Source: Calothrix sp. PCC 7507 (GTDB lineage Bacteria > Cyanobacteriota > Cyanobacteriia > Cyanobacteriales > Nostocaceae). Taken from it: a DNA stretch of 64,000 nt. The stretch lies in NCBI RefSeq assembly GCF_000316575.1, contig NC_019682.1:6063501-6127500 (forward strand). The letters are read 5' to 3'. Position 1 is the stretch's first letter, and each line of letters opens with the position of its first letter. The notes beneath the pieces are model-generated. The model had not been told where the DNA came from and did not search any database. It saw nothing but the letters and a program-made list of their open reading frames with translations. Below, in pieces: positions 1-64,000 of the stretch. The position numbers and the translations under genes were made by a program.

Positions 1-437
1 AAATTGCGGAAGAAGAGGGTGTAGATTGCTCTCGATTACGATTTTTACCCCAAGTTTATCTAGAGTCCGTTCATCGCGCTAATTTAGGAATTGCTGATGT
101 TGTATTAGATACATTTCCTTACAACGGAGCTACAACAACTTTAGAAACATTGTGGATGGGTATCCCCTTGGTGACTAGAGTTGGCGAACAATTTGCGGCG
201 CGTAACAGCTACACCATGATGATAAATGCTGGTATAACTGAAGGCGTTGCCTGGACTGATGCAGAATATATAGAATGGGGTGTGCGCTTGGGGAAAGATG
301 AGGCTTTACGTCAGCAAGTCACTCTGAAGCTGAAAGCATCGCGGCAAACAGCCCCATTGTGGAATGGCAAACAGTTTACCCGTGAGATGGAAAAGGCTTA
401 CGAGCAGATGTGGCAAAGGTATATTGAGGGGAAATAA
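1..437 (+). CDS. SPINDLY-type (GT41-like) glycosyltransferase, C-terminal fragment
   Basis: The frame is open from base 3 to a TAA at 435-437, so this is the last about 144 residues of a gene that starts left of the window. The visible stretch has the hallmarks of the catalytic C-terminus of bacterial SPINDLY/O-GlcNAc-transferase-like proteins: ADVVLDTFPYNGATTTLETL, then WMGIPLVTRVGEQFAARNSY, which form the nucleotide-sugar binding end of the GT-B fold. Such proteins normally carry TPR repeats at the N-terminus, which cannot be seen here. It lies close to a second SPINDLY-like gene at 1424-5509 and to the pseudaminate cluster, so a role in protein O-glycosylation is likely (inference). The actual sugar donor cannot be read from the sequence. 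Confidence 0.85.
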   Translation, partial: IAEEEGVDCSRLRFLPQVYLESVHRANLGIADVVLDTFPYNGATTTLETLWMGIPLVTRVGEQFAARNSYTMMINAGITEGVAWTDAEYIEWGVRLGKDEALRQQVTLKLKASRQTAPLWNGKQFTREMEKAYEQMWQRYIEGK

Positions 438-454
438 GTCAACTTAACGTTAAA

Positions 455-571
455 TCGGCGGTTAGAAACCGCGTCTACACAGGCAAAACCCACCTCCGTG
501 GGTTAAGAAATCCTTGATTTATTAGTCCACAGAGGTGGACTTTGTTTGTGTAGCCGCGAATTCTATTCGCC
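455..571. repeat. MITE-like imperfect inverted repeat
   Basis: About 117 bases whose two ends are imperfect inverted copies about 39 bases long: the left arm starts GGCGGTTAGAAACCGCG and the right arm, read backwards, starts GGCGAATAGAATTCGCGG. Both then continue through a CTACACA core to a CCACCT segment. The middle is AT-rich and contains no reading frame. The layout suits a non-autonomous transposable element or a structured dispersed repeat of filamentous cyanobacteria. No clear target-site duplication was identified. Confidence 0.7.
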
Positions 572-684
572 CTGGATCTATCTTGACATGCATGAGCAAT
601 GCTGTGCCTCTACCGCGTGGTCTATTTACCTGAAAATTACTGTAAGAGATAATATAAAAATAAGAAATAGGATTATGGATAAGT

Positions 685-1104
685 ATGTCTGCTAAAGATG
701 TCTTTCATGAAGTTGTCAAAAAAGCTTTGCAGAAGGATGGTTGGCAGATTACTCATGATCCCCTGCCAATTAGCGTAGGTGGTGTGAATGTCTCTATTGA
801 TTTAGCTGCTGAAAAACTCATTGCGGCAGAACGGGAAGGGGAAAAAATTGCTGTGGAAGTCAAAAGTTTTTTGGAGAAATCATCTGCCATCTCAGAATTC
901 CATACAGCATTGGGACAGTTTATCAACTATAGAGGCGCATTAAGGCGAAGACAGCCAGAGCGTGTTTTGTATTTAGCAGTACCTTTGACAACTTATAAAA
1001 CATTTTTTCAACTTGAATTTCCCCAAGCCATGATTGAAGAGAATCAAGTCAAAATGATTATTTATGATGTAGAGCAAGAGGTGATTTTTAAATGGAAAAA
1101 CTAG
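685..1104 (+). CDS. xisH: XisH family protein (fdxN element excision controlling factor)
   Basis: A 139-residue protein of the XisH family, first described in Anabaena as a factor needed with XisF and XisI for excision of the fdxN element during heterocyst development; many cyanobacteria carry xisH/xisI pairs unlinked to such an element. The start MSAKDVFHEVVKKALQKDGW and the central IAVEVKSF segment are typical. The E-V-K triad with an upstream acidic residue is reminiscent of PD-(D/E)XK nuclease folds (inference). An AGGAT sequence lies 11 bases before the ATG. The 3' end overlaps xisI by 13 bases, so the two are translationally coupled. No integrase gene is in the window. Confidence 0.93.
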   Translation: MSAKDVFHEVVKKALQKDGWQITHDPLPISVGGVNVSIDLAAEKLIAAEREGEKIAVEVKSFLEKSSAISEFHTALGQFINYRGALRRRQPERVLYLAVPLTTYKTFFQLEFPQAMIEENQVKMIIYDVEQEVIFKWKN

Positions 1105-1427
1105 CCCACTATCGCCAGATAGTGCAGCAGATATTAGAGGAGTATAGTCAGCAAAAACCCGCTGATGGCAATATAGATGTTGAGAATATTTTTGATATAA
1201 AACGTGATCATTACCAAGTAGTACATGTAGGCTGGGAAGGTCAAGATTGGGTACATAGTTGCATCATCCATATTGATATTAAGGTTGGAAAAATTTGGCT
1301 GCAGTGGAATGGCACAGAAGACGACATTGCAGCAAATTTGGTTACTATGGGAGTTCCTAAAGAGGATATTGTGTTAGGGTTTCAGTCTCCATTCATGAGG
1401 AAGTTTACAGAATATGCAGTGGGTTAA
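1092..1427 (+). CDS. xisI: XisI family protein (fdxN element excision controlling factor)
   Basis: A 111-residue XisI family protein. Typical segments are MEKLAHYRQIVQQILEEY at the start, DHYQVVHVGWEGQDWVH in the middle, and the closing GVPKEDIVLGFQSPFMRKFT. It partners XisH, with which it overlaps by 13 bases. Its last four bases overlap the end of the large glycosyltransferase gene on the other strand (1424-5509), so the two genes converge with no room for a terminator between them. Function beyond association with excision control is not known for most family members. Confidence 0.93.
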   Translation: MEKLAHYRQIVQQILEEYSQQKPADGNIDVENIFDIKRDHYQVVHVGWEGQDWVHSCIIHIDIKVGKIWLQWNGTEDDIAANLVTMGVPKEDIVLGFQSPFMRKFTEYAVG

Positions 1428-4400
1428 ACAGGCGTCATCTCTAATTTAGATGCGATCAAGCTATCTACATCGTAGGATGGAAGATTTTCTGCTTTTGCTT
1501 GGGCGATCGCCTCTTGGTTATCTATTGCTAAAGCAATTCGATGTTCAATTCTTGGCAATAGAGTTTCCCATTGTTTTTGACTTAGCTTTCCTAGCAGAGA
1601 AATTTCTGGTCCCTCAGTTATATCTACATCATCTTCCATGAGCAAATTCATGGTTAAAGACGATAAAAGCATATCAGCTTCTTCTTCAGAAATATTGTGA
1701 GTATCTATCAGTAGAGTTAAATTATTTTTATATGGGTGAGTAGTCAGAGTAGAAATTACGCCCGCTAACCCTTCATATAATAATTCTTCTGGCTGTAACC
1801 AGTCTGGGAAAATAATCAGGTTGATATCTCCTAAGCGGAAATTTTGACTCAGAGTATCTGCAAGATATTTACTGAATAGTTCTTGGAAGAGATTACCTAT
1901 TTTTGCTGAGTAAGCGCGACTATCAAGAAAACTAGGATTACCCTGCATTTTTTCTTTGATTTGAGCGCTTTTTTGTTGACGTAATATAGGGTTATTGCCG
2001 AGTGCGATCGCTAATTGAATATAAGACTCTTCACTATCTGCCACTAAATCAGCAATCTCCAATGCTTGCACCATTGCAGCCCCCATTGCAGAGCGAAAAC
2101 TAGTTCCCTGTCTACTGACTACTGGCAGATTAATTTGTAGTGGCTCCACTAGAGAAGTTGTTCCCGAAAATGGATAAGAATCAAGATAGATATCAGCACT
2201 TTTAAAGTATTCCTTCACATCCTCTCGATTGGGTACTGGTTGAGGATCTAAGACTATTAATCTTTCTGCTAAAATTTCATACTTTGAAAACACTTGCTTC
2301 AGTTTATTTTCAAAATATTTTTTAGGATAAGCATTTGACCAATTAGGCCCAAAGGGTAGCAAAATCAGCACTGAATTCGGAACTTTAGCAATTATTTTTG
2401 CCCATGTCTCAACTAGTTCAGGGATAATTTTAAAGAAGTTAGCACCAGAGCTAAAAATAATAGTTTCTTCAGAGATACCCAAACTTTCTCGATTCACTTT
2501 GACAGTAGCATTGTCTCGTTCAGTACCATAACTAAAGCAATGAGCAGATCCTGCTATTCTTACGAGCTTTTCTTGATATTGCTGCTCTGCTGTTACTGAT
2601 GGATCTGTTAATGTGCCAGAAATATAGTAGTCTATATTCCGCATTCCAGTTGTCACAACTGAACCACCACTTGTAGCTTGTATTCTAGCCAATCTATGCA
2701 TTGATAAAAGGCAGATTTGATTGGTTACTACCGTCACATTGGTAGCAATGAATAATACATCTAAGTCATCAGCACGAATAGTATTTACTTGTCCTGCCAA
2801 ATCTTGCGGTAGCAGCTTAAAGAAGTTTGCACAACTTTGGCAATATTGCTCTAGAGGATGACCAGTTTGGTTAAGAGAGTACAATATAACTTCAAAGTCT
2901 CTACTGATATATTCATAAATAGGAAGGTACGCAAAAGTTTCTGCTGCGGGTGAAAAATGTGATGCTAGAATCCCAAGCCTGATTTTTTTTCTATTTACAG
3001 GTCGTTCTGCAAACTCATAATCGACTTGATAACCATTAATTTTCAAGAAAAAATCTAGTATTTCTGCACGTTTGACATAGATACTTTTCAGATTATTCTC
3101 ATTGAAATATATAGAAATAAAATTAGCTATTAAAGCAAAGTTGTTAACTATTTCATGCCATAACGGAGAATCAGAATTTTTGAATAAACATGTATGCAAG
3201 TAATCAATCCAACCCTGCATATAGTGATAGTAATTATCTGCTTCTCCCGGCTCTTGAAAGTAGACTGGAGAGGAAAATAGGAATTGCAGATAGTCCTTAA
3301 GCAACCAATGAGGTATAGAAGAGAGGTCATGCTGTAATGGCAACTGATCAGCACGGTAATACAGCATAGCTGCTAGTAAATGCTGGATTGCTTTTGGCTG
3401 CTGTAGACCTTGAGCTACATTTTTAAATAGATCATTAACAAAAGTCTGTTCTTCACTAGTCAAGCACTCATATTTGATGCTACTATTCAGTAGCATCTTA
3501 TGTGTTTTACCTAGCAGACCTACATAAATATCTTTTATCTGCTCATCTGAAATATTCAGCCATTCTTCTGCTATTTGTCTTCGTGAATGACGCAATTCAT
3601 CATTCTGTTGACTTAAAGTTGCGTATTTGTAAAGAGCTTGTTGTCTGGTCGCTAGAGGATATCGTGTATCGCTGTAAATTGTCTGAAATAGTTTTTGATA
3701 ATCTAATAAAATAGCATCCTTTAAATTAGCATTTCGGCGAGTTTGTTGTTGTGGATGTATTCTAAAGTGAGATAAAACTTGGTTAACAAAACCAACTTTG
3801 TATTGGCTCATTATTCTGAGCCACATTTCTAAATCTACAAGTTGACAAAACTCAGAATTAAATAATCCTACTTTTTCAAAAACCTCTTTTCTAATTAGTA
3901 CAGTGCTTGGTTCACCAATCTTATTAATTGGATCATCAAGTATATTTAGGTCTTGCAACAGTTCTTGTCCTAATTGAACTGGATTTAATGTTGACCAAGC
4001 TTTGTATATATCCTTAGCTTCATGATGCATTAAAAAGTTTGAATCATAGACAGTATCGCCAGTATTAGTGAAGAGTGTTCTCGGCGAAAATACTAAACCT
4101 ATTTCTTCATCTTGTTCAGCTAAAGTCACCATTGCTTCAATAGCATTTGGCTCTAATAAGTCATCTTGAAATAAAAACTTTATATATTTGCCTTTAGCTT
4201 GAGAAATACAGAAATTCCAATTATTTGCTAATCCATATCTCTCATGTTTATTAATTGTAAAACTAATATTAACTTTATTTAGAATGAGTTTAATAAGCTC
4301 TATTGTTTTATCACTAGAATTATCATCGGAAATAATAATTTCTATATAAGGATAAGTTTGAGATGTTATACTAGAAATAGCTTCTAGTATAAATGAATCT

Positions 4401-5509
4401 CCATTAAAAGTGGGAATACAAAGACTAACCAAAGGTAATTCCTTTGTGTTGTATAATGTGCGTTCTTTTAAGGTATTTAGCTTATTAGATTGGTTGGGTT
4501 GAAAAAGGCTATCTCTTTTTAAGTCGCTATCAAATGCAGCTTTATGAGATGGAGAAAAAAGTCTGGATTTAGTTTTATCCCCAAACAGAAGTTCAGCATC
4601 AATTAACTGTTGACGAAGTTCTAGACTTGATTTCAAATTCTTAGCACCAAGGTAGTAATCAACTATCGCCATTTGTGCTGGTGTAGTCTGAGGTTGGGGC
4701 ACAGCAAAAAGTGACTTTAAAGCTAATTCTCTATCAGGAGGTGTATGTGCGATGTCATGTTTGAGTAGAGCTTCGCTTTGAGCTGTGTAAGTACTCTCAA
4801 TTGAATTTAGGTGAAAGTAAGAACAACCAGATTTGATAGAATAAAATATGTGTGTTCCTAGCTCATTGCCAGAAGCATAGCGATACATGGAACAAAGATG
4901 ATAAAAACGGAATAAAAAATTAGGGTCAAAAACATGTCCAGCAGAAACTATTTGTATTCCTCTTTTTTGAAATGGAATATGCCTACCTAAGTTAAAATCT
5001 TTCCAATAAAGACATACTGTAACAGGTTGATATTCATCATCAAGATGTATTAATTCTTCTGCGAGGGCTTCAAAGTCCATTTGAACTGTAACGTAACCAG
5101 TGGAGTGAGAAGGGAAAAAGATAGTTCCACTGCGATTAGGTTTTGGTTCTCTTTTCAGAATTTCTGTTGCATATAAAAATGGTGATGCTGCTGGGATAAT
5201 ACTTTTTTTAGGTTCGCAGTTTTTAACTGCGTTAATATATACATCTTCTCGATAACTTGGATAACAATATATATTAAGCAAAGGAGATTCTATCTCTGCT
5301 TGCCATAGATGGTTGTTGCTCAAATCTGGTCCATGTACCAATAAAACTTTTAACGGATATTTTTGAGGAAAATTTACGTATTTCTTGATAATCAAATCCA
5401 TGCCATAAAAAGAATTTCCAAAAAATACTTCATTAGTTTGTAATGGTCGGTCAGCACATAGTAGAGCGAGGTCTTTTTGACTGGCAATTACATCTTCTAT
5501 AGTTAACAT
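1424..5509 (-). CDS. Large multidomain glycosyltransferase: GT2 plus SPINDLY/GT41-like C-terminus
   Basis: 1361 residues with at least three parts. Residues 1-340 have no family I can name. A GT-A family 2 domain begins near 358 (PLVSLCIPTFNG), with SDDNSSD near 394-400 and a QDD metal/nucleotide motif at 448-450. From about 850 the protein resembles the SPINDLY/O-GlcNAc transferase catalytic region (KKIRLGILASHFSPAAETFA, later DIYLDSYPFSGTTSLVEPL). It is the last gene on the strand of the pseudaminate cluster, 118 bases after pseI, so it is a strong candidate for moving the nonulosonate or a linking sugar onto protein (inference). It converges with xisI. The start ATG at 5509 is the only good candidate seen. 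Confidence 0.85.
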   Translation of the reverse strand: MLTIEDVIASQKDLALLCADRPLQTNEVFFGNSFYGMDLIIKKYVNFPQKYPLKVLLVHGPDLSNNHLWQAEIESPLLNIYCYPSYREDVYINAVKNCEPKKSIIPAASPFLYATEILKREPKPNRSGTIFFPSHSTGYVTVQMDFEALAEELIHLDDEYQPVTVCLYWKDFNLGRHIPFQKRGIQIVSAGHVFDPNFLFRFYHLCSMYRYASGNELGTHIFYSIKSGCSYFHLNSIESTYTAQSEALLKHDIAHTPPDRELALKSLFAVPQPQTTPAQMAIVDYYLGAKNLKSSLELRQQLIDAELLFGDKTKSRLFSPSHKAAFDSDLKRDSLFQPNQSNKLNTLKERTLYNTKELPLVSLCIPTFNGDSFILEAISSITSQTYPYIEIIISDDNSSDKTIELIKLILNKVNISFTINKHERYGLANNWNFCISQAKGKYIKFLFQDDLLEPNAIEAMVTLAEQDEEIGLVFSPRTLFTNTGDTVYDSNFLMHHEAKDIYKAWSTLNPVQLGQELLQDLNILDDPINKIGEPSTVLIRKEVFEKVGLFNSEFCQLVDLEMWLRIMSQYKVGFVNQVLSHFRIHPQQQTRRNANLKDAILLDYQKLFQTIYSDTRYPLATRQQALYKYATLSQQNDELRHSRRQIAEEWLNISDEQIKDIYVGLLGKTHKMLLNSSIKYECLTSEEQTFVNDLFKNVAQGLQQPKAIQHLLAAMLYYRADQLPLQHDLSSIPHWLLKDYLQFLFSSPVYFQEPGEADNYYHYMQGWIDYLHTCLFKNSDSPLWHEIVNNFALIANFISIYFNENNLKSIYVKRAEILDFFLKINGYQVDYEFAERPVNRKKIRLGILASHFSPAAETFAYLPIYEYISRDFEVILYSLNQTGHPLEQYCQSCANFFKLLPQDLAGQVNTIRADDLDVLFIATNVTVVTNQICLLSMHRLARIQATSGGSVVTTGMRNIDYYISGTLTDPSVTAEQQYQEKLVRIAGSAHCFSYGTERDNATVKVNRESLGISEETIIFSSGANFFKIIPELVETWAKIIAKVPNSVLILLPFGPNWSNAYPKKYFENKLKQVFSKYEILAERLIVLDPQPVPNREDVKEYFKSADIYLDSYPFSGTTSLVEPLQINLPVVSRQGTSFRSAMGAAMVQALEIADLVADSEESYIQLAIALGNNPILRQQKSAQIKEKMQGNPSFLDSRAYSAKIGNLFQELFSKYLADTLSQNFRLGDINLIIFPDWLQPEELLYEGLAGVISTLTTHPYKNNLTLLIDTHNISEEEADMLLSSLTMNLLMEDDVDITEGPEISLLGKLSQKQWETLLPRIEHRIALAIDNQEAIAQAKAENLPSYDVDSLIASKLEMTPV

Positions 5510-5627
5510 TTTGGATTTCCGTATTTTAGTATTCTATCGATTGAAAAAGTACTAGGTTCCTAATATATCTAAAAAATCTCTTGTTCTCAGATTTTTAACA
5601 ACTTAGGGTGATCGCCTTAGCTTCTAA

Positions 5628-6680
5628 CTAACTTACCCAATCCCATCTAGCTGGTGTTCCTCTTTTGACATCTTGTTTGATTTGTTTACCAAGGAGAAAA
5701 TCGTAATACTTTGGTGGTAAGCCAAGACCAGGACGTATTGCTTTCAGATTCTCCGGCGTAAATATATCTCCCGTCTTCATGTCTTGGGTAATGTAGAGCG
5801 ATCGCCTAAAATTTAACGATGCTTTCTCCGCTTCTGTCGGGCCGTAATTTACCTTACCCAGCGCTTCCCAAGCTCTTTGAGTCTCAACAACTAGTTGATG
5901 CATTTCTTCTGGTTCCATTGAAAAAGCGGAATCAACACCACCATCAGCTCGACAGAGAGTAAAGTGTTTCTCAATAAATGTCGCTCCTAACGCAACACTT
6001 GCAACAGCAACACCAATTCCCATTGTGTGATCCGATAACCCCACCTGTACATTGAACAAATCACGCAAATGGGGGACGGTTAGTAAGTTGGTATCCTTTG
6101 GTGTAGCTGGATACGAACTCGTGCATTTGAGTAATATCAAATTCTGACAACCAGCTTCCCGTGCTGTCCGCACTGTTTCATCTAACTCTGAAATTGTCGC
6201 CATACCAGTGGATATAATCATCGGTTTACCAGTACTGGCAATTTTGCGAATTAGAGGCAAATCAGTATTTTCAAAAGAAGCGATTTTATAGCAAGGTACA
6301 TTCAATGATTCGAGAAAATCCACAGCAGTAGCATCAAAGGGAGTACTAAAACCAATGATTCCTAGTTCCTTACACCGATCAAATATAGGTTTATGCCATT
6401 CCCAAGATGTATAAGCTTTTTGGTATAGCTGATACAGTGATTTACCACTCCACAAACTTTGAGAATCATTAATATAAAATTCACCCTCGTCTATATCTAA
6501 AGTCATTGTGTCGGCAGTATAAGTCTGGATTTTCAGACCATGTACCCCAGCTTTCGCCGCTGCTTCAACAATTTCTAGAGCTACGTCTAATGATTGGTTG
6601 TGATTACCAGACATTTCAGCAATTATAAAAGGCCTGTGGAAATGACCTATATTATATTGCTGGATTTTTATTTCATTCAT
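5628..6680 (-). CDS. pseI: Pseudaminic acid synthase
   Basis: A 350-residue NeuB/PseI family enzyme that condenses phosphoenolpyruvate with 2,4-diacetamido-2,4,6-trideoxy-L-altrose to form pseudaminic acid. Seen: the N-terminal barrel motif FIIAEMSGNHNQSLDVALEI, KIQTYTADTMTLD, the SDHTMG segment, the EKHFTL motif, and a C-terminal SAF (antifreeze-like) domain beginning near FRRSLYITQDMKTGD. The form SGNHNQSL and the KIQTYTAD motif are more PseI-like than NeuB- or LegI-like. It starts 4 bases after pseH ends, so the two are co-transcribed. It is the last biosynthetic step before CMP activation. Confidence 0.93.
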   Translation of the reverse strand: MNEIKIQQYNIGHFHRPFIIAEMSGNHNQSLDVALEIVEAAAKAGVHGLKIQTYTADTMTLDIDEGEFYINDSQSLWSGKSLYQLYQKAYTSWEWHKPIFDRCKELGIIGFSTPFDATAVDFLESLNVPCYKIASFENTDLPLIRKIASTGKPMIISTGMATISELDETVRTAREAGCQNLILLKCTSSYPATPKDTNLLTVPHLRDLFNVQVGLSDHTMGIGVAVASVALGATFIEKHFTLCRADGGVDSAFSMEPEEMHQLVVETQRAWEALGKVNYGPTEAEKASLNFRRSLYITQDMKTGDIFTPENLKAIRPGLGLPPKYYDFLLGKQIKQDVKRGTPARWDWVS

Positions 6681-6684
6681 AGAG

Positions 6685-7245
6685 TTATTTTTGTGAAAAA
6701 CATAATTTTTCTAATTTAGGTTTAGTGATTATCCATTCATCAACTAATAGAGCCATGCTTATGACATCTTCGTATGTATTATTTTTTAATATATGCTGCT
6801 TAAAGTAACCTTCTTCTCTAAAACCAAACTTTTTGTGTAACTTAATAGTTGTCAAGTTAAATACGAAAACTTCACAGCATAACTTCCTAATTTTCAATTC
6901 TTCAAAAACGTATTCCAAGAAAAGAAATTCCATGACTGCTCCACTACCAAAAGGTACGTTTTCATCGCCTAAATAAAAAGCCCAAGAACATTTTTGGTTA
7001 ACTCTATCTATTTGAGTAGCATTAACTACTCCTAATGAACGCCCCTTAAACTCAAATACCTTATAAACAGCATTATTATCTAAAGATATTTTTTTAAACC
7101 ATTCTCTATGTTCCTCTATACTAATAATATGGTCAGTGTACATATTGGTACGAATACGCTCAGAATTACGCCATTCCAAGACCTGCTCTAAATCTGACTC
7201 ATTCAAGGCTCTGAGTCGGTAATCTTCACTCTTAGGTTTTTCCAT
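6685..7245 (-). CDS. pseH: UDP-4-amino-4,6-dideoxy-N-acetyl-beta-L-altrosamine N-acetyltransferase (PseH-like)
   Basis: A 186-residue GNAT acetyltransferase. Seen: the N-terminal YRLRALNESDLEQVLEWRNS typical of PseH, FYLGDENVPFGSGAVMEFL for acetyl-CoA binding, and KLHKKFGFREEGYFKQHI near the end. In the pseudaminate pathway it acetylates the C4 amine made by PseC. It overlaps the preceding PhyH gene by 14 bases and is followed 4 bases later by pseI. Assignment rests on both sequence and cluster context; a GNAT with another amino-sugar substrate is the alternative. Confidence 0.88.
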   Translation of the reverse strand: MEKPKSEDYRLRALNESDLEQVLEWRNSERIRTNMYTDHIISIEEHREWFKKISLDNNAVYKVFEFKGRSLGVVNATQIDRVNQKCSWAFYLGDENVPFGSGAVMEFLFLEYVFEELKIRKLCCEVFVFNLTTIKLHKKFGFREEGYFKQHILKNNTYEDVISMALLVDEWIITKPKLEKLCFSQK

Positions 7246-8149
7246 TAATGATATTTCCTCTTACAATAGATTTACCTACATCACTAATATCAACCCTTGT
7301 ACTCTCAAGAGACAAAGGGGCATTTATTTTACTATTTACATAGTCTAAAAATGTCTTTGAAGCAGTTGCAGATTTGGCAATTATATAGCGCAAAGATATT
7401 CTAGAACGAGATATTAATGTCGGTTGAGTACCATGCAAAAAACAAGGATGCCAAAACCAGACATCACCAGCAACCCCTGTTAATGTATGACACTGCAAGA
7501 GTTTATGATTACCTCGGCGATCTGAATATTTCCAACCATTAGGAGCGTGTTCACTACGTACTAAATCATGAGGAAATGTTGTAGCTCCAAATTTATGGCT
7601 TTCAGGCAGTATAAACAAAGGAGAATCTAATTCAGAAACCTCATCTAAATATACATAAAGAGTAATAAAATCTGAGGAACGTTTTTTATAATCAATTATA
7701 TCTTGGTGAAAATCTATTCCTTGGAAATAAGTAATATCTCGATATTCTGGTTTGATAAAACATCCTACATTCGCAACTGGAATATCTTGAATTTCTGATA
7801 ATACCCAGTGAGGTATCCACTGCTTTGGCAATCCACAAATTACTTTTTTGATGACAATATAATAATCATCGCCTAACAATTCTGTTAGTAGTGGATAAAG
7901 AATTGTACTTTGTTCTATAAAACTGAGATCAATTTCTTCTAGAAGATTTCTGCCAGGTATGGGATTTACACCTTTGTACTGGGGATTATCACGAAAATCT
8001 GCTTCATCTAGGAACAAGTCTAGACCAAAGTTCCTAGTTTTTTTTATATATTCTAGTACTTGTTTGCACTTTTCTTGATTGATAACCTGATTGAGAGAAA
8101 GGTAGCCTTGCTCAACTAATTGTTCGAACTGATAAGACCTGAGTTTCAT
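7232..8149 (-). CDS. Phytanoyl-CoA dioxygenase (PhyH) family protein
   Basis: A 305-residue protein with the Fe(II)/2-oxoglutarate dioxygenase signature: H148-x-D150 (GIDFHQD), a distal H239 in HPCFLHGTQPT, and an arginine (R250 or R254) placed to bind 2-oxoglutarate. PhyH proteins hydroxylate diverse small molecules. Its position between pseG and pseH, overlapping pseH by 14 bases, points to oxidative tailoring of the nonulosonate or a linked sugar. That role is inference; the substrate cannot be read from sequence. A second PhyH gene sits at 10264-11040 in the same operon. Confidence 0.82.
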   Translation of the reverse strand: MKLRSYQFEQLVEQGYLSLNQVINQEKCKQVLEYIKKTRNFGLDLFLDEADFRDNPQYKGVNPIPGRNLLEEIDLSFIEQSTILYPLLTELLGDDYYIVIKKVICGLPKQWIPHWVLSEIQDIPVANVGCFIKPEYRDITYFQGIDFHQDIIDYKKRSSDFITLYVYLDEVSELDSPLFILPESHKFGATTFPHDLVRSEHAPNGWKYSDRRGNHKLLQCHTLTGVAGDVWFWHPCFLHGTQPTLISRSRISLRYIIAKSATASKTFLDYVNSKINAPLSLESTRVDISDVGKSIVRGNIINGKT

Positions 8150-8207
8150 AGTTTTGAGACTCCAATAAATAATATCTCCTAAAAATTATCATCTGTATGA
8201 TTGCACG

Positions 8208-9248
8208 TTAAGTTGAGTTTTTGCCTGTCAAAAACATGACAACTCTATCAGCCCCTTGACCATCAACCAAACCTAACCCGCATTTGGTCATTTCTAATCG
8301 TGTTTGATCTGATACAAGTAACTGTGAAACTACGTCTGCTATGTTGATAGCTGAAATATTTTGATGCCAACCTAGATTTATGGCTACTCCCATTGCATTT
8401 AATTTTTGGGCGATCGCTTGTTGGTTTTCTGCCAAAATTAGAATCAAACTGGGTAAACCCATAAAAGCTAGTTCCCAGCAAGTACTACCACCAGCAGTTA
8501 CCCCTAAATCAGCCCAAGCCATTAACTCAGGCATATTTGTAACATTCCTTTTTATTTGAATTGGAAACTTTAATGCTTGTGACGCTAATTTCAATTGTTC
8601 ATAATGAGGATTATTTCCGCCGACAACAACCACAACCTCTAGTTTTTGAACTGATAGTAGCTGTAACCCTTTAATCACTTTCAAAGTGACGTTATCAGGG
8701 TCAGCACCTCCCATTGTAATTAGTAGCTTATGGGCTATATTCGGGTTTATTCGTTGCCATCCTTGCCACTGCCAAAACTCCTGTCGCAATAATGTATAGC
8801 ATGTGCCAAGTAATAATTGAGTGTAAGCTTCTCGATTTGTATATAAACTTTCATGGGCAGAAACGTTTTGATTTAAGATAATATTGGCATAGTAATGTTT
8901 TGAGTGTCCATAATCATCAATAAATAAAAGCTTTAACCCAGAATTTTTAATTATTAGTTGATATTCTGCGTCAAAATGATAGCCATCTACTACAATCCAT
9001 TGACAACTTAGCTGCTGTGCCAAATTTGATATTTCTTGAGCATCTTCATTACTTCCCGGCAATGATTTTAAGTAAACAACTTGTATGGCTTGTGATATTA
9101 ATCGAGAGGCTAAAACTGACGCTTGATTATTTATGCAGAAAACAACTGCCCCTTGATTTTTTTGCCAGGTCTGGGCTAAAGCAAAACAACGCATTAAATG
9201 ACCTGTACCAATTTCACTTGAAGCATCTGTACGAATTACCAAATTCAT
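8208..9248 (-). CDS. pseG: UDP-2,4-diacetamido-2,4,6-trideoxy-beta-L-altropyranose hydrolase
   Basis: A 346-residue PseG-type inverting GT-B hydrolase that removes UDP before PseI acts. Seen: the N-terminal VIRTDASSEIGTGHLMRCFA, in which H17 matches the position of the catalytic histidine known in Campylobacter PseG; ITMGGADPDNVT; and the nucleotide-binding end VTAGGSTCWELAFMGLPSLI. Length fits the family. It starts one base before the end of the upstream methyltransferase gene (9249), so translation is likely coupled. Confidence 0.94.
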   Translation of the reverse strand: MNLVIRTDASSEIGTGHLMRCFALAQTWQKNQGAVVFCINNQASVLASRLISQAIQVVYLKSLPGSNEDAQEISNLAQQLSCQWIVVDGYHFDAEYQLIIKNSGLKLLFIDDYGHSKHYYANIILNQNVSAHESLYTNREAYTQLLLGTCYTLLRQEFWQWQGWQRINPNIAHKLLITMGGADPDNVTLKVIKGLQLLSVQKLEVVVVVGGNNPHYEQLKLASQALKFPIQIKRNVTNMPELMAWADLGVTAGGSTCWELAFMGLPSLILILAENQQAIAQKLNAMGVAINLGWHQNISAINIADVVSQLLVSDQTRLEMTKCGLGLVDGQGADRVVMFLTGKNST

Positions 9249-10244
9249 CTAAGGCTTCCTAGCTACCAGCAACATATTTGATGAGAGTTGATTTTCCGAT
9301 AAAAATTTCTGGAAAGCTTCGCCTTTACTTTCCCACTCATCCATTAATATTTGTTTTAAAAAAGGTTGATTATTCACATCAAATTCACCAGAAATAATTT
9401 TGTTGCGTACTAATTCAGCATCCAACTGCCCTGGAGTTTGCCTCTCAATAACTTCAAAACCACAAGATTCTAATAAAATCGTTAAGGAGTGAATATTGAA
9501 CAAATTAATATGTTCATTATCAACAGAACTAGAAATGTTTCCTAAAGTTGCTATATCAAATCCTTTGACATTAGGACAAGTTAAAATAAATATTCCTCCT
9601 TCAACTAGAAATTCATAACACTTCAATACAAATTCTTTAGGCGAGAATAGATGCTCAATTACTTCAAAATTAACAATTACATCAATGCGGCTATTCCCAA
9701 AATCAATTTGTTCTATAGGTTTTTCAATTACCTCTATACCACGATGACGACAGGTTTCAGCTAGATCTGGAGTAGGTTCTACCCCTAACACTCTACGGAA
9801 GACACCAGTTTTTTTAATCTCTTCGCAAAAAATACCAAATCCTGTTCCCACCTCTAATATCGTGTCTGTTGATACATTAAATCTGTGACAAATATCAATA
9901 ACTTTTTGAACTCTTGGCTTGAAAATTTTTTCTCTTCTTGTAGCTTCAGATGCTGGAAATATATATTTATTCCAATAGGCATAATTTTTTGAGTATTTAT
10001 AATACTCTTCCAGATGTTCTGGTCTAGGTCTTGGATTAGCGTAAACTGTTTCACATTCTCGGCAAATTACAAACTGAATACCGTACTTTTCATAAATGCG
10101 ATCGCTATTTGTTGAACAGCAAGCAGGACAAGCAACAGATATAAAATCATTTTTGTACTTTAGTAAAAGATTTATATCATCAGCTAATATTGCAGCTTGT
10201 CCTGCTAATAATTCTTTTGGGCGAATGTCTGCTTCTTTAAACAT
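9249..10244 (-). CDS. Class I SAM-dependent methyltransferase with N-terminal zinc-ribbon
   Basis: A 331-residue methyltransferase. An N-terminal zinc-ribbon-like segment with two CxxC pairs (CPAC near residue 39, CREC near 61, then YANPRP) is followed by a Rossmann methyltransferase core: ILEVGTGFGIF as the SAM-binding motif, then DVIVNFEVIEHLFSPKEF and GIFILTCPNVKG. This layout is common in sugar C- or O-methyltransferases of surface polysaccharide clusters. It sits between a PhyH gene and pseG with no gap to pseG. Methylation of the pseudaminate derivative is inferred from context. Confidence 0.85.
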   Translation of the reverse strand: MFKEADIRPKELLAGQAAILADDINLLLKYKNDFISVACPACCSTNSDRIYEKYGIQFVICRECETVYANPRPRPEHLEEYYKYSKNYAYWNKYIFPASEATRREKIFKPRVQKVIDICHRFNVSTDTILEVGTGFGIFCEEIKKTGVFRRVLGVEPTPDLAETCRHRGIEVIEKPIEQIDFGNSRIDVIVNFEVIEHLFSPKEFVLKCYEFLVEGGIFILTCPNVKGFDIATLGNISSSVDNEHINLFNIHSLTILLESCGFEVIERQTPGQLDAELVRNKIISGEFDVNNQPFLKQILMDEWESKGEAFQKFLSENQLSSNMLLVARKP

Positions 10245-10263
10245 AATTTTTTGATTTTATTAA

Positions 10264-11040
10264 TTAAGCAAGTATTAATCCGTTATCTCTAACTAGTTGT
10301 AGAAAATCTTCTTGATATTGATAATCTTTCAAATAGTGATAACTTGGTCGGCTATAAATAAATTTTTTATAGCTAACAACATACTTATTATTGGCACTAC
10401 AGGCAATAAAAATTGCAAGTTTCTGCTTTGAATCTGGTATCAAATTTACAGAACATTTTGTTGGTAGCGAGGCTTGATGATTAATGCGAAAATCAAATAA
10501 AATCAAGTCACCAGCTTTACTTTGAACTGAATGAATATACGGTGGTGGCGTAATTTTTGACCAAAAATCATGCGCTGCACTATTTGTTGATAGATCAGGA
10601 TACAGATGAGAACCTGGAATCACATCAAGACCACCACCATATTCATCATTATCTTGAAGATATATTGCTGCTTCTATCATTAAATAATTAGGTTGCCATT
10701 GAAACTGGAGTCCCGCAGCTTCTTGTGATGTTGTATCTTTATGCCAAGTTGAATAAAAAGATTTATGTGCCCCGATTTCAGGAAGATAAACAAAGTCGTT
10801 TCCTAATAAAGACTTTAAAGCAGAGACGATAGGCTGATGTATAACTAGCCACCTAAATTCTTGATATCTATTGCAAATATCATTCCGTAAATGATCAGTA
10901 TCTCCTTCAAATGTGATTTTTGAGTTGAACAAATTAATAAGAGAATTTCTTAATTCTACAACTTGCTCTTTTTCTAAAACAGATGGTACTAGTAGAAATC
11001 CATCTTTGTGGAACTGTTCTATTTGACTATTAGTAAGCAT
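10264..11040 (-). CDS. Phytanoyl-CoA dioxygenase (PhyH) family protein, second copy in cluster
   Basis: A 258-residue Fe(II)/2-oxoglutarate dioxygenase of the PhyH family. Metal ligands seen: H100-x-D102 in YSTWHKDT and distal H188 in FRINHQASLP. GGGLDVIPGSHLYPDL matches the family's core strand. It is only distantly similar to the other PhyH protein at 7232-8149, so the pair probably does not come from a recent tandem duplication. It lies 19 bases upstream of the methyltransferase and 58 bases after the amidotransferase gene. Sugar hydroxylation is the likely role by context (inference). Confidence 0.82.
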   Translation of the reverse strand: MLTNSQIEQFHKDGFLLVPSVLEKEQVVELRNSLINLFNSKITFEGDTDHLRNDICNRYQEFRWLVIHQPIVSALKSLLGNDFVYLPEIGAHKSFYSTWHKDTTSQEAAGLQFQWQPNYLMIEAAIYLQDNDEYGGGLDVIPGSHLYPDLSTNSAAHDFWSKITPPPYIHSVQSKAGDLILFDFRINHQASLPTKCSVNLIPDSKQKLAIFIACSANNKYVVSYKKFIYSRPSYHYLKDYQYQEDFLQLVRDNGLILA

Positions 11041-11098
11041 ATTTAACCTTGTTTTCTTGGCAATTCAACCTATTTTTTGTGCTAATTTTTTACAGTTT

Positions 11099-12283
11099 TT
11101 AACTTTGATGAACAGAGCCATAAGCTGATGGTTCTCCCCAAATGTTATCTTTTACCCACTGTCCATCCTCAATACGCCACACACGGCGATCGCGAAAAGT
11201 ATCACAAATGTAGTCAAACTCCTCTTCAGTCATATCCACGTACTTCAACCAGCGTTCTAAATCTCGACGAGGCTTGACATGATCGTACTTTCTTACCATC
11301 TCAATTCCCTGCTCACGGGTCATAATGCCGGGTCGAATATCTCTACATGCATGATCTGATCCACGTCCATAGCCGAATTTAATAAACTTTAGATAATCAT
11401 GTATGCCGTTTTCGTGCATATCATCTAAGTTAGATATTCTGCGGTAAGTACGCTCAAAAGGTTGCTCTGCTGGACGCCACCCATAGAGTTCCGTCATCAG
11501 CTTAGTTTGTTGATTTCCTTCCCAGTCTAGAAAGTTGAATAAGTAGAGGCCACGCACCCCTACTTGATCAATCTCTTCATCAGATGGATACTGTCCCCAC
11601 ATCAAATTTTTAGCTGTCAAACCTTCTTTGACTTCAGAACGCCCCAGCTTTTCCAAACCATCATCGGTGAAATCATCCCAGTCATATCCTCTAAGGTTAT
11701 GCTCTAGACGATGTTTGGCGGTAAACTCCACTAAGTCATTGTAGGAATACATACCTCCCAAATCCATAAAGCCGTGTTCACCCCACAAGAGCAACGGTAC
11801 TTTGTAACGAACTGCGACTTGAATAGGTACTGTAAAAATGCCGCAGTGTGCGTGCCAGTTCATATCACCCTGTAGCTTGAAACCAACACGATTCATTTTA
11901 ATCAGCGCATCCACACTGGGGCGAACAATTATGTGGTCGCAATCAAATACCTCGCGCATACGATAAAGATTGTATTCACCTTCAGGGAGATAGTTGTTAC
12001 CGTGATAGGTTACTAAAAGTGCCTTGAGTCCTAATTCTTTAACCGCAATGTGAGTCTGAAAGTAACTATCTTTACCTCCACTAACTGGGATAACAATGTC
12101 ATAGTTACTATCACTACGATACTCATCAGTAAGTTCTTGTAACCATTGCCAGCGCTGCTCCCAATTTATAGACTTTTTCTGTTCATGAACACGACACCCA
12201 GAACAAACTCCTTCCTCATCAAACATTAAAGGAACTGCACTTGATGAAGGATAAACACATTTTGTACAATATTGAACTGACAT
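11099..12283 (-). CDS. N-acetyl sugar amidotransferase (WbpG/PseA-like)
   Basis: A 394-residue N-type ATP pyrophosphatase of the N-acetyl sugar amidotransferase family. Seen: zinc-type cysteines C6/C9 (CTKC) and C27/C30 (CSGC), and the PP-loop PVSGGKDSYF with S68-S73, which activates the acetamido group with ATP. Family members (WbpG of Pseudomonas, PseA of Campylobacter) turn an N-acetyl group into an acetamidino group using ammonia. The ammonia comes from HisH/HisF paralogues, which here lie directly upstream (12308-13730). The expected product is an acetamidino pseudaminate such as Pse5Ac7Am (inference). Confidence 0.92.
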   Translation of the reverse strand: MSVQYCTKCVYPSSSAVPLMFDEEGVCSGCRVHEQKKSINWEQRWQWLQELTDEYRSDSNYDIVIPVSGGKDSYFQTHIAVKELGLKALLVTYHGNNYLPEGEYNLYRMREVFDCDHIIVRPSVDALIKMNRVGFKLQGDMNWHAHCGIFTVPIQVAVRYKVPLLLWGEHGFMDLGGMYSYNDLVEFTAKHRLEHNLRGYDWDDFTDDGLEKLGRSEVKEGLTAKNLMWGQYPSDEEIDQVGVRGLYLFNFLDWEGNQQTKLMTELYGWRPAEQPFERTYRRISNLDDMHENGIHDYLKFIKFGYGRGSDHACRDIRPGIMTREQGIEMVRKYDHVKPRRDLERWLKYVDMTEEEFDYICDTFRDRRVWRIEDGQWVKDNIWGEPSAYGSVHQS

Positions 12284-12307
12284 AATTTATCTTCCTTTCT
12301 GAATTGT

Positions 12308-13096
12308 TTACAACCTAACTTCAACACCAGCCTTTGCCAATGCCCGCTTTCCTCCTCTATCTGATAATTCCTTAAAATGCCAAATATTAGCAGCAGCAAC
12401 AGCAGAAGCACCAGCTTTTATACCTTCTACATAATGCTCATATCTACCAACGCCACCACAAGCAATAACTGGGATTTTAGTGTTAGAGGTAACTACATTG
12501 ATGAGTTCTAAATCATAGCCTTGTCCAGTCCCATCACGATTTATACTATTCAGTAAAATCTCCCCTGCTCCTCTTTTTTCTGCTTCTTTAGCCCAGTCTT
12601 CAGGTTTCATACCTGTAGGCTTACTACCACCATCAATAAAAACCTCTGTTTCTCCACTAGGATGTCGAAACACATCAATACTAACTACAATTGCTTGACT
12701 ACCTAAAAAGTTTGCAGCTTGAGTAATTAAATCTGGATTTTCTACTGCTGTAGTATTGATTGTAATTTTATCAGCACCTCTACTAATTATTTGTTGCATC
12801 TGGTCAATTGTACGAATTTTTCCTCCCCAAGTTAACGGCATAAAACAAGTTTTACTAACTTCCTCTAATATTGTTAGTGGTTCTGTTAAATCTTTAATTT
12901 TGTGGTCATCACGACGTAAGTCGTATGTGTGGTTTTGACTAATATCGAGATATATTAATTCATCAATATTCCATTCGTTAAAACGTTTAACTTCATGAAT
13001 AGGATTACCAATAATTTGATGGACTTTAAACAACTCGCTACGAACTAGTAAGCCATTTTTTAGGAGTAAAATAGGTATAAGTCTTTTTTTAAGCAT
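12308..13096 (-). CDS. hisF2: HisF paralogue (WbuZ-type) for sugar amidation
   Basis: A 262-residue TIM-barrel protein of the HisF/WbuZ family. I chose the ATG at 13096 (MLKKRLIPILLLKNGLLVRS) because it matches family starts and overlaps hisH by 8 bases; an ATG at 13117 would add seven unconserved residues. Canonical HisF has Asp at position 11 (CLDVKDG), but here residue 11 is Leu, while the second catalytic Asp region (VVSIDVFRH) is kept. The gene therefore probably does not serve histidine synthesis but channels ammonia from HisH to the amidotransferase encoded 24 bases downstream. Confidence 0.92.
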   Translation of the reverse strand: MLKKRLIPILLLKNGLLVRSELFKVHQIIGNPIHEVKRFNEWNIDELIYLDISQNHTYDLRRDDHKIKDLTEPLTILEEVSKTCFMPLTWGGKIRTIDQMQQIISRGADKITINTTAVENPDLITQAANFLGSQAIVVSIDVFRHPSGETEVFIDGGSKPTGMKPEDWAKEAEKRGAGEILLNSINRDGTGQGYDLELINVVTSNTKIPVIACGGVGRYEHYVEGIKAGASAVAAANIWHFKELSDRGGKRALAKAGVEVRL

Positions 13097-13730
13097 TATC
13101 TTTAATTTTGGAATCAATAAAATTTTTCAATACTTTCAATCCACTTTTTTGACTCTTTTCTGGATGAAATTGAGTTGCATATATATTACCTTTTTGAATA
13201 CTAGAAATAAACTCTAAACCATGAGAAGTAACTCCACAAACTATACTCGTATCTTCTGGATAGAATACATAGCTATGCACAAAATAAAAAACTTGAGAAT
13301 CACCTAAACCAATATACAAATCGTCTTTATTTAAAAAGTGAACATCATTCCATCCAATATGAGGTACTCGGATATATGATTCGTTAGTTTCTAACCGTTT
13401 AACAGTTCCAGGAATCCAATTTAAGCCTTTGTGAAAACCATGTTCAGTTCCAGCAGTCGCTAATAACTGCATACCCAGACAAATTCCGAGAAATGGTTTA
13501 CCATTTTCTATAACTTCTTTTTCTAGAATATTTACCCAACCAGCAGCTTGAAGATTTTTTATACCATCACCAAAAGCGCCAACACCAGGTAAAACTATAT
13601 GGCTAGCTTGATATAAATCCTCTGGCTTTTTGGTAATAAATGCAGGATATTTGAGAGATGCAAAAGCATTAGCAACTGAACGTAGATTACCCATTCCATA
13701 GTCAATAATTGCAACCTTATTTTGATTCAT
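13089..13730 (-). CDS. hisH2: HisH paralogue, glutamine amidotransferase subunit
   Basis: A 213-residue class I glutamine amidotransferase. The triad is visible: C84 in GKPFLGICLGMQLL, and H189 and E191 in TQFHPEKSQ. The start KVAIIDYGMGNLRSVANAF is typical of HisH. It hydrolyses glutamine and passes ammonia to its HisF partner, with which its gene overlaps by 8 bases. Placement between pseudaminate genes and next to the WbpG/PseA-like gene indicates a sugar-amidation role instead of histidine synthesis, as with HisH2/HisF2/WbpG in Pseudomonas O-antigen clusters. Confidence 0.92.
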   Translation of the reverse strand: MNQNKVAIIDYGMGNLRSVANAFASLKYPAFITKKPEDLYQASHIVLPGVGAFGDGIKNLQAAGWVNILEKEVIENGKPFLGICLGMQLLATAGTEHGFHKGLNWIPGTVKRLETNESYIRVPHIGWNDVHFLNKDDLYIGLGDSQVFYFVHSYVFYPEDTSIVCGVTSHGLEFISSIQKGNIYATQFHPEKSQKSGLKVLKNFIDSKIKDNA

Positions 13731-13739
13731 AAAAATTAC

Positions 13740-14354
13740 CTAAACGACCTTTTCCATTAAAAACCAAGTTGTGTTGTCCCATGTTGGATGTATTTGCTGC
13801 CATAGAAAACCATAGTCAATAACTAATAATTTTCCCTGATGATATTCAATCAAATCACTGGCAAAATCGCGCTTAAATAGCTTACCTGTATGACCTCTAT
13901 AATTAATCTCTACTGGTTGAGGATTATAATATTCGTTGATTAGAATATATCGAGATGAAGAATCATAAATTTTACGATAAATTATAGGAAGATCGTCAGG
14001 ATTAATATGGATTAAAACTCCTGATGTGAATAACAAGTCAAATTTTTTATTCGCTTCAAATTCCTGAATTGATGATTGTATAGCTTGAATCCCTGTAATT
14101 GTCTTTAATTCAGAAAAGGCTGCATGATTTAGCTCAACTCCAGTAAGTTCAAAATTAGAGCTTAAACTAGCGATCGCCTGAAGATTGTGACCACGATTTG
14201 CACCTAGTTCACAAATTGTCCTAACACCATAAGTCTTTTGCAAAACTTGGGCAAAAAATGGTTGGCGCTGTTCTGGCAAGACTTGATTTCTTGTGGTGTA
14301 TTCATTACCAAATTCACTTTCCCAGAATAATTCTTGTTCTGTTTTATATCTCAT
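13740..14354 (-). CDS. Pseudaminic acid biosynthesis-associated methylase
   Basis: A 204-residue SAM-dependent methyltransferase. Its opening TEQELFWESEFGNEYTTRNQ is the hallmark of the small methylase family found beside pse genes in many bacteria. ICELGANRGHNLQAI is the SAM-binding motif and FDLLFTSGVLIHINPDDL follows. It lies 9 bases upstream of hisH2 and 20 bases after the cytidylyltransferase. The methyl acceptor is not known from sequence; a hydroxyl or amino group of the pseudaminate precursor is a reasonable guess (inference). Confidence 0.88.
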   Translation of the reverse strand: MRYKTEQELFWESEFGNEYTTRNQVLPEQRQPFFAQVLQKTYGVRTICELGANRGHNLQAIASLSSNFELTGVELNHAAFSELKTITGIQAIQSSIQEFEANKKFDLLFTSGVLIHINPDDLPIIYRKIYDSSSRYILINEYYNPQPVEINYRGHTGKLFKRDFASDLIEYHQGKLLVIDYGFLWQQIHPTWDNTTWFLMEKVV

Positions 14355-14374
14355 AATTTACTTACATTAATCAT

Positions 14375-15111
14375 CTATAGTTCTTTCTGCTTCACATTAA
14401 CATTGAGTTTGACTAACTCTGGTTTCGCTCCCAAAAGAGCTATTACTTCATCAGTGGTAAATATTTCTTCCTCTCGATATAAATATGCATAGACTGCTTC
14501 TATTAATTTCCAGTCGTCTGCGGTATCCAAAGTCCAGCGATAATTAGATATATCATCATCATTTGTCTGGTTATGTAACGCAAAAATTTCAGGATGCTCG
14601 TATATGTAAGGCGTAACGTGTTCCCTTTCGTAAGGCTTTTGTGCTTCTACAAACGCTTTTTCTAAGACTTCAAAAGTAAAAATCTCGGCATCCAAACCAC
14701 GGGGATAGCTGCGATTTAAGCAATTACTCAAGTAATCTATTTGTAAACCCTCAACTGTTTCAGTTTTGAAGTATTCCAACATCTGTGAAAGAACTTCAGG
14801 ATCAAACAGTGGACAGTCAGAAGTTACTCTTACCACCACAGCAGTGTTATGTGCTTTAGCTGCTAAATAGTAACGCTCTAGGACATCTTCCTCACTTCCC
14901 CGAAACCATTTAGCTCCACATTTTTCTGCTTCTACTACAATCACATCATCAGCTAAACAAGTAGTTGTTGCCACAATTATTTCATCAACTAATGGACAAG
15001 CTTGAATCCGACATATTACATGTGCTAGAACAGTCTTGCCACAGAGTTGTTTCATGACCTTCCCAGGTAGACGAGTAGATCCCATACGAGCTTGAATAAT
15101 AGCAACAATTC

Positions 15112-15115
<4 letters not shown>
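14375..15115 (-). CDS. pseF: SpsF-type cytidylyltransferase, probable CMP-pseudaminate synthetase
   Basis: A 246-residue nucleotidyltransferase of the SpsF (COG1861) group. Seen: the N-terminal AIIQARMGSTRLPGKVMKQL with the R-x-x-S-x-R-x-x-G-K nucleotide-binding pattern, VRVTSDCPLFDPEVL with the metal Asp, and DAEIFTFEVLEKAF. In several pse clusters this type replaces the classical PseF that makes CMP-pseudaminic acid, so the symbol is assigned by context. Its ATG overlaps the pseC stop as ATGA (15112-15115), so the two are translationally coupled. No other CMP-sugar synthetase is seen in the cluster. Confidence 0.8.
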
Positions 15116-17330
<2,215 letters not shown>

Positions 17331-17344
17331 TTATTAGGAGCTAG

Positions 17345-17749
17345 TTATTTGGGTGGGCGATCGCCTTTGCTTTCTTGTTTCTGCAACTTCTCTAATAACG
17401 CTTTATACTCTTGCCGTTCAGGGTGCAACTTCACCAATTTTTTCAAAGGTTCCATAGCACCCTGCGTATCCTTCAAACCTAGCCGCACATTTACCAACCC
17501 CTCCAGCGCCACTTGGTTCTCTGGTTCCCGCTGTAACACTAGTTCAAAACCTTGCACCTGTTGCTGTAATGTGGCTTCTGGAGACTTAACGACTGTCTTG
17601 GGTTTCTCAATCGCTTGTTGGACTGCTGGAACTGCCGCAAACACTATGGAGCCAAGAAACGACACAATGGACACTATTGTTAAAAATCTTTGTCGTCGCT
17701 GAATCTGTTTGCTACGGTTAATTAGATATTCTTCTCCGGAACCAGCCAT
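17345..17749 (-). CDS. Small membrane-anchored TPR-like protein
   Basis: A 134-residue protein with one predicted transmembrane helix near residues 22-46 ([20 protein letters not shown]), preceded by a basic stretch ([10 protein letters not shown]), so the C-terminus is probably outside the cytoplasm. Residues 58-125 look like two TPR-type helical repeats ([20 protein letters not shown], then [20 protein letters not shown]). Proteins of this layout are common in cyanobacteria without an assigned function. It ends 81 bases before pseB on the same strand. Membership of the pse operon is possible but not shown. Confidence 0.75.
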
Positions 17750-18394
17750 ACTGCAATAGATGCTGTGGTAAATACTTAGGTAACAGCAAGTCTCTTGTTA
17801 TGAGGATACCCACAGCTTTATAGAAACTAACATCTTGGCTAAAAATGTTTTACACAAAATTCAAAGGCTGACTCTGAATAGAGGTCTGGCTTATGGTAAG
17901 CACTGCAGATGCATTTCTGGTGGCAAAATAAAATTTATATAAAGATTTGCGGTAAGATTGTTTATGCTCAAATGTTTGCGATATTCTGAATAGCGTCTAG
18001 ATAAATGTAGAGAAAGATATTCTTTCGCCACTTAAAAAACTCTCAGGATAGCCCGTAACACATGGGTTCTTCAAACCATACTCGCTTTCCAGCAAACACA
18101 GCAAATAAAATCTTACAAGTCGTTCTTAACTGTGACACTTATGCAATTGTCAGGGCGACAAGTCTTTGTATTTCGAGTCCACTATGAGTGCTTGGTGGAA
18201 CTAGCGTTTTGTGGTGGTAATTACCGTACAAAACCGAATTCACTCGCAACTTAGTAGAGTTAGTTATGGTATAGTTAGAAAGTTAAGACTAGCTTTGCCA
18301 AAGTACAACACTCCACGCATCGATGACAATTGCCAAACGGAAAGCAGTTTTGATTAAGTATTTACCAAGCAAAATTCTCAATTGAATCGAGGTT
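17750..18394. other. Intergenic region, 645 bases, no gene seen
   Basis: The stretch separates the minus-strand TPR-like gene from the plus-strand DUF4327-like gene, so it must hold both promoters. No reading frame with protein-like composition, no tRNA-like fold and no clear repeat was seen. A small RNA cannot be excluded. Confidence 0.5.
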
Positions 18395-18613
18395 ATGACT
18401 CAGCAAGTGATTCACCCTATGGTGAAATTGCAGCGTAACGTGCAATCACTCGTAGAATCGAATATCATCAAGCCCACTGATAGCATTTGGAAGATAGCTT
18501 TGCTCTATGGCAATGAGTGGCAGCACTGGAAACAGGAACTGCTAGATTTTGGCTTTAGTATGCAAGACCCAATCAGTGAATTGCTAGACGTAGAAACGTG
18601 GGACGAAAACTAA
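18395..18613 (+). CDS. DUF4327-like small cyanobacterial protein
   Basis: A 72-residue acidic protein that matches what I recall of the cyanobacterial DUF4327 family: MTQQVIHPMVKLQRNVQSLV, then IKPTDSIWKIALLYGNEW and a closing DFGFSMQDPISELLDVE. A GAGG sequence lies only 2-3 bases before the ATG. No catalytic motif or membrane segment is visible, and the function is unknown. It stands alone, flanked by long non-coding stretches, and converges with the kinase gene at 18748-20025. Confidence 0.82.
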   Translation: MTQQVIHPMVKLQRNVQSLVESNIIKPTDSIWKIALLYGNEWQHWKQELLDFGFSMQDPISELLDVETWDEN

Positions 18614-18747
18614 GCTATTACGCATTTAACTTGGATTATTTACCTGATGACGGTTAACAGTCTAATGACCATAAAGACTGTTTAGATAATTTAGACGCGA
18701 ATCAGCTTAGAGAATAGGTCAAAACTCTTACCTAGTCCCCAATCTAT

Positions 18748-20025
18748 TTATTTGCAGGCACTTAGTGCTTCAGCCAGTTCCTTAGCTGTTTGATAGCGAT
18801 CGCGCGGCAGTGGTTCTGTACTGCGATCGATGATCTCTCTTAACTGGGGGGTAATAGTTGGAACGCTGGCTACTTCAAACCGGAAACTTCGTCCTCTTGG
18901 GCGATAAAACTTGAAAGGGTTTTCTCCTGTAAGGAGAAAAATTAGCGTTGGGCCAATGGCATACAAATCAGATTGGGTGAGAGGTTGTCCGCGTTCTTGT
19001 TCGGGAGCGCAGTAACCCTCAGCACCAATCCGAGTTCCTGGTGCCGTCCCAATTTCCTTAACAGCGCCAAAATCAAGTACCACAATGCGATTATCAGCAT
19101 TTCGCACCATCAGGTTAGCGGGTTTGATGTCGCGGTGAATTAGTGGTGGTTCTTGACTATGGAGATAATGTAAGATATCGCAAGTTTGGATCATCCAAGC
19201 GATCGCTTGGCTGGGAATTACTGGTCCGGTAGTATAAATGCGTTTTTCTAAATCCTGCCCGTGGACTAATTCCATTGCCAGGTATTTTTTGCCGTCTTCA
19301 ACAAAAAAGTCATAATATTGGGGAATTCCCCTATGGTTAAGCGACTTGAGAGTATACGCTTCTCGTTCAAACAACTCTTGAGCCTTGGCAATTTTCACCA
19401 TATTGGCATTCATCTGCTTTAACACCAATAGTTGCGGGTGTCCGGCAATCAAACCTGCTGCATCCCAAGCCAAATAAGTAGTACCCATCCCCCCTTGTCC
19501 CAGAGTTCGCAACACCTGATAGTGCCGAATCTGATGTTGCACTGAGATTGGTTGACCACAGTGGATGCAAAATAAATTACTAGGAGAGTTGCCTTCGTGG
19601 GTACAAGTATAAGATAAAGTCGGAGATTTTTGGGCTGTAGAAACTGGTTTAGCAGTACTTGCTGATATTTCTGGCATCTGCTGCTGCAGCCAAGAGTTTG
19701 GTGGTGTCACCTCCTGAAGTTGGAATTTGAGTATCGGTCCTCCTAATGCCATTTGCAGGAGAGAATTATCAGGTAGTTGACATTGATTAATCAGAACACC
19801 GTTGAGGAAAGTACCGTTTGTACCTTGACTAATAACCTGCCATGAATCGCCATTGCTGGCAGAATTTATTAGCCTCAGTTCCAGATGATGCCGGGAAACC
19901 AAACTATCAGTTAAAACAACGTGATTATCCGCCGCTCGACCAACCCGAATCACGGAGGAGTTTTCAAAGCACCATTGCTTGAGTGGTGTTTTCTGTTGCG
20001 GTTCTAACAGAGTCAGAGTAACCAC
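18748..20025 (-). CDS. FHA domain Ser/Thr protein kinase
   Basis: A 425-residue Hanks-type kinase. Residues about 1-105 form an FHA domain (VIRVGRAADNHVVL, SRHHLELR, NGTFLNG), which binds phosphothreonine. Residues about 145-165 carry a zinc-ribbon (C-x12-C-x2-C). The kinase domain starts near 168 with LGQGGMGTTYLAWD, VLKQM for the ATP lysine, IHRDIKPANL as the catalytic loop, VLDFGAVKE as the DFG motif and EGYCAPEQERG as the activation end. It starts with GTG at 20025, 101 bases after a PP2C phosphatase gene on the same strand; the two probably form a reversible phosphorylation unit. Confidence 0.93.
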   Translation of the reverse strand: MVTLTLLEPQQKTPLKQWCFENSSVIRVGRAADNHVVLTDSLVSRHHLELRLINSASNGDSWQVISQGTNGTFLNGVLINQCQLPDNSLLQMALGGPILKFQLQEVTPPNSWLQQQMPEISASTAKPVSTAQKSPTLSYTCTHEGNSPSNLFCIHCGQPISVQHQIRHYQVLRTLGQGGMGTTYLAWDAAGLIAGHPQLLVLKQMNANMVKIAKAQELFEREAYTLKSLNHRGIPQYYDFFVEDGKKYLAMELVHGQDLEKRIYTTGPVIPSQAIAWMIQTCDILHYLHSQEPPLIHRDIKPANLMVRNADNRIVVLDFGAVKEIGTAPGTRIGAEGYCAPEQERGQPLTQSDLYAIGPTLIFLLTGENPFKFYRPRGRSFRFEVASVPTITPQLREIIDRSTEPLPRDRYQTAKELAEALSACK

Positions 20026-20037
20026 GATACAACCTAT

Positions 20038-20124
20038 AAGGTAAAGGGACTGGGTATGGGGGACTGGGTATTAGGTATTGGGGATATTAAAGTATTCTCT
20101 CTTAGTCCCCAGTCCCCAGTCCCC
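20038..20124. repeat. GGGGACTGGG-type dispersed short repeat, inverted pair
   Basis: Copies of GGGACTGGGTA and GGGGGACTGGG on the left and TAGTCCCCAGTCCCCAG on the right form an imperfect inverted pair between the phosphatase and kinase genes. The same GGGGACTGGG motif reappears near 33190-33225 and, complemented, near 49395-49450. The paired arms could fold in the transcript and uncouple the two genes. Confidence 0.6.
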
Positions 20125-20126
20125 AT

Positions 20127-22070
20127 TTATCTTTGACTATCCAGATTGGGGCGCACTTTTGCCCGGATAAGTATAGCAGTAATATTGTCATGACCGTTGT
20201 ATTGATTTGCTAAATCAATTAAGTCTGTAACACCCCCTTCGAGATTAGTACCGGAACTCAGCAGAGAAAGTAGATGATTTTGCCAATGTATTTCTAGTAA
20301 ATCATTATCTGATAAACCATCTGACGCCAAAATGAGCAGGCTATCTTCATTAATCTCGAAAAACTCTACATCAGGCTTGATTGAGTGTTCGTCGCGGGGA
20401 CCCAAAGCCTGGGTGAGTTGGTAGGCGTCTGGGCGAGCGTAAGCTATGGTGGCTTCTACTCCTCGGGCAATTTCCCGTTGACCGACTTCATGATCTACAG
20501 TAATTTGTTCCAGTCCACGCTTGCGAGTTAAGCGATAGAGACGGCTATCTCCCACATGAGCAACAGCAGCATAAGTATCTTGAACTAAGAGCATTACCAG
20601 AGTAGTACCCATGCGCCCAACCCCAGAACGGGCATCTTGTTGATTGAGGTCGTAAATTGCCTGATTAGCTAAATACACCGCCTCACGGATGCTATCTTCT
20701 GTTGGTAGTTGCTTAGTAGTCCAGTGTTCTTGAAAGTATTGCCGCAGAGTATTGACTGCCAGTTCACTGGCTATTTCACCTCCAGCGTGTCCTCCCATAC
20801 CGTCGCAGAGAATATACAACCCACGTGCTTGCAGAACTCGACTTCTGGGCAATTCCAACTTGTTAAGTTTAGTGTCAATGCCAAAGTAGTCTTCGTTGTG
20901 ATGACGCTGACGCCCCACATCTGTACGTCCGGCATCTTCCAAGCTGCTTAACTGCATGGGCAGCACCACTGTTGGCATATCATCGTTTCTATTACTGGAA
21001 TCCTCTGCCTCATCTAATAGCAGAGTTGTGGCTGCTGCGGTAGATTTTTCTTTTATTAGTGGATAAATTTCGGTTGCGGGTGCTTCTAGTTCAGCGGCTA
21101 TGGTTTCTAAACGCGATCGCAACTGTGCGATCGTCTCAATCTTACCTTGCTCCAAATCCCCCAACATTTGCACTATAATGCCAAATTGAGTACGTTGGGA
21201 CTGTTTAAATAGCTGCTGCCAAACTCGCCCTAGAGCTTTGATAGTTAAAGGTTGCTCTTGGTCAGTAACTGTTTGCACTTCAGCATCCACTGGTTCAGAT
21301 AGAGACTGATTATTCTCCACATACAACTGTCTTAAAGCCAGCGTTTGGTCTTCATCCAATCGCAGATTCGACAAATTCAAGAGACTTTGACGACAATTCA
21401 CCGGTTCCAATACTGACCAGAGTTGGGTCATTTGGTAACACCAGTGTAAAATTTGTAACGAACTTGTTGTGTCTTGTTTCCATAAATCAAGTAAATGCTG
21501 CCAACTCAAGCGGTCTTGAATTAGTACCAACTGCATATTACCCTGCTGCCACGCATCGTGAATCAGTGGTATCCCTGGATGCCCTTGAAATTTCAATTCA
21601 ATATAAGGTTTAGCTTGGCAAGGAATTCCACTCACTCCTGCTGATGGCGTGACTAATCCCTTTTGCTGATTTACTAGCATTGCCCCAAGAGGCGAAATTT
21701 GATAGGGTTTGCAGTCTAAAACTCTCAGTCCGATCTCTTTATTAGCAGTGGTTTCCTCTTGATTTGGTAGTGATTCTAATAATTGATAGCGCTGCTCTTG
21801 GTCTAAATAAGAACCTACTACAAGCTGAGAACTCAGCGGTAGAGAAGATATTCCTCCCTCATCACCTGAATCCTCTCTAGTGGCTTCCTGGGTAATAATT
21901 GCCCACCACACTGTTCCACAATCTGCACCACATTGATGACAATTTTGTGCATCTACTAGTACGGAGGTACTGCATTGAGGACAGACCTTGTGGGTCAGAG
22001 AGGTGCCACAGTTTTGACAAAATTTATTGCTATTAGAGTTTTCAAATTTACACTGAGGGCAAATCAGCAT
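20127..22070 (-). CDS. PP2C-type protein phosphatase with N-terminal zinc-ribbons
   Basis: A 647-residue protein. The first 60 residues contain tandem double-CxxC zinc-ribbons (CPQCKFENSNSNKFCQNCG, then two more pairs). The middle (about 80-370) looks like a degenerate kinase-like or helical region I cannot name. The PP2C domain (about 380-640) has RTDVGRQRHHNEDYFG, ILCDGMGGHAGG, VAHVGDSRLYR and ILASDGLSDND, keeping the metal-binding aspartates. It dephosphorylates Ser/Thr residues and is placed directly upstream of the FHA-kinase gene. Both proteins carry zinc-ribbons, which suggests a shared recruitment mode (inference). Confidence 0.92.
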   Translation of the reverse strand: MLICPQCKFENSNSNKFCQNCGTSLTHKVCPQCSTSVLVDAQNCHQCGADCGTVWWAIITQEATREDSGDEGGISSLPLSSQLVVGSYLDQEQRYQLLESLPNQEETTANKEIGLRVLDCKPYQISPLGAMLVNQQKGLVTPSAGVSGIPCQAKPYIELKFQGHPGIPLIHDAWQQGNMQLVLIQDRLSWQHLLDLWKQDTTSSLQILHWCYQMTQLWSVLEPVNCRQSLLNLSNLRLDEDQTLALRQLYVENNQSLSEPVDAEVQTVTDQEQPLTIKALGRVWQQLFKQSQRTQFGIIVQMLGDLEQGKIETIAQLRSRLETIAAELEAPATEIYPLIKEKSTAAATTLLLDEAEDSSNRNDDMPTVVLPMQLSSLEDAGRTDVGRQRHHNEDYFGIDTKLNKLELPRSRVLQARGLYILCDGMGGHAGGEIASELAVNTLRQYFQEHWTTKQLPTEDSIREAVYLANQAIYDLNQQDARSGVGRMGTTLVMLLVQDTYAAVAHVGDSRLYRLTRKRGLEQITVDHEVGQREIARGVEATIAYARPDAYQLTQALGPRDEHSIKPDVEFFEINEDSLLILASDGLSDNDLLEIHWQNHLLSLLSSGTNLEGGVTDLIDLANQYNGHDNITAILIRAKVRPNLDSQR

Positions 22071-22426
22071 AGTGGAAGTTCCTTCATTCCCATTCCAAGG
22101 TGCTTCTAGCCACTAAGATCCAAAGTGCCACAATTACCTGCCCTTGCCTACAGTAGTCCTACAAGAGATTAAACTGCTTACAGAAGCTGGAGAAGGATTA
22201 AGGCTAAAAGAGAAGGGTTAAAGGGATGTAATTTTCCTTTGCTTCTTACCCTTTTAACTTTCCCTCTCTTGCGAAAGTATTTTTTGCAAGAGGTCTATTG
22301 TGGTTTCACGAATGAATTTTGGTAGCAGTATTAATTGTGACGCATATTAGCTAAATATTTCAGCTATTGACAAGTCAATTCCTCACATCACGACGGAGTC
22401 TCCCTCACCCTGCTCCCTCTTCTCTT
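22071..22426. other. Intergenic region, 356 bases, with a repeat fragment
   Basis: No gene is seen. Near 22288-22305 it contains TTTGCAAGAGGTCTATTG, the same arm as the right end of the inverted-repeat element at 53952-54063, so this looks like a solo arm or remnant. The rest should hold the promoter of the phosphatase gene. Confidence 0.5.
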
Positions 22427-24157
22427 TCACAATTCATTACTCAGTGGTAATTGGATAGCAAAACAGGTACGGTTTGACCCACTTTCAACTTCAATTGTTC
22501 CTCTTAAGTATTTAGTGATTTTTTGGACTAGTGCCAGTCCTAATCCTGTACCACCCTGTTTCCAGGGATCATTACTAGGAATACGATAAAACTTGTCGAA
22601 AATGTGGGGTAATTCCGAGCTAGGAATTTCTACACCTGAATTGATTACCTGAAATTGCAGATATTGAGATTTTAATTGAGCTGAAACTGTGATTTCAGCA
22701 TCTGGAGGACTAAATTTACAGGCATTGGTGAGTAGCTCGATCAAAATGCGTTCTAGACTGAATGGATCGCACGCCAGTAGGGGGAGGTTGGGAGCTATAC
22801 TCAGACGCAACTTTTGCTGACAAGAGTTACGATTGCGAGCTTTAAATAAATCTACCACCCGATAAAGCCAATCTTGGACTGGAATTGTTTCCAACACCAA
22901 GGGTTTAGCGCCTGTATCCAGCCTTTGTAAATCGAGGAAGTTGTTAATTAAATTAATTTCGCGATCGCATTCGTTGTCTAAAATTTCAAAATAGCGCGCT
23001 GCTTTTGAGCGTTCTGCTTGTGGCTTCGCCATTTCTGACAAAAAGTTCTGCTCTCGATTCAGTGCAATTCCCAGCATCTGAATCGCCATTTTCATATTAG
23101 TTAGTGGTGTGCGTAGTTCATGGGATACAGTACTCAAAAACTCATCTTTCAAGCGATTGAGGCTTTCCATCTCCTCCAACTGCGCTTGTATCCCTTCTTG
23201 AGAGCGTTTTAGCGCCACTTCTGCTAATTTCCGCTCTGTGATATCAATACAACAACCTATATAACCAGCAAACTTACCGTTGGGTGTAAATCTAGGAACA
23301 CCAGTATCTAAAATCCAACGATATTCGCCATCGTGGCGTTTGAGTCGATATTCTCTCTCAAATTTTGCTCGTGCATGAAAAGCCGAATCGTAAGTTTCTT
23401 GGCAAAAATCCTGCTCTTGTGGATGCACTTCTTTGAGCCAGCCTAATGCTTGCTGCTGCTTAATACTACGTCCAGTGAACTTTAACCAAGACTTATTAAA
23501 AAATGTAAACAGTCCATCACATCCAGCCATCCACAACATCACTGGTGCCGTATCAGCCATAGTATGAAAGCGTTGTTCGCTTTCGCGCAAAGCATCTTCT
23601 GCTTGCTTGTGAGCAGTTATATCTTCACAAACCATCAGAATTACAGGATTTTTCCGCATAAACTTCTCAGACGGGTTACTTTCTGGCAGGAAGTTTCCAT
23701 CTCCGCTAGGCAATAACCGGGCGATAACTTTTACCCATAAAATCTTACTGCTAGGGCAATCCAAACAAAATTCCCAATTGGCAATTTCAGTTTTCGGTGC
23801 GCCTCTTAATAACCCCATGAATGCATCAGCTAATCTTTGTTGCTCCGAACGAGCAAATAAGTTGAAAACAGACTGATTGAGCAATTCTTCACGAGTGTAA
23901 CCAAGACAATCCGCACCAAATTGATTTACAGATAAAATTATTCCCGTCGTATCCAAACTGAAGTAAACAGAAGGGATATTTTCATAAAGCCGACGATACC
24001 ACTGAAGTTCTTCTTGAGTACGACGCAAAGTTTCTGTCGTGCAAAGTTCGACATCGGGCGATCGTTCAGGTACAAGTTCCAAGCGTGCAGGTGTTCCAGA
24101 CAAGATATCATCCTGTTGGCGCGGGTCATGCCAGATCGATTGCTGATTACGACTCAT
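22427..24157 (-). CDS. PAS-PAS sensor histidine kinase
   Basis: About 576 residues from the ATG at 24157 (MSRNQQSIWHD); a TTG at 24178 in the same frame is less likely. Two PAS domains: one beginning near YENIPSVYFSLDTTGIILSV and one near MADTAPVMLWMAGCDGLFTF, the latter ending in a PAC segment (YIGCCIDITERKLAE). Then the H-box FLSTVSHELRTPLTNMKMAI, and the ATPase domain with NACKFSPPDAEI and GGTGLGLALVQKI. No membrane segment is seen, so it is probably a soluble sensor. No response regulator gene is adjacent, so it is an orphan kinase. Confidence 0.92.
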   Translation of the reverse strand: MSRNQQSIWHDPRQQDDILSGTPARLELVPERSPDVELCTTETLRRTQEELQWYRRLYENIPSVYFSLDTTGIILSVNQFGADCLGYTREELLNQSVFNLFARSEQQRLADAFMGLLRGAPKTEIANWEFCLDCPSSKILWVKVIARLLPSGDGNFLPESNPSEKFMRKNPVILMVCEDITAHKQAEDALRESEQRFHTMADTAPVMLWMAGCDGLFTFFNKSWLKFTGRSIKQQQALGWLKEVHPQEQDFCQETYDSAFHARAKFEREYRLKRHDGEYRWILDTGVPRFTPNGKFAGYIGCCIDITERKLAEVALKRSQEGIQAQLEEMESLNRLKDEFLSTVSHELRTPLTNMKMAIQMLGIALNREQNFLSEMAKPQAERSKAARYFEILDNECDREINLINNFLDLQRLDTGAKPLVLETIPVQDWLYRVVDLFKARNRNSCQQKLRLSIAPNLPLLACDPFSLERILIELLTNACKFSPPDAEITVSAQLKSQYLQFQVINSGVEIPSSELPHIFDKFYRIPSNDPWKQGGTGLGLALVQKITKYLRGTIEVESGSNRTCFAIQLPLSNEL

Positions 24158-24178
24158 AAGACTTAAACTTGCACCCAA

Positions 24179-24611
24179 GGGCTGATGTAGACAGGGCAGG
24201 AATAAAAAAAGATTATTATACTGCTTTTGGCTTGATTTTTGTCAAAGGGTGTGAATAATAACTTATGTAAAGAAATTTGGCAACTTTTTAGAGTTTTAGT
24301 TGATGGCTTCAAGGGATTTGTATTAAATGTTGATCAATCTATATTAAGTAGGTCGGCATTAAGTAGGTCGGCGCAAATAAAGTTCATTAAAGAGGGTCGT
24401 CATTTGTCATTGTTCAGGATTTAAGGCATATTTACTTTTTGTAACTACGATTTATGTTGATTTCTACTAGATGGCAATGAGTGAACCACTAAATGCAGGG
24501 TGAAGGCATCTATATCCGGAAATTCCAGTTTGAGAATATGGAATGAGAAAACAGGAGAGAACCTCGTTGCTGGAGTTCATCCCGCTACGCTAACGTGAGC
24601 GTGGTTGTTTA
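24179..24611. other. Intergenic region with short repeats
   Basis: No convincing gene. It contains the tandem repeat described at 24343-24372 and, near 24572-24600, a CCCGCTACGCTAACG segment of the same style as other dispersed GC-rich cyanobacterial repeats in this window. The histidine kinase promoter must lie at its left end. Confidence 0.5.
24343..24372. repeat. Two tandem copies of a 15-base unit
   Basis: The unit ATTAAGTAGGTCGGC occurs twice in perfect tandem (24343-24357 and 24358-24372) and is followed by GCAAATAAAG. No reading frame of quality crosses it. This resembles dispersed GTAGGTCGGC repeats of filamentous cyanobacteria. Confidence 0.75.
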
Positions 24612-25226
24612 TTATTTCTTTCTAGTAACTATTCTGCCTACTTTAGGCATATTATGCAGAAATTGGATCTCAATGGGTGTGAGGTCGCGCCACTCACCCG
24701 GTTGTAGACCGTCTAACTGGATGTGGGCAATGCTCACCCTTACCAAACGCAAAGTCGGAAATCCCACAGCCGCTGTCATTCGCCGCACTTGGCGATTTTT
24801 TCCCTCGGTCAAAGTCATTTCTAGCCAAGCTGTTGGGACATTTTTCCGAAATCTAATTGGTGGATCGCGTTCTGGTAAAGTCGGTTCTGTTGATAATAGC
24901 CTCACTTGTGCTGGTCGAGTGCGGTAATCTTGAATTTCTACACCAGTTTGCAGTTGTGCGATCGCATCTTCATCAGGAATTCGCTCAACCTGCACCCAAT
25001 AAGTGCGTTGATGCCCAAACCTCGGATCAGAAAGACGATGTTGTAATTGTCCGTTGTTTGTCAGCAGCAATAACCCTTCACTATCCCAATCCAAACGCCC
25101 CACGGGATAGACATTACTGACCTGGATATAGTCTTTTAGGGTTCTATGTTTTTCCGTCTCCTGTGTAAACTGACTCAGGACACCATAAGGTTTATGAAAA
25201 ATAATATATCTAAAGTCATTTGTCAT
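24612..25226 (-). CDS. RsuA/RluB/RluE-type pseudouridine synthase
   Basis: A 204-residue rRNA pseudouridine synthase. I chose the ATG at 25226 ([20 protein letters not shown]); the frame can be extended to 25322, but that part runs toward a dispersed repeat and is not protein-like. Seen: [25 protein letters not shown] with the catalytic Asp, and [20 protein letters not shown]. No S4 domain precedes the catalytic domain, which fits RluE, the enzyme acting on 23S rRNA at position 2457 in E. coli. That specific target is inferred from architecture only. Confidence 0.92.
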
Positions 25227-25299
25227 TGGGCATTGGGGAGGCTCAAGTTTGAGCCTTTGAGGCTGACTGACATCTTGTACCAGTTGCAATACATTTTTT

Positions 25300-25368
25300 G
25301 TAGGGTGGGTACTGCCCACCATTGCCTGGAACCCTTGTATTTGAGTTGGTGGGCAATGCCCATCCTAC
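25300..25368. repeat. GTAGGGTGGG inverted repeat (MITE-like)
   Basis: Left arm 25300-25320 (GTAGGGTGGGTACTGCCCAC) and right arm 25348-25368, whose reverse complement begins GTAGGATGGGCATTGCCCAC; the arms match at 18 of 21 positions. The spacer is 27 bases. A second member of the family is at 37374-37429. Confidence 0.75.
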
Positions 25369-25470
25369 TCGACAGTTGAGCGTTTGAACGTAACCAATTC
25401 CAATTCCCCATACTCTCATTACGTAACAAAATGGGCATTCTAATAAAAACGATATGGGGGAGAGTGGATA

Positions 25471-26343
25471 ATGCTAAGTTCTAAAATGAGTCGGCGGTCT
25501 TTCTTGTTTCTAGGAAGTGCAGCATTAGCACAAGGATTAACCTTAACATTACCCGCTACTGCTCAAACTGTACAAGTGAAGAAAGTTAAAGTAAACGGTA
25601 TTTCTTTCTACCAAACAATTATCGACCTCACAGACCCAAAAACTTTTATCACTATGGGTTTAGCGAATAATGCAAATTTTGCCAATACCATTCAGAAAAC
25701 TAGTGGTGATGAAGAATTTAATAGACTAGTAGCACGTCATCGCGCTGCTGCGATCGCCAATGGAACTTTTTTCGCCAAGAATGCCCAAAAAACAGTCATG
25801 GGTAACATGGTAGCAGGCGGAAAATTCTTGAAATATAGCCAGTGGGAGAATTTTGGGACTACTTTGGGGTTACGAGTGGGAAATCAACCAGAAATGGTAA
25901 CAGCGCGAGTTGATGGTAAACCAGAATGGAATCAACATTGGTTTTCTCTCACCTGTGGCCCCAGACTTTTACGAAAGGGCGAGATTTGGCTGAACCCACA
26001 GATTGAAGGGTTTAAAGATCCCGCTGTTTTAGGTACTGGCGATAGGACAGCAATTGGGTTTACTGCTGACGGGAAAAAACTATTTTTAGTAAATTTTGAT
26101 ACTAGTTTAAATTTGCAGCAAGAAGCCCAAGCTATGAAAGCCATTGGTTGTCATGAAGCGATGAACTTAGACGGTGGCGCATCAAAAGCCTTAGCCGCTA
26201 ACAGTCAAATTTTAGTCCCAGCCGGTCGCCCACTAACTAACGTGATTGTAGTCTATGACGCCAAGAATCCGGCTCCTGAGACACTACAACAGGCGTGGGT
26301 GAAGTTTCAAAAAGGCGATCGCCCCGTAGCATCTGGTATTTAA
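25471..26343 (+). CDS. Phosphodiester glycosidase family protein, exported
   Basis: A 290-residue protein of the NAGPA/phosphodiester glycosidase domain family. The N-terminus has a twin-arginine-like signal (SRRSFLFLGSAALAQGL) with a probable cleavage after ATAQ near residue 32, so it should be exported, perhaps by Tat. Domain markers: AAIANGTFFAKN, LTCGPRLLRKGE, RTAIGFTADGKKLFLV and EAMNLDGGASKALA, the last being the family's active-site region. A start at the second ATG (25486) would leave only the twin-arginine core. Substrate in cyanobacteria is unknown. Confidence 0.88.
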   Translation: MLSSKMSRRSFLFLGSAALAQGLTLTLPATAQTVQVKKVKVNGISFYQTIIDLTDPKTFITMGLANNANFANTIQKTSGDEEFNRLVARHRAAAIANGTFFAKNAQKTVMGNMVAGGKFLKYSQWENFGTTLGLRVGNQPEMVTARVDGKPEWNQHWFSLTCGPRLLRKGEIWLNPQIEGFKDPAVLGTGDRTAIGFTADGKKLFLVNFDTSLNLQQEAQAMKAIGCHEAMNLDGGASKALAANSQILVPAGRPLTNVIVVYDAKNPAPETLQQAWVKFQKGDRPVASGI

Positions 26344-26403
26344 ACCAATCAGCTTTAGCTTAAAATAAAGACAAACGAGTCTCTAACCAAGCGCCAAAGT
26401 TCT

Positions 26404-27171
26404 ATGACTCTTGCCAAACCTTCTGAACTAGGCATCACCCATCTCCCAGATCACACTGAGTTACCAGAGTCAGATGGTAGTTTTGTGTTCGCGGAGCGTG
26501 CCGGAGGCAAAAATTTTCAAGAACATCCCCAAAGTCTCCTGCTGACTGATTCCATTACAGAGCGATTGCAGCAATTACATCCTGATAATCAATATGCTAT
26601 CGGTCAAGATAGTGGTATATATTGGCGTTTAACTGACCCTCCAGAAAGAGGCGCTGAAGCTCCCGATTGGTTTTATGTGCCGAATGTATCACCGATGTTA
26701 AATGGTCAGTATCGGCGTTCTTACGTTTTATGGCAAGAATATGTTGCGCCACTAATCGTCTTGGAATTTGTGTCTGGTGATGGTTCCGATGAGCGGGATA
26801 ATACGCCTATTAGTGGTAAATTTTGGGTGTATGAACAAGCAATTCGAGTTCCGTTTTACGGCATTTATGAGTTTAGTAAAGCTTCAGTAGAAGTTTATCA
26901 CCTGGTAGATGGGAGGTATCAATTACTGCCAGCCAATGAAAGAGGACACTATCCCATTTTCCCGATGGGTGTGGAATTGGGTATTTGGCAAGGACAATAT
27001 AAAAACATGGAAGCGCCTTGGTTACGCTGGTGGGATGCACAAGGGAATTTATTGTTGAATAGCGATGAAAAATCCCAACAATTAGCATCTCAGTTAGAAC
27101 AACAACAACAAAAAGCCAAACGCTTGGCTCAAAAGTTGCGCCAGTTGGGAATTGAACCTGATGATGTGTAA
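26404..27171 (+). CDS. Uma2 family endonuclease (DUF820) with an in-frame repeat insertion
   Basis: A 255-residue protein of the Uma2/DUF820 family, a PD-(D/E)XK nuclease-fold group hugely expanded in cyanobacteria. Seen: GAEAPDWFYVPNV with the active-site D, LIVLEFVSGDGSDERD, where E stands in the ExK-like position, and a C-terminal coiled coil rich in Gln (residues about 218-245). Residues about 28-36 (VFAERAGGK) are encoded by a GC-rich dispersed repeat at 26486-26512 that interrupts the otherwise continuous N-terminal region without breaking the frame. Biological role is unknown. Confidence 0.88.
   Translation: MTLAKPSELGITHLPDHTELPESDGSFVFAERAGGKNFQEHPQSLLLTDSITERLQQLHPDNQYAIGQDSGIYWRLTDPPERGAEAPDWFYVPNVSPMLNGQYRRSYVLWQEYVAPLIVLEFVSGDGSDERDNTPISGKFWVYEQAIRVPFYGIYEFSKASVEVYHLVDGRYQLLPANERGHYPIFPMGVELGIWQGQYKNMEAPWLRWWDAQGNLLLNSDEKSQQLASQLEQQQQKAKRLAQKLRQLGIEPDDV
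26486..26512. repeat. GC-rich dispersed short repeat inside a coding region
   Basis: The segment GTTCGCGGAGCGTGCCGGAG followed by GCAAAA is a well-known style of dispersed cyanobacterial repeat. It is inserted in frame in the Uma2 gene and encodes FAERAGG. Its composition contrasts sharply with the AT-rich codons around it. Confidence 0.7.
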
Positions 27172-27182
27172 AGAAAAAGAAT

Positions 27183-27222
27183 CCGCGCTCTTCTTTGCGT
27201 CTTTGCGCCTCTGCGTGAGATA
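27183..27222. repeat. TTTGCGTCTTTGCGCC-type dispersed repeat
   Basis: A direct near-repeat (TTCTTTGCGTC, TTTGCGCCTC, TGCGTGAG) sits between the Uma2 gene and the small gene downstream. The related complement (GGCGCAAAGAAAAAAG) occurs near 54015-54030 within another repeat. No function is evident. Confidence 0.5.
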
Positions 27223-27258
27223 AAAATTTTTATGTCATCACAACAACTGGGAATACCT

Positions 27259-27456
27259 ATGAGCAAACCAAACTTTAATGCCATGAGCAAGGCAGAATTA
27301 CGCGCTTATGTCATTGCACACCAAGATGATCAAGAGGCTTTTTACGCACTGGCGGATCGTTTGACTGCAAAACCACCCACTGCAACTTATCCCGCCTCTA
27401 TGACACCAGAAGAAATTCACAAGGCAATATTAGACATTATCCAGCAAAAAGAGTGA
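27259..27456 (+). CDS. Small cyanobacterial protein (DUF6887-like)
   Basis: About 65 residues from the ATG at 27259 (MSKPNFNAMSKAELRAYVIA); an ATG at 27232 would add nine residues of lower quality, and neither start has a strong ribosome site. The sequence resembles the short cyanobacterial proteins grouped as DUF6887: a SKAELRAYVIAHQDDQEAFY helix followed by an MTPEEIHKAILDII helix. These often accompany Uma2 or other toxin-like genes, which fits its place 88 bases after the Uma2 gene. Function unknown. Confidence 0.65.
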   Translation: MSKPNFNAMSKAELRAYVIAHQDDQEAFYALADRLTAKPPTATYPASMTPEEIHKAILDIIQQKE

Positions 27457-27539
27457 TCGCCCTTTAACCGTCCCCACATCCTCAGAAATTGTTAACACCC
27501 CTCCCCCTAGCCACAATCAAAGTGGTACAATCAATTCCC

Positions 27540-27620
27540 ATGCTAGGGGTGCCTGAAATACTAGGCTGAGATCACACCCTTAACACCTGAGTCTGGGTAA
27601 TACCAGCGGAGGGAAGCTGT
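27540..27620 (+). promoter_or_regulatory. TPP riboswitch (THI element) upstream of thiC
   Basis: Conserved THI-box pieces occur in the right order: GGGGTGCC (27547), GGCTGAGA (27564), ACCC, ACCTGA (27585), CTGGGTAATACCAGCG (27592) and GGAGGGAAG. It ends about six bases before the GAGGA ribosome site of thiC, so TPP binding most likely blocks translation initiation; no terminator hairpin with a T-run is seen between the aptamer and the gene. Confidence 0.93.
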
Positions 27621-27638
27621 TTATCGAGGAATTTCAAT

Positions 27639-29012
27639 ATGCGGACAGAATGGGTTGCAAAGCGCCGTGGACACAGCAATGTTTCTCAAATGCACTACGC
27701 CCGTCAGGGTGTGATCACCGAAGAAATGCACTACGTCGCCCAGCGGGAAAATCTTCCTGCTGATCTCATTCGTGAGGAAGTGGCGCGGGGACGGATGATT
27801 ATCCCTGCGAACATTAATCACACTAACTTAGAACCGATGGCGATCGGCATTGCCTCTAAATGTAAAGTCAATGCTAATATCGGAGCCTCACCCAACTCTT
27901 CCAATCTTCAAGAAGAAGTTGATAAGCTCAACTTGGCGGTGAAATACGGTGCTGATACCGTGATGGACTTGTCCACAGGTGGCGGTAACTTAGATGAAAT
28001 TCGCACCGCCATCATCAACGCTTCCCCCGTTCCCATTGGTACAGTGCCAGTTTACCAAGCTTTAGAAAGTGTCCACGGCACAATTGAAAAGCTTACCCCC
28101 GATGACTTTCTGCATATCATCGAAAAACACGCCCAACAAGGGGTAGACTATCAAACCATCCACGCCGGGATTTTGATTGAGCATTTACCCTTAGTAAGAG
28201 ACCGGATCACTGGTATTGTCTCTCGCGGTGGCGGTATTCTGGCGCGGTGGATGCTACATCACCATAAACAAAACCCACTTTACACCCATTTCCGCGACAT
28301 CGTTGAGATTTTCAAGAGATATGATGTCTCCTTCAGTTTAGGGGATTCCCTGCGCCCTGGCTGCACCCATGACGCTTCAGATGCCGCCCAATTAGCAGAA
28401 TTGAAAACCCTCGGACAGCTAACTCGCAAAGCCTGGGAAGATGACATCCAGGTGATGGTAGAAGGGCCTGGACACGTCCCAATGGATCAAATTGAGTTCA
28501 ACGTCCGTAAGCAGATGGAAGAGTGTTCAGAAGCCCCTTTCTATGTTTTAGGGCCATTGGTGACAGATATTGCTCCCGGTTATGACCACATCACCTCAGC
28601 GATCGGCGCAGCGATGGCAGGATGGTACGGTACTGCTATGCTGTGCTACGTTACACCGAAAGAACATTTGGGATTACCCAACGCCGAAGATGTGCGGAAT
28701 GGGTTAATTGCTTACAAAATAGCAGCCCATGCAGCAGATATCGCTAGACATCGCCCGGGTGCGAGAGATAGAGACGATCAACTTTCCGAAGCCCGTTATA
28801 ATTTCGACTGGAATCGTCAGTTTGAATTATCACTCGACCCAGAAAGAGCTAAGGAATATCATGACGAAACTTTACCTGCAGATATTTATAAAACTGCTGA
28901 GTTTTGTTCGATGTGTGGGCCTAAGTTCTGTCCGATGCAAACCAAGGTTGATGCTGATGCTTTGACTGAGTTGGAGAAGTTCTTGGCGAAGGAACCAGTG
29001 GCGCAAGGATAA
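27639..29012 (+). CDS. thiC: Phosphomethylpyrimidine synthase
   Basis: A 457-residue radical-SAM enzyme that rearranges 5-aminoimidazole ribotide into hydroxymethylpyrimidine phosphate, the pyrimidine half of thiamine. Seen: [54 protein letters not shown], and the C-terminal cluster-binding motif [12 protein letters not shown] with the CxxCxxxxC spacing of the 4Fe-4S site. A GAGGA ribosome site precedes the ATG by about 8 bases. It is controlled by the TPP riboswitch just upstream. The next pathway kinase gene, thiD, lies elsewhere in the window (46070-46897) without a visible riboswitch. Confidence 0.98.
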
Positions 29013-29100
29013 GATAATTCTCGTTAAACATCGTTACTAAGTTGAACTTGGTAACGATGTTTTGGCGATTAAAAAGTAATTTGACTGAAAAGCAATTTTT

Positions 29101-29511
29101 ATGACCGTAGTAATAATACTCCTAGCATTGTTAACTCTCATAGGGATTGGCTTTGGATTCTTTACTTTGGTCGATTATGCAGACACAAAGTATCACTTCA
29201 ACATTTTTTATTTTGGCTGGTTGTCACTTATCCCGCCTGCATTAGCCTCATTAGGTTTTTTTGTAGTTATAAATAGAGGTAGGAATTATTGGCAAGCTTT
29301 GCACTCAGGAGATATTAATGTTGTTATATCCCTAGTATTAGCAACCATAGTATTCATAGGAATTCTTACACTTATTTGCCGACAGACAAATCTTTGGGTT
29401 GCACTATTGATAATGTTGATAGCACCTCCATACTTGTTGCTTTCTGTGCTACTTTTTGTCCTTTATGCTATTGGGTATGTCCTTTATGTTATTGGGCTTG
29501 TAGTGAGATAA
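29101..29511 (+). CDS. Small multi-pass membrane protein of unknown function
   Basis: A 136-residue very hydrophobic protein with about four membrane helices (VIILLALLTLIGIGFGFFTL; a second near WLSLIPPALASLGFFVV; a third near VVISLVLATIVFIGILTLI; a fourth near LLIMLIAPPYLLLSVLL). I do not recognise a family. It follows thiC by 88 bases on the same strand but has no thiamine-related feature. No strong ribosome site precedes the ATG. Confidence 0.6.
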   Translation: MTVVIILLALLTLIGIGFGFFTLVDYADTKYHFNIFYFGWLSLIPPALASLGFFVVINRGRNYWQALHSGDINVVISLVLATIVFIGILTLICRQTNLWVALLIMLIAPPYLLLSVLLFVLYAIGYVLYVIGLVVR

Positions 29512-29565
29512 TGAATATTAATAAAATAACAAAATATTGGATATATAAATATTTTTATTACTTAA

Positions 29566-29737
29566 ATGACTCGCCAACCTCATGACCAATTTGCAAAATA
29601 ATATTTGGAAGAATTGTTACAAAGACTGAGTAAAGAAGAAATTTAGGATATAATCCATCTAAATTATCATGCTGTCAACTGCATAAAATCATTGCGTCGT
29701 GCAGAAAACAAGCTTGAAAATCTTCTGCTTCTATAGC
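29566..29737 (+). pseudogene. Decayed fragment resembling a Rpn/transposase-like cyanobacterial family
   Basis: Reading from the ATG at 29566 gives MTRQPHDQFAK, a stop, then YLEELLQRLSKEEI and another stop. The opening and the YLEELL stretch resemble the N-terminus of a family of PD-(D/E)XK recombination-promoting-nuclease/transposase-like proteins common in filamentous cyanobacteria. Two in-frame stops and the lack of any downstream continuation mark it as a remnant. The rest of the gap to 29929 shows only HIP1 sites and no gene. Confidence 0.45.
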
Positions 29738-29929
29738 TACTTTTGAAGAATAATGGCAAGAACCTCAAGATTTTTGTAGTCTTTGGATACCACCGCCAAA
29801 TCAAACAAGTGCTTAGGAGTTGTAGATAGTACTGCGCTAACTCAACCCAAAAAGGATAATATACAAAAGGCGATCGCTTTTATTTAGAGAAGTGCGATCG
29901 CACTAACAATCTACAAACTATTGTTCTTG

Positions 29930-30652
29930 TTAAGACGATGTTTGAGAACGCACCATCAAACAATCATATTCAACAACGCAACCTTGAGGATCGCGAAAGG
30001 CAGGAAATAAATCAACAAGCTGAAACCCTAAATATTCATAATACCTCAAAGCATCTAAGTATGAAGGTATATTATCGTAGTTAGGCTGCACGGATATTTC
30101 TGATTGCAAACACAAAACTTTATCTAGACATTTGCTTGCACCTTTAACAACTTCCATGTCATATCCTTGAGTATCCATCTTTAAGAAGATGCGAGGTTCG
30201 GGAACTAAAGCGAGAATCTCTTCTAGAAGCGAGTCTAGTGACCTGATTTTCACCTCACAGGAATTAACCGTTTTTGGCATATCAGCCTTAGGTACTAGAA
30301 ATGAACTCAATTCCGAATAAGAGTTCAAATTAAAGGTAGCCGTAGTATCCTCTTTCCCCAACGCAAAATTGTATCCTCTCCACAGGGTATCCTGTTGCAA
30401 ATTATGCTGAAGAGTACCAAATATCTCTGGATTTGGCTCAAAACTAAGAATGTGTTCTTTATACCCGAGTTTTCTGATGCTTTCTGCATAGGAACCAATG
30501 TTAGCTCCCACATCAATGACACAGTTAATTCTTAATTTCTTCAAAAGATCGATTAAGTAAGTTTGATAAAAAAAACGATCTAAATTTTCTTCCAGAGGTC
30601 TTGGTACTTTAACACCTGCTGACATTAAAGAATAAGCAATGTTTCTTAACAT
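29930..30652 (-). CDS. FkbM family methyltransferase
   Basis: A 240-residue SAM-dependent methyltransferase of the FkbM family. Seen: INCVIDVGANIGSYAESI as the SAM motif, HILSFEPNPEIFGTLQHN, VKIRSLDSLLEE and the family marker RIFLKMDTQGYDMEVVKGA. Such enzymes O-methylate sugars or other small molecules and often belong to surface polysaccharide loci; here no polysaccharide gene is adjacent. It is flanked by long AT-rich gaps on both sides and appears monocistronic. Confidence 0.92.
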   Translation of the reverse strand: MLRNIAYSLMSAGVKVPRPLEENLDRFFYQTYLIDLLKKLRINCVIDVGANIGSYAESIRKLGYKEHILSFEPNPEIFGTLQHNLQQDTLWRGYNFALGKEDTTATFNLNSYSELSSFLVPKADMPKTVNSCEVKIRSLDSLLEEILALVPEPRIFLKMDTQGYDMEVVKGASKCLDKVLCLQSEISVQPNYDNIPSYLDALRYYEYLGFQLVDLFPAFRDPQGCVVEYDCLMVRSQTSS

Positions 30653-30944
30653 TTTCGCAACTCCCTATGGTAGACGGCTAACTGGAACTTATTGAAGATG
30701 CGTTCCACGAAGCATACAGTACCAGACGTAATTTACTAACCTAAGTTGCTAGTTATATTACTGATCGCTAAAACATTAAAAAACTTGATTTAAACATTAT
30801 TGCTGAGGCTAAACCGACACATAAGAGATATGTACAAAATGCGATCGCGCTCATAGCTCATACTAGTAGAAGTAGTAGAAATATCCAAGAATACGATCGC
30901 ATTCTTTGTTAAACAGAGTTGCAGCGCCTTCCTAAATTTCCCCT

Positions 30945-31565
30945 CTAATTCCCCAATTCTCGATACCGCTGCTGAAGATCCTCAATCGTAAACACGACTT
31001 CAAACTTCAACCCTACAGACTGATAAAACTCTGCCCCGCCTTGCTTTCTATCAATCAGTGAAATTACTCGGTTGACAGTATAACCTGCTTCCCTAAGACG
31101 CTCCACAGCTTTCATCGCCGATTGTCCGGTAGTGACAACATCTTCCAACACTACTACTTCAGCACCTTCTGGCAAACTGGGGCCTTCTATATAAGCTTTA
31201 GTTCCATGTCCCTTAGCTTCTTTGCGAATAATCAACGCTGGAATCGGTCGTTTTTCATAAGCTGAAACCACACTCACCGCTGTGACAACGGGGTCAGCCC
31301 CCAATGTTAAACCCGCTACCGCCTGAACGTCGGAAGGTAAAAAAGACAGGAGAATGCGACCAATTGCTAAAGCACCTTGGGGGTGGAGTGTTACCTGTTT
31401 ACCATTGATGTAATAAGTGCTGCGTTGTCCAGAAGAGAGGACAAAATCACCCTCTTGATAGGCGAGTTGGCAAAACAAATCTAGTAACTTATAGCGCAGA
31501 GTAGTCAAATCAGCAGTAGCAGACCAAATATCTGAATTGGTCAGGGTTTCAGTAGGATACGTCAT
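30945..31565 (-). CDS. pyrE: Orotate phosphoribosyltransferase
   Basis: A 206-residue enzyme of pyrimidine synthesis that joins orotate and PRPP to give OMP. Seen: GDFVLSSGQRSTYYINGKQV, VAGLTLGADPVVTAVS, PALIIRKEAKGHGTKAYIEG, and the PRPP-binding loop VVVLEDVVTTGQSAMKAVER. The last motif is diagnostic for the family. The gene stands alone. Confidence 0.97.
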   Translation of the reverse strand: MTYPTETLTNSDIWSATADLTTLRYKLLDLFCQLAYQEGDFVLSSGQRSTYYINGKQVTLHPQGALAIGRILLSFLPSDVQAVAGLTLGADPVVTAVSVVSAYEKRPIPALIIRKEAKGHGTKAYIEGPSLPEGAEVVVLEDVVTTGQSAMKAVERLREAGYTVNRVISLIDRKQGGAEFYQSVGLKFEVVFTIEDLQQRYRELGN

Positions 31566-31667
31566 TACAAAACATTAAAAGTTGTGCTACACCAAAGGTT
31601 GAACTGAATTAGAGTTCTGCATTTAAGCATAAGTTAAGATTCGCCCAAAAATTGAGGAGTTATCAAC

Positions 31668-32081
31668 ATGGGTATAAAAACTAAAACCTTGGGTGGTTTA
31701 TTTGTACTGCTAACTGCTAGTATTGCTTTTCCTTCTGTTGTCGCCGCCCAAACGGAAGCACCTAATTATGAAACAGCTAACGATGCATTTGACAGAGCTT
31801 TTTTTCGGCACGATCGCAATTTCTACGAAAATACTAGCTACAACCGTCAGCTAAACTCCATATTCGGGTCTTTCCCCGAAAATGAAATCGCCGACGATGC
31901 TGAACTAGTTAACACTCTCTATCGAGATGTCCTCACCCAGCAGGTAGGTAACGATCCATATATTCGTACGCCCGATCTACCAAATCCATACGGCACATCA
32001 CTGCTGATGTCTCCTCGCCTGAATGCCAATCAACTCAAAGTTGGGACTGAATTCCGGTTTGATGGTACATCACCACGCTAA
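31668..32081 (+). CDS. Secreted hypothetical protein
   Basis: A 137-residue protein with a clear signal peptide (MGIKTKTLGGLFVLLTASIA, cleavage probable after VVAAQ near residue 28). The mature part is acidic and aromatic, with NDAFDRAFFRHDRNFYENTS and a Pro-rich turn region (TPDLPNPYGTSLL), but no family I can name. ATTGAGGAG lies 8 bases before the ATG, a good ribosome site. It is divergent from pyrE, with about 100 bases between the starts. It is probably periplasmic or cell-surface located. Confidence 0.7.
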   Translation: MGIKTKTLGGLFVLLTASIAFPSVVAAQTEAPNYETANDAFDRAFFRHDRNFYENTSYNRQLNSIFGSFPENEIADDAELVNTLYRDVLTQQVGNDPYIRTPDLPNPYGTSLLMSPRLNANQLKVGTEFRFDGTSPR

Positions 32082-32221
32082 GGGTGGTGAGTGTTGGGTG
32101 CTGATTAGAGAACTAAAAATGAGGAGTAAGGTTAGACTTAAGTTTTACCCCGAAAGAAGTTACATAGTTAATCAAAATCCATGATTTACTACTCAGCACT
32201 CAATACTCAACACCGACTAAA

Positions 32222-32294
32222 TCCAGGGTGCAGGAGTTGAACCTGCCTAGCACGAATTATGAGTTCGTTGCCTCAACCGCTCGGCCAACCCTGG
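32222..32294 (-). tRNA. tRNA with CAU anticodon (elongator Met or Ile2)
   Basis: The minus strand folds as a complete 73-base tRNA: acceptor stem CCAGGGT/ACCCTGG, D stem GCC/GGC, anticodon stem ACGAA/TTCGT with loop CTCATAA (anticodon CAT), five-base variable loop, and T stem GCAGG/CCTGC with loop TTCAACT. The first base pair C1-G72 is intact, so it is not the initiator. The loop is the same in elongator tRNA-Met and in tRNA-Ile with lysidine at position 34. The D-arm resembles plastid trnI-CAU as I remember it, so Ile2 is quite possible. CCA is not encoded. Confidence 0.92.
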
Positions 32295-32482
32295 TCGAAT
32301 CTCATTGTAGCGCTACTTTACCAATTTGTGTGCTACCGAAAACAGTTTACCAGATTTTTATACCAGATAATTTGACAGCGAAATAGTGCAGACTAATATT
32401 GATTAAGTTCTTTTAAGGATTGAGGCATACAGCTTCAGTACGTTTAAATAAACAAGCATTCTTATGCAATAGCCTGTCAGCG

Positions 32483-33184
32483 ATGAAATTAAATTCCACT
32501 GTACTTCTTACGTTAATTTTGTTAGTCCTGATGTTGGGAGCAGGTTCTCTCAGTGGTTTTTGGGGGTTTACTCTAGGGAGTTCAGCCCTTAAAGGAGTGA
32601 CAACACCAGATGGTCGTCCCACCACGAAATTTGCTAGCAATAAGGCATCTAACCCGCAGCAGGGAGGGTTGACACTATTAAAAGAGGAAGAAATTCTGAA
32701 AATTGTCAAAGCACGAATTGAGGGTAAGACCAAGGCTGCTAAATCCGAAAAGCTAGAGGAAGATGATGAAGAGACCAATAGCAGCAAGCCCAAGCCAGAG
32801 GAAAAACCCCAAGAAGTGGCTGAAGAAAAACTCCAGAAAGGATTTCCGATCACCTCAGAAAATGAAGGTGTAACTCTGTCTGTGCAATCTGTTCGCTACT
32901 CTGGCGGTGATTTACTACTGAAAGTCAAAATGCAGAACAAAGGTGCTGATTCTGTGCGATTCCTGTATAGTTTTTTAGATGTCACCGATGATAAAGGAAG
33001 AACCCTGAGTGCTAGTACAGAAGGTTTGCCAGCAGAATTACCGGCCAATGGTCCAGCTTTTTCAGGACTAGTAAGCATTCCTACAGCTTTACTCGATGAT
33101 GTGAAAAAGGTATCACTTGCTCTGACTGATTATCCCGATCAAAAATTAAAGCTGGAGGTATCGAATATTCCTGTTGAAAAGTAA
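32483..33184 (+). CDS. Membrane-anchored or secreted hypothetical protein
   Basis: About 233 residues from the ATG at 32483 (MKLNSTVLLTLILLVLMLGA), chosen because it begins directly with a signal/anchor helix; an ATG-like start at 32420 would place 21 uncharged, unconserved residues in front. A charged, low-complexity linker (about residues 85-125, rich in Glu, Lys and Pro) is followed by a beta-rich domain (GVTLSVQSVRYSGGDLLLKV to the end) with the look of an immunoglobulin-like or FxLYD-like extracytoplasmic domain. No family name is certain. It runs into the next gene's repeat-rich leader. Confidence 0.68.
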   Translation: MKLNSTVLLTLILLVLMLGAGSLSGFWGFTLGSSALKGVTTPDGRPTTKFASNKASNPQQGGLTLLKEEEILKIVKARIEGKTKAAKSEKLEEDDEETNSSKPKPEEKPQEVAEEKLQKGFPITSENEGVTLSVQSVRYSGGDLLLKVKMQNKGADSVRFLYSFLDVTDDKGRTLSASTEGLPAELPANGPAFSGLVSIPTALLDDVKKVSLALTDYPDQKLKLEVSNIPVEK

Positions 33185-33337
33185 TTGGGAATGGGGGACT
33201 GGGGACTGGGGACTGGAGACTGGGAATTTTACTCCCTTATCTCCCGACTCCCTTGTCTCCGTTCCTCCAGGCCCCCTTGCTATTTCCCATTTCCTAATTT
33301 CAAGAGCCGGGGCGTAAGTTGTACACGAGCTTTAGCG

Positions 33338-34708
33338 GTGAGTGGTTTTCCTAGTTTGATTTGGACAGATGTGGGTTTGCGATTGTTATCAGTTCTGGTA
33401 CTGATTGCCATCAATGCCTTTTTTGTCACGGCCGAGTTTTCAATGGTGACAGTGCGGCGATCGCGTATTCATCAGTTGGTGAAAGCTGGTGACATCCCAG
33501 CGATCGCCGTCGAAATGCTGCAACGTAGTATTGACCGATTGCTATCTACCACCCAGTTAGGTATTACCCTCTCTAGTTTGGCGTTGGGGTGGATTGGGGA
33601 AAATTCCATTGTCTTGCTGGTAAACGCATGGCTAAAAACTTGGACCCTACCCGATAGAATGACTAATTTCATAGCTCATTCCTTCTCAATCCCGATTGCC
33701 TTTTTTTTGATAGCCTATCTGCAAATTGTTTTAGGAGAACTATGTCCTAAATCAGTAGCTATGCTGTATTCAGAACAGCTAGCCAGGTTTTTGGGACCAT
33801 CGGTAAAAGCGATCGTCCGCTTTTTTAGCCCCTTTATTTGGATTCTTAACCAATCCAACTACTGGCTACTACGACTTTTTGGGATTGAATACACAGGTCA
33901 AGGCTGGAGACCACCTGTGACTTCAGAAGAGTTACAGCTGATCATCTCGACAGAGCGAGAATCCACCGGTTTACAGCTTTCAGAGCGAGAACTGCTCAAT
34001 AATGTCTTTGAGTTTGGGGATGTCACAGCCCAAGACGTGATGATTCCCCGTACCAGCATCATCGCTTTACCCAAAGACGCCTCCTTCCAGCGATTACTCA
34101 AAGAAATGGCTTCTACAGGTCATTCACGCTATCCCGTAATTGGCGAGTCTTTAGACGACATTCGTGGCATTGTTTACTTTAAAGACTTGGCACAACCCTT
34201 AGCTGTCGGCAAGCTGACTTTAGAAACATCAATTCAACCTTGGATGCGTCCAGCTAGATTTGTCCCAGAGCATACGGCTTTGAGTGAATTATTGCCCATG
34301 ATGCAGCAAGAAAAACCCGCTATGGTCATGGTAGTGAACGAATTTGGGGGTATCGTGGGGCTGGTGACACTCCAAGATGTGATCGCGGAAATTATTGGTG
34401 ATGCAGGCGTACTAGACAGCACGGAAGATTTGCTGATCCAGATGTTAGACGATCGCACGTTTCTAGTACAGGCACAAATCAACCTAGAAGACCTCAACGA
34501 AGTCTTGGATATCAATTTACCCCTGACAAAGGAATACCAGACATTAGGAGGCTTTGTGCTGTACGAGTTGCAGAAAATTCCTGCCAAGGGCGAAACCTTC
34601 TTGTATCAAAATCTCGAATTTACCGTAGTCTCAATTGTTGGACCACGACTACACCAAATCCAACTGCGACGCTTGGAAGAGGAAAGGGAGCAGGGGGAAG
34701 GGGAGTAG
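33338..34708 (+). CDS. CNNM/CBS/CorC-type membrane protein (hemolysin-related family)
   Basis: About 456 residues from a GTG at 33338. The frame stays open to 33185, but that part is made of GGGGACTGGG repeats and does not look coding. Layout: a CNNM transmembrane domain (about residues 8-190, with NAFFVTAEFSMVTVRRSRIH and QIVLGELCPKSVAM), two CBS domains (MIPRTSIIALPKDA; then MMQQEKPAMVMVVNEFGGIV), and a C-terminal CorC/HlyC domain (YQTLGGFVLYELQKIPAKGE). Relatives are linked to Mg2+/Co2+ export. The name hemolysin is historical. Confidence 0.92.
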   Translation: MSGFPSLIWTDVGLRLLSVLVLIAINAFFVTAEFSMVTVRRSRIHQLVKAGDIPAIAVEMLQRSIDRLLSTTQLGITLSSLALGWIGENSIVLLVNAWLKTWTLPDRMTNFIAHSFSIPIAFFLIAYLQIVLGELCPKSVAMLYSEQLARFLGPSVKAIVRFFSPFIWILNQSNYWLLRLFGIEYTGQGWRPPVTSEELQLIISTERESTGLQLSERELLNNVFEFGDVTAQDVMIPRTSIIALPKDASFQRLLKEMASTGHSRYPVIGESLDDIRGIVYFKDLAQPLAVGKLTLETSIQPWMRPARFVPEHTALSELLPMMQQEKPAMVMVVNEFGGIVGLVTLQDVIAEIIGDAGVLDSTEDLLIQMLDDRTFLVQAQINLEDLNEVLDINLPLTKEYQTLGGFVLYELQKIPAKGETFLYQNLEFTVVSIVGPRLHQIQLRRLEEEREQGEGE

Positions 34709-34760
34709 GGGGGCAGGGGGGCAGGGGGGCAGGGGGGCAGGGAGCAGGGAGCAGGGGGAG
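34709..34760. repeat. GGGGGCA tandem low-complexity repeat
   Basis: Four copies of GGGGGGCA-type units followed by two GGGAGCA units directly after the stop codon of the CNNM/CBS gene. One strand is almost purely G, so it might form G-quadruplexes in the convergent 3' region between this gene and queC. Tract length probably varies among relatives. Confidence 0.8.
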
Positions 34761-34811
34761 TAAAATTCTTATTCCTCAATGACTAGTGACAAATGACCAA
34801 TGACAAATGAC

Positions 34812-35489
34812 CTAATGAGCATAAGGAAGCGCATCTTCCAAGCCCAATTCAGCGAAAGCCGCTAGTCTTAGACGACAAGAATCGCAAACACCGCAAGCAA
34901 TATCACCACCAGCATAGCAAGACCAAGTTAGCTCCCAAGGAACGCCGAGTTGGTTGCCGAGTTGGATGATTTCGGTTTTTTTCAAGTTAATCAGGGGTGC
35001 AACAATGGTAATGGGTTGTCCCTCACGTCCTTGTTTGGTTCCTAGGCGGAATACTTCCTGCATTGCCTGGATATAATCAGGGCGACAATCAGGATATCCA
35101 GAATAGTCTAAAGCGTTGACCCCGATGTAGACACGTTCAGCCGCGATCGTTTCCGCGTAGGCTAGGGCAAAGCTTAAAAAGATGGTATTCCGTGCAGGTA
35201 CATAGGTTACGGGAATATTTTGAGACATTTCATCTAGAGAACGCTCTTGAGGTAAAGCGATCGCATCGTCCGTCAGCGCCGAACCGCCCCATAGCCGTAA
35301 ATCAAAATTCACTACCTGATGTTTGCTCACCCCAGCTTTCTGCGCGACGAGGAGGGCAGACTGTAACTCTCGCCGATGTCGCTGCTGGTAATCAAAAGAA
35401 ATAGCGTGACATTCACAACCATCAGCCTTAGCTTGGTAAAGAATTGTGGAAGAGTCTAACCCCCCAGATAATAAAATTACAGCTTTCAT
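34812..35489 (-). CDS. queC: 7-cyano-7-deazaguanine synthase
   Basis: A 225-residue enzyme that converts carboxydeazaguanine to preQ0 with ATP and ammonia, in queuosine synthesis. Seen: the PP-loop AVILLSGGLDSSTILYQAKA, YVPARNTIFLSFALAYAE, and the C-terminal zinc site CYAGGDIACGVCDSC with the C-x8-C-x2-C-x2-C pattern. Length fits the family. No other queuosine gene is adjacent. It converges with the CNNM/CBS gene across the G-rich tract. Confidence 0.97.
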   Translation of the reverse strand: MKAVILLSGGLDSSTILYQAKADGCECHAISFDYQQRHRRELQSALLVAQKAGVSKHQVVNFDLRLWGGSALTDDAIALPQERSLDEMSQNIPVTYVPARNTIFLSFALAYAETIAAERVYIGVNALDYSGYPDCRPDYIQAMQEVFRLGTKQGREGQPITIVAPLINLKKTEIIQLGNQLGVPWELTWSCYAGGDIACGVCDSCRLRLAAFAELGLEDALPYAH

Positions 35490-36094
35490 CTCGGTTTTAA
35501 ATTTTGGATTTCAAATTGCCAAATTACACCTTCAGATCCCCTACACTCTCTTTGGTAATAGCGATTTTTCCGCCCCAGACAGCCGCAGGATATCATCTAC
35601 ACCGATGTGTTCCCGAAATTGGATTGCGAAACCTGTAGGTGTTGCAAATAATTATGCAAAAATTATTTCAGTGTATCAGTGGTAGCTATTCCAAATAGAT
35701 TTTTTTTAGAGCAACTCTAAGTGTGACATTTTCAGTTTTTTGTGATTTTCCTGACAATAAATTATTAGGTTTCAATTGTATCAATTAGATATTGATCCCG
35801 GTAATTAATTACCTGACTGCCACCTAAGAATTTCCACTTACGTCTTACTTAGTTTTTTAAGCTAATAAAAAGACATATTGGATTTTGTGTAAAGTGCAAA
35901 AAATAGATCAATTCGCAACTGACTATACAAAAGACACCGAGATTGCGGGAACCCACAATAAACTTTGAAATTCTTCATAAATAGAACCTCTATGTTACCA
36001 TCTGGATGGTTTTAGACGGATCGTAACTGGCTCTTAAGTATAAAGGCCAACGACCGTAGCGTCTCTAAATTTGGTGGTTGAGGAGAGAATAAGA
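35490..36094. other. Intergenic region, 605 bases, no gene seen
   Basis: It separates divergent genes queC (minus) and the oxidoreductase (plus), so both promoters lie here. It is AT-rich in its centre (35690-35900). A frame at 35446-35685 on the plus strand overlaps queC and is not protein-like. I saw no RNA fold or repeat worth naming. Confidence 0.5.
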
Positions 36095-37177
36095 GTGCAA
36101 AATAGCATGTCAGTGGCAGAACCGAATCCATACACACAGCGCAATCAGCCACGACCGATTCGCATAGGCGTAATCGGAGTGGGTAACATGGGGCAACATC
36201 ACACCCGCGTCCTGAGTTCAATGAAAGATGTTGAACTGGTAGGTGTGTCAGACATTAATGTTGAGCGGGGATTAGAAACCGCTAGCAAATACAAGGTAAA
36301 ATTTTTTGAGGATTACTGTGACTTGTTACCCCATGTGGAAGCAGTTTGCGTTGCTGTTCCCACCCGCCTGCATTACGCTGTGGGCATTAACTGTCTGTTA
36401 GCGGGAATTCATGTTTTGATTGAAAAGCCGATCGCTGCCAGTATTTCTGAGGCAGAATCCTTAGTAAATGCTGCAGCCGAGTCTCAGTGTATCCTGCAAG
36501 TAGGACATATTGAGCGCTTCAATCCAGCATTCAGAGAACTGAACAAAGTGCTGAAAACTGAGGAACTGCTGGCATTAGAAGCCCACCGTATGAGTCCATA
36601 TTCTGATCGGGCGAATGATGTTTCGGTTGTGCTGGATTTAATGATCCACGATATTGACTTGCTGCTAGAACTAGCTGCCTCCCCAGTGGTGAAATTGACC
36701 GCTAGCGGTACTCGCGCTTTAGACTCTGGTTATTTAGATTACGTTACTGCTACCTTGGGATTTGCCAATGGTATTGTAGCTACTTTGACTGCCAGCAAGG
36801 TTACTCATCGCAAAATTCGTCGTATCGTTGCCCACTGCAAAAGTTCATTCACTGAGGCAGATTTTCTCAAGAATGAGATTTTGATTCACCGACAAACAAA
36901 TTCCAACGCTCTCAATGATCATCGACAAGTGCTTTACAGGCAAGATGGAATAATTGAGAAAGTCTACACCACGAACATTCAGCCCTTGAGTGCAGAGTTG
37001 GAACATTTTGTCAACTGCGTACACGGTGGCAATCAACCTTCGGTCGGTGGTGAACAAGCTCTAAAAGCTTTAAGATTGGCAAGTTTAATTGAGCAGATGG
37101 CTTTGGAAGAAAGGGTCTGTAACCCATTAGACTGGCAATCGGAACCACGAGTGCAATCATTAACCCCGACAGTCTAA
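36095..37177 (+). CDS. Gfo/Idh/MocA family oxidoreductase
   Basis: About 360 residues from a GTG at 36095, chosen because GAGGAGAG lies 8 bases upstream; an ATG at 36107 is the alternative. The N-terminal Rossmann fold shows IGVIGVGNMGQHHTRVL, VGVSDINVERG and VLIEKPIAASISEAESLV, the EKP motif being diagnostic. The C-terminal domain has LDLMIHDIDLLLELA, with the His/Asp typical of the catalytic pair. The substrate is probably a sugar or inositol derivative, which cannot be told from sequence. No sugar genes adjoin it. Confidence 0.92.
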   Translation: MQNSMSVAEPNPYTQRNQPRPIRIGVIGVGNMGQHHTRVLSSMKDVELVGVSDINVERGLETASKYKVKFFEDYCDLLPHVEAVCVAVPTRLHYAVGINCLLAGIHVLIEKPIAASISEAESLVNAAAESQCILQVGHIERFNPAFRELNKVLKTEELLALEAHRMSPYSDRANDVSVVLDLMIHDIDLLLELAASPVVKLTASGTRALDSGYLDYVTATLGFANGIVATLTASKVTHRKIRRIVAHCKSSFTEADFLKNEILIHRQTNSNALNDHRQVLYRQDGIIEKVYTTNIQPLSAELEHFVNCVHGGNQPSVGGEQALKALRLASLIEQMALEERVCNPLDWQSEPRVQSLTPTV

Positions 37178-37195
37178 AAACAAGAGGGAGAGAAG

Positions 37196-37244
37196 AATTC
37201 AAAAGTCAAAAGTCAAAAGTGATAAAATCTTTTGACTTTTGCAT
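37196..37244. repeat. AAAAGTCAAAAGT direct and inverted repeat
   Basis: Three copies of CAAAAGT lie on the left of this segment, and CTTTTGACTTTTGC on the right, forming a hairpin-capable sequence 20 bases after the oxidoreductase stop. It may act as a transcript end but has no T-run beyond the stem. Confidence 0.5.
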
Positions 37245-37373
37245 TTTCTACCTTTTCTCTCACTCGTCCTCTGAATATTTCTCAGTACAATTGCCAATTT
37301 TAGCTAACCAAGTTATCTTGACTCCAGCAAGCTATAGCAATCCTATTTGAGTTTTGAAAAAATCTAAGTATTT

Positions 37374-37429
37374 GTAGGGTGGGCATTGCCTACCATATTC
37401 TGGGTTTTGTAAGGCATAGCCCTGCCTAC
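37374..37429. repeat. GTAGGGTGGG inverted repeat, second member
   Basis: Left arm 37374-37394 (GTAGGGTGGGCATTGCCTAC) and right arm 37409-37429 (GTAAGGCATAGCCCTGCCTA), imperfect inverted copies. Same family as 25300-25368. It lies in the gap before the DedA gene, 108 bases from its start. Confidence 0.7.
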
Positions 37430-37537
37430 GTAATACTTCAAAAATCAAATACTAGTCCTATAGGATAATTAACTTTTGAGAAAGCTAACGCTGAATTTAG
37501 CAACCGAATTGGTGCAAAAATTTCAGGAACTGACTTG

Positions 37538-38161
37538 ATGCTTGAATGGATAACTAATACTATAAACTCCCTAGGCTATTGGGGAATCGCTTTGCTGATG
37601 TTCCTAGAGAACCTCTTTCCCCCAATTCCTTCAGAACTGATTATGCCACTGGCAGGATTTACAGCAAGTCCAAATCAACCAGGAGGGGCAAAGCTAAGTA
37701 TAATTTACGTGTTTGTCGCCGGACTTTTCGGTTCTGTACTTGGGGCACTTGTCTGGTATTATCCAGGTAAACTTTTGGGTGAAGCTCGCTTAAAAGCTTG
37801 GGCTAACAAATACGGCAAATGGCTAGCTATATCGAGTCAAGATATCGATAAGGCGAAGCGCTGGTTTGATAGGCAAGGTAGTAAAGCTGTATTGATTGGT
37901 CGCCTTGTGCCGGGTGTGCGGACGTTGATTTCTGTGCCTGCAGGCATCAGCAACATGCATCTGCTACCATTTTTATTTTACACAACTCTGGGTAGCGCTG
38001 CCTGGGTAGGTTTGCTAACATACTCAGGATACTTGTTGGGTAGCCAGTATAAACTTGTGGACGAGTACCTTGCTCCTGTATCCAAAATTGTTCTTGGGAG
38101 TTTGGTTCTAGCATTTGCTGTCTGGGTGTTTAGGCGCAAGCGCAAAAGCACCAGAAAATAA
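37538..38161 (+). CDS. DedA family membrane protein
   Basis: A 207-residue polytopic membrane protein from the ATG at 37538 (a TTG three bases earlier is in frame); CAGGAA lies 9-14 bases upstream. Family marks: LENLFPPIPSELIMPLAGF near the N-terminus and GRLVPGVRTLISVPAGISNM in the middle, the latter with the conserved R-x(3)-G-x-R. Four or five membrane helices are visible and the tail is basic (RRKRKSTRK). DedA proteins are implicated in lipid carrier recycling (undecaprenyl phosphate) and membrane homeostasis in other bacteria. It stands alone. Confidence 0.93.
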   Translation: MLEWITNTINSLGYWGIALLMFLENLFPPIPSELIMPLAGFTASPNQPGGAKLSIIYVFVAGLFGSVLGALVWYYPGKLLGEARLKAWANKYGKWLAISSQDIDKAKRWFDRQGSKAVLIGRLVPGVRTLISVPAGISNMHLLPFLFYTTLGSAAWVGLLTYSGYLLGSQYKLVDEYLAPVSKIVLGSLVLAFAVWVFRRKRKSTRK

Positions 38162-38391
38162 ACCACACAGGCTTTTGATGTGAAGACAGGTTTAAAGTAT
38201 ACCCAAAATTCGCCTACACTATGGCAAATAGTGCTAAATGCGCGTTGGCAAAGCCCAATGGAGGTATCACCTCAATTAACTTTTTGCGTATTTCTAGCTA
38301 CACTTGACGCAACCGGGAATTTCTGGTAGCTCGCATTTTTGTAAGATGAGCATGATAACTTTTTACAGTTAAGTTAGGATTAGGAGCTTTC

Positions 38392-39543
38392 ATGACAGAC
38401 CAACCTTCCGCAGCTACTCCAATAAATGCCGCAGCTATCCCAATGAATAGAGTGTCGGCATCTACACCCATCAATTCCACTACAGGTACTAAGCTACCAA
38501 GTACCATTTCGGGTAAAGCTATTCTCAGTGTTGATTTAGGCAGAACTTCCACAAAAACTTGTGTCAGCCGCGAACCAGGTAATGTGGTATTTGTACCCGC
38601 CAACGTCAAGCAAACCTCTATCGAACAGGTACGTGGGGGCACATTTGAAGCCCGTGCTACTGACCCTTTAATGGATTTGTGGCTAGAGTATCAAGGTAGT
38701 GGATATGCTGTGGGTCAACTGGCAGCAGACTTTGGGGCAAATCTGGGAGTGGGTCAATCTAAAGTAGAATCTGCGATAGTCAAAGTGTTAGCGAGTGCTG
38801 GTTATTTCAAACTCAAAGACGAAGTTTCAGTTGTATTGGGTTTGCCTTTCCTTTCTTTAGAGCAATTTGAAAAGGAAAAAGCACAGTTAATTAGCCAGGT
38901 AACTGGTCCCCATGTGTTTAATTTTCGAGGCGAATCTGTGAGCCTGAATGTCAGTAAAGTTTGGGTCATGCCAGAAGGCTATGGTAGTCTGCTGTGGTCT
39001 GAAGCTCAACCAAAAAGACAACCTAATAGCCCTGATTTTACAAAAATATCGGTGGCGATCGTCGATATTGGCCATCAAACCATCGATCTGTTGATGGTAG
39101 ATAATTTCCGCTTTGCTCGAGCTGCTTCCAAGAGTGAAGACTTTGGAATGAATAAGTTTTATGAACTAGTCGCAGCTCAAATCGACAGCGCAGATAGTCA
39201 ATCGCTGGCATTAATTTCTGCCGTCAACAAACCCAAGGGTGAACGTTTTTACCGTCCTAGAGGTGTCAATAAGCCCACCAACCTAGACGACTTCCTCCCC
39301 AACCTCATAGAACAGTTTTCTCGAGAAATTTCTGCCCGTGTATTAGCGTGGTTGCCAGAACGGGTAACGGATGTAATTCTCACTGGTGGAGGTGGTGAAT
39401 TTTTCTGGGAAGATGTGCAACGCCTACTGAAAGAAGCCCAAATTAATGCTCATTTAGCAGCACCTTCTCGACAAGCTAATGCTCTGGGGCAGTATATTTA
39501 TGGAGAGGCCCAGTTGTCCTCCAGTCGCTCCGCTAGGGCTTAA
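38392..39543 (+). CDS. ParM/StbA-like actin family ATPase
   Basis: A 383-residue protein with actin/Hsp70-fold motifs: phosphate-1 AILSVDLGRTSTKTCVS near 43-59, phosphate-2 VAIVDIGHQTIDLLMVD near 222-238, and the adenosine motif VILTGGGGEFFWEDV near 340. The first 40 residues are a Pro/Ser/Thr-rich extension not typical of plasmid ParM. The last residues (SSSRSARA) are encoded by a GC-rich repeat fragment. An AGGAG site precedes the ATG. It is followed after 5 bases by a gene for a ribbon-helix-helix/coiled-coil protein, a layout like plasmid parM-parR. It is probably a filament-forming ATPase. Confidence 0.85.
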   Translation: MTDQPSAATPINAAAIPMNRVSASTPINSTTGTKLPSTISGKAILSVDLGRTSTKTCVSREPGNVVFVPANVKQTSIEQVRGGTFEARATDPLMDLWLEYQGSGYAVGQLAADFGANLGVGQSKVESAIVKVLASAGYFKLKDEVSVVLGLPFLSLEQFEKEKAQLISQVTGPHVFNFRGESVSLNVSKVWVMPEGYGSLLWSEAQPKRQPNSPDFTKISVAIVDIGHQTIDLLMVDNFRFARAASKSEDFGMNKFYELVAAQIDSADSQSLALISAVNKPKGERFYRPRGVNKPTNLDDFLPNLIEQFSREISARVLAWLPERVTDVILTGGGGEFFWEDVQRLLKEAQINAHLAAPSRQANALGQYIYGEAQLSSSRSARA

Positions 39544-39548
39544 AACTG

Positions 39549-40037
39549 ATGTTCCAATGGTCAAAAAAAGTAGTGAAATCGGTCACGTTCAATCCAGGGG
39601 TTGCTGATGAAAGTTTGTTGGCGCTTGTAGAAAGCTATTTAGAGAAACAAGCTGACAAAACTTTCAGCGACCTCTGTAAAGAAGCCCTATGGCAATCTTT
39701 ATGTGTACCGGAATCAGTAAAACCTGGTCCGAAAACAACAGCAACAGGATCGGTTGAACAACAAATCGGTGAACTGCAACGTCAAATGGCTGACCTTGAG
39801 GAACGTTTTTTTGCCAAGGAATCTAATCGCTTGGAGGCTATGGAACGCCATATTCTGCAGCTTAATCAACAAGTGGCACAATTGGCTATCATGCTCAACG
39901 ATCGCTCATTCGTTCAGTCTCCAAGCACATCAGCAACAGTAGTAGATGTAGTCAATACTACTTATGTTCCTCCTGCCTCTCCTCAAGAGGTTGACCCCGT
40001 CATCAGCCGACTTAGTCAGTATCTCGATGATTTTTAA
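39549..40037 (+). CDS. ParR-like RHH and coiled-coil partner protein
   Basis: A 162-residue protein. Residues 8-50 (SVTFNPGVADESLLALVESY and what follows) fit a ribbon-helix-helix DNA-binding unit: a strand followed by two helices. Residues about 70-115 are a coiled coil (IGELQRQMADLEERF onward), and the C-terminus is a Pro-rich linker ending in a short acidic peptide (SRLSQYLDDF). In ParMRC systems ParR binds DNA by its RHH and docks ParM filaments by its C-terminal tail, so the layout fits a ParR analogue. That is inference: the similarity is structural, not a clear family match. Confidence 0.65.
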   Translation: MFQWSKKVVKSVTFNPGVADESLLALVESYLEKQADKTFSDLCKEALWQSLCVPESVKPGPKTTATGSVEQQIGELQRQMADLEERFFAKESNRLEAMERHILQLNQQVAQLAIMLNDRSFVQSPSTSATVVDVVNTTYVPPASPQEVDPVISRLSQYLDDF

Positions 40038-40155
40038 AAAAATATCAGTGTGTTGAGCATTTTTTGCTCCTAGCCGCAATCCTTAATAGTTAATACTATT
40101 AAGGATTATTAATATTTAGATATAGCAGGGAATGGGCAACAGGACTGTTGCAAAA

Positions 40156-42291
40156 TCACCTTGATCTCCTTGTTTCCACAAGTCTCACAATAGCTGCAAC
40201 TAGTTCCTCCGCATTCAGAGGCTTGGATAAATGCAATTGAAATCCTGCTGTTATTGCTTGTTGTTGGTCATAGCTGCTAGCAAAGGCAGTCAAAGCGATC
40301 GCAGGGATTTGTCCACCTTGTGCTGCTGTCCAAGTTCTCACTTCACGCATGAGCATATAGCCATCCACGTCAGGCATCCCAATATCACTTACCAACACGT
40401 CAGGCTGGAACTCTACTAAGGCTTGTATGGCTTCAAATGCAGAACTTACTGCGATCGCATCCGCCCCATCTTGCTCTAAGATAAACTTCACAAAATCTCG
40501 TGAATCAGCATCATCATCAACAACCAAAACCCTGACACCAACAAGGGGTAAAGAGTCGGTATCTATAAATTTGGGCTGATTTTGTTCATCTGTTATACTC
40601 GATCTTTCATTTTGGATAAGCGGTAACCTGACAGTAAATGTTGCCCCCTGTCCCTCACCAGGACTTTCTGCATTAATAGTGCCCCCATGCATTTCAATGA
40701 TGTTACGTACAATTGCCAGTCCTAGCCCTAATCCACCAAATTTTCTAGTAGAACTGCTATCTGCTTGCCGGAAATAATCAAATGTGTATGGCAAAAAGTC
40801 GGCGCTAATCCCCTTACCTGTATCGCTAACAATGATTTGAGCATAGCCATCAACCTGTCTTAGCTGGATTTCTACCTTTCCTCCTCTAGGAGTAAATTTG
40901 ATCGCATTAGAAAGGAGATTCCAGACGACTTGCTGCAAGCGAGTAGAATCACCCATAACTTGTCCTACATTGGGTGCAAATACTGTCTTCACCTCAATAG
41001 ACTTACTTGCTGCGGCTAAATGCATTGTTTCTATTGCAGGCAAAATTGTAGATTCTAAGTTGACATTCGTAATATTCAGAGTCAACTTACCCTGTAAAAC
41101 TCTAGAAATATCCAGCAAGTCCTCAATTAATTGCACCTGTAACTTGGCATTGCGCTCAATTGTTGCTAGCGCTTGAGATGTCTGTGCTTTGTCAAAACTA
41201 TGATCTTGTAAAAGTTTAGACCACCCAAGAATTGCGTTAAGTGGAGTCCGTAGCTCGTGGGAGAGTACGGCAATGAATTCATCTTTGATGCGGTTGGCTG
41301 TTTCCGCTTTAGCTCGCGCTGCTTGCTCTAATTGCAGCAGATATGCGCGTTCTTGCTGTATTTCTTTTTGTTCGTGAATATCTGTACAAGTTCCGAACCA
41401 TTTCACTACAAACCCTTGCTCATCTTTAAGTGGTAACCCTCGCGCTAGCTGCCAGCGATAGGAACCATCAGCAGCTCGTTTGAATCGGTATTCATTTTCA
41501 TATAAAGTGCCAGCTTTGACAGCATTTAACCACACCTCGTTAGCACTATTTATGTCATCTGGATGTAATGCTGCTAACCAACCAGAACCCAACGATTGCT
41601 CTAATGTTAGTCCAGTGTACTCGCACCAATTGTGATTAAAATAATCACATTGACCATCAGCATCAGTTGTCCATACGAGTTGGGGAATTGCCTCAGCTAA
41701 ATAACGGTAGCGCTCCTCGCTTTGCCTTAAAACTTCTAAAATTCGCTGGCGCTCGGCAATTTCTTGTTCTAATTGCTCGTTGGTTTTGGTAATCTCATTG
41801 GTACGTAGAGTGACTAACTCTTCCAAATGATTCTGATATTTTCTTAGTTCTGCTTCTACCCGCAAACGCTCATTTATTTGTGTTTGTAGTTCTTGGTTTG
41901 CTTGTTTTAATTGAGCAGGACTAGGAAGCGCCAGAGCTTGTGGAACTAACGGTACAAGCTCTAAAGCTGTAAATAAAGATATGATTGCTGTTATCGCTTT
42001 GATTGATCCCGATAGCCAATAAGTCGGATACCAAAGTGTCCAAATCTCCATAATATGAGTAGTGCCACAAGCAACGATAAAGGCGCTAAACAGGAGAAAA
42101 ATCCAGTAAAAAGGTAGATCCTTTCGTTTGCGAACAAAGTAAAATAGTGTTGTGGGAATAGAGTAATAGGCCAACGCAATAATTGCATCTGAGACTATAT
42201 GTAGCCAAACTAAATTTGTTTGCCATAGATAGCAGTGCCCGTGAGGGATAAAAGACCCCGTGCTAAAAAAATGAGTCCATAATTCCGACAT
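40156..42291 (-). CDS. Hybrid histidine kinase with ethylene-binding domain
   Basis: A 711-residue hybrid kinase. Residues about 22-125 form three membrane helices that match the plant ETR1 ethylene-binding domain with a constant offset of ten: D35, Y42, C75 and H79 correspond to D25, Y32, C65 and H69, the copper/ethylene residues. Next come a coiled coil (about 130-190), a PAS domain with PAC (about 190-310), the H-box FIAVLSHELRTPLNAILGW, an ATPase domain (GGLGLGLAIVRNI) and a C-terminal receiver (VRVLVVDDDADSRDFVKFIL, acceptor in LVSDIGMPDVDG). A GAF domain, present in ETR1, is absent. It resembles cyanobacterial ethylene receptors in general. Confidence 0.93.
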   Translation of the reverse strand: MSELWTHFFSTGSFIPHGHCYLWQTNLVWLHIVSDAIIALAYYSIPTTLFYFVRKRKDLPFYWIFLLFSAFIVACGTTHIMEIWTLWYPTYWLSGSIKAITAIISLFTALELVPLVPQALALPSPAQLKQANQELQTQINERLRVEAELRKYQNHLEELVTLRTNEITKTNEQLEQEIAERQRILEVLRQSEERYRYLAEAIPQLVWTTDADGQCDYFNHNWCEYTGLTLEQSLGSGWLAALHPDDINSANEVWLNAVKAGTLYENEYRFKRAADGSYRWQLARGLPLKDEQGFVVKWFGTCTDIHEQKEIQQERAYLLQLEQAARAKAETANRIKDEFIAVLSHELRTPLNAILGWSKLLQDHSFDKAQTSQALATIERNAKLQVQLIEDLLDISRVLQGKLTLNITNVNLESTILPAIETMHLAAASKSIEVKTVFAPNVGQVMGDSTRLQQVVWNLLSNAIKFTPRGGKVEIQLRQVDGYAQIIVSDTGKGISADFLPYTFDYFRQADSSSTRKFGGLGLGLAIVRNIIEMHGGTINAESPGEGQGATFTVRLPLIQNERSSITDEQNQPKFIDTDSLPLVGVRVLVVDDDADSRDFVKFILEQDGADAIAVSSAFEAIQALVEFQPDVLVSDIGMPDVDGYMLMREVRTWTAAQGGQIPAIALTAFASSYDQQQAITAGFQLHLSKPLNAEELVAAIVRLVETRRSR

Positions 42292-42563
42292 AATTTTTGA
42301 TACAATTACTCTAGTTTTTTGCCTATTTAGTGATAGAATTATCGGAATATTTTTTATATTTTATTGAAATTTTTTCTGTCCTTTTAGTTATAGTCTTGCT
42401 AATATTTTATCTAATAGGCGATCGCATCTGGGAAACACGCATCTTTTCACTTTGACATCAACACAGTTGAGTAGCAATTAAACAAAAATATTACTAGATT
42501 CTTTTTTTACAGCGCATACTGTATAAATGGTAGAATCCTCAGGTAAAAAATTAGGATACTTCA

Positions 42564-44000
42564 ATGCCAGTTGTAGTTAACCCCATCAAGTTTGGTACAG
42601 ACGGCTGGCGGGGTGTTATTGGTGATGAGTTCACCTTTGAACGCCTAGCCTTGGTCGCGCCAATTGCAGCAAAAGTATTATATGACACATATTTCTCGAC
42701 AGTGGGTAGCCGAACAATCATTGTCGGTTACGATCGCCGATTTATGGCAGAAGACTTTGCCCGTGTTGTCGCTGATTCTGTAACTGCGATCGGGTTTGAT
42801 GTCCTACTCAGCGATAGCTATGCCCCTACCCCAGCCTTTAGCTGGGCAGCAAAACAACTCAATGCTTTGGGGGCACTGGTAATTACAGCCAGTCATAACC
42901 CTGGGAATTATTTAGGATTAAAAGTCAAGGGTGCTTTTGGTGGTTCCGTGCCACCAGAAGTCACAAAAGAGATAGAAGCTTTATTCACGATAGGATTACC
43001 ACCCGTAGCTACCAGAGGAAAGTTAGAGTATTTTAATCCTTGGCCTAGTTATACTCAAGCCCTAGAAGGTAAAGTTGATATCCGCAAAATTCAAGATGCT
43101 CTAGCCTCTGGTAAGGTGACAGTATTTGCCGATGTGATGCATGGTGCCGCTGCAGGTGGATTATCCAGGCTACTAGGCGAACAAGTTAGAGAAATCAATA
43201 GCGAACGCGATCCCCTGTTTGGCGGTGGCGCACCAGAACCTTTACCTAAATACATTTCGCGTCTGTTTGAGGTGATCAAAACCCATCGCGAAGCGAATAC
43301 GACAGGTTTAGCCGTGGGTTTAGTCTTTGACGGAGACTGCGATCGCATCGCTGCAGTAGACTCAGAAGCGAATTTTTTAAGCTCTCAAATCTTAATCCCC
43401 ATCTTAATTGACCACTTGACCCTCAGACGCGGCTTTAGTGGTGAAATCGTCAAAACTGTTAGTGGTTCTGACTTGATTCCCCGTGTCGCCGCACTACATA
43501 ACCTGTCAGTTTTTGAAACCCCAGTTGGCTACAAATATATCGCTGACAGAATGTTAGTCGCGGAGGTATTGCTGGGTGGCGAAGAATCGGGAGGGATTGG
43601 CTATGGTAGCCATATTCCCGAACGAGATGCACTGCTATCAGCCTTATATGTCCTAGAGGCGATCGTCGAATCTGGGCTGGATTTAGGGGAATATTACCAC
43701 CAATTACAAGCACAAGCAGATTTCAACTCAGCCTACGATCGTATTGACTTACCCCTAGCAAATATGGAAGTGCGATCGCGTCTACTAACACAACTGCAAA
43801 CTCAACCCCTAACGGAAATCGCAGGGTTAGCAGTAATTAATACCCAAACAATCGACGGCTACAAATTCCGTCTAGCTGACAATAGCTGGTTAATGATTCG
43901 GTTCAGTGGTACCGAACCAGTTTTACGCCTTTATTGCGAAGCCCCCACACTCGATCAAGTGCATCAAACTCTTGCTTGGGCGAAACAATGGGCAGAGTAA
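42564..44000 (+). CDS. Phosphoglucomutase/phosphomannomutase family protein
   Basis: A 478-residue alpha-D-phosphohexomutase. Four motifs are seen: the phosphoserine loop LVITASHNPGNYLGLK, the metal loop FDGDCDRIAAVD, the sugar-binding GGEESGGIGYGSHIPERD and the phosphate-binding RFSGTEPVLRLY. The start PIKFGTDGWRGVIG is typical. The enzyme interconverts hexose 1- and 6-phosphates; which sugar cannot be told. An ATTAGGA sequence lies about 8 bases before the ATG. The gene is divergent from the ethylene-receptor-like kinase over a 272-base gap. Confidence 0.95.
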   Translation: MPVVVNPIKFGTDGWRGVIGDEFTFERLALVAPIAAKVLYDTYFSTVGSRTIIVGYDRRFMAEDFARVVADSVTAIGFDVLLSDSYAPTPAFSWAAKQLNALGALVITASHNPGNYLGLKVKGAFGGSVPPEVTKEIEALFTIGLPPVATRGKLEYFNPWPSYTQALEGKVDIRKIQDALASGKVTVFADVMHGAAAGGLSRLLGEQVREINSERDPLFGGGAPEPLPKYISRLFEVIKTHREANTTGLAVGLVFDGDCDRIAAVDSEANFLSSQILIPILIDHLTLRRGFSGEIVKTVSGSDLIPRVAALHNLSVFETPVGYKYIADRMLVAEVLLGGEESGGIGYGSHIPERDALLSALYVLEAIVESGLDLGEYYHQLQAQADFNSAYDRIDLPLANMEVRSRLLTQLQTQPLTEIAGLAVINTQTIDGYKFRLADNSWLMIRFSGTEPVLRLYCEAPTLDQVHQTLAWAKQWAE

Positions 44001-44063
44001 TATCAGTTAACAGTTACTTGTACTGAGCGTAGTCGAAGTATCAGTTGTCAGTTATGGCATTTC

Positions 44064-44098
44064 ACTGTTAACTGTTAACTGTTAACCGTTAACTGACA
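44064..44098. repeat. Tandem TAACTGT repeat
   Basis: Four near-perfect tandem copies of CTGTTAA immediately before the rdgB start codon; the last one abuts the ATG. A related ACTGTTCACTGATAACTG sequence lies after rdgB. The repeat occupies the space where a ribosome site should be, and no Shine-Dalgarno sequence is visible. Confidence 0.7.
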
Positions 44099-44099
44099 C

Positions 44100-44678
44100 A
44101 TGACCAAACTACTCGTAGTCGCAACAGGAAACCCAGGTAAGCTGAGAGAAATGCAAGCTTACCTGGCTAATTCTGGTTGGGAATTAACCCTCAAACCCGA
44201 AGAATTAGAAATTGAAGAAACAGGCGATACCTTTGCAGCCAACGCTTGTCTCAAAGCTTCCCAAGTCGCGCAAGTAACAGGAAACTGGGCGATCGCCGAT
44301 GATTCTGGCTTGCAGGTAGATGCTTTAAATGGCGCACCAGGGGTATATTCTGCGCGTTATGGCCAAACTGACAGCGATCGCATTGCCAGATTATTGCAAG
44401 AATTAGGCAGCGAAGTTAATCGACAAGCCCAATTCGTTTGTGCAATAGCCATCGCTAGTCCCAATGGTGCGATCGTTCTCCAATCTGAAGGTATTTGTCA
44501 TGGCGAAATTCTCCATGCACCTCGTGGCGATGGTGGGTTCGGCTACGACCCAATTTTTTACGTTCCAGACAAACAATTAACCTTCGCCCAAATGACACCA
44601 GATTTAAAGAAGTCAATCAGTCATCGAGGCAAAGCTCTGACAGCTTTACTACCCCAAATGGCAACATTAAATCAGTGA
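44100..44678 (+). CDS. rdgB: XTP/dITP pyrophosphatase (RdgB/HAM1 family)
   Basis: A 192-residue house-cleaning enzyme that removes non-canonical purine triphosphates (XTP, ITP, dITP). Seen: VVATGNPGKLREMQAYL at the start, EETGDTFAANACLKA, AIADDSGLQVDALNGAPGVY with the catalytic acidic pair, GDGGFGYDPIFYV and SHRGKALTAL near the end. Length fits the family. It lies 99 bases after the phosphohexomutase and converges with glnB. Confidence 0.97.
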   Translation: MTKLLVVATGNPGKLREMQAYLANSGWELTLKPEELEIEETGDTFAANACLKASQVAQVTGNWAIADDSGLQVDALNGAPGVYSARYGQTDSDRIARLLQELGSEVNRQAQFVCAIAIASPNGAIVLQSEGICHGEILHAPRGDGGFGYDPIFYVPDKQLTFAQMTPDLKKSISHRGKALTALLPQMATLNQ

Positions 44679-44703
44679 ACAGTTCACTGATAACTGTTCA
44701 CTG
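44673..44703. terminator. Stem-loop between convergent rdgB and glnB
   Basis: CAGTGAACAGTT (44673-44684) and AACTGTTCACTG (44692-44703) form a perfect 12-base-pair stem with a 7-base loop. It overlaps the rdgB stop codon and ends just before the glnB stop on the other strand. No T-run follows on either side, so it may be an end-protecting or attenuating hairpin rather than a classical terminator. Confidence 0.55.
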
Positions 44704-44710
44704 ATAACTG

Positions 44711-45067
<357 letters not shown>

Positions 45068-45276
45068 CTACTAGCTTCGTTTATATATCTAAGCAGATCC
45101 ACTGTCTGACGCTTTAACTAGTTCATCACGGCGCAAATAAACCAACCATTACAAAACGCCCAAATACTGACTGTACAAGTTTCTTTATTTCATACTTCAT
45201 ACTTCAACCAAAAATAGATAAATTCCCTGGATGAGTGAATTTACCGAGAAATTGCTCAAAAACTAGAAATTGTCAA

Positions 45277-45915
45277 CTAACGACTTTGGTGCTCAAATAG
45301 GGGACGCACAACCAAATACCCAGCGCCAAAAGCAGTCAGCATAATTAACAAAATGGTAATGACTAACCACCAGCCACTAATTTCCTTAGATTCAGGTTCG
45401 GTAGGGGAATAATAACTCACCTCCTGCTCTTCGATGAAAATTGTTTCCGGCATCGGGGAAATCATTTCCACTACAGGCACTGAGAATTCAGTAGAGTGGC
45501 TTTTGCCGCTAGAAGATTTGGGCGTGACGGGTGGCTGTGGACGAGAAACCTGCTGACGTGGAGGAGCTTTAGCAACTGGGTGGTTAGTTGTATTTTTGAC
45601 ATTAGTAGCCGGACTAGGGGCTGGGCGATCGCTTGGTGTCGTCGGTGCAGCAGGTGTTGCAGCCACAGATTGAGGATCTACTAACTTTTGCAGGTGTAAA
45701 AAAGCCTGAACAGCCTTAGTAATTTCTTGGCGGAGTAATTGATTTTCTTGTGTTAGTTGCTGATTCTTGGCAGTGAGTGCATCTAGTTTTGCCTCTGTTG
45801 TGTGTAATTCTGCTGCCAATTCCCGGTATATAGAAAGTGGTACAGAAGGAGGTGGGTAGGCTGGAGGACTTGGTTTTGGTGGATTCGTCTGAACAGAACT
45901 TGTAGTTGTTCGCAT
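45277..45915 (-). CDS. Single-pass membrane protein with coiled coil and Pro-rich linker
   Basis: A 212-residue protein of no recognised family. Residues 1-28 are Pro-rich, 29-70 form a coiled coil (LAAELHTTEAKLDALTAKNQ onward), 80-150 are a Pro/Ser/Thr-rich linker, and one membrane helix lies near 185-205 (WWLVITILLIMLTAFGAGYL). The tail is short, so the coiled coil is probably cytoplasmic and the protein anchored by its C-terminus. It is on the same strand as glnB, 227 bases upstream of it. Confidence 0.7.
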   Translation of the reverse strand: MRTTTSSVQTNPPKPSPPAYPPPSVPLSIYRELAAELHTTEAKLDALTAKNQQLTQENQLLRQEITKAVQAFLHLQKLVDPQSVAATPAAPTTPSDRPAPSPATNVKNTTNHPVAKAPPRQQVSRPQPPVTPKSSSGKSHSTEFSVPVVEMISPMPETIFIEEQEVSYYSPTEPESKEISGWWLVITILLIMLTAFGAGYLVVRPLFEHQSR

Positions 45916-46069
45916 TGGTTACTTGGTATCAAAAATCAAATTAATCAGATTATCTTGAAATGCTATCAGAGATAGTCAATTTTGAAACTATTGTCATTGG
46001 TCATTTGTTATTGGTCATTTGTCAAGGGTCAAAGTGTCATTAGTTATTTGCTCCTTGTGCCCCTATGCC

Positions 46070-46897
46070 CTATCCCCTATTTCCCAACAATGGAAAGAAG
46101 TGTCCCACAGGCCCTTGACCTTTGCCAATATCTAAGGAATAAGTCAGTGCAGTTGTGACATAGTCCTTCGCTTGCTGTACCGCTGTCAATAAGTCTTTTC
46201 CTTGAGCGAGATTAGCAGCGATCGCAGCTGATAGAGTACAACCAGTGCCGTGGGTATTTTTTGTTTCTACCACCTTAGTTGTCAAAGTTGTCAACTTGTC
46301 CCCATCAAACCAAATATCAACACCACGCCCACTTCCCTGCATCCCTCCACCCTTCACTAAAACAGCTTTCGCTCCCCATTTCCGGTGAATGATTTCAGCA
46401 GCACTTCGCATATCATCCAGAGACTGAATTTGTAACCCACTGAGAATTTGTGCTTCGTAGCGATTTGGTGTCACAATCACCGCCTTGGGGATCAGCGCAT
46501 TGCAGAGCGTCTGCACCGCGTCATCATCTATCAATTGCACACCTGCACGTGACACCATCACAGGATCAACTATTAGATTATTTATTTGTAAAAGTTCTAC
46601 TTGCTGGGCAACAGCCAAGATAATTTCTCGATTGAGCAACATGCCAGTTTTTGCAGCTTGCACACCAATATCCGTCACAACTGCCTGAATTTGAGCCACC
46701 ACCGCCTCTGGTGACATCGCATCAACCCGCATTACCCCCAAAGTATTTTGGGCTGTGACGCAGGTTATAGCACTAGTACCGTGGACACAGTGAAAAGCAA
46801 AGGTACGTAAATCAGTTTGAACCCCTGCACCACCACCACTATCTGAGCCAGCAATGGTGAGAGCTACAGGCACTGTTAATGCAGTAACAACATTCAT
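46070..46897 (-). CDS. thiD: Hydroxymethylpyrimidine/phosphomethylpyrimidine kinase
   Basis: A 275-residue ribokinase-fold enzyme that phosphorylates HMP and HMP-P in thiamine synthesis. Seen: ALTIAGSDSGGGAGVQTDLR, NTLGVMRVDAMSPE, VDPVMVSRAGVQLIDDDA, VTPNRYEAQILSG, and the ATP/anion-hole motif NTHGTGCTLSAAIAANLAQG. It serves the pathway begun by ThiC at 27639-29012. The 65 bases before the start show no THI box, so regulation by a TPP riboswitch is not supported here. Confidence 0.97.
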   Translation of the reverse strand: MNVVTALTVPVALTIAGSDSGGGAGVQTDLRTFAFHCVHGTSAITCVTAQNTLGVMRVDAMSPEAVVAQIQAVVTDIGVQAAKTGMLLNREIILAVAQQVELLQINNLIVDPVMVSRAGVQLIDDDAVQTLCNALIPKAVIVTPNRYEAQILSGLQIQSLDDMRSAAEIIHRKWGAKAVLVKGGGMQGSGRGVDIWFDGDKLTTLTTKVVETKNTHGTGCTLSAAIAANLAQGKDLLTAVQQAKDYVTTALTYSLDIGKGQGPVGHFFPLLGNRG

Positions 46898-46962
46898 AGG
46901 TCAATTGAAGTCTGAAGTATGCAATTATCTCACCTATTCCCCTTGCCCCGCGCCCATTATGG

Positions 46963-47385
46963 CTAAGAGTGCAAACTTTGCAATGCCGACTGTAAATACT
47001 TGCCCCACTCTGTTGCTAAAGGGATTTCGGTAAACGGAATTTTTACCGAGTTACTAGGTTCGGGAAATAGGAACTCTAATTCAACTGTCCGACCTTTATC
47101 AGGTATATTTTCAACATCTACAATTTTGCCATCTACCAATAGATTGATATTTTGAATATCAAGTAAAGAAAAAGTTTCTAATTGAATCGGGCCTTTTACT
47201 GTAGGTTTTCCCCAGGTTATATTGTCACCTTTTTGACCTAAGACTGCATAGATATCGTACTTAGACCGTTCAAATTGCTCCGCCCAAACGCGATAAGCCT
47301 CAACTTTTTGATATTCCTGTGAGCCTTGCCAAGCTAACCAGAAGAAAATCGCTAGCAAAGGCAACCAAAATAGACCGCGTTCCAT
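46963..47385 (-). CDS. Membrane-anchored hypothetical protein
   Basis: A 140-residue protein with one N-terminal membrane helix (GLFWLPLLAIFFWLAWQG) and a soluble domain of mixed strands (KGPIQLETFSLLDIQNINLL, then VELEFLFPEPSNSVKIPF). No family is recognised. It is 65 bases upstream of thiD on the same strand and divergent from the subtilase gene, so it may be co-transcribed with thiD. No thiamine link is evident. Confidence 0.68.
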   Translation of the reverse strand: MERGLFWLPLLAIFFWLAWQGSQEYQKVEAYRVWAEQFERSKYDIYAVLGQKGDNITWGKPTVKGPIQLETFSLLDIQNINLLVDGKIVDVENIPDKGRTVELEFLFPEPSNSVKIPFTEIPLATEWGKYLQSALQSLHS

Positions 47386-47503
47386 CGTTTAAACAGCCCT
47401 GAATTCTGAGTGAAAATTGTAACTAAAGCGTAAAGTACACCAACAAGGGATGTAGATAAGTTATGGTAGGGAGAAAACTGGCAAAAAGCGGTGATGATTT
47501 TAT

Positions 47504-49348
47504 ATGAGAAAGCTTATATTATTTAGCTTGTTTGTCATCGGGCTGGTAGCTGCTGTGTTTGGTTTCCTGAATTTCCAGGGACTGGCAGCTAAAGGCGAAT
47601 TTGAGACGATTCTGCTGGATTTTCGGGAAGATATTCCCGCTGAAGTGGTGAAGCAGGATCTAGAAGCGATCGCTAAACAATACAACGTTACACCCCAATT
47701 CGATAATAAATTTTCCGAATTGGACCATGTCTATATTATCAAGGGCGATCGCCAGCGACTCAAAGAACTGCAAAAGTCTGAATTTAAGTCAGCCACAGAA
47801 TTCATTGAGCCAAATTATATTTACAAGACAGTTCCCGAAGGGAAAGCAACTTGGTTGGGAGAATTTTTACGCCCCCAAGATGATGAAGCGAAACCTTCAC
47901 TAGTTGGTCCCAATGACGAATATTACAGCAAACAGTGGAACCTACACAAAATCGGCGTTGAAGGCGCATGGACTCGCACCAAAGGTAGTGGTGTCACAGT
48001 TGCGGTGATTGACACTGGCGTGACTAAAGTCAGAGATTTGTATGAAACAAAATTCGTCAAAGGCTATGATTTTGTTAACGATCGCGAAGACGCTAGCGAC
48101 GATAACGGACACGGTACCCACGTAGCCGGGACAATTGCCCAAGCGACTAATAACAAATATGGCGTAGCCGGAATTGCCTACGAAGCTAAACTCATGCCAC
48201 TGAAAGTACTGAGTGCTTATGGTGGCGGTACTGTTGCCGATATTGCTGAAGCCATTAAGTTCGCCGCTGACAAAGGCGCAGACGTAATTAATATGAGCTT
48301 AGGTGGTGGCGGCGAAAGTCAATTAATGAAACAAGCCATTGATTATGCCTACAAAAAAGGTGTAGTTATCATCGCCGCTGCTGGTAATGAAAACGCCAAT
48401 GGTGCCAGCTATCCAGCCCGTTATCCCCGTGTTATCGGTGTTTCGGCATTTGGCCCCGATGGCGAAAAAGCCCCCTATTCTAACTTTGGTGCAGGGGTAG
48501 ATATCTCTGCTCCCGGTGGTAGTGATGCCGGTACAATTCTCCAAGAAACCATCAACGAAAAAGGCGAAGGCGTGTTTCTTGGTTTCCAGGGAACAAGTAT
48601 GGCTTCTCCCCACGTTGCCGGTGTGGCAGCATTAATCAAAGCTAAGGGAATAAGAGAACCCGATGAAGTTTTGAAAGTCCTCAAACAGTCAGCACGAGTC
48701 ATCCAAGACGATGGTTTGAACTATTATGGCGCTGGACAACTTAACGCCGATGCTGCAGTCACACTAGCAGCCGAGGGACAAATCAGCTTCCCCGATTTCT
48801 TCCGGTGGTTACGGGATAACGGCTATCTCAACCCCGGCTTTTGGATTGACGGCGGTGCAGTAGCTTTAATACCTAAAATATTGATGGTAGTGGGTTCCTA
48901 CCTACTGGCTTGGTTTTTACGGGTTTACTTCCCCTTCTCTTGGAGTTGGTCTTTATCCAGTGGCTTAGTCGCCGGTAGTTCTGGGTTATTTTTCCTCAAG
49001 GGAATATATATCTTTGACCTTCCCCAGTGGCCTTTCCGGGTTTTGGGTAGTTCTATTCCCGAACTGGGGAATACACTACAAGGAACCCACGCTTTAAATC
49101 CCCTATTTGCCAGTGTATTGATTCCCATTGTTTTAGTAGCATTGCTGTTAGGACATTCTAGTTGGAAATGGTTTGCGATCGGCACAACCCTAGGCGTAGC
49201 AGCTTGCTTGACAGTCAATGCAGTTTACGATCCAACAGTTTGGGGCTTGGGAAGCGGTAACTTATCTCGGATATTCCTCTTCGCCAATGCCTTACTCTGT
49301 TATGGACTGGCTCGTTTAGCATTGAAAAACGAAAGACAAGTAGCGTAA
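47504..49348 (+). CDS. Subtilisin-like serine protease (S8) with membrane C-terminus
   Basis: A 614-residue protein: signal/anchor helix (residues 1-27), a propeptide-like region (35-110), then the S8 domain with D170 (VAVIDTGV), H203 (NGHGTHVAG), oxyanion N295 (AAAGNENANG) and S365 (GTSMASPHVAG), so the catalytic triad is complete. From about 450 onward there are four or five hydrophobic helices (ILMVVGSYLLAWFL; VLIPIVLVALLLGHSS; and others), an unusual addition for a secreted subtilase. The protease is thus probably held at the membrane with its catalytic domain outside the cytoplasm. Substrates are unknown. Confidence 0.92.
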   Translation: MRKLILFSLFVIGLVAAVFGFLNFQGLAAKGEFETILLDFREDIPAEVVKQDLEAIAKQYNVTPQFDNKFSELDHVYIIKGDRQRLKELQKSEFKSATEFIEPNYIYKTVPEGKATWLGEFLRPQDDEAKPSLVGPNDEYYSKQWNLHKIGVEGAWTRTKGSGVTVAVIDTGVTKVRDLYETKFVKGYDFVNDREDASDDNGHGTHVAGTIAQATNNKYGVAGIAYEAKLMPLKVLSAYGGGTVADIAEAIKFAADKGADVINMSLGGGGESQLMKQAIDYAYKKGVVIIAAAGNENANGASYPARYPRVIGVSAFGPDGEKAPYSNFGAGVDISAPGGSDAGTILQETINEKGEGVFLGFQGTSMASPHVAGVAALIKAKGIREPDEVLKVLKQSARVIQDDGLNYYGAGQLNADAAVTLAAEGQISFPDFFRWLRDNGYLNPGFWIDGGAVALIPKILMVVGSYLLAWFLRVYFPFSWSWSLSSGLVAGSSGLFFLKGIYIFDLPQWPFRVLGSSIPELGNTLQGTHALNPLFASVLIPIVLVALLLGHSSWKWFAIGTTLGVAACLTVNAVYDPTVWGLGSGNLSRIFLFANALLCYGLARLALKNERQVA

Positions 49349-49384
49349 ATGGGCATTGGGCAAGAGTCAATAGTCGGTGAATAC

Positions 49385-49454
49385 GTATTCCCACATCCCC
49401 AGTCCCCAATCCCCAGCGTTGCACTGAGCTTGTCGAAGTGTCCCCAATCCCCAT
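49385..49454. repeat. CCCCAGTCCCC and GCTTGTCGAAGTG repeats
   Basis: Between the subtilase and the small OB-like gene lie copies of CCCCAGTCCCCAATCCCC flanking GCACTGAGCTTGTCGAAGTG, a dispersed cyanobacterial repeat. A shorter relative, ACTGAGCGTAGTCGAAGTAT, occurs near 44022-44041. A reading frame crosses it but is repeat-derived. Confidence 0.6.
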
Positions 49455-49462
49455 TAAAAAAT

Positions 49463-49696
49463 ATGAGCATCACAATTACAGGCACTATTGAACGCAAGCA
49501 TCTTGGCCCTGGCGCATGGGCGTTAGTCACAGAAGAGGGCACTACCTATGAAATCCTCAAAGGTGCTGACAAAGACTTACTTAAATCAGGGCAAAAAGCC
49601 AAAGTCAAAGGAGAGGTACGTGAAGATATCATGACTATTGCCATGATTGGCCCTGTTCTAGAAGTAAAATCCTTTGAGTTGCTCAATTCTGACTAG
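49463..49696 (+). CDS. Small beta-rich (OB-like) conserved protein
   Basis: A 77-residue protein from the ATG at 49463 (MSITITGTIERKHLGPGAWA). The frame extends to 49349, but its first part is repeat-derived and not protein-like. The alternation of strands (TITGTIERK, WALVTEEGTTYEI, QKAKVKGEVREDIM, VLEVKSFELL) looks like a small OB fold. I do not recognise a named family. Its last 14 bases overlap the end of the convergent thioredoxin-like gene. Confidence 0.7.
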   Translation: MSITITGTIERKHLGPGAWALVTEEGTTYEILKGADKDLLKSGQKAKVKGEVREDIMTIAMIGPVLEVKSFELLNSD

Positions 49697-50006
49697 CTAC
49701 GGAATCGAGAACTCCTTGTAGACGACTTCTAAACTCTCCTTTGGGATGACCGCCTTTAACCTCACCGATAATTTGAAATTCCCCTTCTGGAGAATCACAA
49801 ACAATATAAGTAGGCCATCCCATTTCTGATTTATCAGGATATTGAGTCAATAAAATCTTCCGATACTTGCGGTAAGTCGCTGTGTCCTGCATTTTGACAT
49901 CGATAAATTGCAAGCCCAGTTCCCCAGCCACTTTTTCATCATAAAATGACATCTTATGGCAAATGCCGCACTCTTCTGAAGAGAATTTAATAACAGCTAA
50001 AGTCAT
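49683..50006 (-). CDS. Thioredoxin-fold protein
   Basis: A 107-residue thioredoxin-fold protein. I chose the ATG at 50006 (MTLAVIKFSSEECGICHKMS), which begins at the first strand of the fold; an upstream start at 50036 adds ten basic residues. The active-site pair is C13-G-I-C16 and the cis-Pro loop is WPTYIV. It lacks the common WCGPC form, so redox potential and partners will differ from standard thioredoxins. It overlaps the convergent small gene by 14 bases at its 3' end. Confidence 0.85.
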   Translation of the reverse strand: MTLAVIKFSSEECGICHKMSFYDEKVAGELGLQFIDVKMQDTATYRKYRKILLTQYPDKSEMGWPTYIVCDSPEGEFQIIGEVKGGHPKGEFRSRLQGVLDSVASQN

Positions 50007-50036
50007 GTGGCTCCGTGACTGTCTGAATATAGGCAA

Positions 50037-50753
50037 GCAATTATAGCATAATTCACTAACTCTGAGAATATTTCTAGCAGGGAAGAATAGTAATTAAGCA
50101 ATAACCCTGAAGAATTCTAGAAAAACAATTAAAAATTTGGGCAAATATAAGGGTAATTACTCTGGGGTCTGGCATCTAGCTGATCGGACAATAAAAGCAA
50201 GTCAGGAAATGATATGTAGCGCTACCAAAAAAAATGCTAGGATAGACCAACGAAAAGTTATTAGACAGGGTAACTACTGCCAAGCAGTTAGGCGATCGCA
50301 CAAAAGTAAATCAATTACTCCATTGCTATTTGCCTAATACTTGTGGAATACTTAAGGACAGAAACCTTCACAAGTAGCGAAAAACTATTTTGTGTGCAAA
50401 GGGAAAGCTTGTAAGTTAGGGTTGCACCATTATAAATAGGGAAGTTTCTGTAAGTAGATGCACTAATGTGGCAAGATGAGTTTATTTTGTTTAACATTGG
50501 TGAGTAAGACTCGAAGCCAATCTGCCATTTTCAAGTAAGGAACAAAGTTTCTCTACAAAAGAATTGTGTAGACGCTCAATAGCTGCAACTATTTGCTATA
50601 CGCACAAAGATTAGCCGCAAAATTTAGATGAAATAGGAGTATACTTGCTAAACTCAGGGCTTTGGCAAGAAATTTAGTAACTCACTCGTGACGCTAGACT
50701 ATCCTCTCTTATCACCTGCCCATGCACTTTGTGGATGGGTAAACTGTCTCCTC
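50037..50753. other. Intergenic region upstream of the sRNA array, 717 bases
   Basis: No convincing gene. A frame at 50137-50337 on the plus strand is basic and irregular, lacks a ribosome site and was not accepted. One HIP1 core is present near 50292. The region ends where the first minus-strand sRNA terminator begins. Confidence 0.5.
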
Positions 50754-50790
50754 AAAAAAATTCCCTAGTAAGAGTTGTCCTACCAGGGAA
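50754..50790 (-). terminator. Terminator of NsiR1-type copy 1
   Basis: On the minus strand TTCCCTGGTAGGA and TCTTACTAGGGAA pair over 13 positions (two G-T pairs) around loop CAAC, then AATTTTTTT-like T-run at 50760-50754. Confidence 0.88.
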
Positions 50791-50826
50791 GTTAGTTATC
50801 AGGGTGCATCTACCACTTAATTGTTC
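50754..50826 (-). ncRNA. nsiR1: NsiR1-type sRNA, copy 1 (distal)
   Basis: About 73 bases transcribed leftward. The RNA should begin near 50826 (GAACAATTAAGTGGTAGATG) and run to a terminator with a 13-base-pair stem and CAAC loop (50761-50790) followed by seven T. The core GGTAGATGCACCCTG is shared by all copies. A TCCGGA motif lies 24 bases before the proposed start. NsiR1 is the HetR-dependent, heterocyst-specific sRNA known from repeats upstream of hetF in Nostoc; location, TCCGGA, size and terminator all agree. Exact ends are estimates. Confidence 0.88.
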
Positions 50827-50844
50827 TCAGGCTAACTACCATCT

Positions 50845-50850
50845 TCCGGA
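50845..50850 (-). promoter_or_regulatory. DIF-type TCCGGA promoter motif, copy 1
   Basis: TCCGGA (palindromic) at the -35 region of the copy 1 sRNA, with a TAGTTA sequence at 50838-50833 in the -10 area. The spacing from TCCGGA to the GAAC start element is the same in all three copies. Confidence 0.8.
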
Positions 50851-50890
50851 TAGATTCTGTGTAAAAAGAATTTTTAGTTTTTTTAAAATT

Positions 50891-50921
50891 AAAAAACCCT
50901 AGTAGGAGTTGTCCTACCAGG
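50891..50921 (-). terminator. Terminator of NsiR1-type copy 2
   Basis: Minus-strand stem of 11 pairs (CCCTGGTAGGA with TCCTACTAGGG), loop CAAC, followed by TTTTTT at 50896-50891. Confidence 0.88.
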
Positions 50922-50960
50922 GGAGTTAGTTATCAGGGTGCATCTACCATTTAATTGTTC
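50891..50960 (-). ncRNA. nsiR1: NsiR1-type sRNA, copy 2
   Basis: About 70 bases transcribed leftward, from near 50960 (GAACAATTAAATGGTAGATG) to a terminator (stem CCCTGGTAGGA/TCCTACTAGGG, loop CAAC) with six T at 50896-50891. It is almost identical to copy 1 in the transcribed part and differs freely upstream, except for the TCCGGA motif at the same distance. This pattern of a conserved transcript with a conserved spacing to the motif supports a functional gene. Confidence 0.88.
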
Positions 50961-50978
50961 TAGAAGAAATGAATATCA

Positions 50979-50984
50979 TCCGGA
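50979..50984 (-). promoter_or_regulatory. DIF-type TCCGGA promoter motif, copy 2
   Basis: TCCGGA at the -35 region of copy 2, 18 bases from the shared GAACAATT start element on the minus strand, the same interval as in copy 1. The -10 area is TATTCATTT. Confidence 0.8.
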
Positions 50985-51101
50985 TAAATTTGTATGTATT
51001 GGAGATTAATGAGTTAAGTTTAGATATGCATTTAATAAGCAAATTGTCAATAATTTAAAATTGTCATCAAATCAACAATTCCTGTGCTGCTGGTAAACAG
51101 C

Positions 51102-51140
51102 AAAAAAAATCCTCTGGCAGGCTCTCACCAACCAGAGGAG
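51102..51140 (-). terminator. Terminator of NsiR1-type copy 3
   Basis: Minus-strand TCCTCTGG pairs with CCAGAGGA (8 pairs) around a 14-base loop and is followed by TTTTTTTT at 51109-51102. Confidence 0.85.
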
Positions 51141-51175
51141 TCGAAGATCAAGGTGCATCTACCAATAAAGTGTTC
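51102..51175 (-). ncRNA. nsiR1: NsiR1-type sRNA, copy 3 (diverged)
   Basis: About 74 bases leftward from near 51175 (GAACACTTTATTGGTAGATG) to a terminator with eight T at 51109-51102. The core GGTAGATGCACCTTG is kept, but the terminator stem has a wholly different sequence (TCCTCTGG/CCAGAGGA) that still pairs, which argues for selection on the fold. TCCGGA sits at the conserved distance. The divergence from copies 1 and 2 suggests that this copy could have a different target range or strength (inference). Confidence 0.82.
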
Positions 51176-51193
51176 TATGCGGATCTGAGCCGA

Positions 51194-51199
51194 TCCGGA
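51194..51199 (-). promoter_or_regulatory. DIF-type TCCGGA promoter motif, copy 3
   Basis: TCCGGA within GATCCGGAT at the -35 region of copy 3, with the same spacing to the GAAC start element as in copies 1 and 2 although the sequence between has changed. Confidence 0.78.
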
Positions 51200-51224
51200 T
51201 TAAAGTTGTAAAAGCGGGGAAAGC

Positions 51225-51271
51225 AAAAAAAACTCGGTTCAGAAACATTCAGTGCCAGGATGCATCTAAGG
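51225..51271 (-). other. Decayed NsiR1-type copy in the hetF leader
   Basis: An eight-A run (51225-51232), then AGGATGCATCTAAGG (51257-51271), which matches the sRNA core region AGGGTGCATCTACCA in order and spacing. There is no TCCGGA on its right and no pairing stem next to the run. It lies 75-121 bases before the hetF start codon and would be part of the hetF mRNA, if the hetF promoter is further left. Confidence 0.55.
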
Positions 51272-51345
51272 TATCAGAAGGAGCGAAAAATCGACTTGAA
51301 ACTTTCGCGTTTCAAACCAGATTTAGGAGGCGAATAGGAGAAATT

Positions 51346-53886
51346 GTGACCCAGGAATTCCACATTTCCGTGACTCCAGTAGGGCAAAATGACTACTTGG
51401 TGCGGACGGAACAAGTCGCGCCTGGGGTGCCATTGGCAGAAGAACTGGTGACTTGGCCTGTAGCTGATTGGTTGGCAGCTGCTGGGCATTTGATGAATGA
51501 CCCTTTGAAATCGGTGTTGCAGGGTGATTTGTTCGCCTCCGGTGGGAGAGAAAGCGACATTGCCAGAAATTCCGTTAATTTAGTAGCATTGGGTCAGCAA
51601 TTTTATAATGCACTGTTTCAAGGCACTCTCAGGGATAGTTGGATTACGGCGCAAGGGATAGCTCAGAACCATCAACAGGTGTTGCGTTTAAGGTTGGGGT
51701 TAAAGGATACTAGGTTAGCTCGTCTGCCGTGGGAAGTCATGCACGCTGGCGATCGCCCTCTAGCTACTGGCCCTTATGTGGCTTTTTCTCGCTACCAAAG
51801 TGGAGTTTTGGCAGGATCTCGTTTGCCATCAACAAATGTCCCCAAATCACCAGAAGAAGGTGGCGTAAAGGTATTGATGGTTATTGCCTCACCTACAGAT
51901 CAAGTCCGTCTTGACCTACTTAAACAAGAAGCTATTAAACTACAAGAGGAGCTACACCGTCACACACCACGAGTTGGTGAAAGTGGCAATTATCTCCCAG
52001 ATATTGAACTTACTCTATTAGATCAACCAGGGCGGGAAGAATTAACCCAAGCCTTGGAACAAGGGCGTTACCACGTCCTGCACTACTCTGGACATAGTAA
52101 CTTAGGCCCTAACGGCGGCGAAATTTATCTTGTCAGTAGACGAACTGGCTTAACAGAAACCCTAAGTGGGGATGATCTGGCAGGCTTGCTCGTCAACAAT
52201 AATATTCAAATGGTGGTGTTTAATTCCTGTTTAGGAGCATATAGGGCTAACTCCGATACGGCTGGGGAAACAGGGGAACGCAATCTCACAGAAAGCCTGG
52301 TGAAGCGCGGCATCAGAAGTATTTTGGCTATGTCAGAACGCATTCCTGATGAGGTGGCGCTGACACTCACCCAATTATTCTATCGTAACCTGAATCAGGG
52401 ATATCCGGTAGATTTGTGTGTGGGTCGGGTACGCCAGGGATTAATCTCTGCCTATGGTTCTCACCATATGTACTGGGCGTTGCCGATTTTGTATCTCCAA
52501 CCGGAATTTGACGGTTTTCTCAGTCCGGAAATCACTGAAAGTGCAGAAGCTCTCAATGATTATCATCCGCCTTTAAGAGCCAATCCGGCGGCGATGTATT
52601 CTGCTGTGGCAGATGAGACTGAGTTGCCTTTGGCAATGAATGAAATGCTCCCGAATTCCCTAACCCGAGACTCTTCTGGGTTAGATTGGCTCGGTGAAGA
52701 TACTTGGGGCGATCTGGTTGAGGAAATTGAATATGATGATCCAACCTACGCAGAAGATTCGGCACTTGTTTCAGATTTGTTTCGGCAGTTAGATACTCAA
52801 AAAGCGACGGTTGAGCAAACTCCGATGACTGCGGAACTTGTGCAAAAAGTGACAGAAAATGGTTTTCCATCGAGGCAAATTTCTGGGGAAATAGCTGCCT
52901 TTGATGGGGAAGCAAGTTTGTGGGGCGAAGTTGCAGAATCCACAAATGAAGCCAATCAAAATTTTGCTGTGGATTGGAACAATCCAACCCTTAGCCCTTC
53001 ACAGCCTAAGGGATCGAGAACCAGGAACAAAGGCCAAAATTGGCCGATGATGGGTGCTATGGGAGCAAGTGCGATCGCAGTTTTGATCGGTTTAAATTGG
53101 TGGTGGCAAAATCGCCAGTTGTCAGCATTACCTGACATACCCCAAATTTCTGCCCAGTCGCCAAATCAACTTCCCGTTAACTTACCGAAGGCTGAAACGG
53201 GAATTGTAACTGCTATTGCGACAGAAAAATTAAACCAAGGCGACTTAAAAGGTGGGCTGGAGGCTGTAGAAGAACTACTCAACCGTGGTGTATTGCCATC
53301 TGCAGAAGCTGCCTTAAAGATTGTGCCCCAAAAGCAAATTGATGATGCTGCTGTCAACTTTTTGAAGGGGCGACTGGCTTGGCAATCTGTTCAAAGTAAA
53401 GATAAAAAATATAGTATTGATGATGCGCGTCGTTATTGGGAAACTGCGGTTAAGTCTCAGCCAGATTCCTTTGTCTATAGAAACGCTTTAGGATTTGCCT
53501 ACTACGTAGAAAATGATCTCAATCGAGCAAATGATTCTTGGTTTCAGGCTTTAAAATTAGCTCTTGAACAGCCAAATAAAGTTGCTGCATCTATATCGAC
53601 AAAAGAGGTATTACCTACAAAGGGGGCAGTACCTAAAGAGGCTTTAACTTCTTATGCTGGGTTAGCTTTAGGATTTTATAAATCCGCATATAATCAACCA
53701 GATGTCAAGCAATCTCACTATATAAGTGAAGCGATTAAACTGCGTCAAATGATTATCAATAACGATCCGATAAATTTCCAGGTAGATAAATTAAGTCACA
53801 ACTGGCTGTGGACAGACAAAGCTATTAGCGATTGGGAATCACTCCTGCAGAAAAAAAGTGAAGAAAGTTCAGCTAGTCAAAATTAG
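51346..53886 (+). CDS. hetF: HetF, CHAT-domain protease-like heterocyst regulator
   Basis: An 846-residue protein that starts with GTG at 51346, with AGGAG 5 bases upstream. Residues about 110-400 form a CHAT (clan CD, caspase-like) domain with the dyad H250 (VLHYSGHSNLG) and C295 (VVFNSCLGAYRA). A membrane helix lies near 565-587 (MMGAMGASAIAVLIGLNWWW), followed by a TPR-like helical C-terminus (residues about 610-840). In Nostoc, HetF is needed for heterocyst differentiation and for limiting HetR. The NsiR1-type array directly upstream, on the opposite strand, is the known hallmark of the hetF locus. Confidence 0.93.
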   Translation: MTQEFHISVTPVGQNDYLVRTEQVAPGVPLAEELVTWPVADWLAAAGHLMNDPLKSVLQGDLFASGGRESDIARNSVNLVALGQQFYNALFQGTLRDSWITAQGIAQNHQQVLRLRLGLKDTRLARLPWEVMHAGDRPLATGPYVAFSRYQSGVLAGSRLPSTNVPKSPEEGGVKVLMVIASPTDQVRLDLLKQEAIKLQEELHRHTPRVGESGNYLPDIELTLLDQPGREELTQALEQGRYHVLHYSGHSNLGPNGGEIYLVSRRTGLTETLSGDDLAGLLVNNNIQMVVFNSCLGAYRANSDTAGETGERNLTESLVKRGIRSILAMSERIPDEVALTLTQLFYRNLNQGYPVDLCVGRVRQGLISAYGSHHMYWALPILYLQPEFDGFLSPEITESAEALNDYHPPLRANPAAMYSAVADETELPLAMNEMLPNSLTRDSSGLDWLGEDTWGDLVEEIEYDDPTYAEDSALVSDLFRQLDTQKATVEQTPMTAELVQKVTENGFPSRQISGEIAAFDGEASLWGEVAESTNEANQNFAVDWNNPTLSPSQPKGSRTRNKGQNWPMMGAMGASAIAVLIGLNWWWQNRQLSALPDIPQISAQSPNQLPVNLPKAETGIVTAIATEKLNQGDLKGGLEAVEELLNRGVLPSAEAALKIVPQKQIDDAAVNFLKGRLAWQSVQSKDKKYSIDDARRYWETAVKSQPDSFVYRNALGFAYYVENDLNRANDSWFQALKLALEQPNKVAASISTKEVLPTKGAVPKEALTSYAGLALGFYKSAYNQPDVKQSHYISEAIKLRQMIINNDPINFQVDKLSHNWLWTDKAISDWESLLQKKSEESSASQN

Positions 53887-53951
53887 CTAATAGGTAATTT
53901 GACCATTTCGAGAGTAAACAACCGTACCAGTATCCCACGGATGCGATCGCT

Positions 53952-54063
53952 ATTAGACCTCTTACATAAATAATTTTTTGTCTCACGCAATCGCTAAAAG
54001 CGATCCCGCTTTCTTAGGCGCAAAGAAAAAAGCAAAAAGAAGGACTTTTGCAAGAGGTCTATT
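53952..54063. repeat. TAGACCTCTT inverted-repeat element
   Basis: TTAGACCTCTTACATAAATA at the left and TTTTGCAAGAGGTCTATTG at the right are inverted ends of a roughly 110-base element. The middle contains TTCTTAGGCGCAAAGAAAAA, akin to the dispersed TTTGCGCC repeats seen near 27190. A lone arm of the same family lies near 22288. No gene is inside. Confidence 0.65.
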
Positions 54064-54216
54064 GTCTTCAAAGTCAAGCGATAGTCAAAAAACTAGCAGT
54101 GGAAACATTGACGCAACTGGAGAATGTGGCAGCGATCGCAATCGGTTCTATGTGACACACACACTACACGAAATCAATTACTATAAAGCAGTAACAGTAT
54201 TTAAACTAGAGTTATT

Positions 54217-54597
54217 ATGACAACAGTATCTACGGTTACATTTACAATTTCTGTAAATGACCCGGAATTAGACGCAGAAGAAAAACAAGAAATAGTACAG
54301 AATTTGTTGAATCAACTCAGCAATCTAGAAGAAGTAGAGCGCGTAGAGCGGACACAAGATCAAAATCCAGAAGCAGGAAGTAAGCCAGGAATTGCTTTTT
54401 TGGTAGGAAAATTAACAGCAGAAGTAAGCATCAAAAATGTTAAGGCTTTTTTGGGATTTTTGGGCGATCGCCTGGGCAACAAACCCATAAAAATATTAGT
54501 AGAAGCCAATAATAAGAAGATTGAGATTGAAGCTAGTAGCCGACAAGAGCTACTAGAAGCTGAAAGAGCAGTCAAGGAAATACTAGCAAGCCTTTGA
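54217..54597 (+). CDS. EACC1-like effector-associated protein
   Basis: A 126-residue acidic protein. The pattern of an N-terminal strand (VTFTISVNDPELDAEEKQEI), a helix ending LLNQLSNLEEVERVERT, a Gly/Ala/Leu-rich central helix (VGKLTAEVSIKNVKAFLGFL), a strand (KPIKILVEANNKKIEIEASS) and a final helix resembles effector-associated constant component 1, a small protein found beside caspase, CHAT or trypsin effectors in bacterial conflict systems. The next gene, 11 bases downstream, encodes exactly such a caspase. Assignment rests on recalled family pattern and context. Confidence 0.72.
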   Translation: MTTVSTVTFTISVNDPELDAEEKQEIVQNLLNQLSNLEEVERVERTQDQNPEAGSKPGIAFLVGKLTAEVSIKNVKAFLGFLGDRLGNKPIKILVEANNKKIEIEASSRQELLEAERAVKEILASL

Positions 54598-54608
54598 AGG
54601 AAACTCAA

Positions 54609-56240
54609 ATGGCTAAGAAATTGGCTCTGCTGATCGGAGTGAGTCAGTACGAAACTGGCTTACCACCAATTCCTACTGCTATTAAAGATGTAGCTGCTAT
54701 GCAGCGAGTTTTACAAAATCCTGATTTGGGTGGCTTTGAAGTCAAAACTATAGAAAATCCTGATTTAATCACAATGCAAATAGCCATTGAAGAGCTATTT
54801 AAAAATTGTGAAAAGAACGACGTGACTCTTTTATTTTTCTCTGGTCACGGGATTACAGATGATGCCAATAGGCTTTATCTGACAACTTGCAACACTCGCA
54901 TAGATGCTTTTTATTCCACAGCAGTCTCAGCAAGTAACGTGAAAAACATTATGCAGAAAAGCCCTTCTAAATGGCAAGTGGTGATTCTCGATTGTTGTTA
55001 CAGTGGCGCTTTCGGTTTGGATTGGGAGCCAAAGCCTACAAGTGGGGGGTGCGCGCTGCTGGCATCTTCCACTGCTGTCAGGCTATCTTTTGAAGCAGAA
55101 GAATCAGGCATTTACACTCGATATATAGTAGAGGGGATTGAGACTGGTGCCGCAGATTTGAACAAAGACGGTTTCATTTCTGTTGATGAGTTGAATGATT
55201 ATGTACAAGGGAAAGTGCAAGCAGAAAAACCGGAAATGAAGCCAGAAATGCACCCGGTTAAGGCAGGTCACAAGATTCAAATTGCTAAAACTGTTAAAGC
55301 TTCAACTACTCACAAAAGCCCTCAAGTTTCCACCAGTCAAGTGCAGAGATGGACATGTATCTACACGCTTACTGACCATAGCGATAAAGTCAACTGTGTG
55401 GCTATCAGTCCTGATGGTCAAACCCTTGTCAGTGGGAGTGCTGATCAAACCATCAAAATTTGGAGTTTGACAACAGGAAAACATATCCATACTTTTGAGG
55501 GACATGCAGATACAGTCAACTGTGTAGCTATCAGTCCTGATGGTCAAACCCTAGCTAGTGGTAGTGCTGATAAAACTATTAAGATTTGGAATTTAAATAC
55601 AAAAAGACACGTCCGCAACCTTGGTGGTTGGTTCTCTCCACACTTAGATTCGATATGTTCTCTGGCTATTACTCCAGATGGTCAGACTTTGATCAGTGGC
55701 AGTCAAGACCATACAATTAAGCTGTGGAATCTGGCGACGGGAAAACAAACAAATCACCTCACACAAAATTCATGGGGAGTTTATTCCCTAGCGATTACCT
55801 CAGATGGTCAGGCGATCGCTAGCGACACTTTCGAGCATACGATCAAGTTATGTAGTTTAGCCAGCGAGCAGATTTGGCAAGATTTTACTGGACATACAGA
55901 TTGGATTTGGGCGATCGCTATCAGTCCCAATGGTAAAATTCTCGCTAGTGGGAGCCAAGATTGCACAGTCAAATTGTGGAACTTAGAAACTGGCAAGCTG
56001 CTGCACAATCTCACCGAACATCCTTCTCCAGTACATTCAGTTAGTTTCAAATCTGATAGTCAAGTTCTCGCTAGCGGCAGTTATGATCAGACGATTAAGC
56101 TCTGGAATGTGGAAACTGGGAAACTGATCTGCACCTTAACAGGGCATCAAAATGGTGTAAATTCCGTTTCTTGGAGTCCAGATGGACAGATTCTCGTTAG
56201 CGGTAGTGATGACAAAACCATTAACATCTGGCGAGCATAA
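54609..56240 (+). CDS. Caspase (peptidase C14) and WD40 repeat protein
   Basis: About 543 residues from the ATG at 54609 (MAKKLALLIGVSQYETGLPP), with AAGGAAAC upstream; a TTG at 54594 is less likely. Residues 1-220 form a caspase-like domain with the His (FFSGHG near 82) and Cys (ILDCCYSGAFG near 127) dyad. Residues about 245-543 contain seven WD40 repeats, probably one closed propeller; repeats 1, 2, 3, 5, 6 and 7 are regular and repeat 4 is degenerate (TIKLCSLASEQIW). It pairs with the EACC1-like gene, as in NTP-dependent conflict systems, although no STAND NTPase is seen. Confidence 0.92.
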   Translation: MAKKLALLIGVSQYETGLPPIPTAIKDVAAMQRVLQNPDLGGFEVKTIENPDLITMQIAIEELFKNCEKNDVTLLFFSGHGITDDANRLYLTTCNTRIDAFYSTAVSASNVKNIMQKSPSKWQVVILDCCYSGAFGLDWEPKPTSGGCALLASSTAVRLSFEAEESGIYTRYIVEGIETGAADLNKDGFISVDELNDYVQGKVQAEKPEMKPEMHPVKAGHKIQIAKTVKASTTHKSPQVSTSQVQRWTCIYTLTDHSDKVNCVAISPDGQTLVSGSADQTIKIWSLTTGKHIHTFEGHADTVNCVAISPDGQTLASGSADKTIKIWNLNTKRHVRNLGGWFSPHLDSICSLAITPDGQTLISGSQDHTIKLWNLATGKQTNHLTQNSWGVYSLAITSDGQAIASDTFEHTIKLCSLASEQIWQDFTGHTDWIWAIAISPNGKILASGSQDCTVKLWNLETGKLLHNLTEHPSPVHSVSFKSDSQVLASGSYDQTIKLWNVETGKLICTLTGHQNGVNSVSWSPDGQILVSGSDDKTINIWRA

Positions 56241-56300
56241 TTAAGCTCAGAGTGGCTCGCGGCTCGGCCGCACCAGACTGCTAAACTATAGACAACAGGC

Positions 56301-57080
56301 ATGGGAAGAATCAGGATGATTAATCAAGCCTCAAAAGCGATCGCTCCACTCCTGCCAGATGACTCTATTCCTTTTCCTCCTGACGATTTATGGAGCGATG
56401 AACCGCCTTTGGAAAGTGATCTGCACCGCGACCAAATCGACCTGTTGATTCGCCTGATTCGTTGGTTGTTTCGATCTGGTAGTTCTACAGGAAGAACCGA
56501 TGTCTATGTGGCTGGCAATTTGACAGTTCACTACAGCCCCAATCAAAAGAAATCGGAGTTTTTCCGAGGTCCGGATGTCTTTGTGGTGCTGGGAACCGAT
56601 AATCATCCTCGTCGCAGTTGGACGGTATGGCATGAGGGCGGCAAATATCCCAATGTAATTGTGGAATTACTCTCAGACTCGACCGCAGTAGTTGATCGCG
56701 GTGAAAAAAAAGCACTGTATCAATCGGTGTGGCGTGTGCCCGAATATTTCTGGTTTGACCCAATGACTTTGGAGTTTCAAGGATTTTCCTTGCTGCAAGG
56801 TGAATATCAGCCAATTCAACCACATCCTCAAGGTTGGCTTTGGAGCCATGAATTAGGCTGCTATTTGGGAATTAGCGATCGCGTCTTGCGCCTATTCTCG
56901 AACAATGGGCAACTGCTACCCTTGCCGGAAGAAGAAGCACAGCAGCGAGCAGAACAGGCAGAACAGCGAGCAGAACAAGCAGAACAAGCTCTGCAACAAG
57001 AACGCGAACAGCGACAACAACTGCTAGCTAAATTGCAGACCCTTTCTCCAGAGCAACGGCGATCGCTGGGAATTGATTAA
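56301..57080 (+). CDS. Uma2 family endonuclease with C-terminal coiled coil
   Basis: A 259-residue Uma2/DUF820 protein. Seen: GRTDVYVAGNLTVHY, EFFRGPDVFVVLGTD with the active-site D, YPNVIVELLSDSTAVVDRGE with the E-x-x region, and YFWFDPMTLEFQGF. The last 55 residues are a coiled coil with repeated AEQAEQR heptad-like units, made of tandem 12-18-base repeats in the DNA (56940-57000). ATG at 56301 is used; an ATG at 56316 is an alternative. It shares little with the other Uma2 protein at 26404-27171. Confidence 0.88.
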   Translation: MGRIRMINQASKAIAPLLPDDSIPFPPDDLWSDEPPLESDLHRDQIDLLIRLIRWLFRSGSSTGRTDVYVAGNLTVHYSPNQKKSEFFRGPDVFVVLGTDNHPRRSWTVWHEGGKYPNVIVELLSDSTAVVDRGEKKALYQSVWRVPEYFWFDPMTLEFQGFSLLQGEYQPIQPHPQGWLWSHELGCYLGISDRVLRLFSNNGQLLPLPEEEAQQRAEQAEQRAEQAEQALQQEREQRQQLLAKLQTLSPEQRRSLGID

Positions 57081-57133
57081 AATTAGCAGAAATGATTAAC
57101 TGAACTGTATTGGGTGATGGAGTAACAACCGTA

Positions 57134-58951
57134 TTAGCCTGTAGAAATAGTCTCAAGCATCTCTTCAGAGCTAAGTTTTTGCTTCAAAGCTTGAAGTCGC
57201 TGACGAGCTTGATGCAAAATTGATAATGCTGTTTGCAACGCTTCATGAGTTGCAGTAATTGTTTGCGCTTCTTGAGTGCATACTTTTTGTGCTTGCTGCA
57301 TTGCTGAAAGTGAAGTTTCAATATCTTGACGATAATTAATTTCAATTTGCTGGGCAATTTTCACAGCAATATTATGATAAATTAACCGAATTTCTTGGAT
57401 AATAGCTACTTTAAAATTTGGCCAAGCTATTTGGAGTTTCTGTTGGTAATTAGTACTCTGCCTCGATGAACCTAAATCTTGCATTTGCTTAATAATTAAG
57501 TCAGCAATAAACGTAGATATATCGCACTCTGATAAAATTTCAAAAATATCGCTATCTATCCAAGAATACTCATGAGCAGTTAAATTTTTAGCGTCGATAT
57601 TATCTACAACTTCACTAACATTGGTTAAGATTTGAAAATCTGTAGAAATTATTTTCTGGGCTTGCTGGGAAATTTCTAAAATAGCATTTTTATGAACGTT
57701 TAAACACTTACTAATAGCTTCTCTGAGGGAGTTTGTCAAAAAGAACTGAAAATGACGTTTAATCACATCTATTGGTTCTTTCTGAATTTTAGCAATAGCT
57801 TCATTTTCTAGGCGTTCCATAAACTGATTCATCCACTCACAAGTTTGTTCACCAATTTGATTAATTTCATCTTTCATTACCTTGATATGTTGTGCAGTTT
57901 TGCTAAATAATTCTGAACTCGGATCTTCGCATTGATTAATAACTAGATTTAAACGTTCTTGATCTACTTGCATAGCATTATTTAGCAGCAACAAACTATC
58001 CTCAAACTCCTGAAATACTTGCTCTGTATGGTCACTAGCTCGGTCAAGTTGAATCAAATCGCGCTGTAGATGGATAGCTTGTTCTAAAGATGTGCGAAAT
58101 TCATTAAAGGATGTTTCTAATCTTACCTTTGCATCAAGATTGGGTCTAGATAATGACTGGAGACGACAAAACTCATCAAAAGCACTGATACTAAAAAGTT
58201 GGGGATTAGGGAATAGACGACTAATCTTTTGATAATTACTATTGAATAATCTAACTGCTTCTTGTTCTGTGCGGATATTATCCATCATATTCAGCACAAA
58301 AAAGACTTTAGGAAAATCTTGGGGAATCACGGACATTTGCAGAAATGCTAGCTCATTTTCTGCAAACGGTGCTAGAGCCGACACTACAAATATGACTGCA
58401 TCAGCTTGTAAAAGATAAGTGTGAACCTGGCGATCAAAACGCTTCAAAATATCCCCAGTTCCAGGAGTATCCACAAGACGTATCCCTCGCAACCATTCAT
58501 GAGGGGTTTCAATTCGCAAATGACTAACTGGCTGAGGTGAATTTGCTAAAACTAGCTCAAGTTCCTCTGATTTTAACTCCTCTTTTTCTAACTGAAATTG
58601 TCCACCATCAGTCAAACAAACACTAATTTTTGCTTCTGAACCATATTGGATATGATTAATTGTGACTGTTTCTGGTGTCACATCTGTGGTGACAACAGAT
58701 TCTCCTAATAAGGCGTTGATGAGTGTTGATTTTCCCCGCTTGAAGTCACCGATGATCACGAGAACAAAATCTGCATCTAAACGAGTTCGTATCTGGTTGA
58801 TTTGAGTTTGTATTTGTCTGATTAATCTTTTACCTAAAGCATGTTGAAATTTTTCCAAGCGTAATTCTTCTGAGAAATTATCGAGAATTTCTAGAAACTC
58901 TTGACGTAAATAGGTAAAGTCATAACTGAAATATCTATTTGATGATTCCAT
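57134..58951 (-). CDS. Dynamin-like GTPase (605 residues)
   Basis: A large GTPase of the dynamin superfamily. GTPase motifs: P-loop GDFKRGKST at 68-76, switch I TPETVTINH, switch II RLVDTPGTGDI, and a NMMD segment as the G4-like motif. The remainder (about 300-605) is helical with long coiled-coil stretches, as in bacterial dynamin-like proteins, but without a strongly hydrophobic paddle. It begins 2 bases after the M48 protease gene ends, so the two are translationally coupled. Membrane remodelling or defence are possible roles (family knowledge; no direct evidence). Confidence 0.92.
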   Translation of the reverse strand: MESSNRYFSYDFTYLRQEFLEILDNFSEELRLEKFQHALGKRLIRQIQTQINQIRTRLDADFVLVIIGDFKRGKSTLINALLGESVVTTDVTPETVTINHIQYGSEAKISVCLTDGGQFQLEKEELKSEELELVLANSPQPVSHLRIETPHEWLRGIRLVDTPGTGDILKRFDRQVHTYLLQADAVIFVVSALAPFAENELAFLQMSVIPQDFPKVFFVLNMMDNIRTEQEAVRLFNSNYQKISRLFPNPQLFSISAFDEFCRLQSLSRPNLDAKVRLETSFNEFRTSLEQAIHLQRDLIQLDRASDHTEQVFQEFEDSLLLLNNAMQVDQERLNLVINQCEDPSSELFSKTAQHIKVMKDEINQIGEQTCEWMNQFMERLENEAIAKIQKEPIDVIKRHFQFFLTNSLREAISKCLNVHKNAILEISQQAQKIISTDFQILTNVSEVVDNIDAKNLTAHEYSWIDSDIFEILSECDISTFIADLIIKQMQDLGSSRQSTNYQQKLQIAWPNFKVAIIQEIRLIYHNIAVKIAQQIEINYRQDIETSLSAMQQAQKVCTQEAQTITATHEALQTALSILHQARQRLQALKQKLSSEEMLETISTG

Positions 58952-58953
58952 AG

Positions 58954-59922
58954 TTAGTATCCTTTAGGCATTACACGCATAACTTGTTCGCATAAATTAT
59001 CAGTTTCTTGTTTGCTGCGCGCATCTGGTGTTTTTGCTTCTGGACGCCAAGAATGGAAAATATCACAGTTAGCAAACAAGTGGAGCGCGTCAATACGTTT
59101 AGGAATCAGGGGATGAGTTTTCAAAAGTTCTATTAATCTGATGGGAGCCGATAAATTTTTACTCATTTGTTGGCGGTATGCTTCAATGTTAATATTCTGT
59201 AAGGCAGTTCCCCCACCAGTTACCAGTTTGATGAATGCTGATTCTGCTGCCTTCACATCGCCACAGCAAATTAATCCGGCGCGATCGCACGTAATTTCTG
59301 CATATCGACTCCAGCGTTTAAAAAATATTGTCAGTCCACCTTGAATAAACATTTCTAATAATCCATGAGTGGGAACTGCTTGTAAAATTTCTTCCGCTAG
59401 TTTATTCGTCATAATTTCACTCACAGTGTTATAAACACCGTGTAAGTTGTGAATATGTCCACATTCATGGCCAATGACGAATTTGAGTTCTTCTAAAGTA
59501 AAAGATTCGACTATTTCACTAGAGAGGACAATAATTGGGGCGACATCATCCATAGCAAAAGTGTAAGCATCAGCATCAGAACTATGCTGAATAAAAATCT
59601 GTGGGACACCAATACCCAACCGCTGGGCGCAATCTTCACCAAGCGCATAGATAGTAGGGTATTGCTGCGGCCCCACAGCAATACTTTCTAGCGTGTGTAA
59701 TTGCTGCATAATCGGCACAGCCCAACTAACCAAAGCCTTAGCTATGGCTCTAGCTGGCCCCATTGCTATGAGTTGCTCGCGCAGTTTTTGATCTAAAGAA
59801 AAGCTATAGTCAGGAACACCACGTATGATATGACGATTTAATTGGCGATCGCGTACTTCTAAATAATGACTAAAATTCAGGTCAATAGTGGCTGTGGGAT
59901 TGGTAACTGATGGATTTTGCAT
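58954..59922 (-). CDS. M48 family zinc metalloprotease
   Basis: A 322-residue Ste24/HtpX-type (M48) peptidase. The zinc site H152-E-C-G-H156 (FVIGHECGHIHNLHG) is intact and a downstream acidic ligand occurs in AEITCDRAG. There is little sign of the N-terminal membrane helices common in HtpX; one amphipathic stretch near MFIQGGLTIFFKRW could contact membrane. It lies between two dynamin-like genes on the same strand and is coupled to the downstream one by a 2-base gap. Confidence 0.9.
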   Translation of the reverse strand: MQNPSVTNPTATIDLNFSHYLEVRDRQLNRHIIRGVPDYSFSLDQKLREQLIAMGPARAIAKALVSWAVPIMQQLHTLESIAVGPQQYPTIYALGEDCAQRLGIGVPQIFIQHSSDADAYTFAMDDVAPIIVLSSEIVESFTLEELKFVIGHECGHIHNLHGVYNTVSEIMTNKLAEEILQAVPTHGLLEMFIQGGLTIFFKRWSRYAEITCDRAGLICCGDVKAAESAFIKLVTGGGTALQNINIEAYRQQMSKNLSAPIRLIELLKTHPLIPKRIDALHLFANCDIFHSWRPEAKTPDARSKQETDNLCEQVMRVMPKGY

Positions 59923-60113
59923 AGTTCATACCTGGACTATGAAATTTATAATTAGGAGATTTCCAGAAAAATTGTGCGTAGGGGCATACCGCTTTTAGCG
60001 TTCCCGCAGGGTACGGTTGTTTTCCCTCTAATTGGTCAGATTTTCTTGAGAACATGTTTGTGCGTAACTGTGAGAAATCGTCTCATCCCTCACAGTTTCA
60101 GTGATGTAAACTC

Positions 60114-62156
60114 TTAAACACTCATGATTTCCACAAGTTCTTTCGAGCGTCTCTGTGCGCTACCCAGAATTTTCTCTGTTTCTGCACGCATCTCATCCAA
60201 TTCCTTACTTTCGGCTTCAGTGAGAGCCTCATTTCGTTGGCGTTTACGGTTCAATTCAGTGAGAGTATTTTGGGTATTATCCAGCAACGCCTCAACCTCT
60301 TCACTTAGTGTTTTTTTCAATTGGTTGAAACTTGCAGAAATTTGCTCCTCAACCTTTTGGTTGATGGGATTAGATTTCAGGTTTTTTTCAATTTCTTTCA
60401 GTATTGCTTCCTTATAATTTTCCCTAAAAGCTTCTACTTGCTCACCACCAAACACTGCTCTAGTCAGCCAACCACCTGTGAACACAGATACAACACTAGC
60501 AGCAATCACAACCGGCCAAGTAATAGGAAGTCCAATTAAACCAACTAATAAACCAGCACCAAACAATGTCCCAACGCTACCAGCTGCGCCAACTAATGCA
60601 CCACCAACGCCGGCTGTCTTAAAACCTGACCAGATACCACCAAATCCTGTAAACACCGCCAAAGCTGCGGCGATCGCTTCTCCACCTGAGCTTCTTCTGC
60701 GGCTAGCATCAGCTTCAACATCCACAAATTGCATTTCGATACGACTTAAGACTGTAACTACAGAGTTAGCAAAATCTTTTAATCGGTCTATTTCTTGTGT
60801 CAATCCCTGTTGAATTTCCGTTTGCACTTTATCTGCTAGCTTTTGTCCAGCGCTTTGCAAGCTACTAGAAACTTTATCACCCAGTTTTTTAGCCAGAGTC
60901 TTCTTATTACTTACTTCTTTGGGGGTGATAGTGGTTGAATCAATAACTTGTTTTGCTGTTTGTTTTAACTCTTCTTCTAGCTTATTTAGCAGAGGTCTGA
61001 CGTTGTACCTAACATTTTCAGCCGCCCGATCAATAAGCTCCATTTCCTCTTTTTTTCTCTGGCGCAACTCAGCAATTTCTTGAATAGAAGTTTCGTAGGT
61101 TTTCTCAAAATCCTCTAGCTTCATTTTCAGAGCATTCTCTTGAATATTAATTGTTGATAATATTTCTCCAGATGAAGCGATCGCCCGATTCAGAGGTACT
61201 TGCAATTCAATCGCACCCCGTTCTTTAACCAAAAACTCTTCTAAAGCTTTTTCAAATTCTACAAACCGACTTTTAGCCAGCAATTCGTCATCATGGTTAT
61301 TTTTGGCTTCTAAAGCTTGATAAGCCGAAAGCCCAAAAACCTTTGGTTTTCCAATCTTTTTACGATAGACTTCATATTCTGCCGAATCTTCACCCCACTG
61401 TTGTGCTGCTCGTTCTAACACATACTCTTCTATCCGTCTTTGCACCCCAGCAACAACTTTTTCAGCATCCCCAGGTCGATTACAACGGTCAATTCCTGTA
61501 ACTACAAAAATGACTCGACCTAAGTCATTAGTTAATAATTTATTCTCTAAAAAATCTCTTTCTACTTCCGATACAGGTGATTGTGCCATAATTACCAAAA
61601 TAGCAGCATCAACTTTTGGTAAAACTGAAAGAGTCACACCAGTCATACTAGGGTCATCGTTTAATCCTGGAGTGTCGATGATATCGACATTGTTTTTGCA
61701 ATAATTAGCCGGGTAATAAACAACAGCTTCTTTCACATTCGCCGCCGTTGCTTCAGATTCTGGTGTTAACTTCGTGACATATTCACTAAGTTTTTCAATC
61801 TCCACTTTCTCTTTACGACCATCTTTAAATTCCACTTCTACATAGGAATTCAAACTATAAGTAACCCGATTGAGAGTAGCAGAACAAGGTTCAATATCTG
61901 AGGGCAAAATTTCTTGACCTAACAAGGCATTAATAAATGTACTCTTACCACGCTTAAATTCTCCAACAACTGCAACCCAAAAAGTTTTATTCTCAATCTT
62001 TTCCAAAACATCATCAATTGATGCCAGTGATTTTTGAATATTCAATTTTTCAGAAAAAGAGCGAAGTCTTTTCAAATCAAGCACTAAGTTATTAGCTAAC
62101 TTGTTGTAATCCGTGAGTGAGACAAGCGGTGGATTTTGGATATTTTCAGCTTCCAT
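60114..62156 (-). CDS. Dynamin-like GTPase with hydrophobic paddle (680 residues)
   Basis: I chose the ATG at 62156 (MEAENIQNPPLVSL) because AAGGAG lies 5 bases upstream; a GTG at 62162 overlaps that site. GTPase motifs: P-loop GEFKRGKSTF, switch II VDIIDTPGLNDD, G4 TGIDRC. The stalk is coiled-coil (residues about 335-490 and 600-680). Residues about 495-570 are strongly hydrophobic (GGALVGAAGSVGTLFGAGLL, then GLIGLPITWPVVIAASVV), matching the membrane-inserting paddle of bacterial dynamin-like proteins such as BDLP of Nostoc punctiforme. It is followed by the M48 and second dynamin genes. Confidence 0.94.
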   Translation of the reverse strand: MEAENIQNPPLVSLTDYNKLANNLVLDLKRLRSFSEKLNIQKSLASIDDVLEKIENKTFWVAVVGEFKRGKSTFINALLGQEILPSDIEPCSATLNRVTYSLNSYVEVEFKDGRKEKVEIEKLSEYVTKLTPESEATAANVKEAVVYYPANYCKNNVDIIDTPGLNDDPSMTGVTLSVLPKVDAAILVIMAQSPVSEVERDFLENKLLTNDLGRVIFVVTGIDRCNRPGDAEKVVAGVQRRIEEYVLERAAQQWGEDSAEYEVYRKKIGKPKVFGLSAYQALEAKNNHDDELLAKSRFVEFEKALEEFLVKERGAIELQVPLNRAIASSGEILSTINIQENALKMKLEDFEKTYETSIQEIAELRQRKKEEMELIDRAAENVRYNVRPLLNKLEEELKQTAKQVIDSTTITPKEVSNKKTLAKKLGDKVSSSLQSAGQKLADKVQTEIQQGLTQEIDRLKDFANSVVTVLSRIEMQFVDVEADASRRRSSGGEAIAAALAVFTGFGGIWSGFKTAGVGGALVGAAGSVGTLFGAGLLVGLIGLPITWPVVIAASVVSVFTGGWLTRAVFGGEQVEAFRENYKEAILKEIEKNLKSNPINQKVEEQISASFNQLKKTLSEEVEALLDNTQNTLTELNRKRQRNEALTEAESKELDEMRAETEKILGSAQRRSKELVEIMSV

Positions 62157-62162
62157 TGTCAC

Positions 62163-62544
62163 TCCTTATCTAGGTAATGTACTTACAAAACTTTCTAGTC
62201 AAACATCAGACTTTTTAGTCTTAGATATACCTTTTGAACAAGTTTGTTGATGATCAAGATTTGTTAAAGTTAACTTAACCAATTTTTTAACTTGTACAAA
62301 TGGACTTGTTGTGTTTTGCGATGAATTCTATATGCTAGTTACTTTTGCAAGCAACCCAAACACTGATACATCTTGCAATTTAAGCATTTCGGATAAAAGT
62401 GGAAATTATTGTCATGAATCCTTGATAAATTGGCGAATTTCTCAGTCTTCTAAGGCTTACTGCGTTGTTTTAATCTTTTTTCCATAGCACTCCTAAATCA
62501 TGAAAGTGCTTACTACGAACTTCATGTTTACAAAAATTTATATT
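62163..62544. other. Intergenic region between two dynamin genes, 382 bases
   Basis: No gene, repeat or RNA fold was recognised. The stretch is AT-rich. The GTPase gene starting at 62156 probably has its own promoter here. Confidence 0.5.
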
Positions 62545-64000
62545 TTAAGATAACGGCGTGCCACATTTAATGCAAAATCTACAATTTAGTGCATTTCCAT
62601 GACTACAATTTGAACAAATTTTTGTTCCTAAATCATTCTCTTGAGCTATTTGCATAGTTGCGTAAATCTGCTCAGTTACAACCCAAGCATGATGAAGGAT
62701 ATTTTGTGTCTCAGATTGCATTGCATTGAGTGTTTGCTGTTCAGTTTCTGCTAAGGCTTGTTGTTTTCCTTGCAATTTAGCGAGTGTATTTTGAGTTTCT
62801 TCAATCCAGGAGCTAATTTCTTGGTCTATTTTATTTTTGAGTTTTGCTACAGTTTTACAAGCAGCGTAAACATAGTCATTAACTATTTGATTTGGATTGT
62901 GCGACTGCAATTGCTTTTCAATCTCTACAAACACCTTAGATTTATAATTAGGTTTAAAATTTTTCATTTTTTGGGAATTACCAATCCCCACACCAACTGC
63001 TGCACCTATAGGTATTCCCCAAGGGCCAAATAAAGCACCAGCTACCCCACCAGCAATGGTGTATATTCCATTCGCTTCAATTTTTAATAGAAATGCTTCT
63101 AAATTGCTAGGAAATAAACCTGATAAATTACCAAGCTGTTCTTGATTAAACTCGTGCAAAGCTTGATTTAAAGAGTTATTTATTGTTCCTGAATTACCTA
63201 TAACTACTACATTGCTGTCAAATTGATTTAAATGCATATCGACAGTCTGTATGATTTCTGATGTTATTTCTATTAAAGTACTTGCTTGCTGTGCTGCTGT
63301 TGATAATTCTTGATAAGTTACAGCCTGAATTTGTTGGGCAATATTTTGGCTAGCCTGTTGTAGAGCATTGTCTACTTGAGTAGCAAATTGCTTGAGCAGA
63401 GTGTTTATATCTTGAGAAGAATTTATATTTGTTGCTTCAATACTTTTTTCAGCCGCTTGTTTTAATTTATTTTCTAATTGATTGATTAGCAGGGATGCTT
63501 GGGATTTGATATTATTCTCAATTGTGTCAAAATGTGATTTTTTTTGAGATTTAACTTTTTGAAAGTTAGTAATTAAATTATGAATCTTATTATATTTATC
63601 TGTAAAATTTTCTTGTTGGAGTAAACTGTATTTTTGTTGATTGTTAATTGTGTTAATGACTTCTGTAGCGACGGCAATGACTTGATTTGCTGCTACTTGT
63701 AAAAAAATTCCTCCTCGCTCTTGGGCAACAATTTGCTGTAATGCAGATTCAAATTCTGGAAACTGACTCTGTTCAATAAGTGTCTTATTATTGTTGAGTT
63801 TGCCTGACAATGCTTGATAGGCAGAAACACCAAAAGCCTTAAAGTTTCCAATTTTTCTGAGATAGAATTTATATTCACTAGAATCTTCGGAAAATTGTTG
63901 TTTAGCCCAATCTTCAACAAAGTCTTTAATGCGCTTTTCAACTTTTTTTACTACCTTATCAGCATCTTGGGGTCGATGGAAATGATCGATACCATTTACG
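62545..64000 (-). CDS. Dynamin-like GTPase with C-terminal zinc-ribbon, partial (runs off right edge)
   Basis: The frame continues from 62545 to the right edge; the visible part is about the last 485 residues, so the P-loop lies outside the window. Reading from the edge gives VNGIDHFHRPQDADKVVKKV, aligning with VTGIDRCNRPGDAEKVVAGV of the neighbour at 60114-62156, and then FGVSAYQALSGKLN. The stalk is coiled-coil; a short hydrophobic paddle (YTIAGGVAGALFGPWGIPIG) is present. The tail is a zinc-ribbon with two CxxC pairs (CSNCSHGNALNCRFCIKCG). The ribbon sets it apart from the neighbour. A start at 63810 (TTG) would cut the gene artificially. Confidence 0.88.
   Translation of the reverse strand, partial: VNGIDHFHRPQDADKVVKKVEKRIKDFVEDWAKQQFSEDSSEYKFYLRKIGNFKAFGVSAYQALSGKLNNNKTLIEQSQFPEFESALQQIVAQERGGIFLQVAANQVIAVATEVINTINNQQKYSLLQQENFTDKYNKIHNLITNFQKVKSQKKSHFDTIENNIKSQASLLINQLENKLKQAAEKSIEATNINSSQDINTLLKQFATQVDNALQQASQNIAQQIQAVTYQELSTAAQQASTLIEITSEIIQTVDMHLNQFDSNVVVIGNSGTINNSLNQALHEFNQEQLGNLSGLFPSNLEAFLLKIEANGIYTIAGGVAGALFGPWGIPIGAAVGVGIGNSQKMKNFKPNYKSKVFVEIEKQLQSHNPNQIVNDYVYAACKTVAKLKNKIDQEISSWIEETQNTLAKLQGKQQALAETEQQTLNAMQSETQNILHHAWVVTEQIYATMQIAQENDLGTKICSNCSHGNALNCRFCIKCGTPLS

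Follow-up and report, generated by a model that had tools for sequence, protein, structure and literature searches.

The region upstream of hetF in Calothrix sp. PCC 7507 carries a series of tandem direct repeats on the strand opposite this gene, and the question is whether these are genes for the small RNA NsiR1 and, if so, whether they act on hetF itself: a first-pass annotation of the locus had read them as three NsiR1-type genes antisense to the hetF leader. The NsiR1 system is known from Nostoc PCC 7120, where 12 copies (nsiR1.1 to nsiR1.12) and copy-specific targets have been published (PMC9045159, PMC8406250), and where the proximal NsiR1.1 acts differently from the identical NsiR1.4 copies (PMC9045159). 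We analysed a stretch of 64,000 nucleotides around the array (the window), its relatives, and the distribution of NsiR1 among cyanobacteria.

The three array genes and their parts

A search of the window with the Rfam covariance model RF02399 gave exactly three matches, all complete NsiR1 genes on the minus strand upstream of hetF, and each scored above the gathering score of 39 bits that was taken to define NsiR1 membership (Table 1). Copies 1 and 2 are 93% alike in a direct-repeat comparison, and copy 3 is 69% like copy 1. Every copy contains the core TGGTAGATGCACC, is preceded by a -10 region and by an exact TCCGGA (DIF1) whose first base is at -35, and ends in a terminator of its own. The perfect core GGTAGATGCACC, without mismatch, is confined to these copies within the 64 kb, and three of the seven TCCGGA hexamers in the window start exactly 35 nt before model position 1 of an NsiR1 copy. 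A DIF1 at -35 followed by an extended -10 region is the signature of heterocyst-specific (DIF+) promoters (PMC6133370). Folding gave a terminator hairpin followed by a T-run in each copy (-19.8, -19.9 and -22.8 kcal/mol, with z of -3.2, -2.4 and -3.0, for copies 1, 2 and 3, respectively). A short 5' hairpin (GGU...ACC) is nearly invariant among array units, and covariation neither supports nor contradicts it; for copy 3 the folding program favours a different 5' pairing.

The NsiR1 identity, the TCCGGA promoter at constant distance and the separate terminators, all claimed in the first-pass annotation, are borne out by these results; the GAAC that had been called a start element occupies -11 to -8 in all three copies and belongs instead to the -10 region. 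On the evidence of the sequence, the three RNAs are ordinary and genuine members of the already known NsiR1 family. The Calothrix sp. PCC 7507 genome has hetR. What the analysis shows directly is the parts of the genes and how well they are conserved, the subtypes, the homology of the hetF promoter and the predicted pairing described below; expression, HetR dependence and regulation of the array in this strain are inferred.

Table 1. Coordinates of the NsiR1 genes of Calothrix sp. PCC 7507 and of the hetF region (window positions, except those prefixed C1, which are contig positions)
Feature	Position	Strand	Remarks
NsiR1 copy 1	50754-50815	minus	distal type, linker CCCTGATAACT; RF02399 70.3 bits; predicted +1 at 50815
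Copy 1 terminator	stem ~50761-50790, T-run 50754-50760	minus	from folding
Copy 1 -10 region	50816-50826	minus	GAACAATTAAG, -11 to -1
Copy 1 DIF1, TCCGGA	50845-50850	minus	starts at -35
NsiR1 copy 2	50888-50949	minus	distal type; RF02399 62.7 bits; predicted +1 at 50949; terminator stem ~50897-50922
Copy 2 -10 region	50950-50960	minus	GAACAATTAAA
Copy 2 DIF1, TCCGGA	50979-50984	minus	starts at -35
NsiR1 copy 3	51103-51164	minus	hetF-proximal subtype, linker CCTTGATCTTC; RF02399 53.5 bits; predicted +1 at 51164; terminator stem ~51110-51139
Copy 3 -10 region	51165-51175	minus	GAACACTTTAT
Copy 3 DIF1, TCCGGA	51194-51199	minus	starts at -35
hetF -35-like box	51242-51249	plus	GAAACATT; predicted, position conserved in Nostocaceae
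hetF -10-like box	51263-51268	plus	CATCTA; predicted by homology with Nodularia
hetF mRNA leader, 70 nt	51276-51345	plus	predicted from the Nodularia spumigena CCY9414 start site
hetF	51346-53886	plus	GTG start; NF045509 CellDiv_HetF equivalog, 1482.5 bits (cut-off 1200), profile 1-836 of 836
Solitary copy 1	C1:842664-842714	plus	between prolipoprotein diacylglyceryl transferase-like and cobalamin-type methyltransferase-like ORFs (names from ORF reading)
Solitary copy 2	C1:5862563-5862619	minus	between FHA-like and histidine-kinase-like ORFs (names from ORF reading)

Some further features of the window may be mentioned here. A core-like AGTAGATGCACT lies on the plus strand at 50453-50464, 300 nt past the distal end of the array; DIF1 and a terminator were not seen there, and it was taken as a chance match or a remnant. 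A possible fourth, decayed copy on the minus strand (51253-51270, CTTAGATGCATC) was rejected, being the predicted hetF -10 box. A caspase-like protein with WD40 repeats (NF047832 plus WD40) is encoded shortly 3' of hetF, at 54594-56240 on the plus strand, and the hetF product is itself caspase-like (CHAT-domain). The window also holds a TPP riboswitch (RF00059, 27535-27631, plus strand, 61.3 bits).

Terminator covariation and two types of array unit

The stem of copy 3 had been noted to differ on both sides while still pairing, and a covariance analysis over several genomes had been suggested. Among 29 distinct aligned units, taken from the hetF arrays of numerous Nostocaceae, both sides had changed in 10 of the 12 terminator pairs; 30 such cells were counted against 15.1 expected from shuffles, none of 500 of which reached 30, and the signal became much weaker once the pairing partners were slid. 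Terminator covariation is real, but the description of copy 3 as simply a covarying copy does not stand, as appears from a comparison of 81 hetF loci (the window and 80 named relatives). Complete units, defined by a core, a DIF1 with at most one mismatch and a T-run, number 407 in these loci, and units located 174-190 nt before hetF were designated proximal. In 57 of 57 proximal units the linker was CCTTGATCTTC or nearly so, and in 329 of 350 non-proximal units it was of the CCCTGATAACT type; the proximal-type linker is thereby present in 57/57 proximal versus 17/350 other units (p 1e-54), the 17 exceptions being mostly proximal copies that have moved farther out, with a few classifier errors. 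By this linker comparison copy 3 is of the proximal type and copies 1 and 2 are of the distal type. Judged by linker and location, copy 3 is a position-locked, conserved subtype and not a drifted repeat, and both the proximal and the distal type of NsiR1 are conserved across the family, suggesting that the copy-specific targets known from PCC 7120 are ancient.

The promoter is equally regular in the 81 loci: 434 of 538 core-like matches are accompanied by TCCGGA with no or one mismatch, in 366 of these 434 at exactly -35, and many of the remaining core-like matches are CTTAGATGCATC, i.e. the hetF -10 box itself. The size of the arrays is variable, as the first-pass annotation had supposed from its three copies here, and ranges from 0 to 12 with a median of 5.5 among the 60 hetF loci whose upstream sequence exceeds 2.5 kb; a genome congeneric with Calothrix sp. 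PCC 7507 gave 12 RF02399 family matches. In four Nostoc relatives both the array and the usual hetF promoter boxes are absent, with other upstream sequence in place.

The hetF promoter and putative targets of the array

Whether any copy lies opposite the hetF leader depends on where hetF transcription starts. In Nodularia spumigena CCY9414 the hetF start has been mapped at 2206991F (PMC3610870), which is 70 nt before the start codon as hetF begins at 2207061. Upstream of this mapped start, the first base of CATCTA is at a distance of 13 nt and that of GAAACATT at 34 nt; the coordinates were checked with hetR and ntcA, whose start sites lie directly after TATACT and TATTCT, respectively. Most of the 80 relatives have both boxes, separated by 13 or 14 nt, in the corresponding position upstream of hetF, and the pattern occurs in 167 of 218 Nostocaceae genomes, a count that includes unrelated chance matches, with many of the listed matches being hetF-type. 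In the window the boxes predict a hetF start at 51276, and with this start no NsiR1 copy overlaps the leader. The predicted 70-nt leader pairs with the copies at -9.7 to -13.7 kcal/mol, which is background level.

For PCC 7120, by contrast, the hetF start has been reported at -256, which falls within nsiR1.2 and leaves nsiR1.1 as the only copy overlapping the leader (PMC8406250), and antisense overlap of hetF with NsiR1.1 has been reported (PMC8406250, PMC9045159, PMC3141674). In view of these reports a longer hetF transcript may also exist in Calothrix sp. PCC 7507, and with a start of this type copy 3 alone would overlap the leader; copies 1 and 2 are outside even such a leader. The claim that three genes run antisense to the leader of hetF is therefore unsupported, as a start at -70 gives no overlap and a start at -256 gives overlap for copy 3 only. 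Probably it does not hold that all three copies lie opposite the hetF mRNA leader in this strain, and an antisense role of the array on this leader is doubtful. The start-site comparison also questions the reach of the published antisense control of hetF beyond PCC 7120. The Nodularia and PCC 7120 starts differ even though the boxes of the -70 start look conserved in other Nostocaceae (e.g. locus L090), and one of the two start-site data sets may have missed a hetF start. A separate observation is that the DIF1 of copy 3 and the predicted hetF promoter (51194-51268) are placed back to back, about 45 nt apart, in a near-constant arrangement in most Nostocaceae; HetR bound at this DIF1 might influence hetF transcription directly.

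A candidate target in trans was found among the four hetP-like genes of the Calothrix sp. PCC 7507 genome. For the one at about 2452884 of contig C1, pairing across the start codon is predicted at -24.1 kcal/mol with copy 1 and -23.9 kcal/mol with copy 2, which beats all 61 start regions of window ORFs, the only background used and with energies that leave accessibility out of account; one background region comes near, at -22.4 and -23.6 kcal/mol. Copy 3 pairs with the same gene at an unexceptional -19.1 kcal/mol, equalled by four background regions. In PCC 7120, NsiR1.4 is preferred over NsiR1.1 for the hetP-like alr3234 (PMC9045159), and the predicted stronger pairing of the distal than of the proximal type matches this preference, with the Calothrix gene as the putative counterpart of alr3234.

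We propose that the locus is an array of three independent genes driven by HetR through DIF1, with the distal pair acting on the hetP-like gene and copy 3 forming a separate subtype, and we hold this proposal as a whole to be very probably correct. HetR would act on each unit through its TCCGGA at -35 as a cell begins heterocyst differentiation, and transcription would stop at the hairpin and T-run of the unit; the product would be some 60 nt long and mostly unpaired in its 5' part. The distal pair, copies 1 and 2, corresponding to the NsiR1.4 type of PCC 7120, would most likely act in trans by pairing across the start codon of the hetP-like commitment gene and blocking its translation. Copy 3, of the NsiR1.1 type and fixed about 180 nt before hetF, would be antisense to hetF only if the transcript were long, as reported for PCC 7120. 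Since the predicted 70-nt leader lies clear of copy 3, this copy may here have other targets, or its back-to-back promoter may link hetF transcription to the binding of HetR.

Other readings of the locus were weighed against this proposal. If a long hetF mRNA began upstream of the array, all three copies would be cis-antisense to its leader, which agrees with their strand and with the -256 start and the hetF repression by antisense NsiR1.1 published for PCC 7120 (PMC8406250, PMC9045159). Copies 2 and 1, however, start 396 and 530 nt before the hetF start codon, past -256, a Nodularia-type promoter at -70 keeps its place here as in most Nostocaceae, and copy number and distal spacing vary widely, unlike what antisense coverage of a whole leader would lead one to expect; we regard this reading as improbable. 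The sequence TGCATCTA before hetF (51261-51268) shares with the NsiR1 loop UAGAUGCA a complementarity of 8 nt plus CCUG and keeps a fixed place near -85 in the majority of the 80 hetF relatives; as a trans target it could explain the invariant core. However, in Nodularia CATCTA begins 13 nt before the mapped start and GAAACATT precedes that box by 21 nt, and because this start maps downstream, the site would be a -10 box that is not transcribed from it; moreover, beyond the main clade no more than NATCTA is retained, so that complementarity is not preserved, yet the NsiR1 core is invariant. On both grounds TGCATCTA was rejected as a target, and we give this explanation very little credence.

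Least probable of all, and hardly to be entertained, is that the three units are decaying, non-functional remains of a larger array. Their number is below the median of the arrays with enough upstream sequence and below the 12 family matches of the congeneric genome, but promoter, core and terminator are intact in all three copies, the proximal copy retains both its subtype and its position, and copies 1 and 2 retain the predicted pairing with the hetP-like gene.

The Calothrix locus resembles that of PCC 7120 in the RNA family, the separate DIF1 promoters, the location upstream of hetF on the opposite strand, the divergent hetF-proximal copy and the predicted hetP-like target favouring the distal type. 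It differs in having three copies, with two solitary ones elsewhere in the genome, instead of 12, and in the predicted hetF start at -70, which makes overlap of copy 3 with the leader doubtful. Nodularia spumigena CCY9414 has 12 repeats upstream of hetF (PMC3610870), compared with three here, in the same arrangement and with the same hetF promoter boxes, for which the start at -70 was mapped in that species.

NsiR1 and HetR across cyanobacteria

Taken alone, the array is a textbook case of an NsiR1 locus, and the co-distribution of NsiR1 and HetR is the more interesting result. Every genome sampled from the window's family, 145 in number, has NsiR1. In a sample of the order (245 genomes), 169 had an NsiR1 match and 140 had HetR (PF03574); NsiR1 was present in all 140 HetR genomes, with a strong match in 138 of them. 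Outside the window's family, strong matches in this sample gave 120 genomes with both, 2 with HetR only, 17 with NsiR1 only and 88 with neither. In a class-wide sample of other orders NsiR1 was again found in every HetR genome (103/103) and without HetR in five genomes only. Taken together, 243 of 243 HetR-positive genomes of the order and class samples have NsiR1, far beyond the Nostocaceae, and the NsiR1 RNAs of these lineages retain TGGTAGATGCACCCTGAT nearly unchanged.

Most of these NsiR1 genes have TCCGGA near -35. In the order sample TCCGGA was found 34-36 nt upstream in 35 of 40 HetR genomes versus 2 of 13 HetR-less genomes (p 4e-6, uncorrected for kinship; hexamers were read by eye, as promoters lie outside the Rfam model), and HetR-less lineages mostly have TCCTGA, TCCCGA or TGCGGA in its place. 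In addition, at least 30 genomes from seven other families have an NsiR1 gene opposite in strand to the hetF homologue and no more than 1 kb upstream of it; from their taxonomy, we take these families to form no heterocysts. PatD (NF037954) was tried as a heterocyst marker and proved useless, as it was present in 80 of 80 genomes tried and also in Synechococcus elongatus.

We consider it likely that NsiR1 did not arise with heterocysts but is an old and constant companion of HetR, present in all cyanobacteria with HetR, also in the many lineages outside the Nostocaceae, under DIF1 promoters and often opposite hetF, that lineages keeping NsiR1 without HetR mostly have an altered DIF1, and that the heterocyst programme recruited an existing HetR-NsiR1-hetF module. 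If NsiR1 does travel with HetR throughout the class, the RNA is open to study in simple filamentous species without heterocysts, and a pre-heterocyst role of HetR could be tested through one of its most conserved putative targets. A literature search on NsiR1 in species without heterocysts gave one case, Limnospira (PMC8400943), and left the main NsiR1 papers of 2010 and 2020 outside its scope, so that priority is uncertain. In Limnospira indica PCC 8005, RNA162 is NsiR1-like (PMC8400943); as in Calothrix an NsiR1 relative occurs in a hetR genome, but in a species without heterocysts, consistent with the class-wide pattern.

Of the two solitary NsiR1 copies of the Calothrix sp. PCC 7507 genome, solitary copy 1 has TCCGGA one base closer than -35, and solitary copy 2 has TCCTGA at -35. 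Solitary copy 1 (TGGTAGATGCACCCTGGTTAAGCCCTAGAG...) resembles seven sequences in several other families and from this similarity looks like a separate conserved NsiR1 subtype; the type includes HetR-less genomes of one of these families, with TGCGGA near -35. Finally, a second kind of small-RNA gene was encountered that has the NsiR1 core (GTAGATGCACCCTGATGAT...) and a terminator, with an ordinary -10 box (TATACT or similar) and without DIF1. An Rfam search of these constitutive core-bearing relatives returned either NsiR1 or no match, and other families were not found. Two tandem copies of this kind lie beside a gatB-like gene at C1:5781233 and 5781704 (minus strand), and six relatives occur in several families, also in genomes without HetR.
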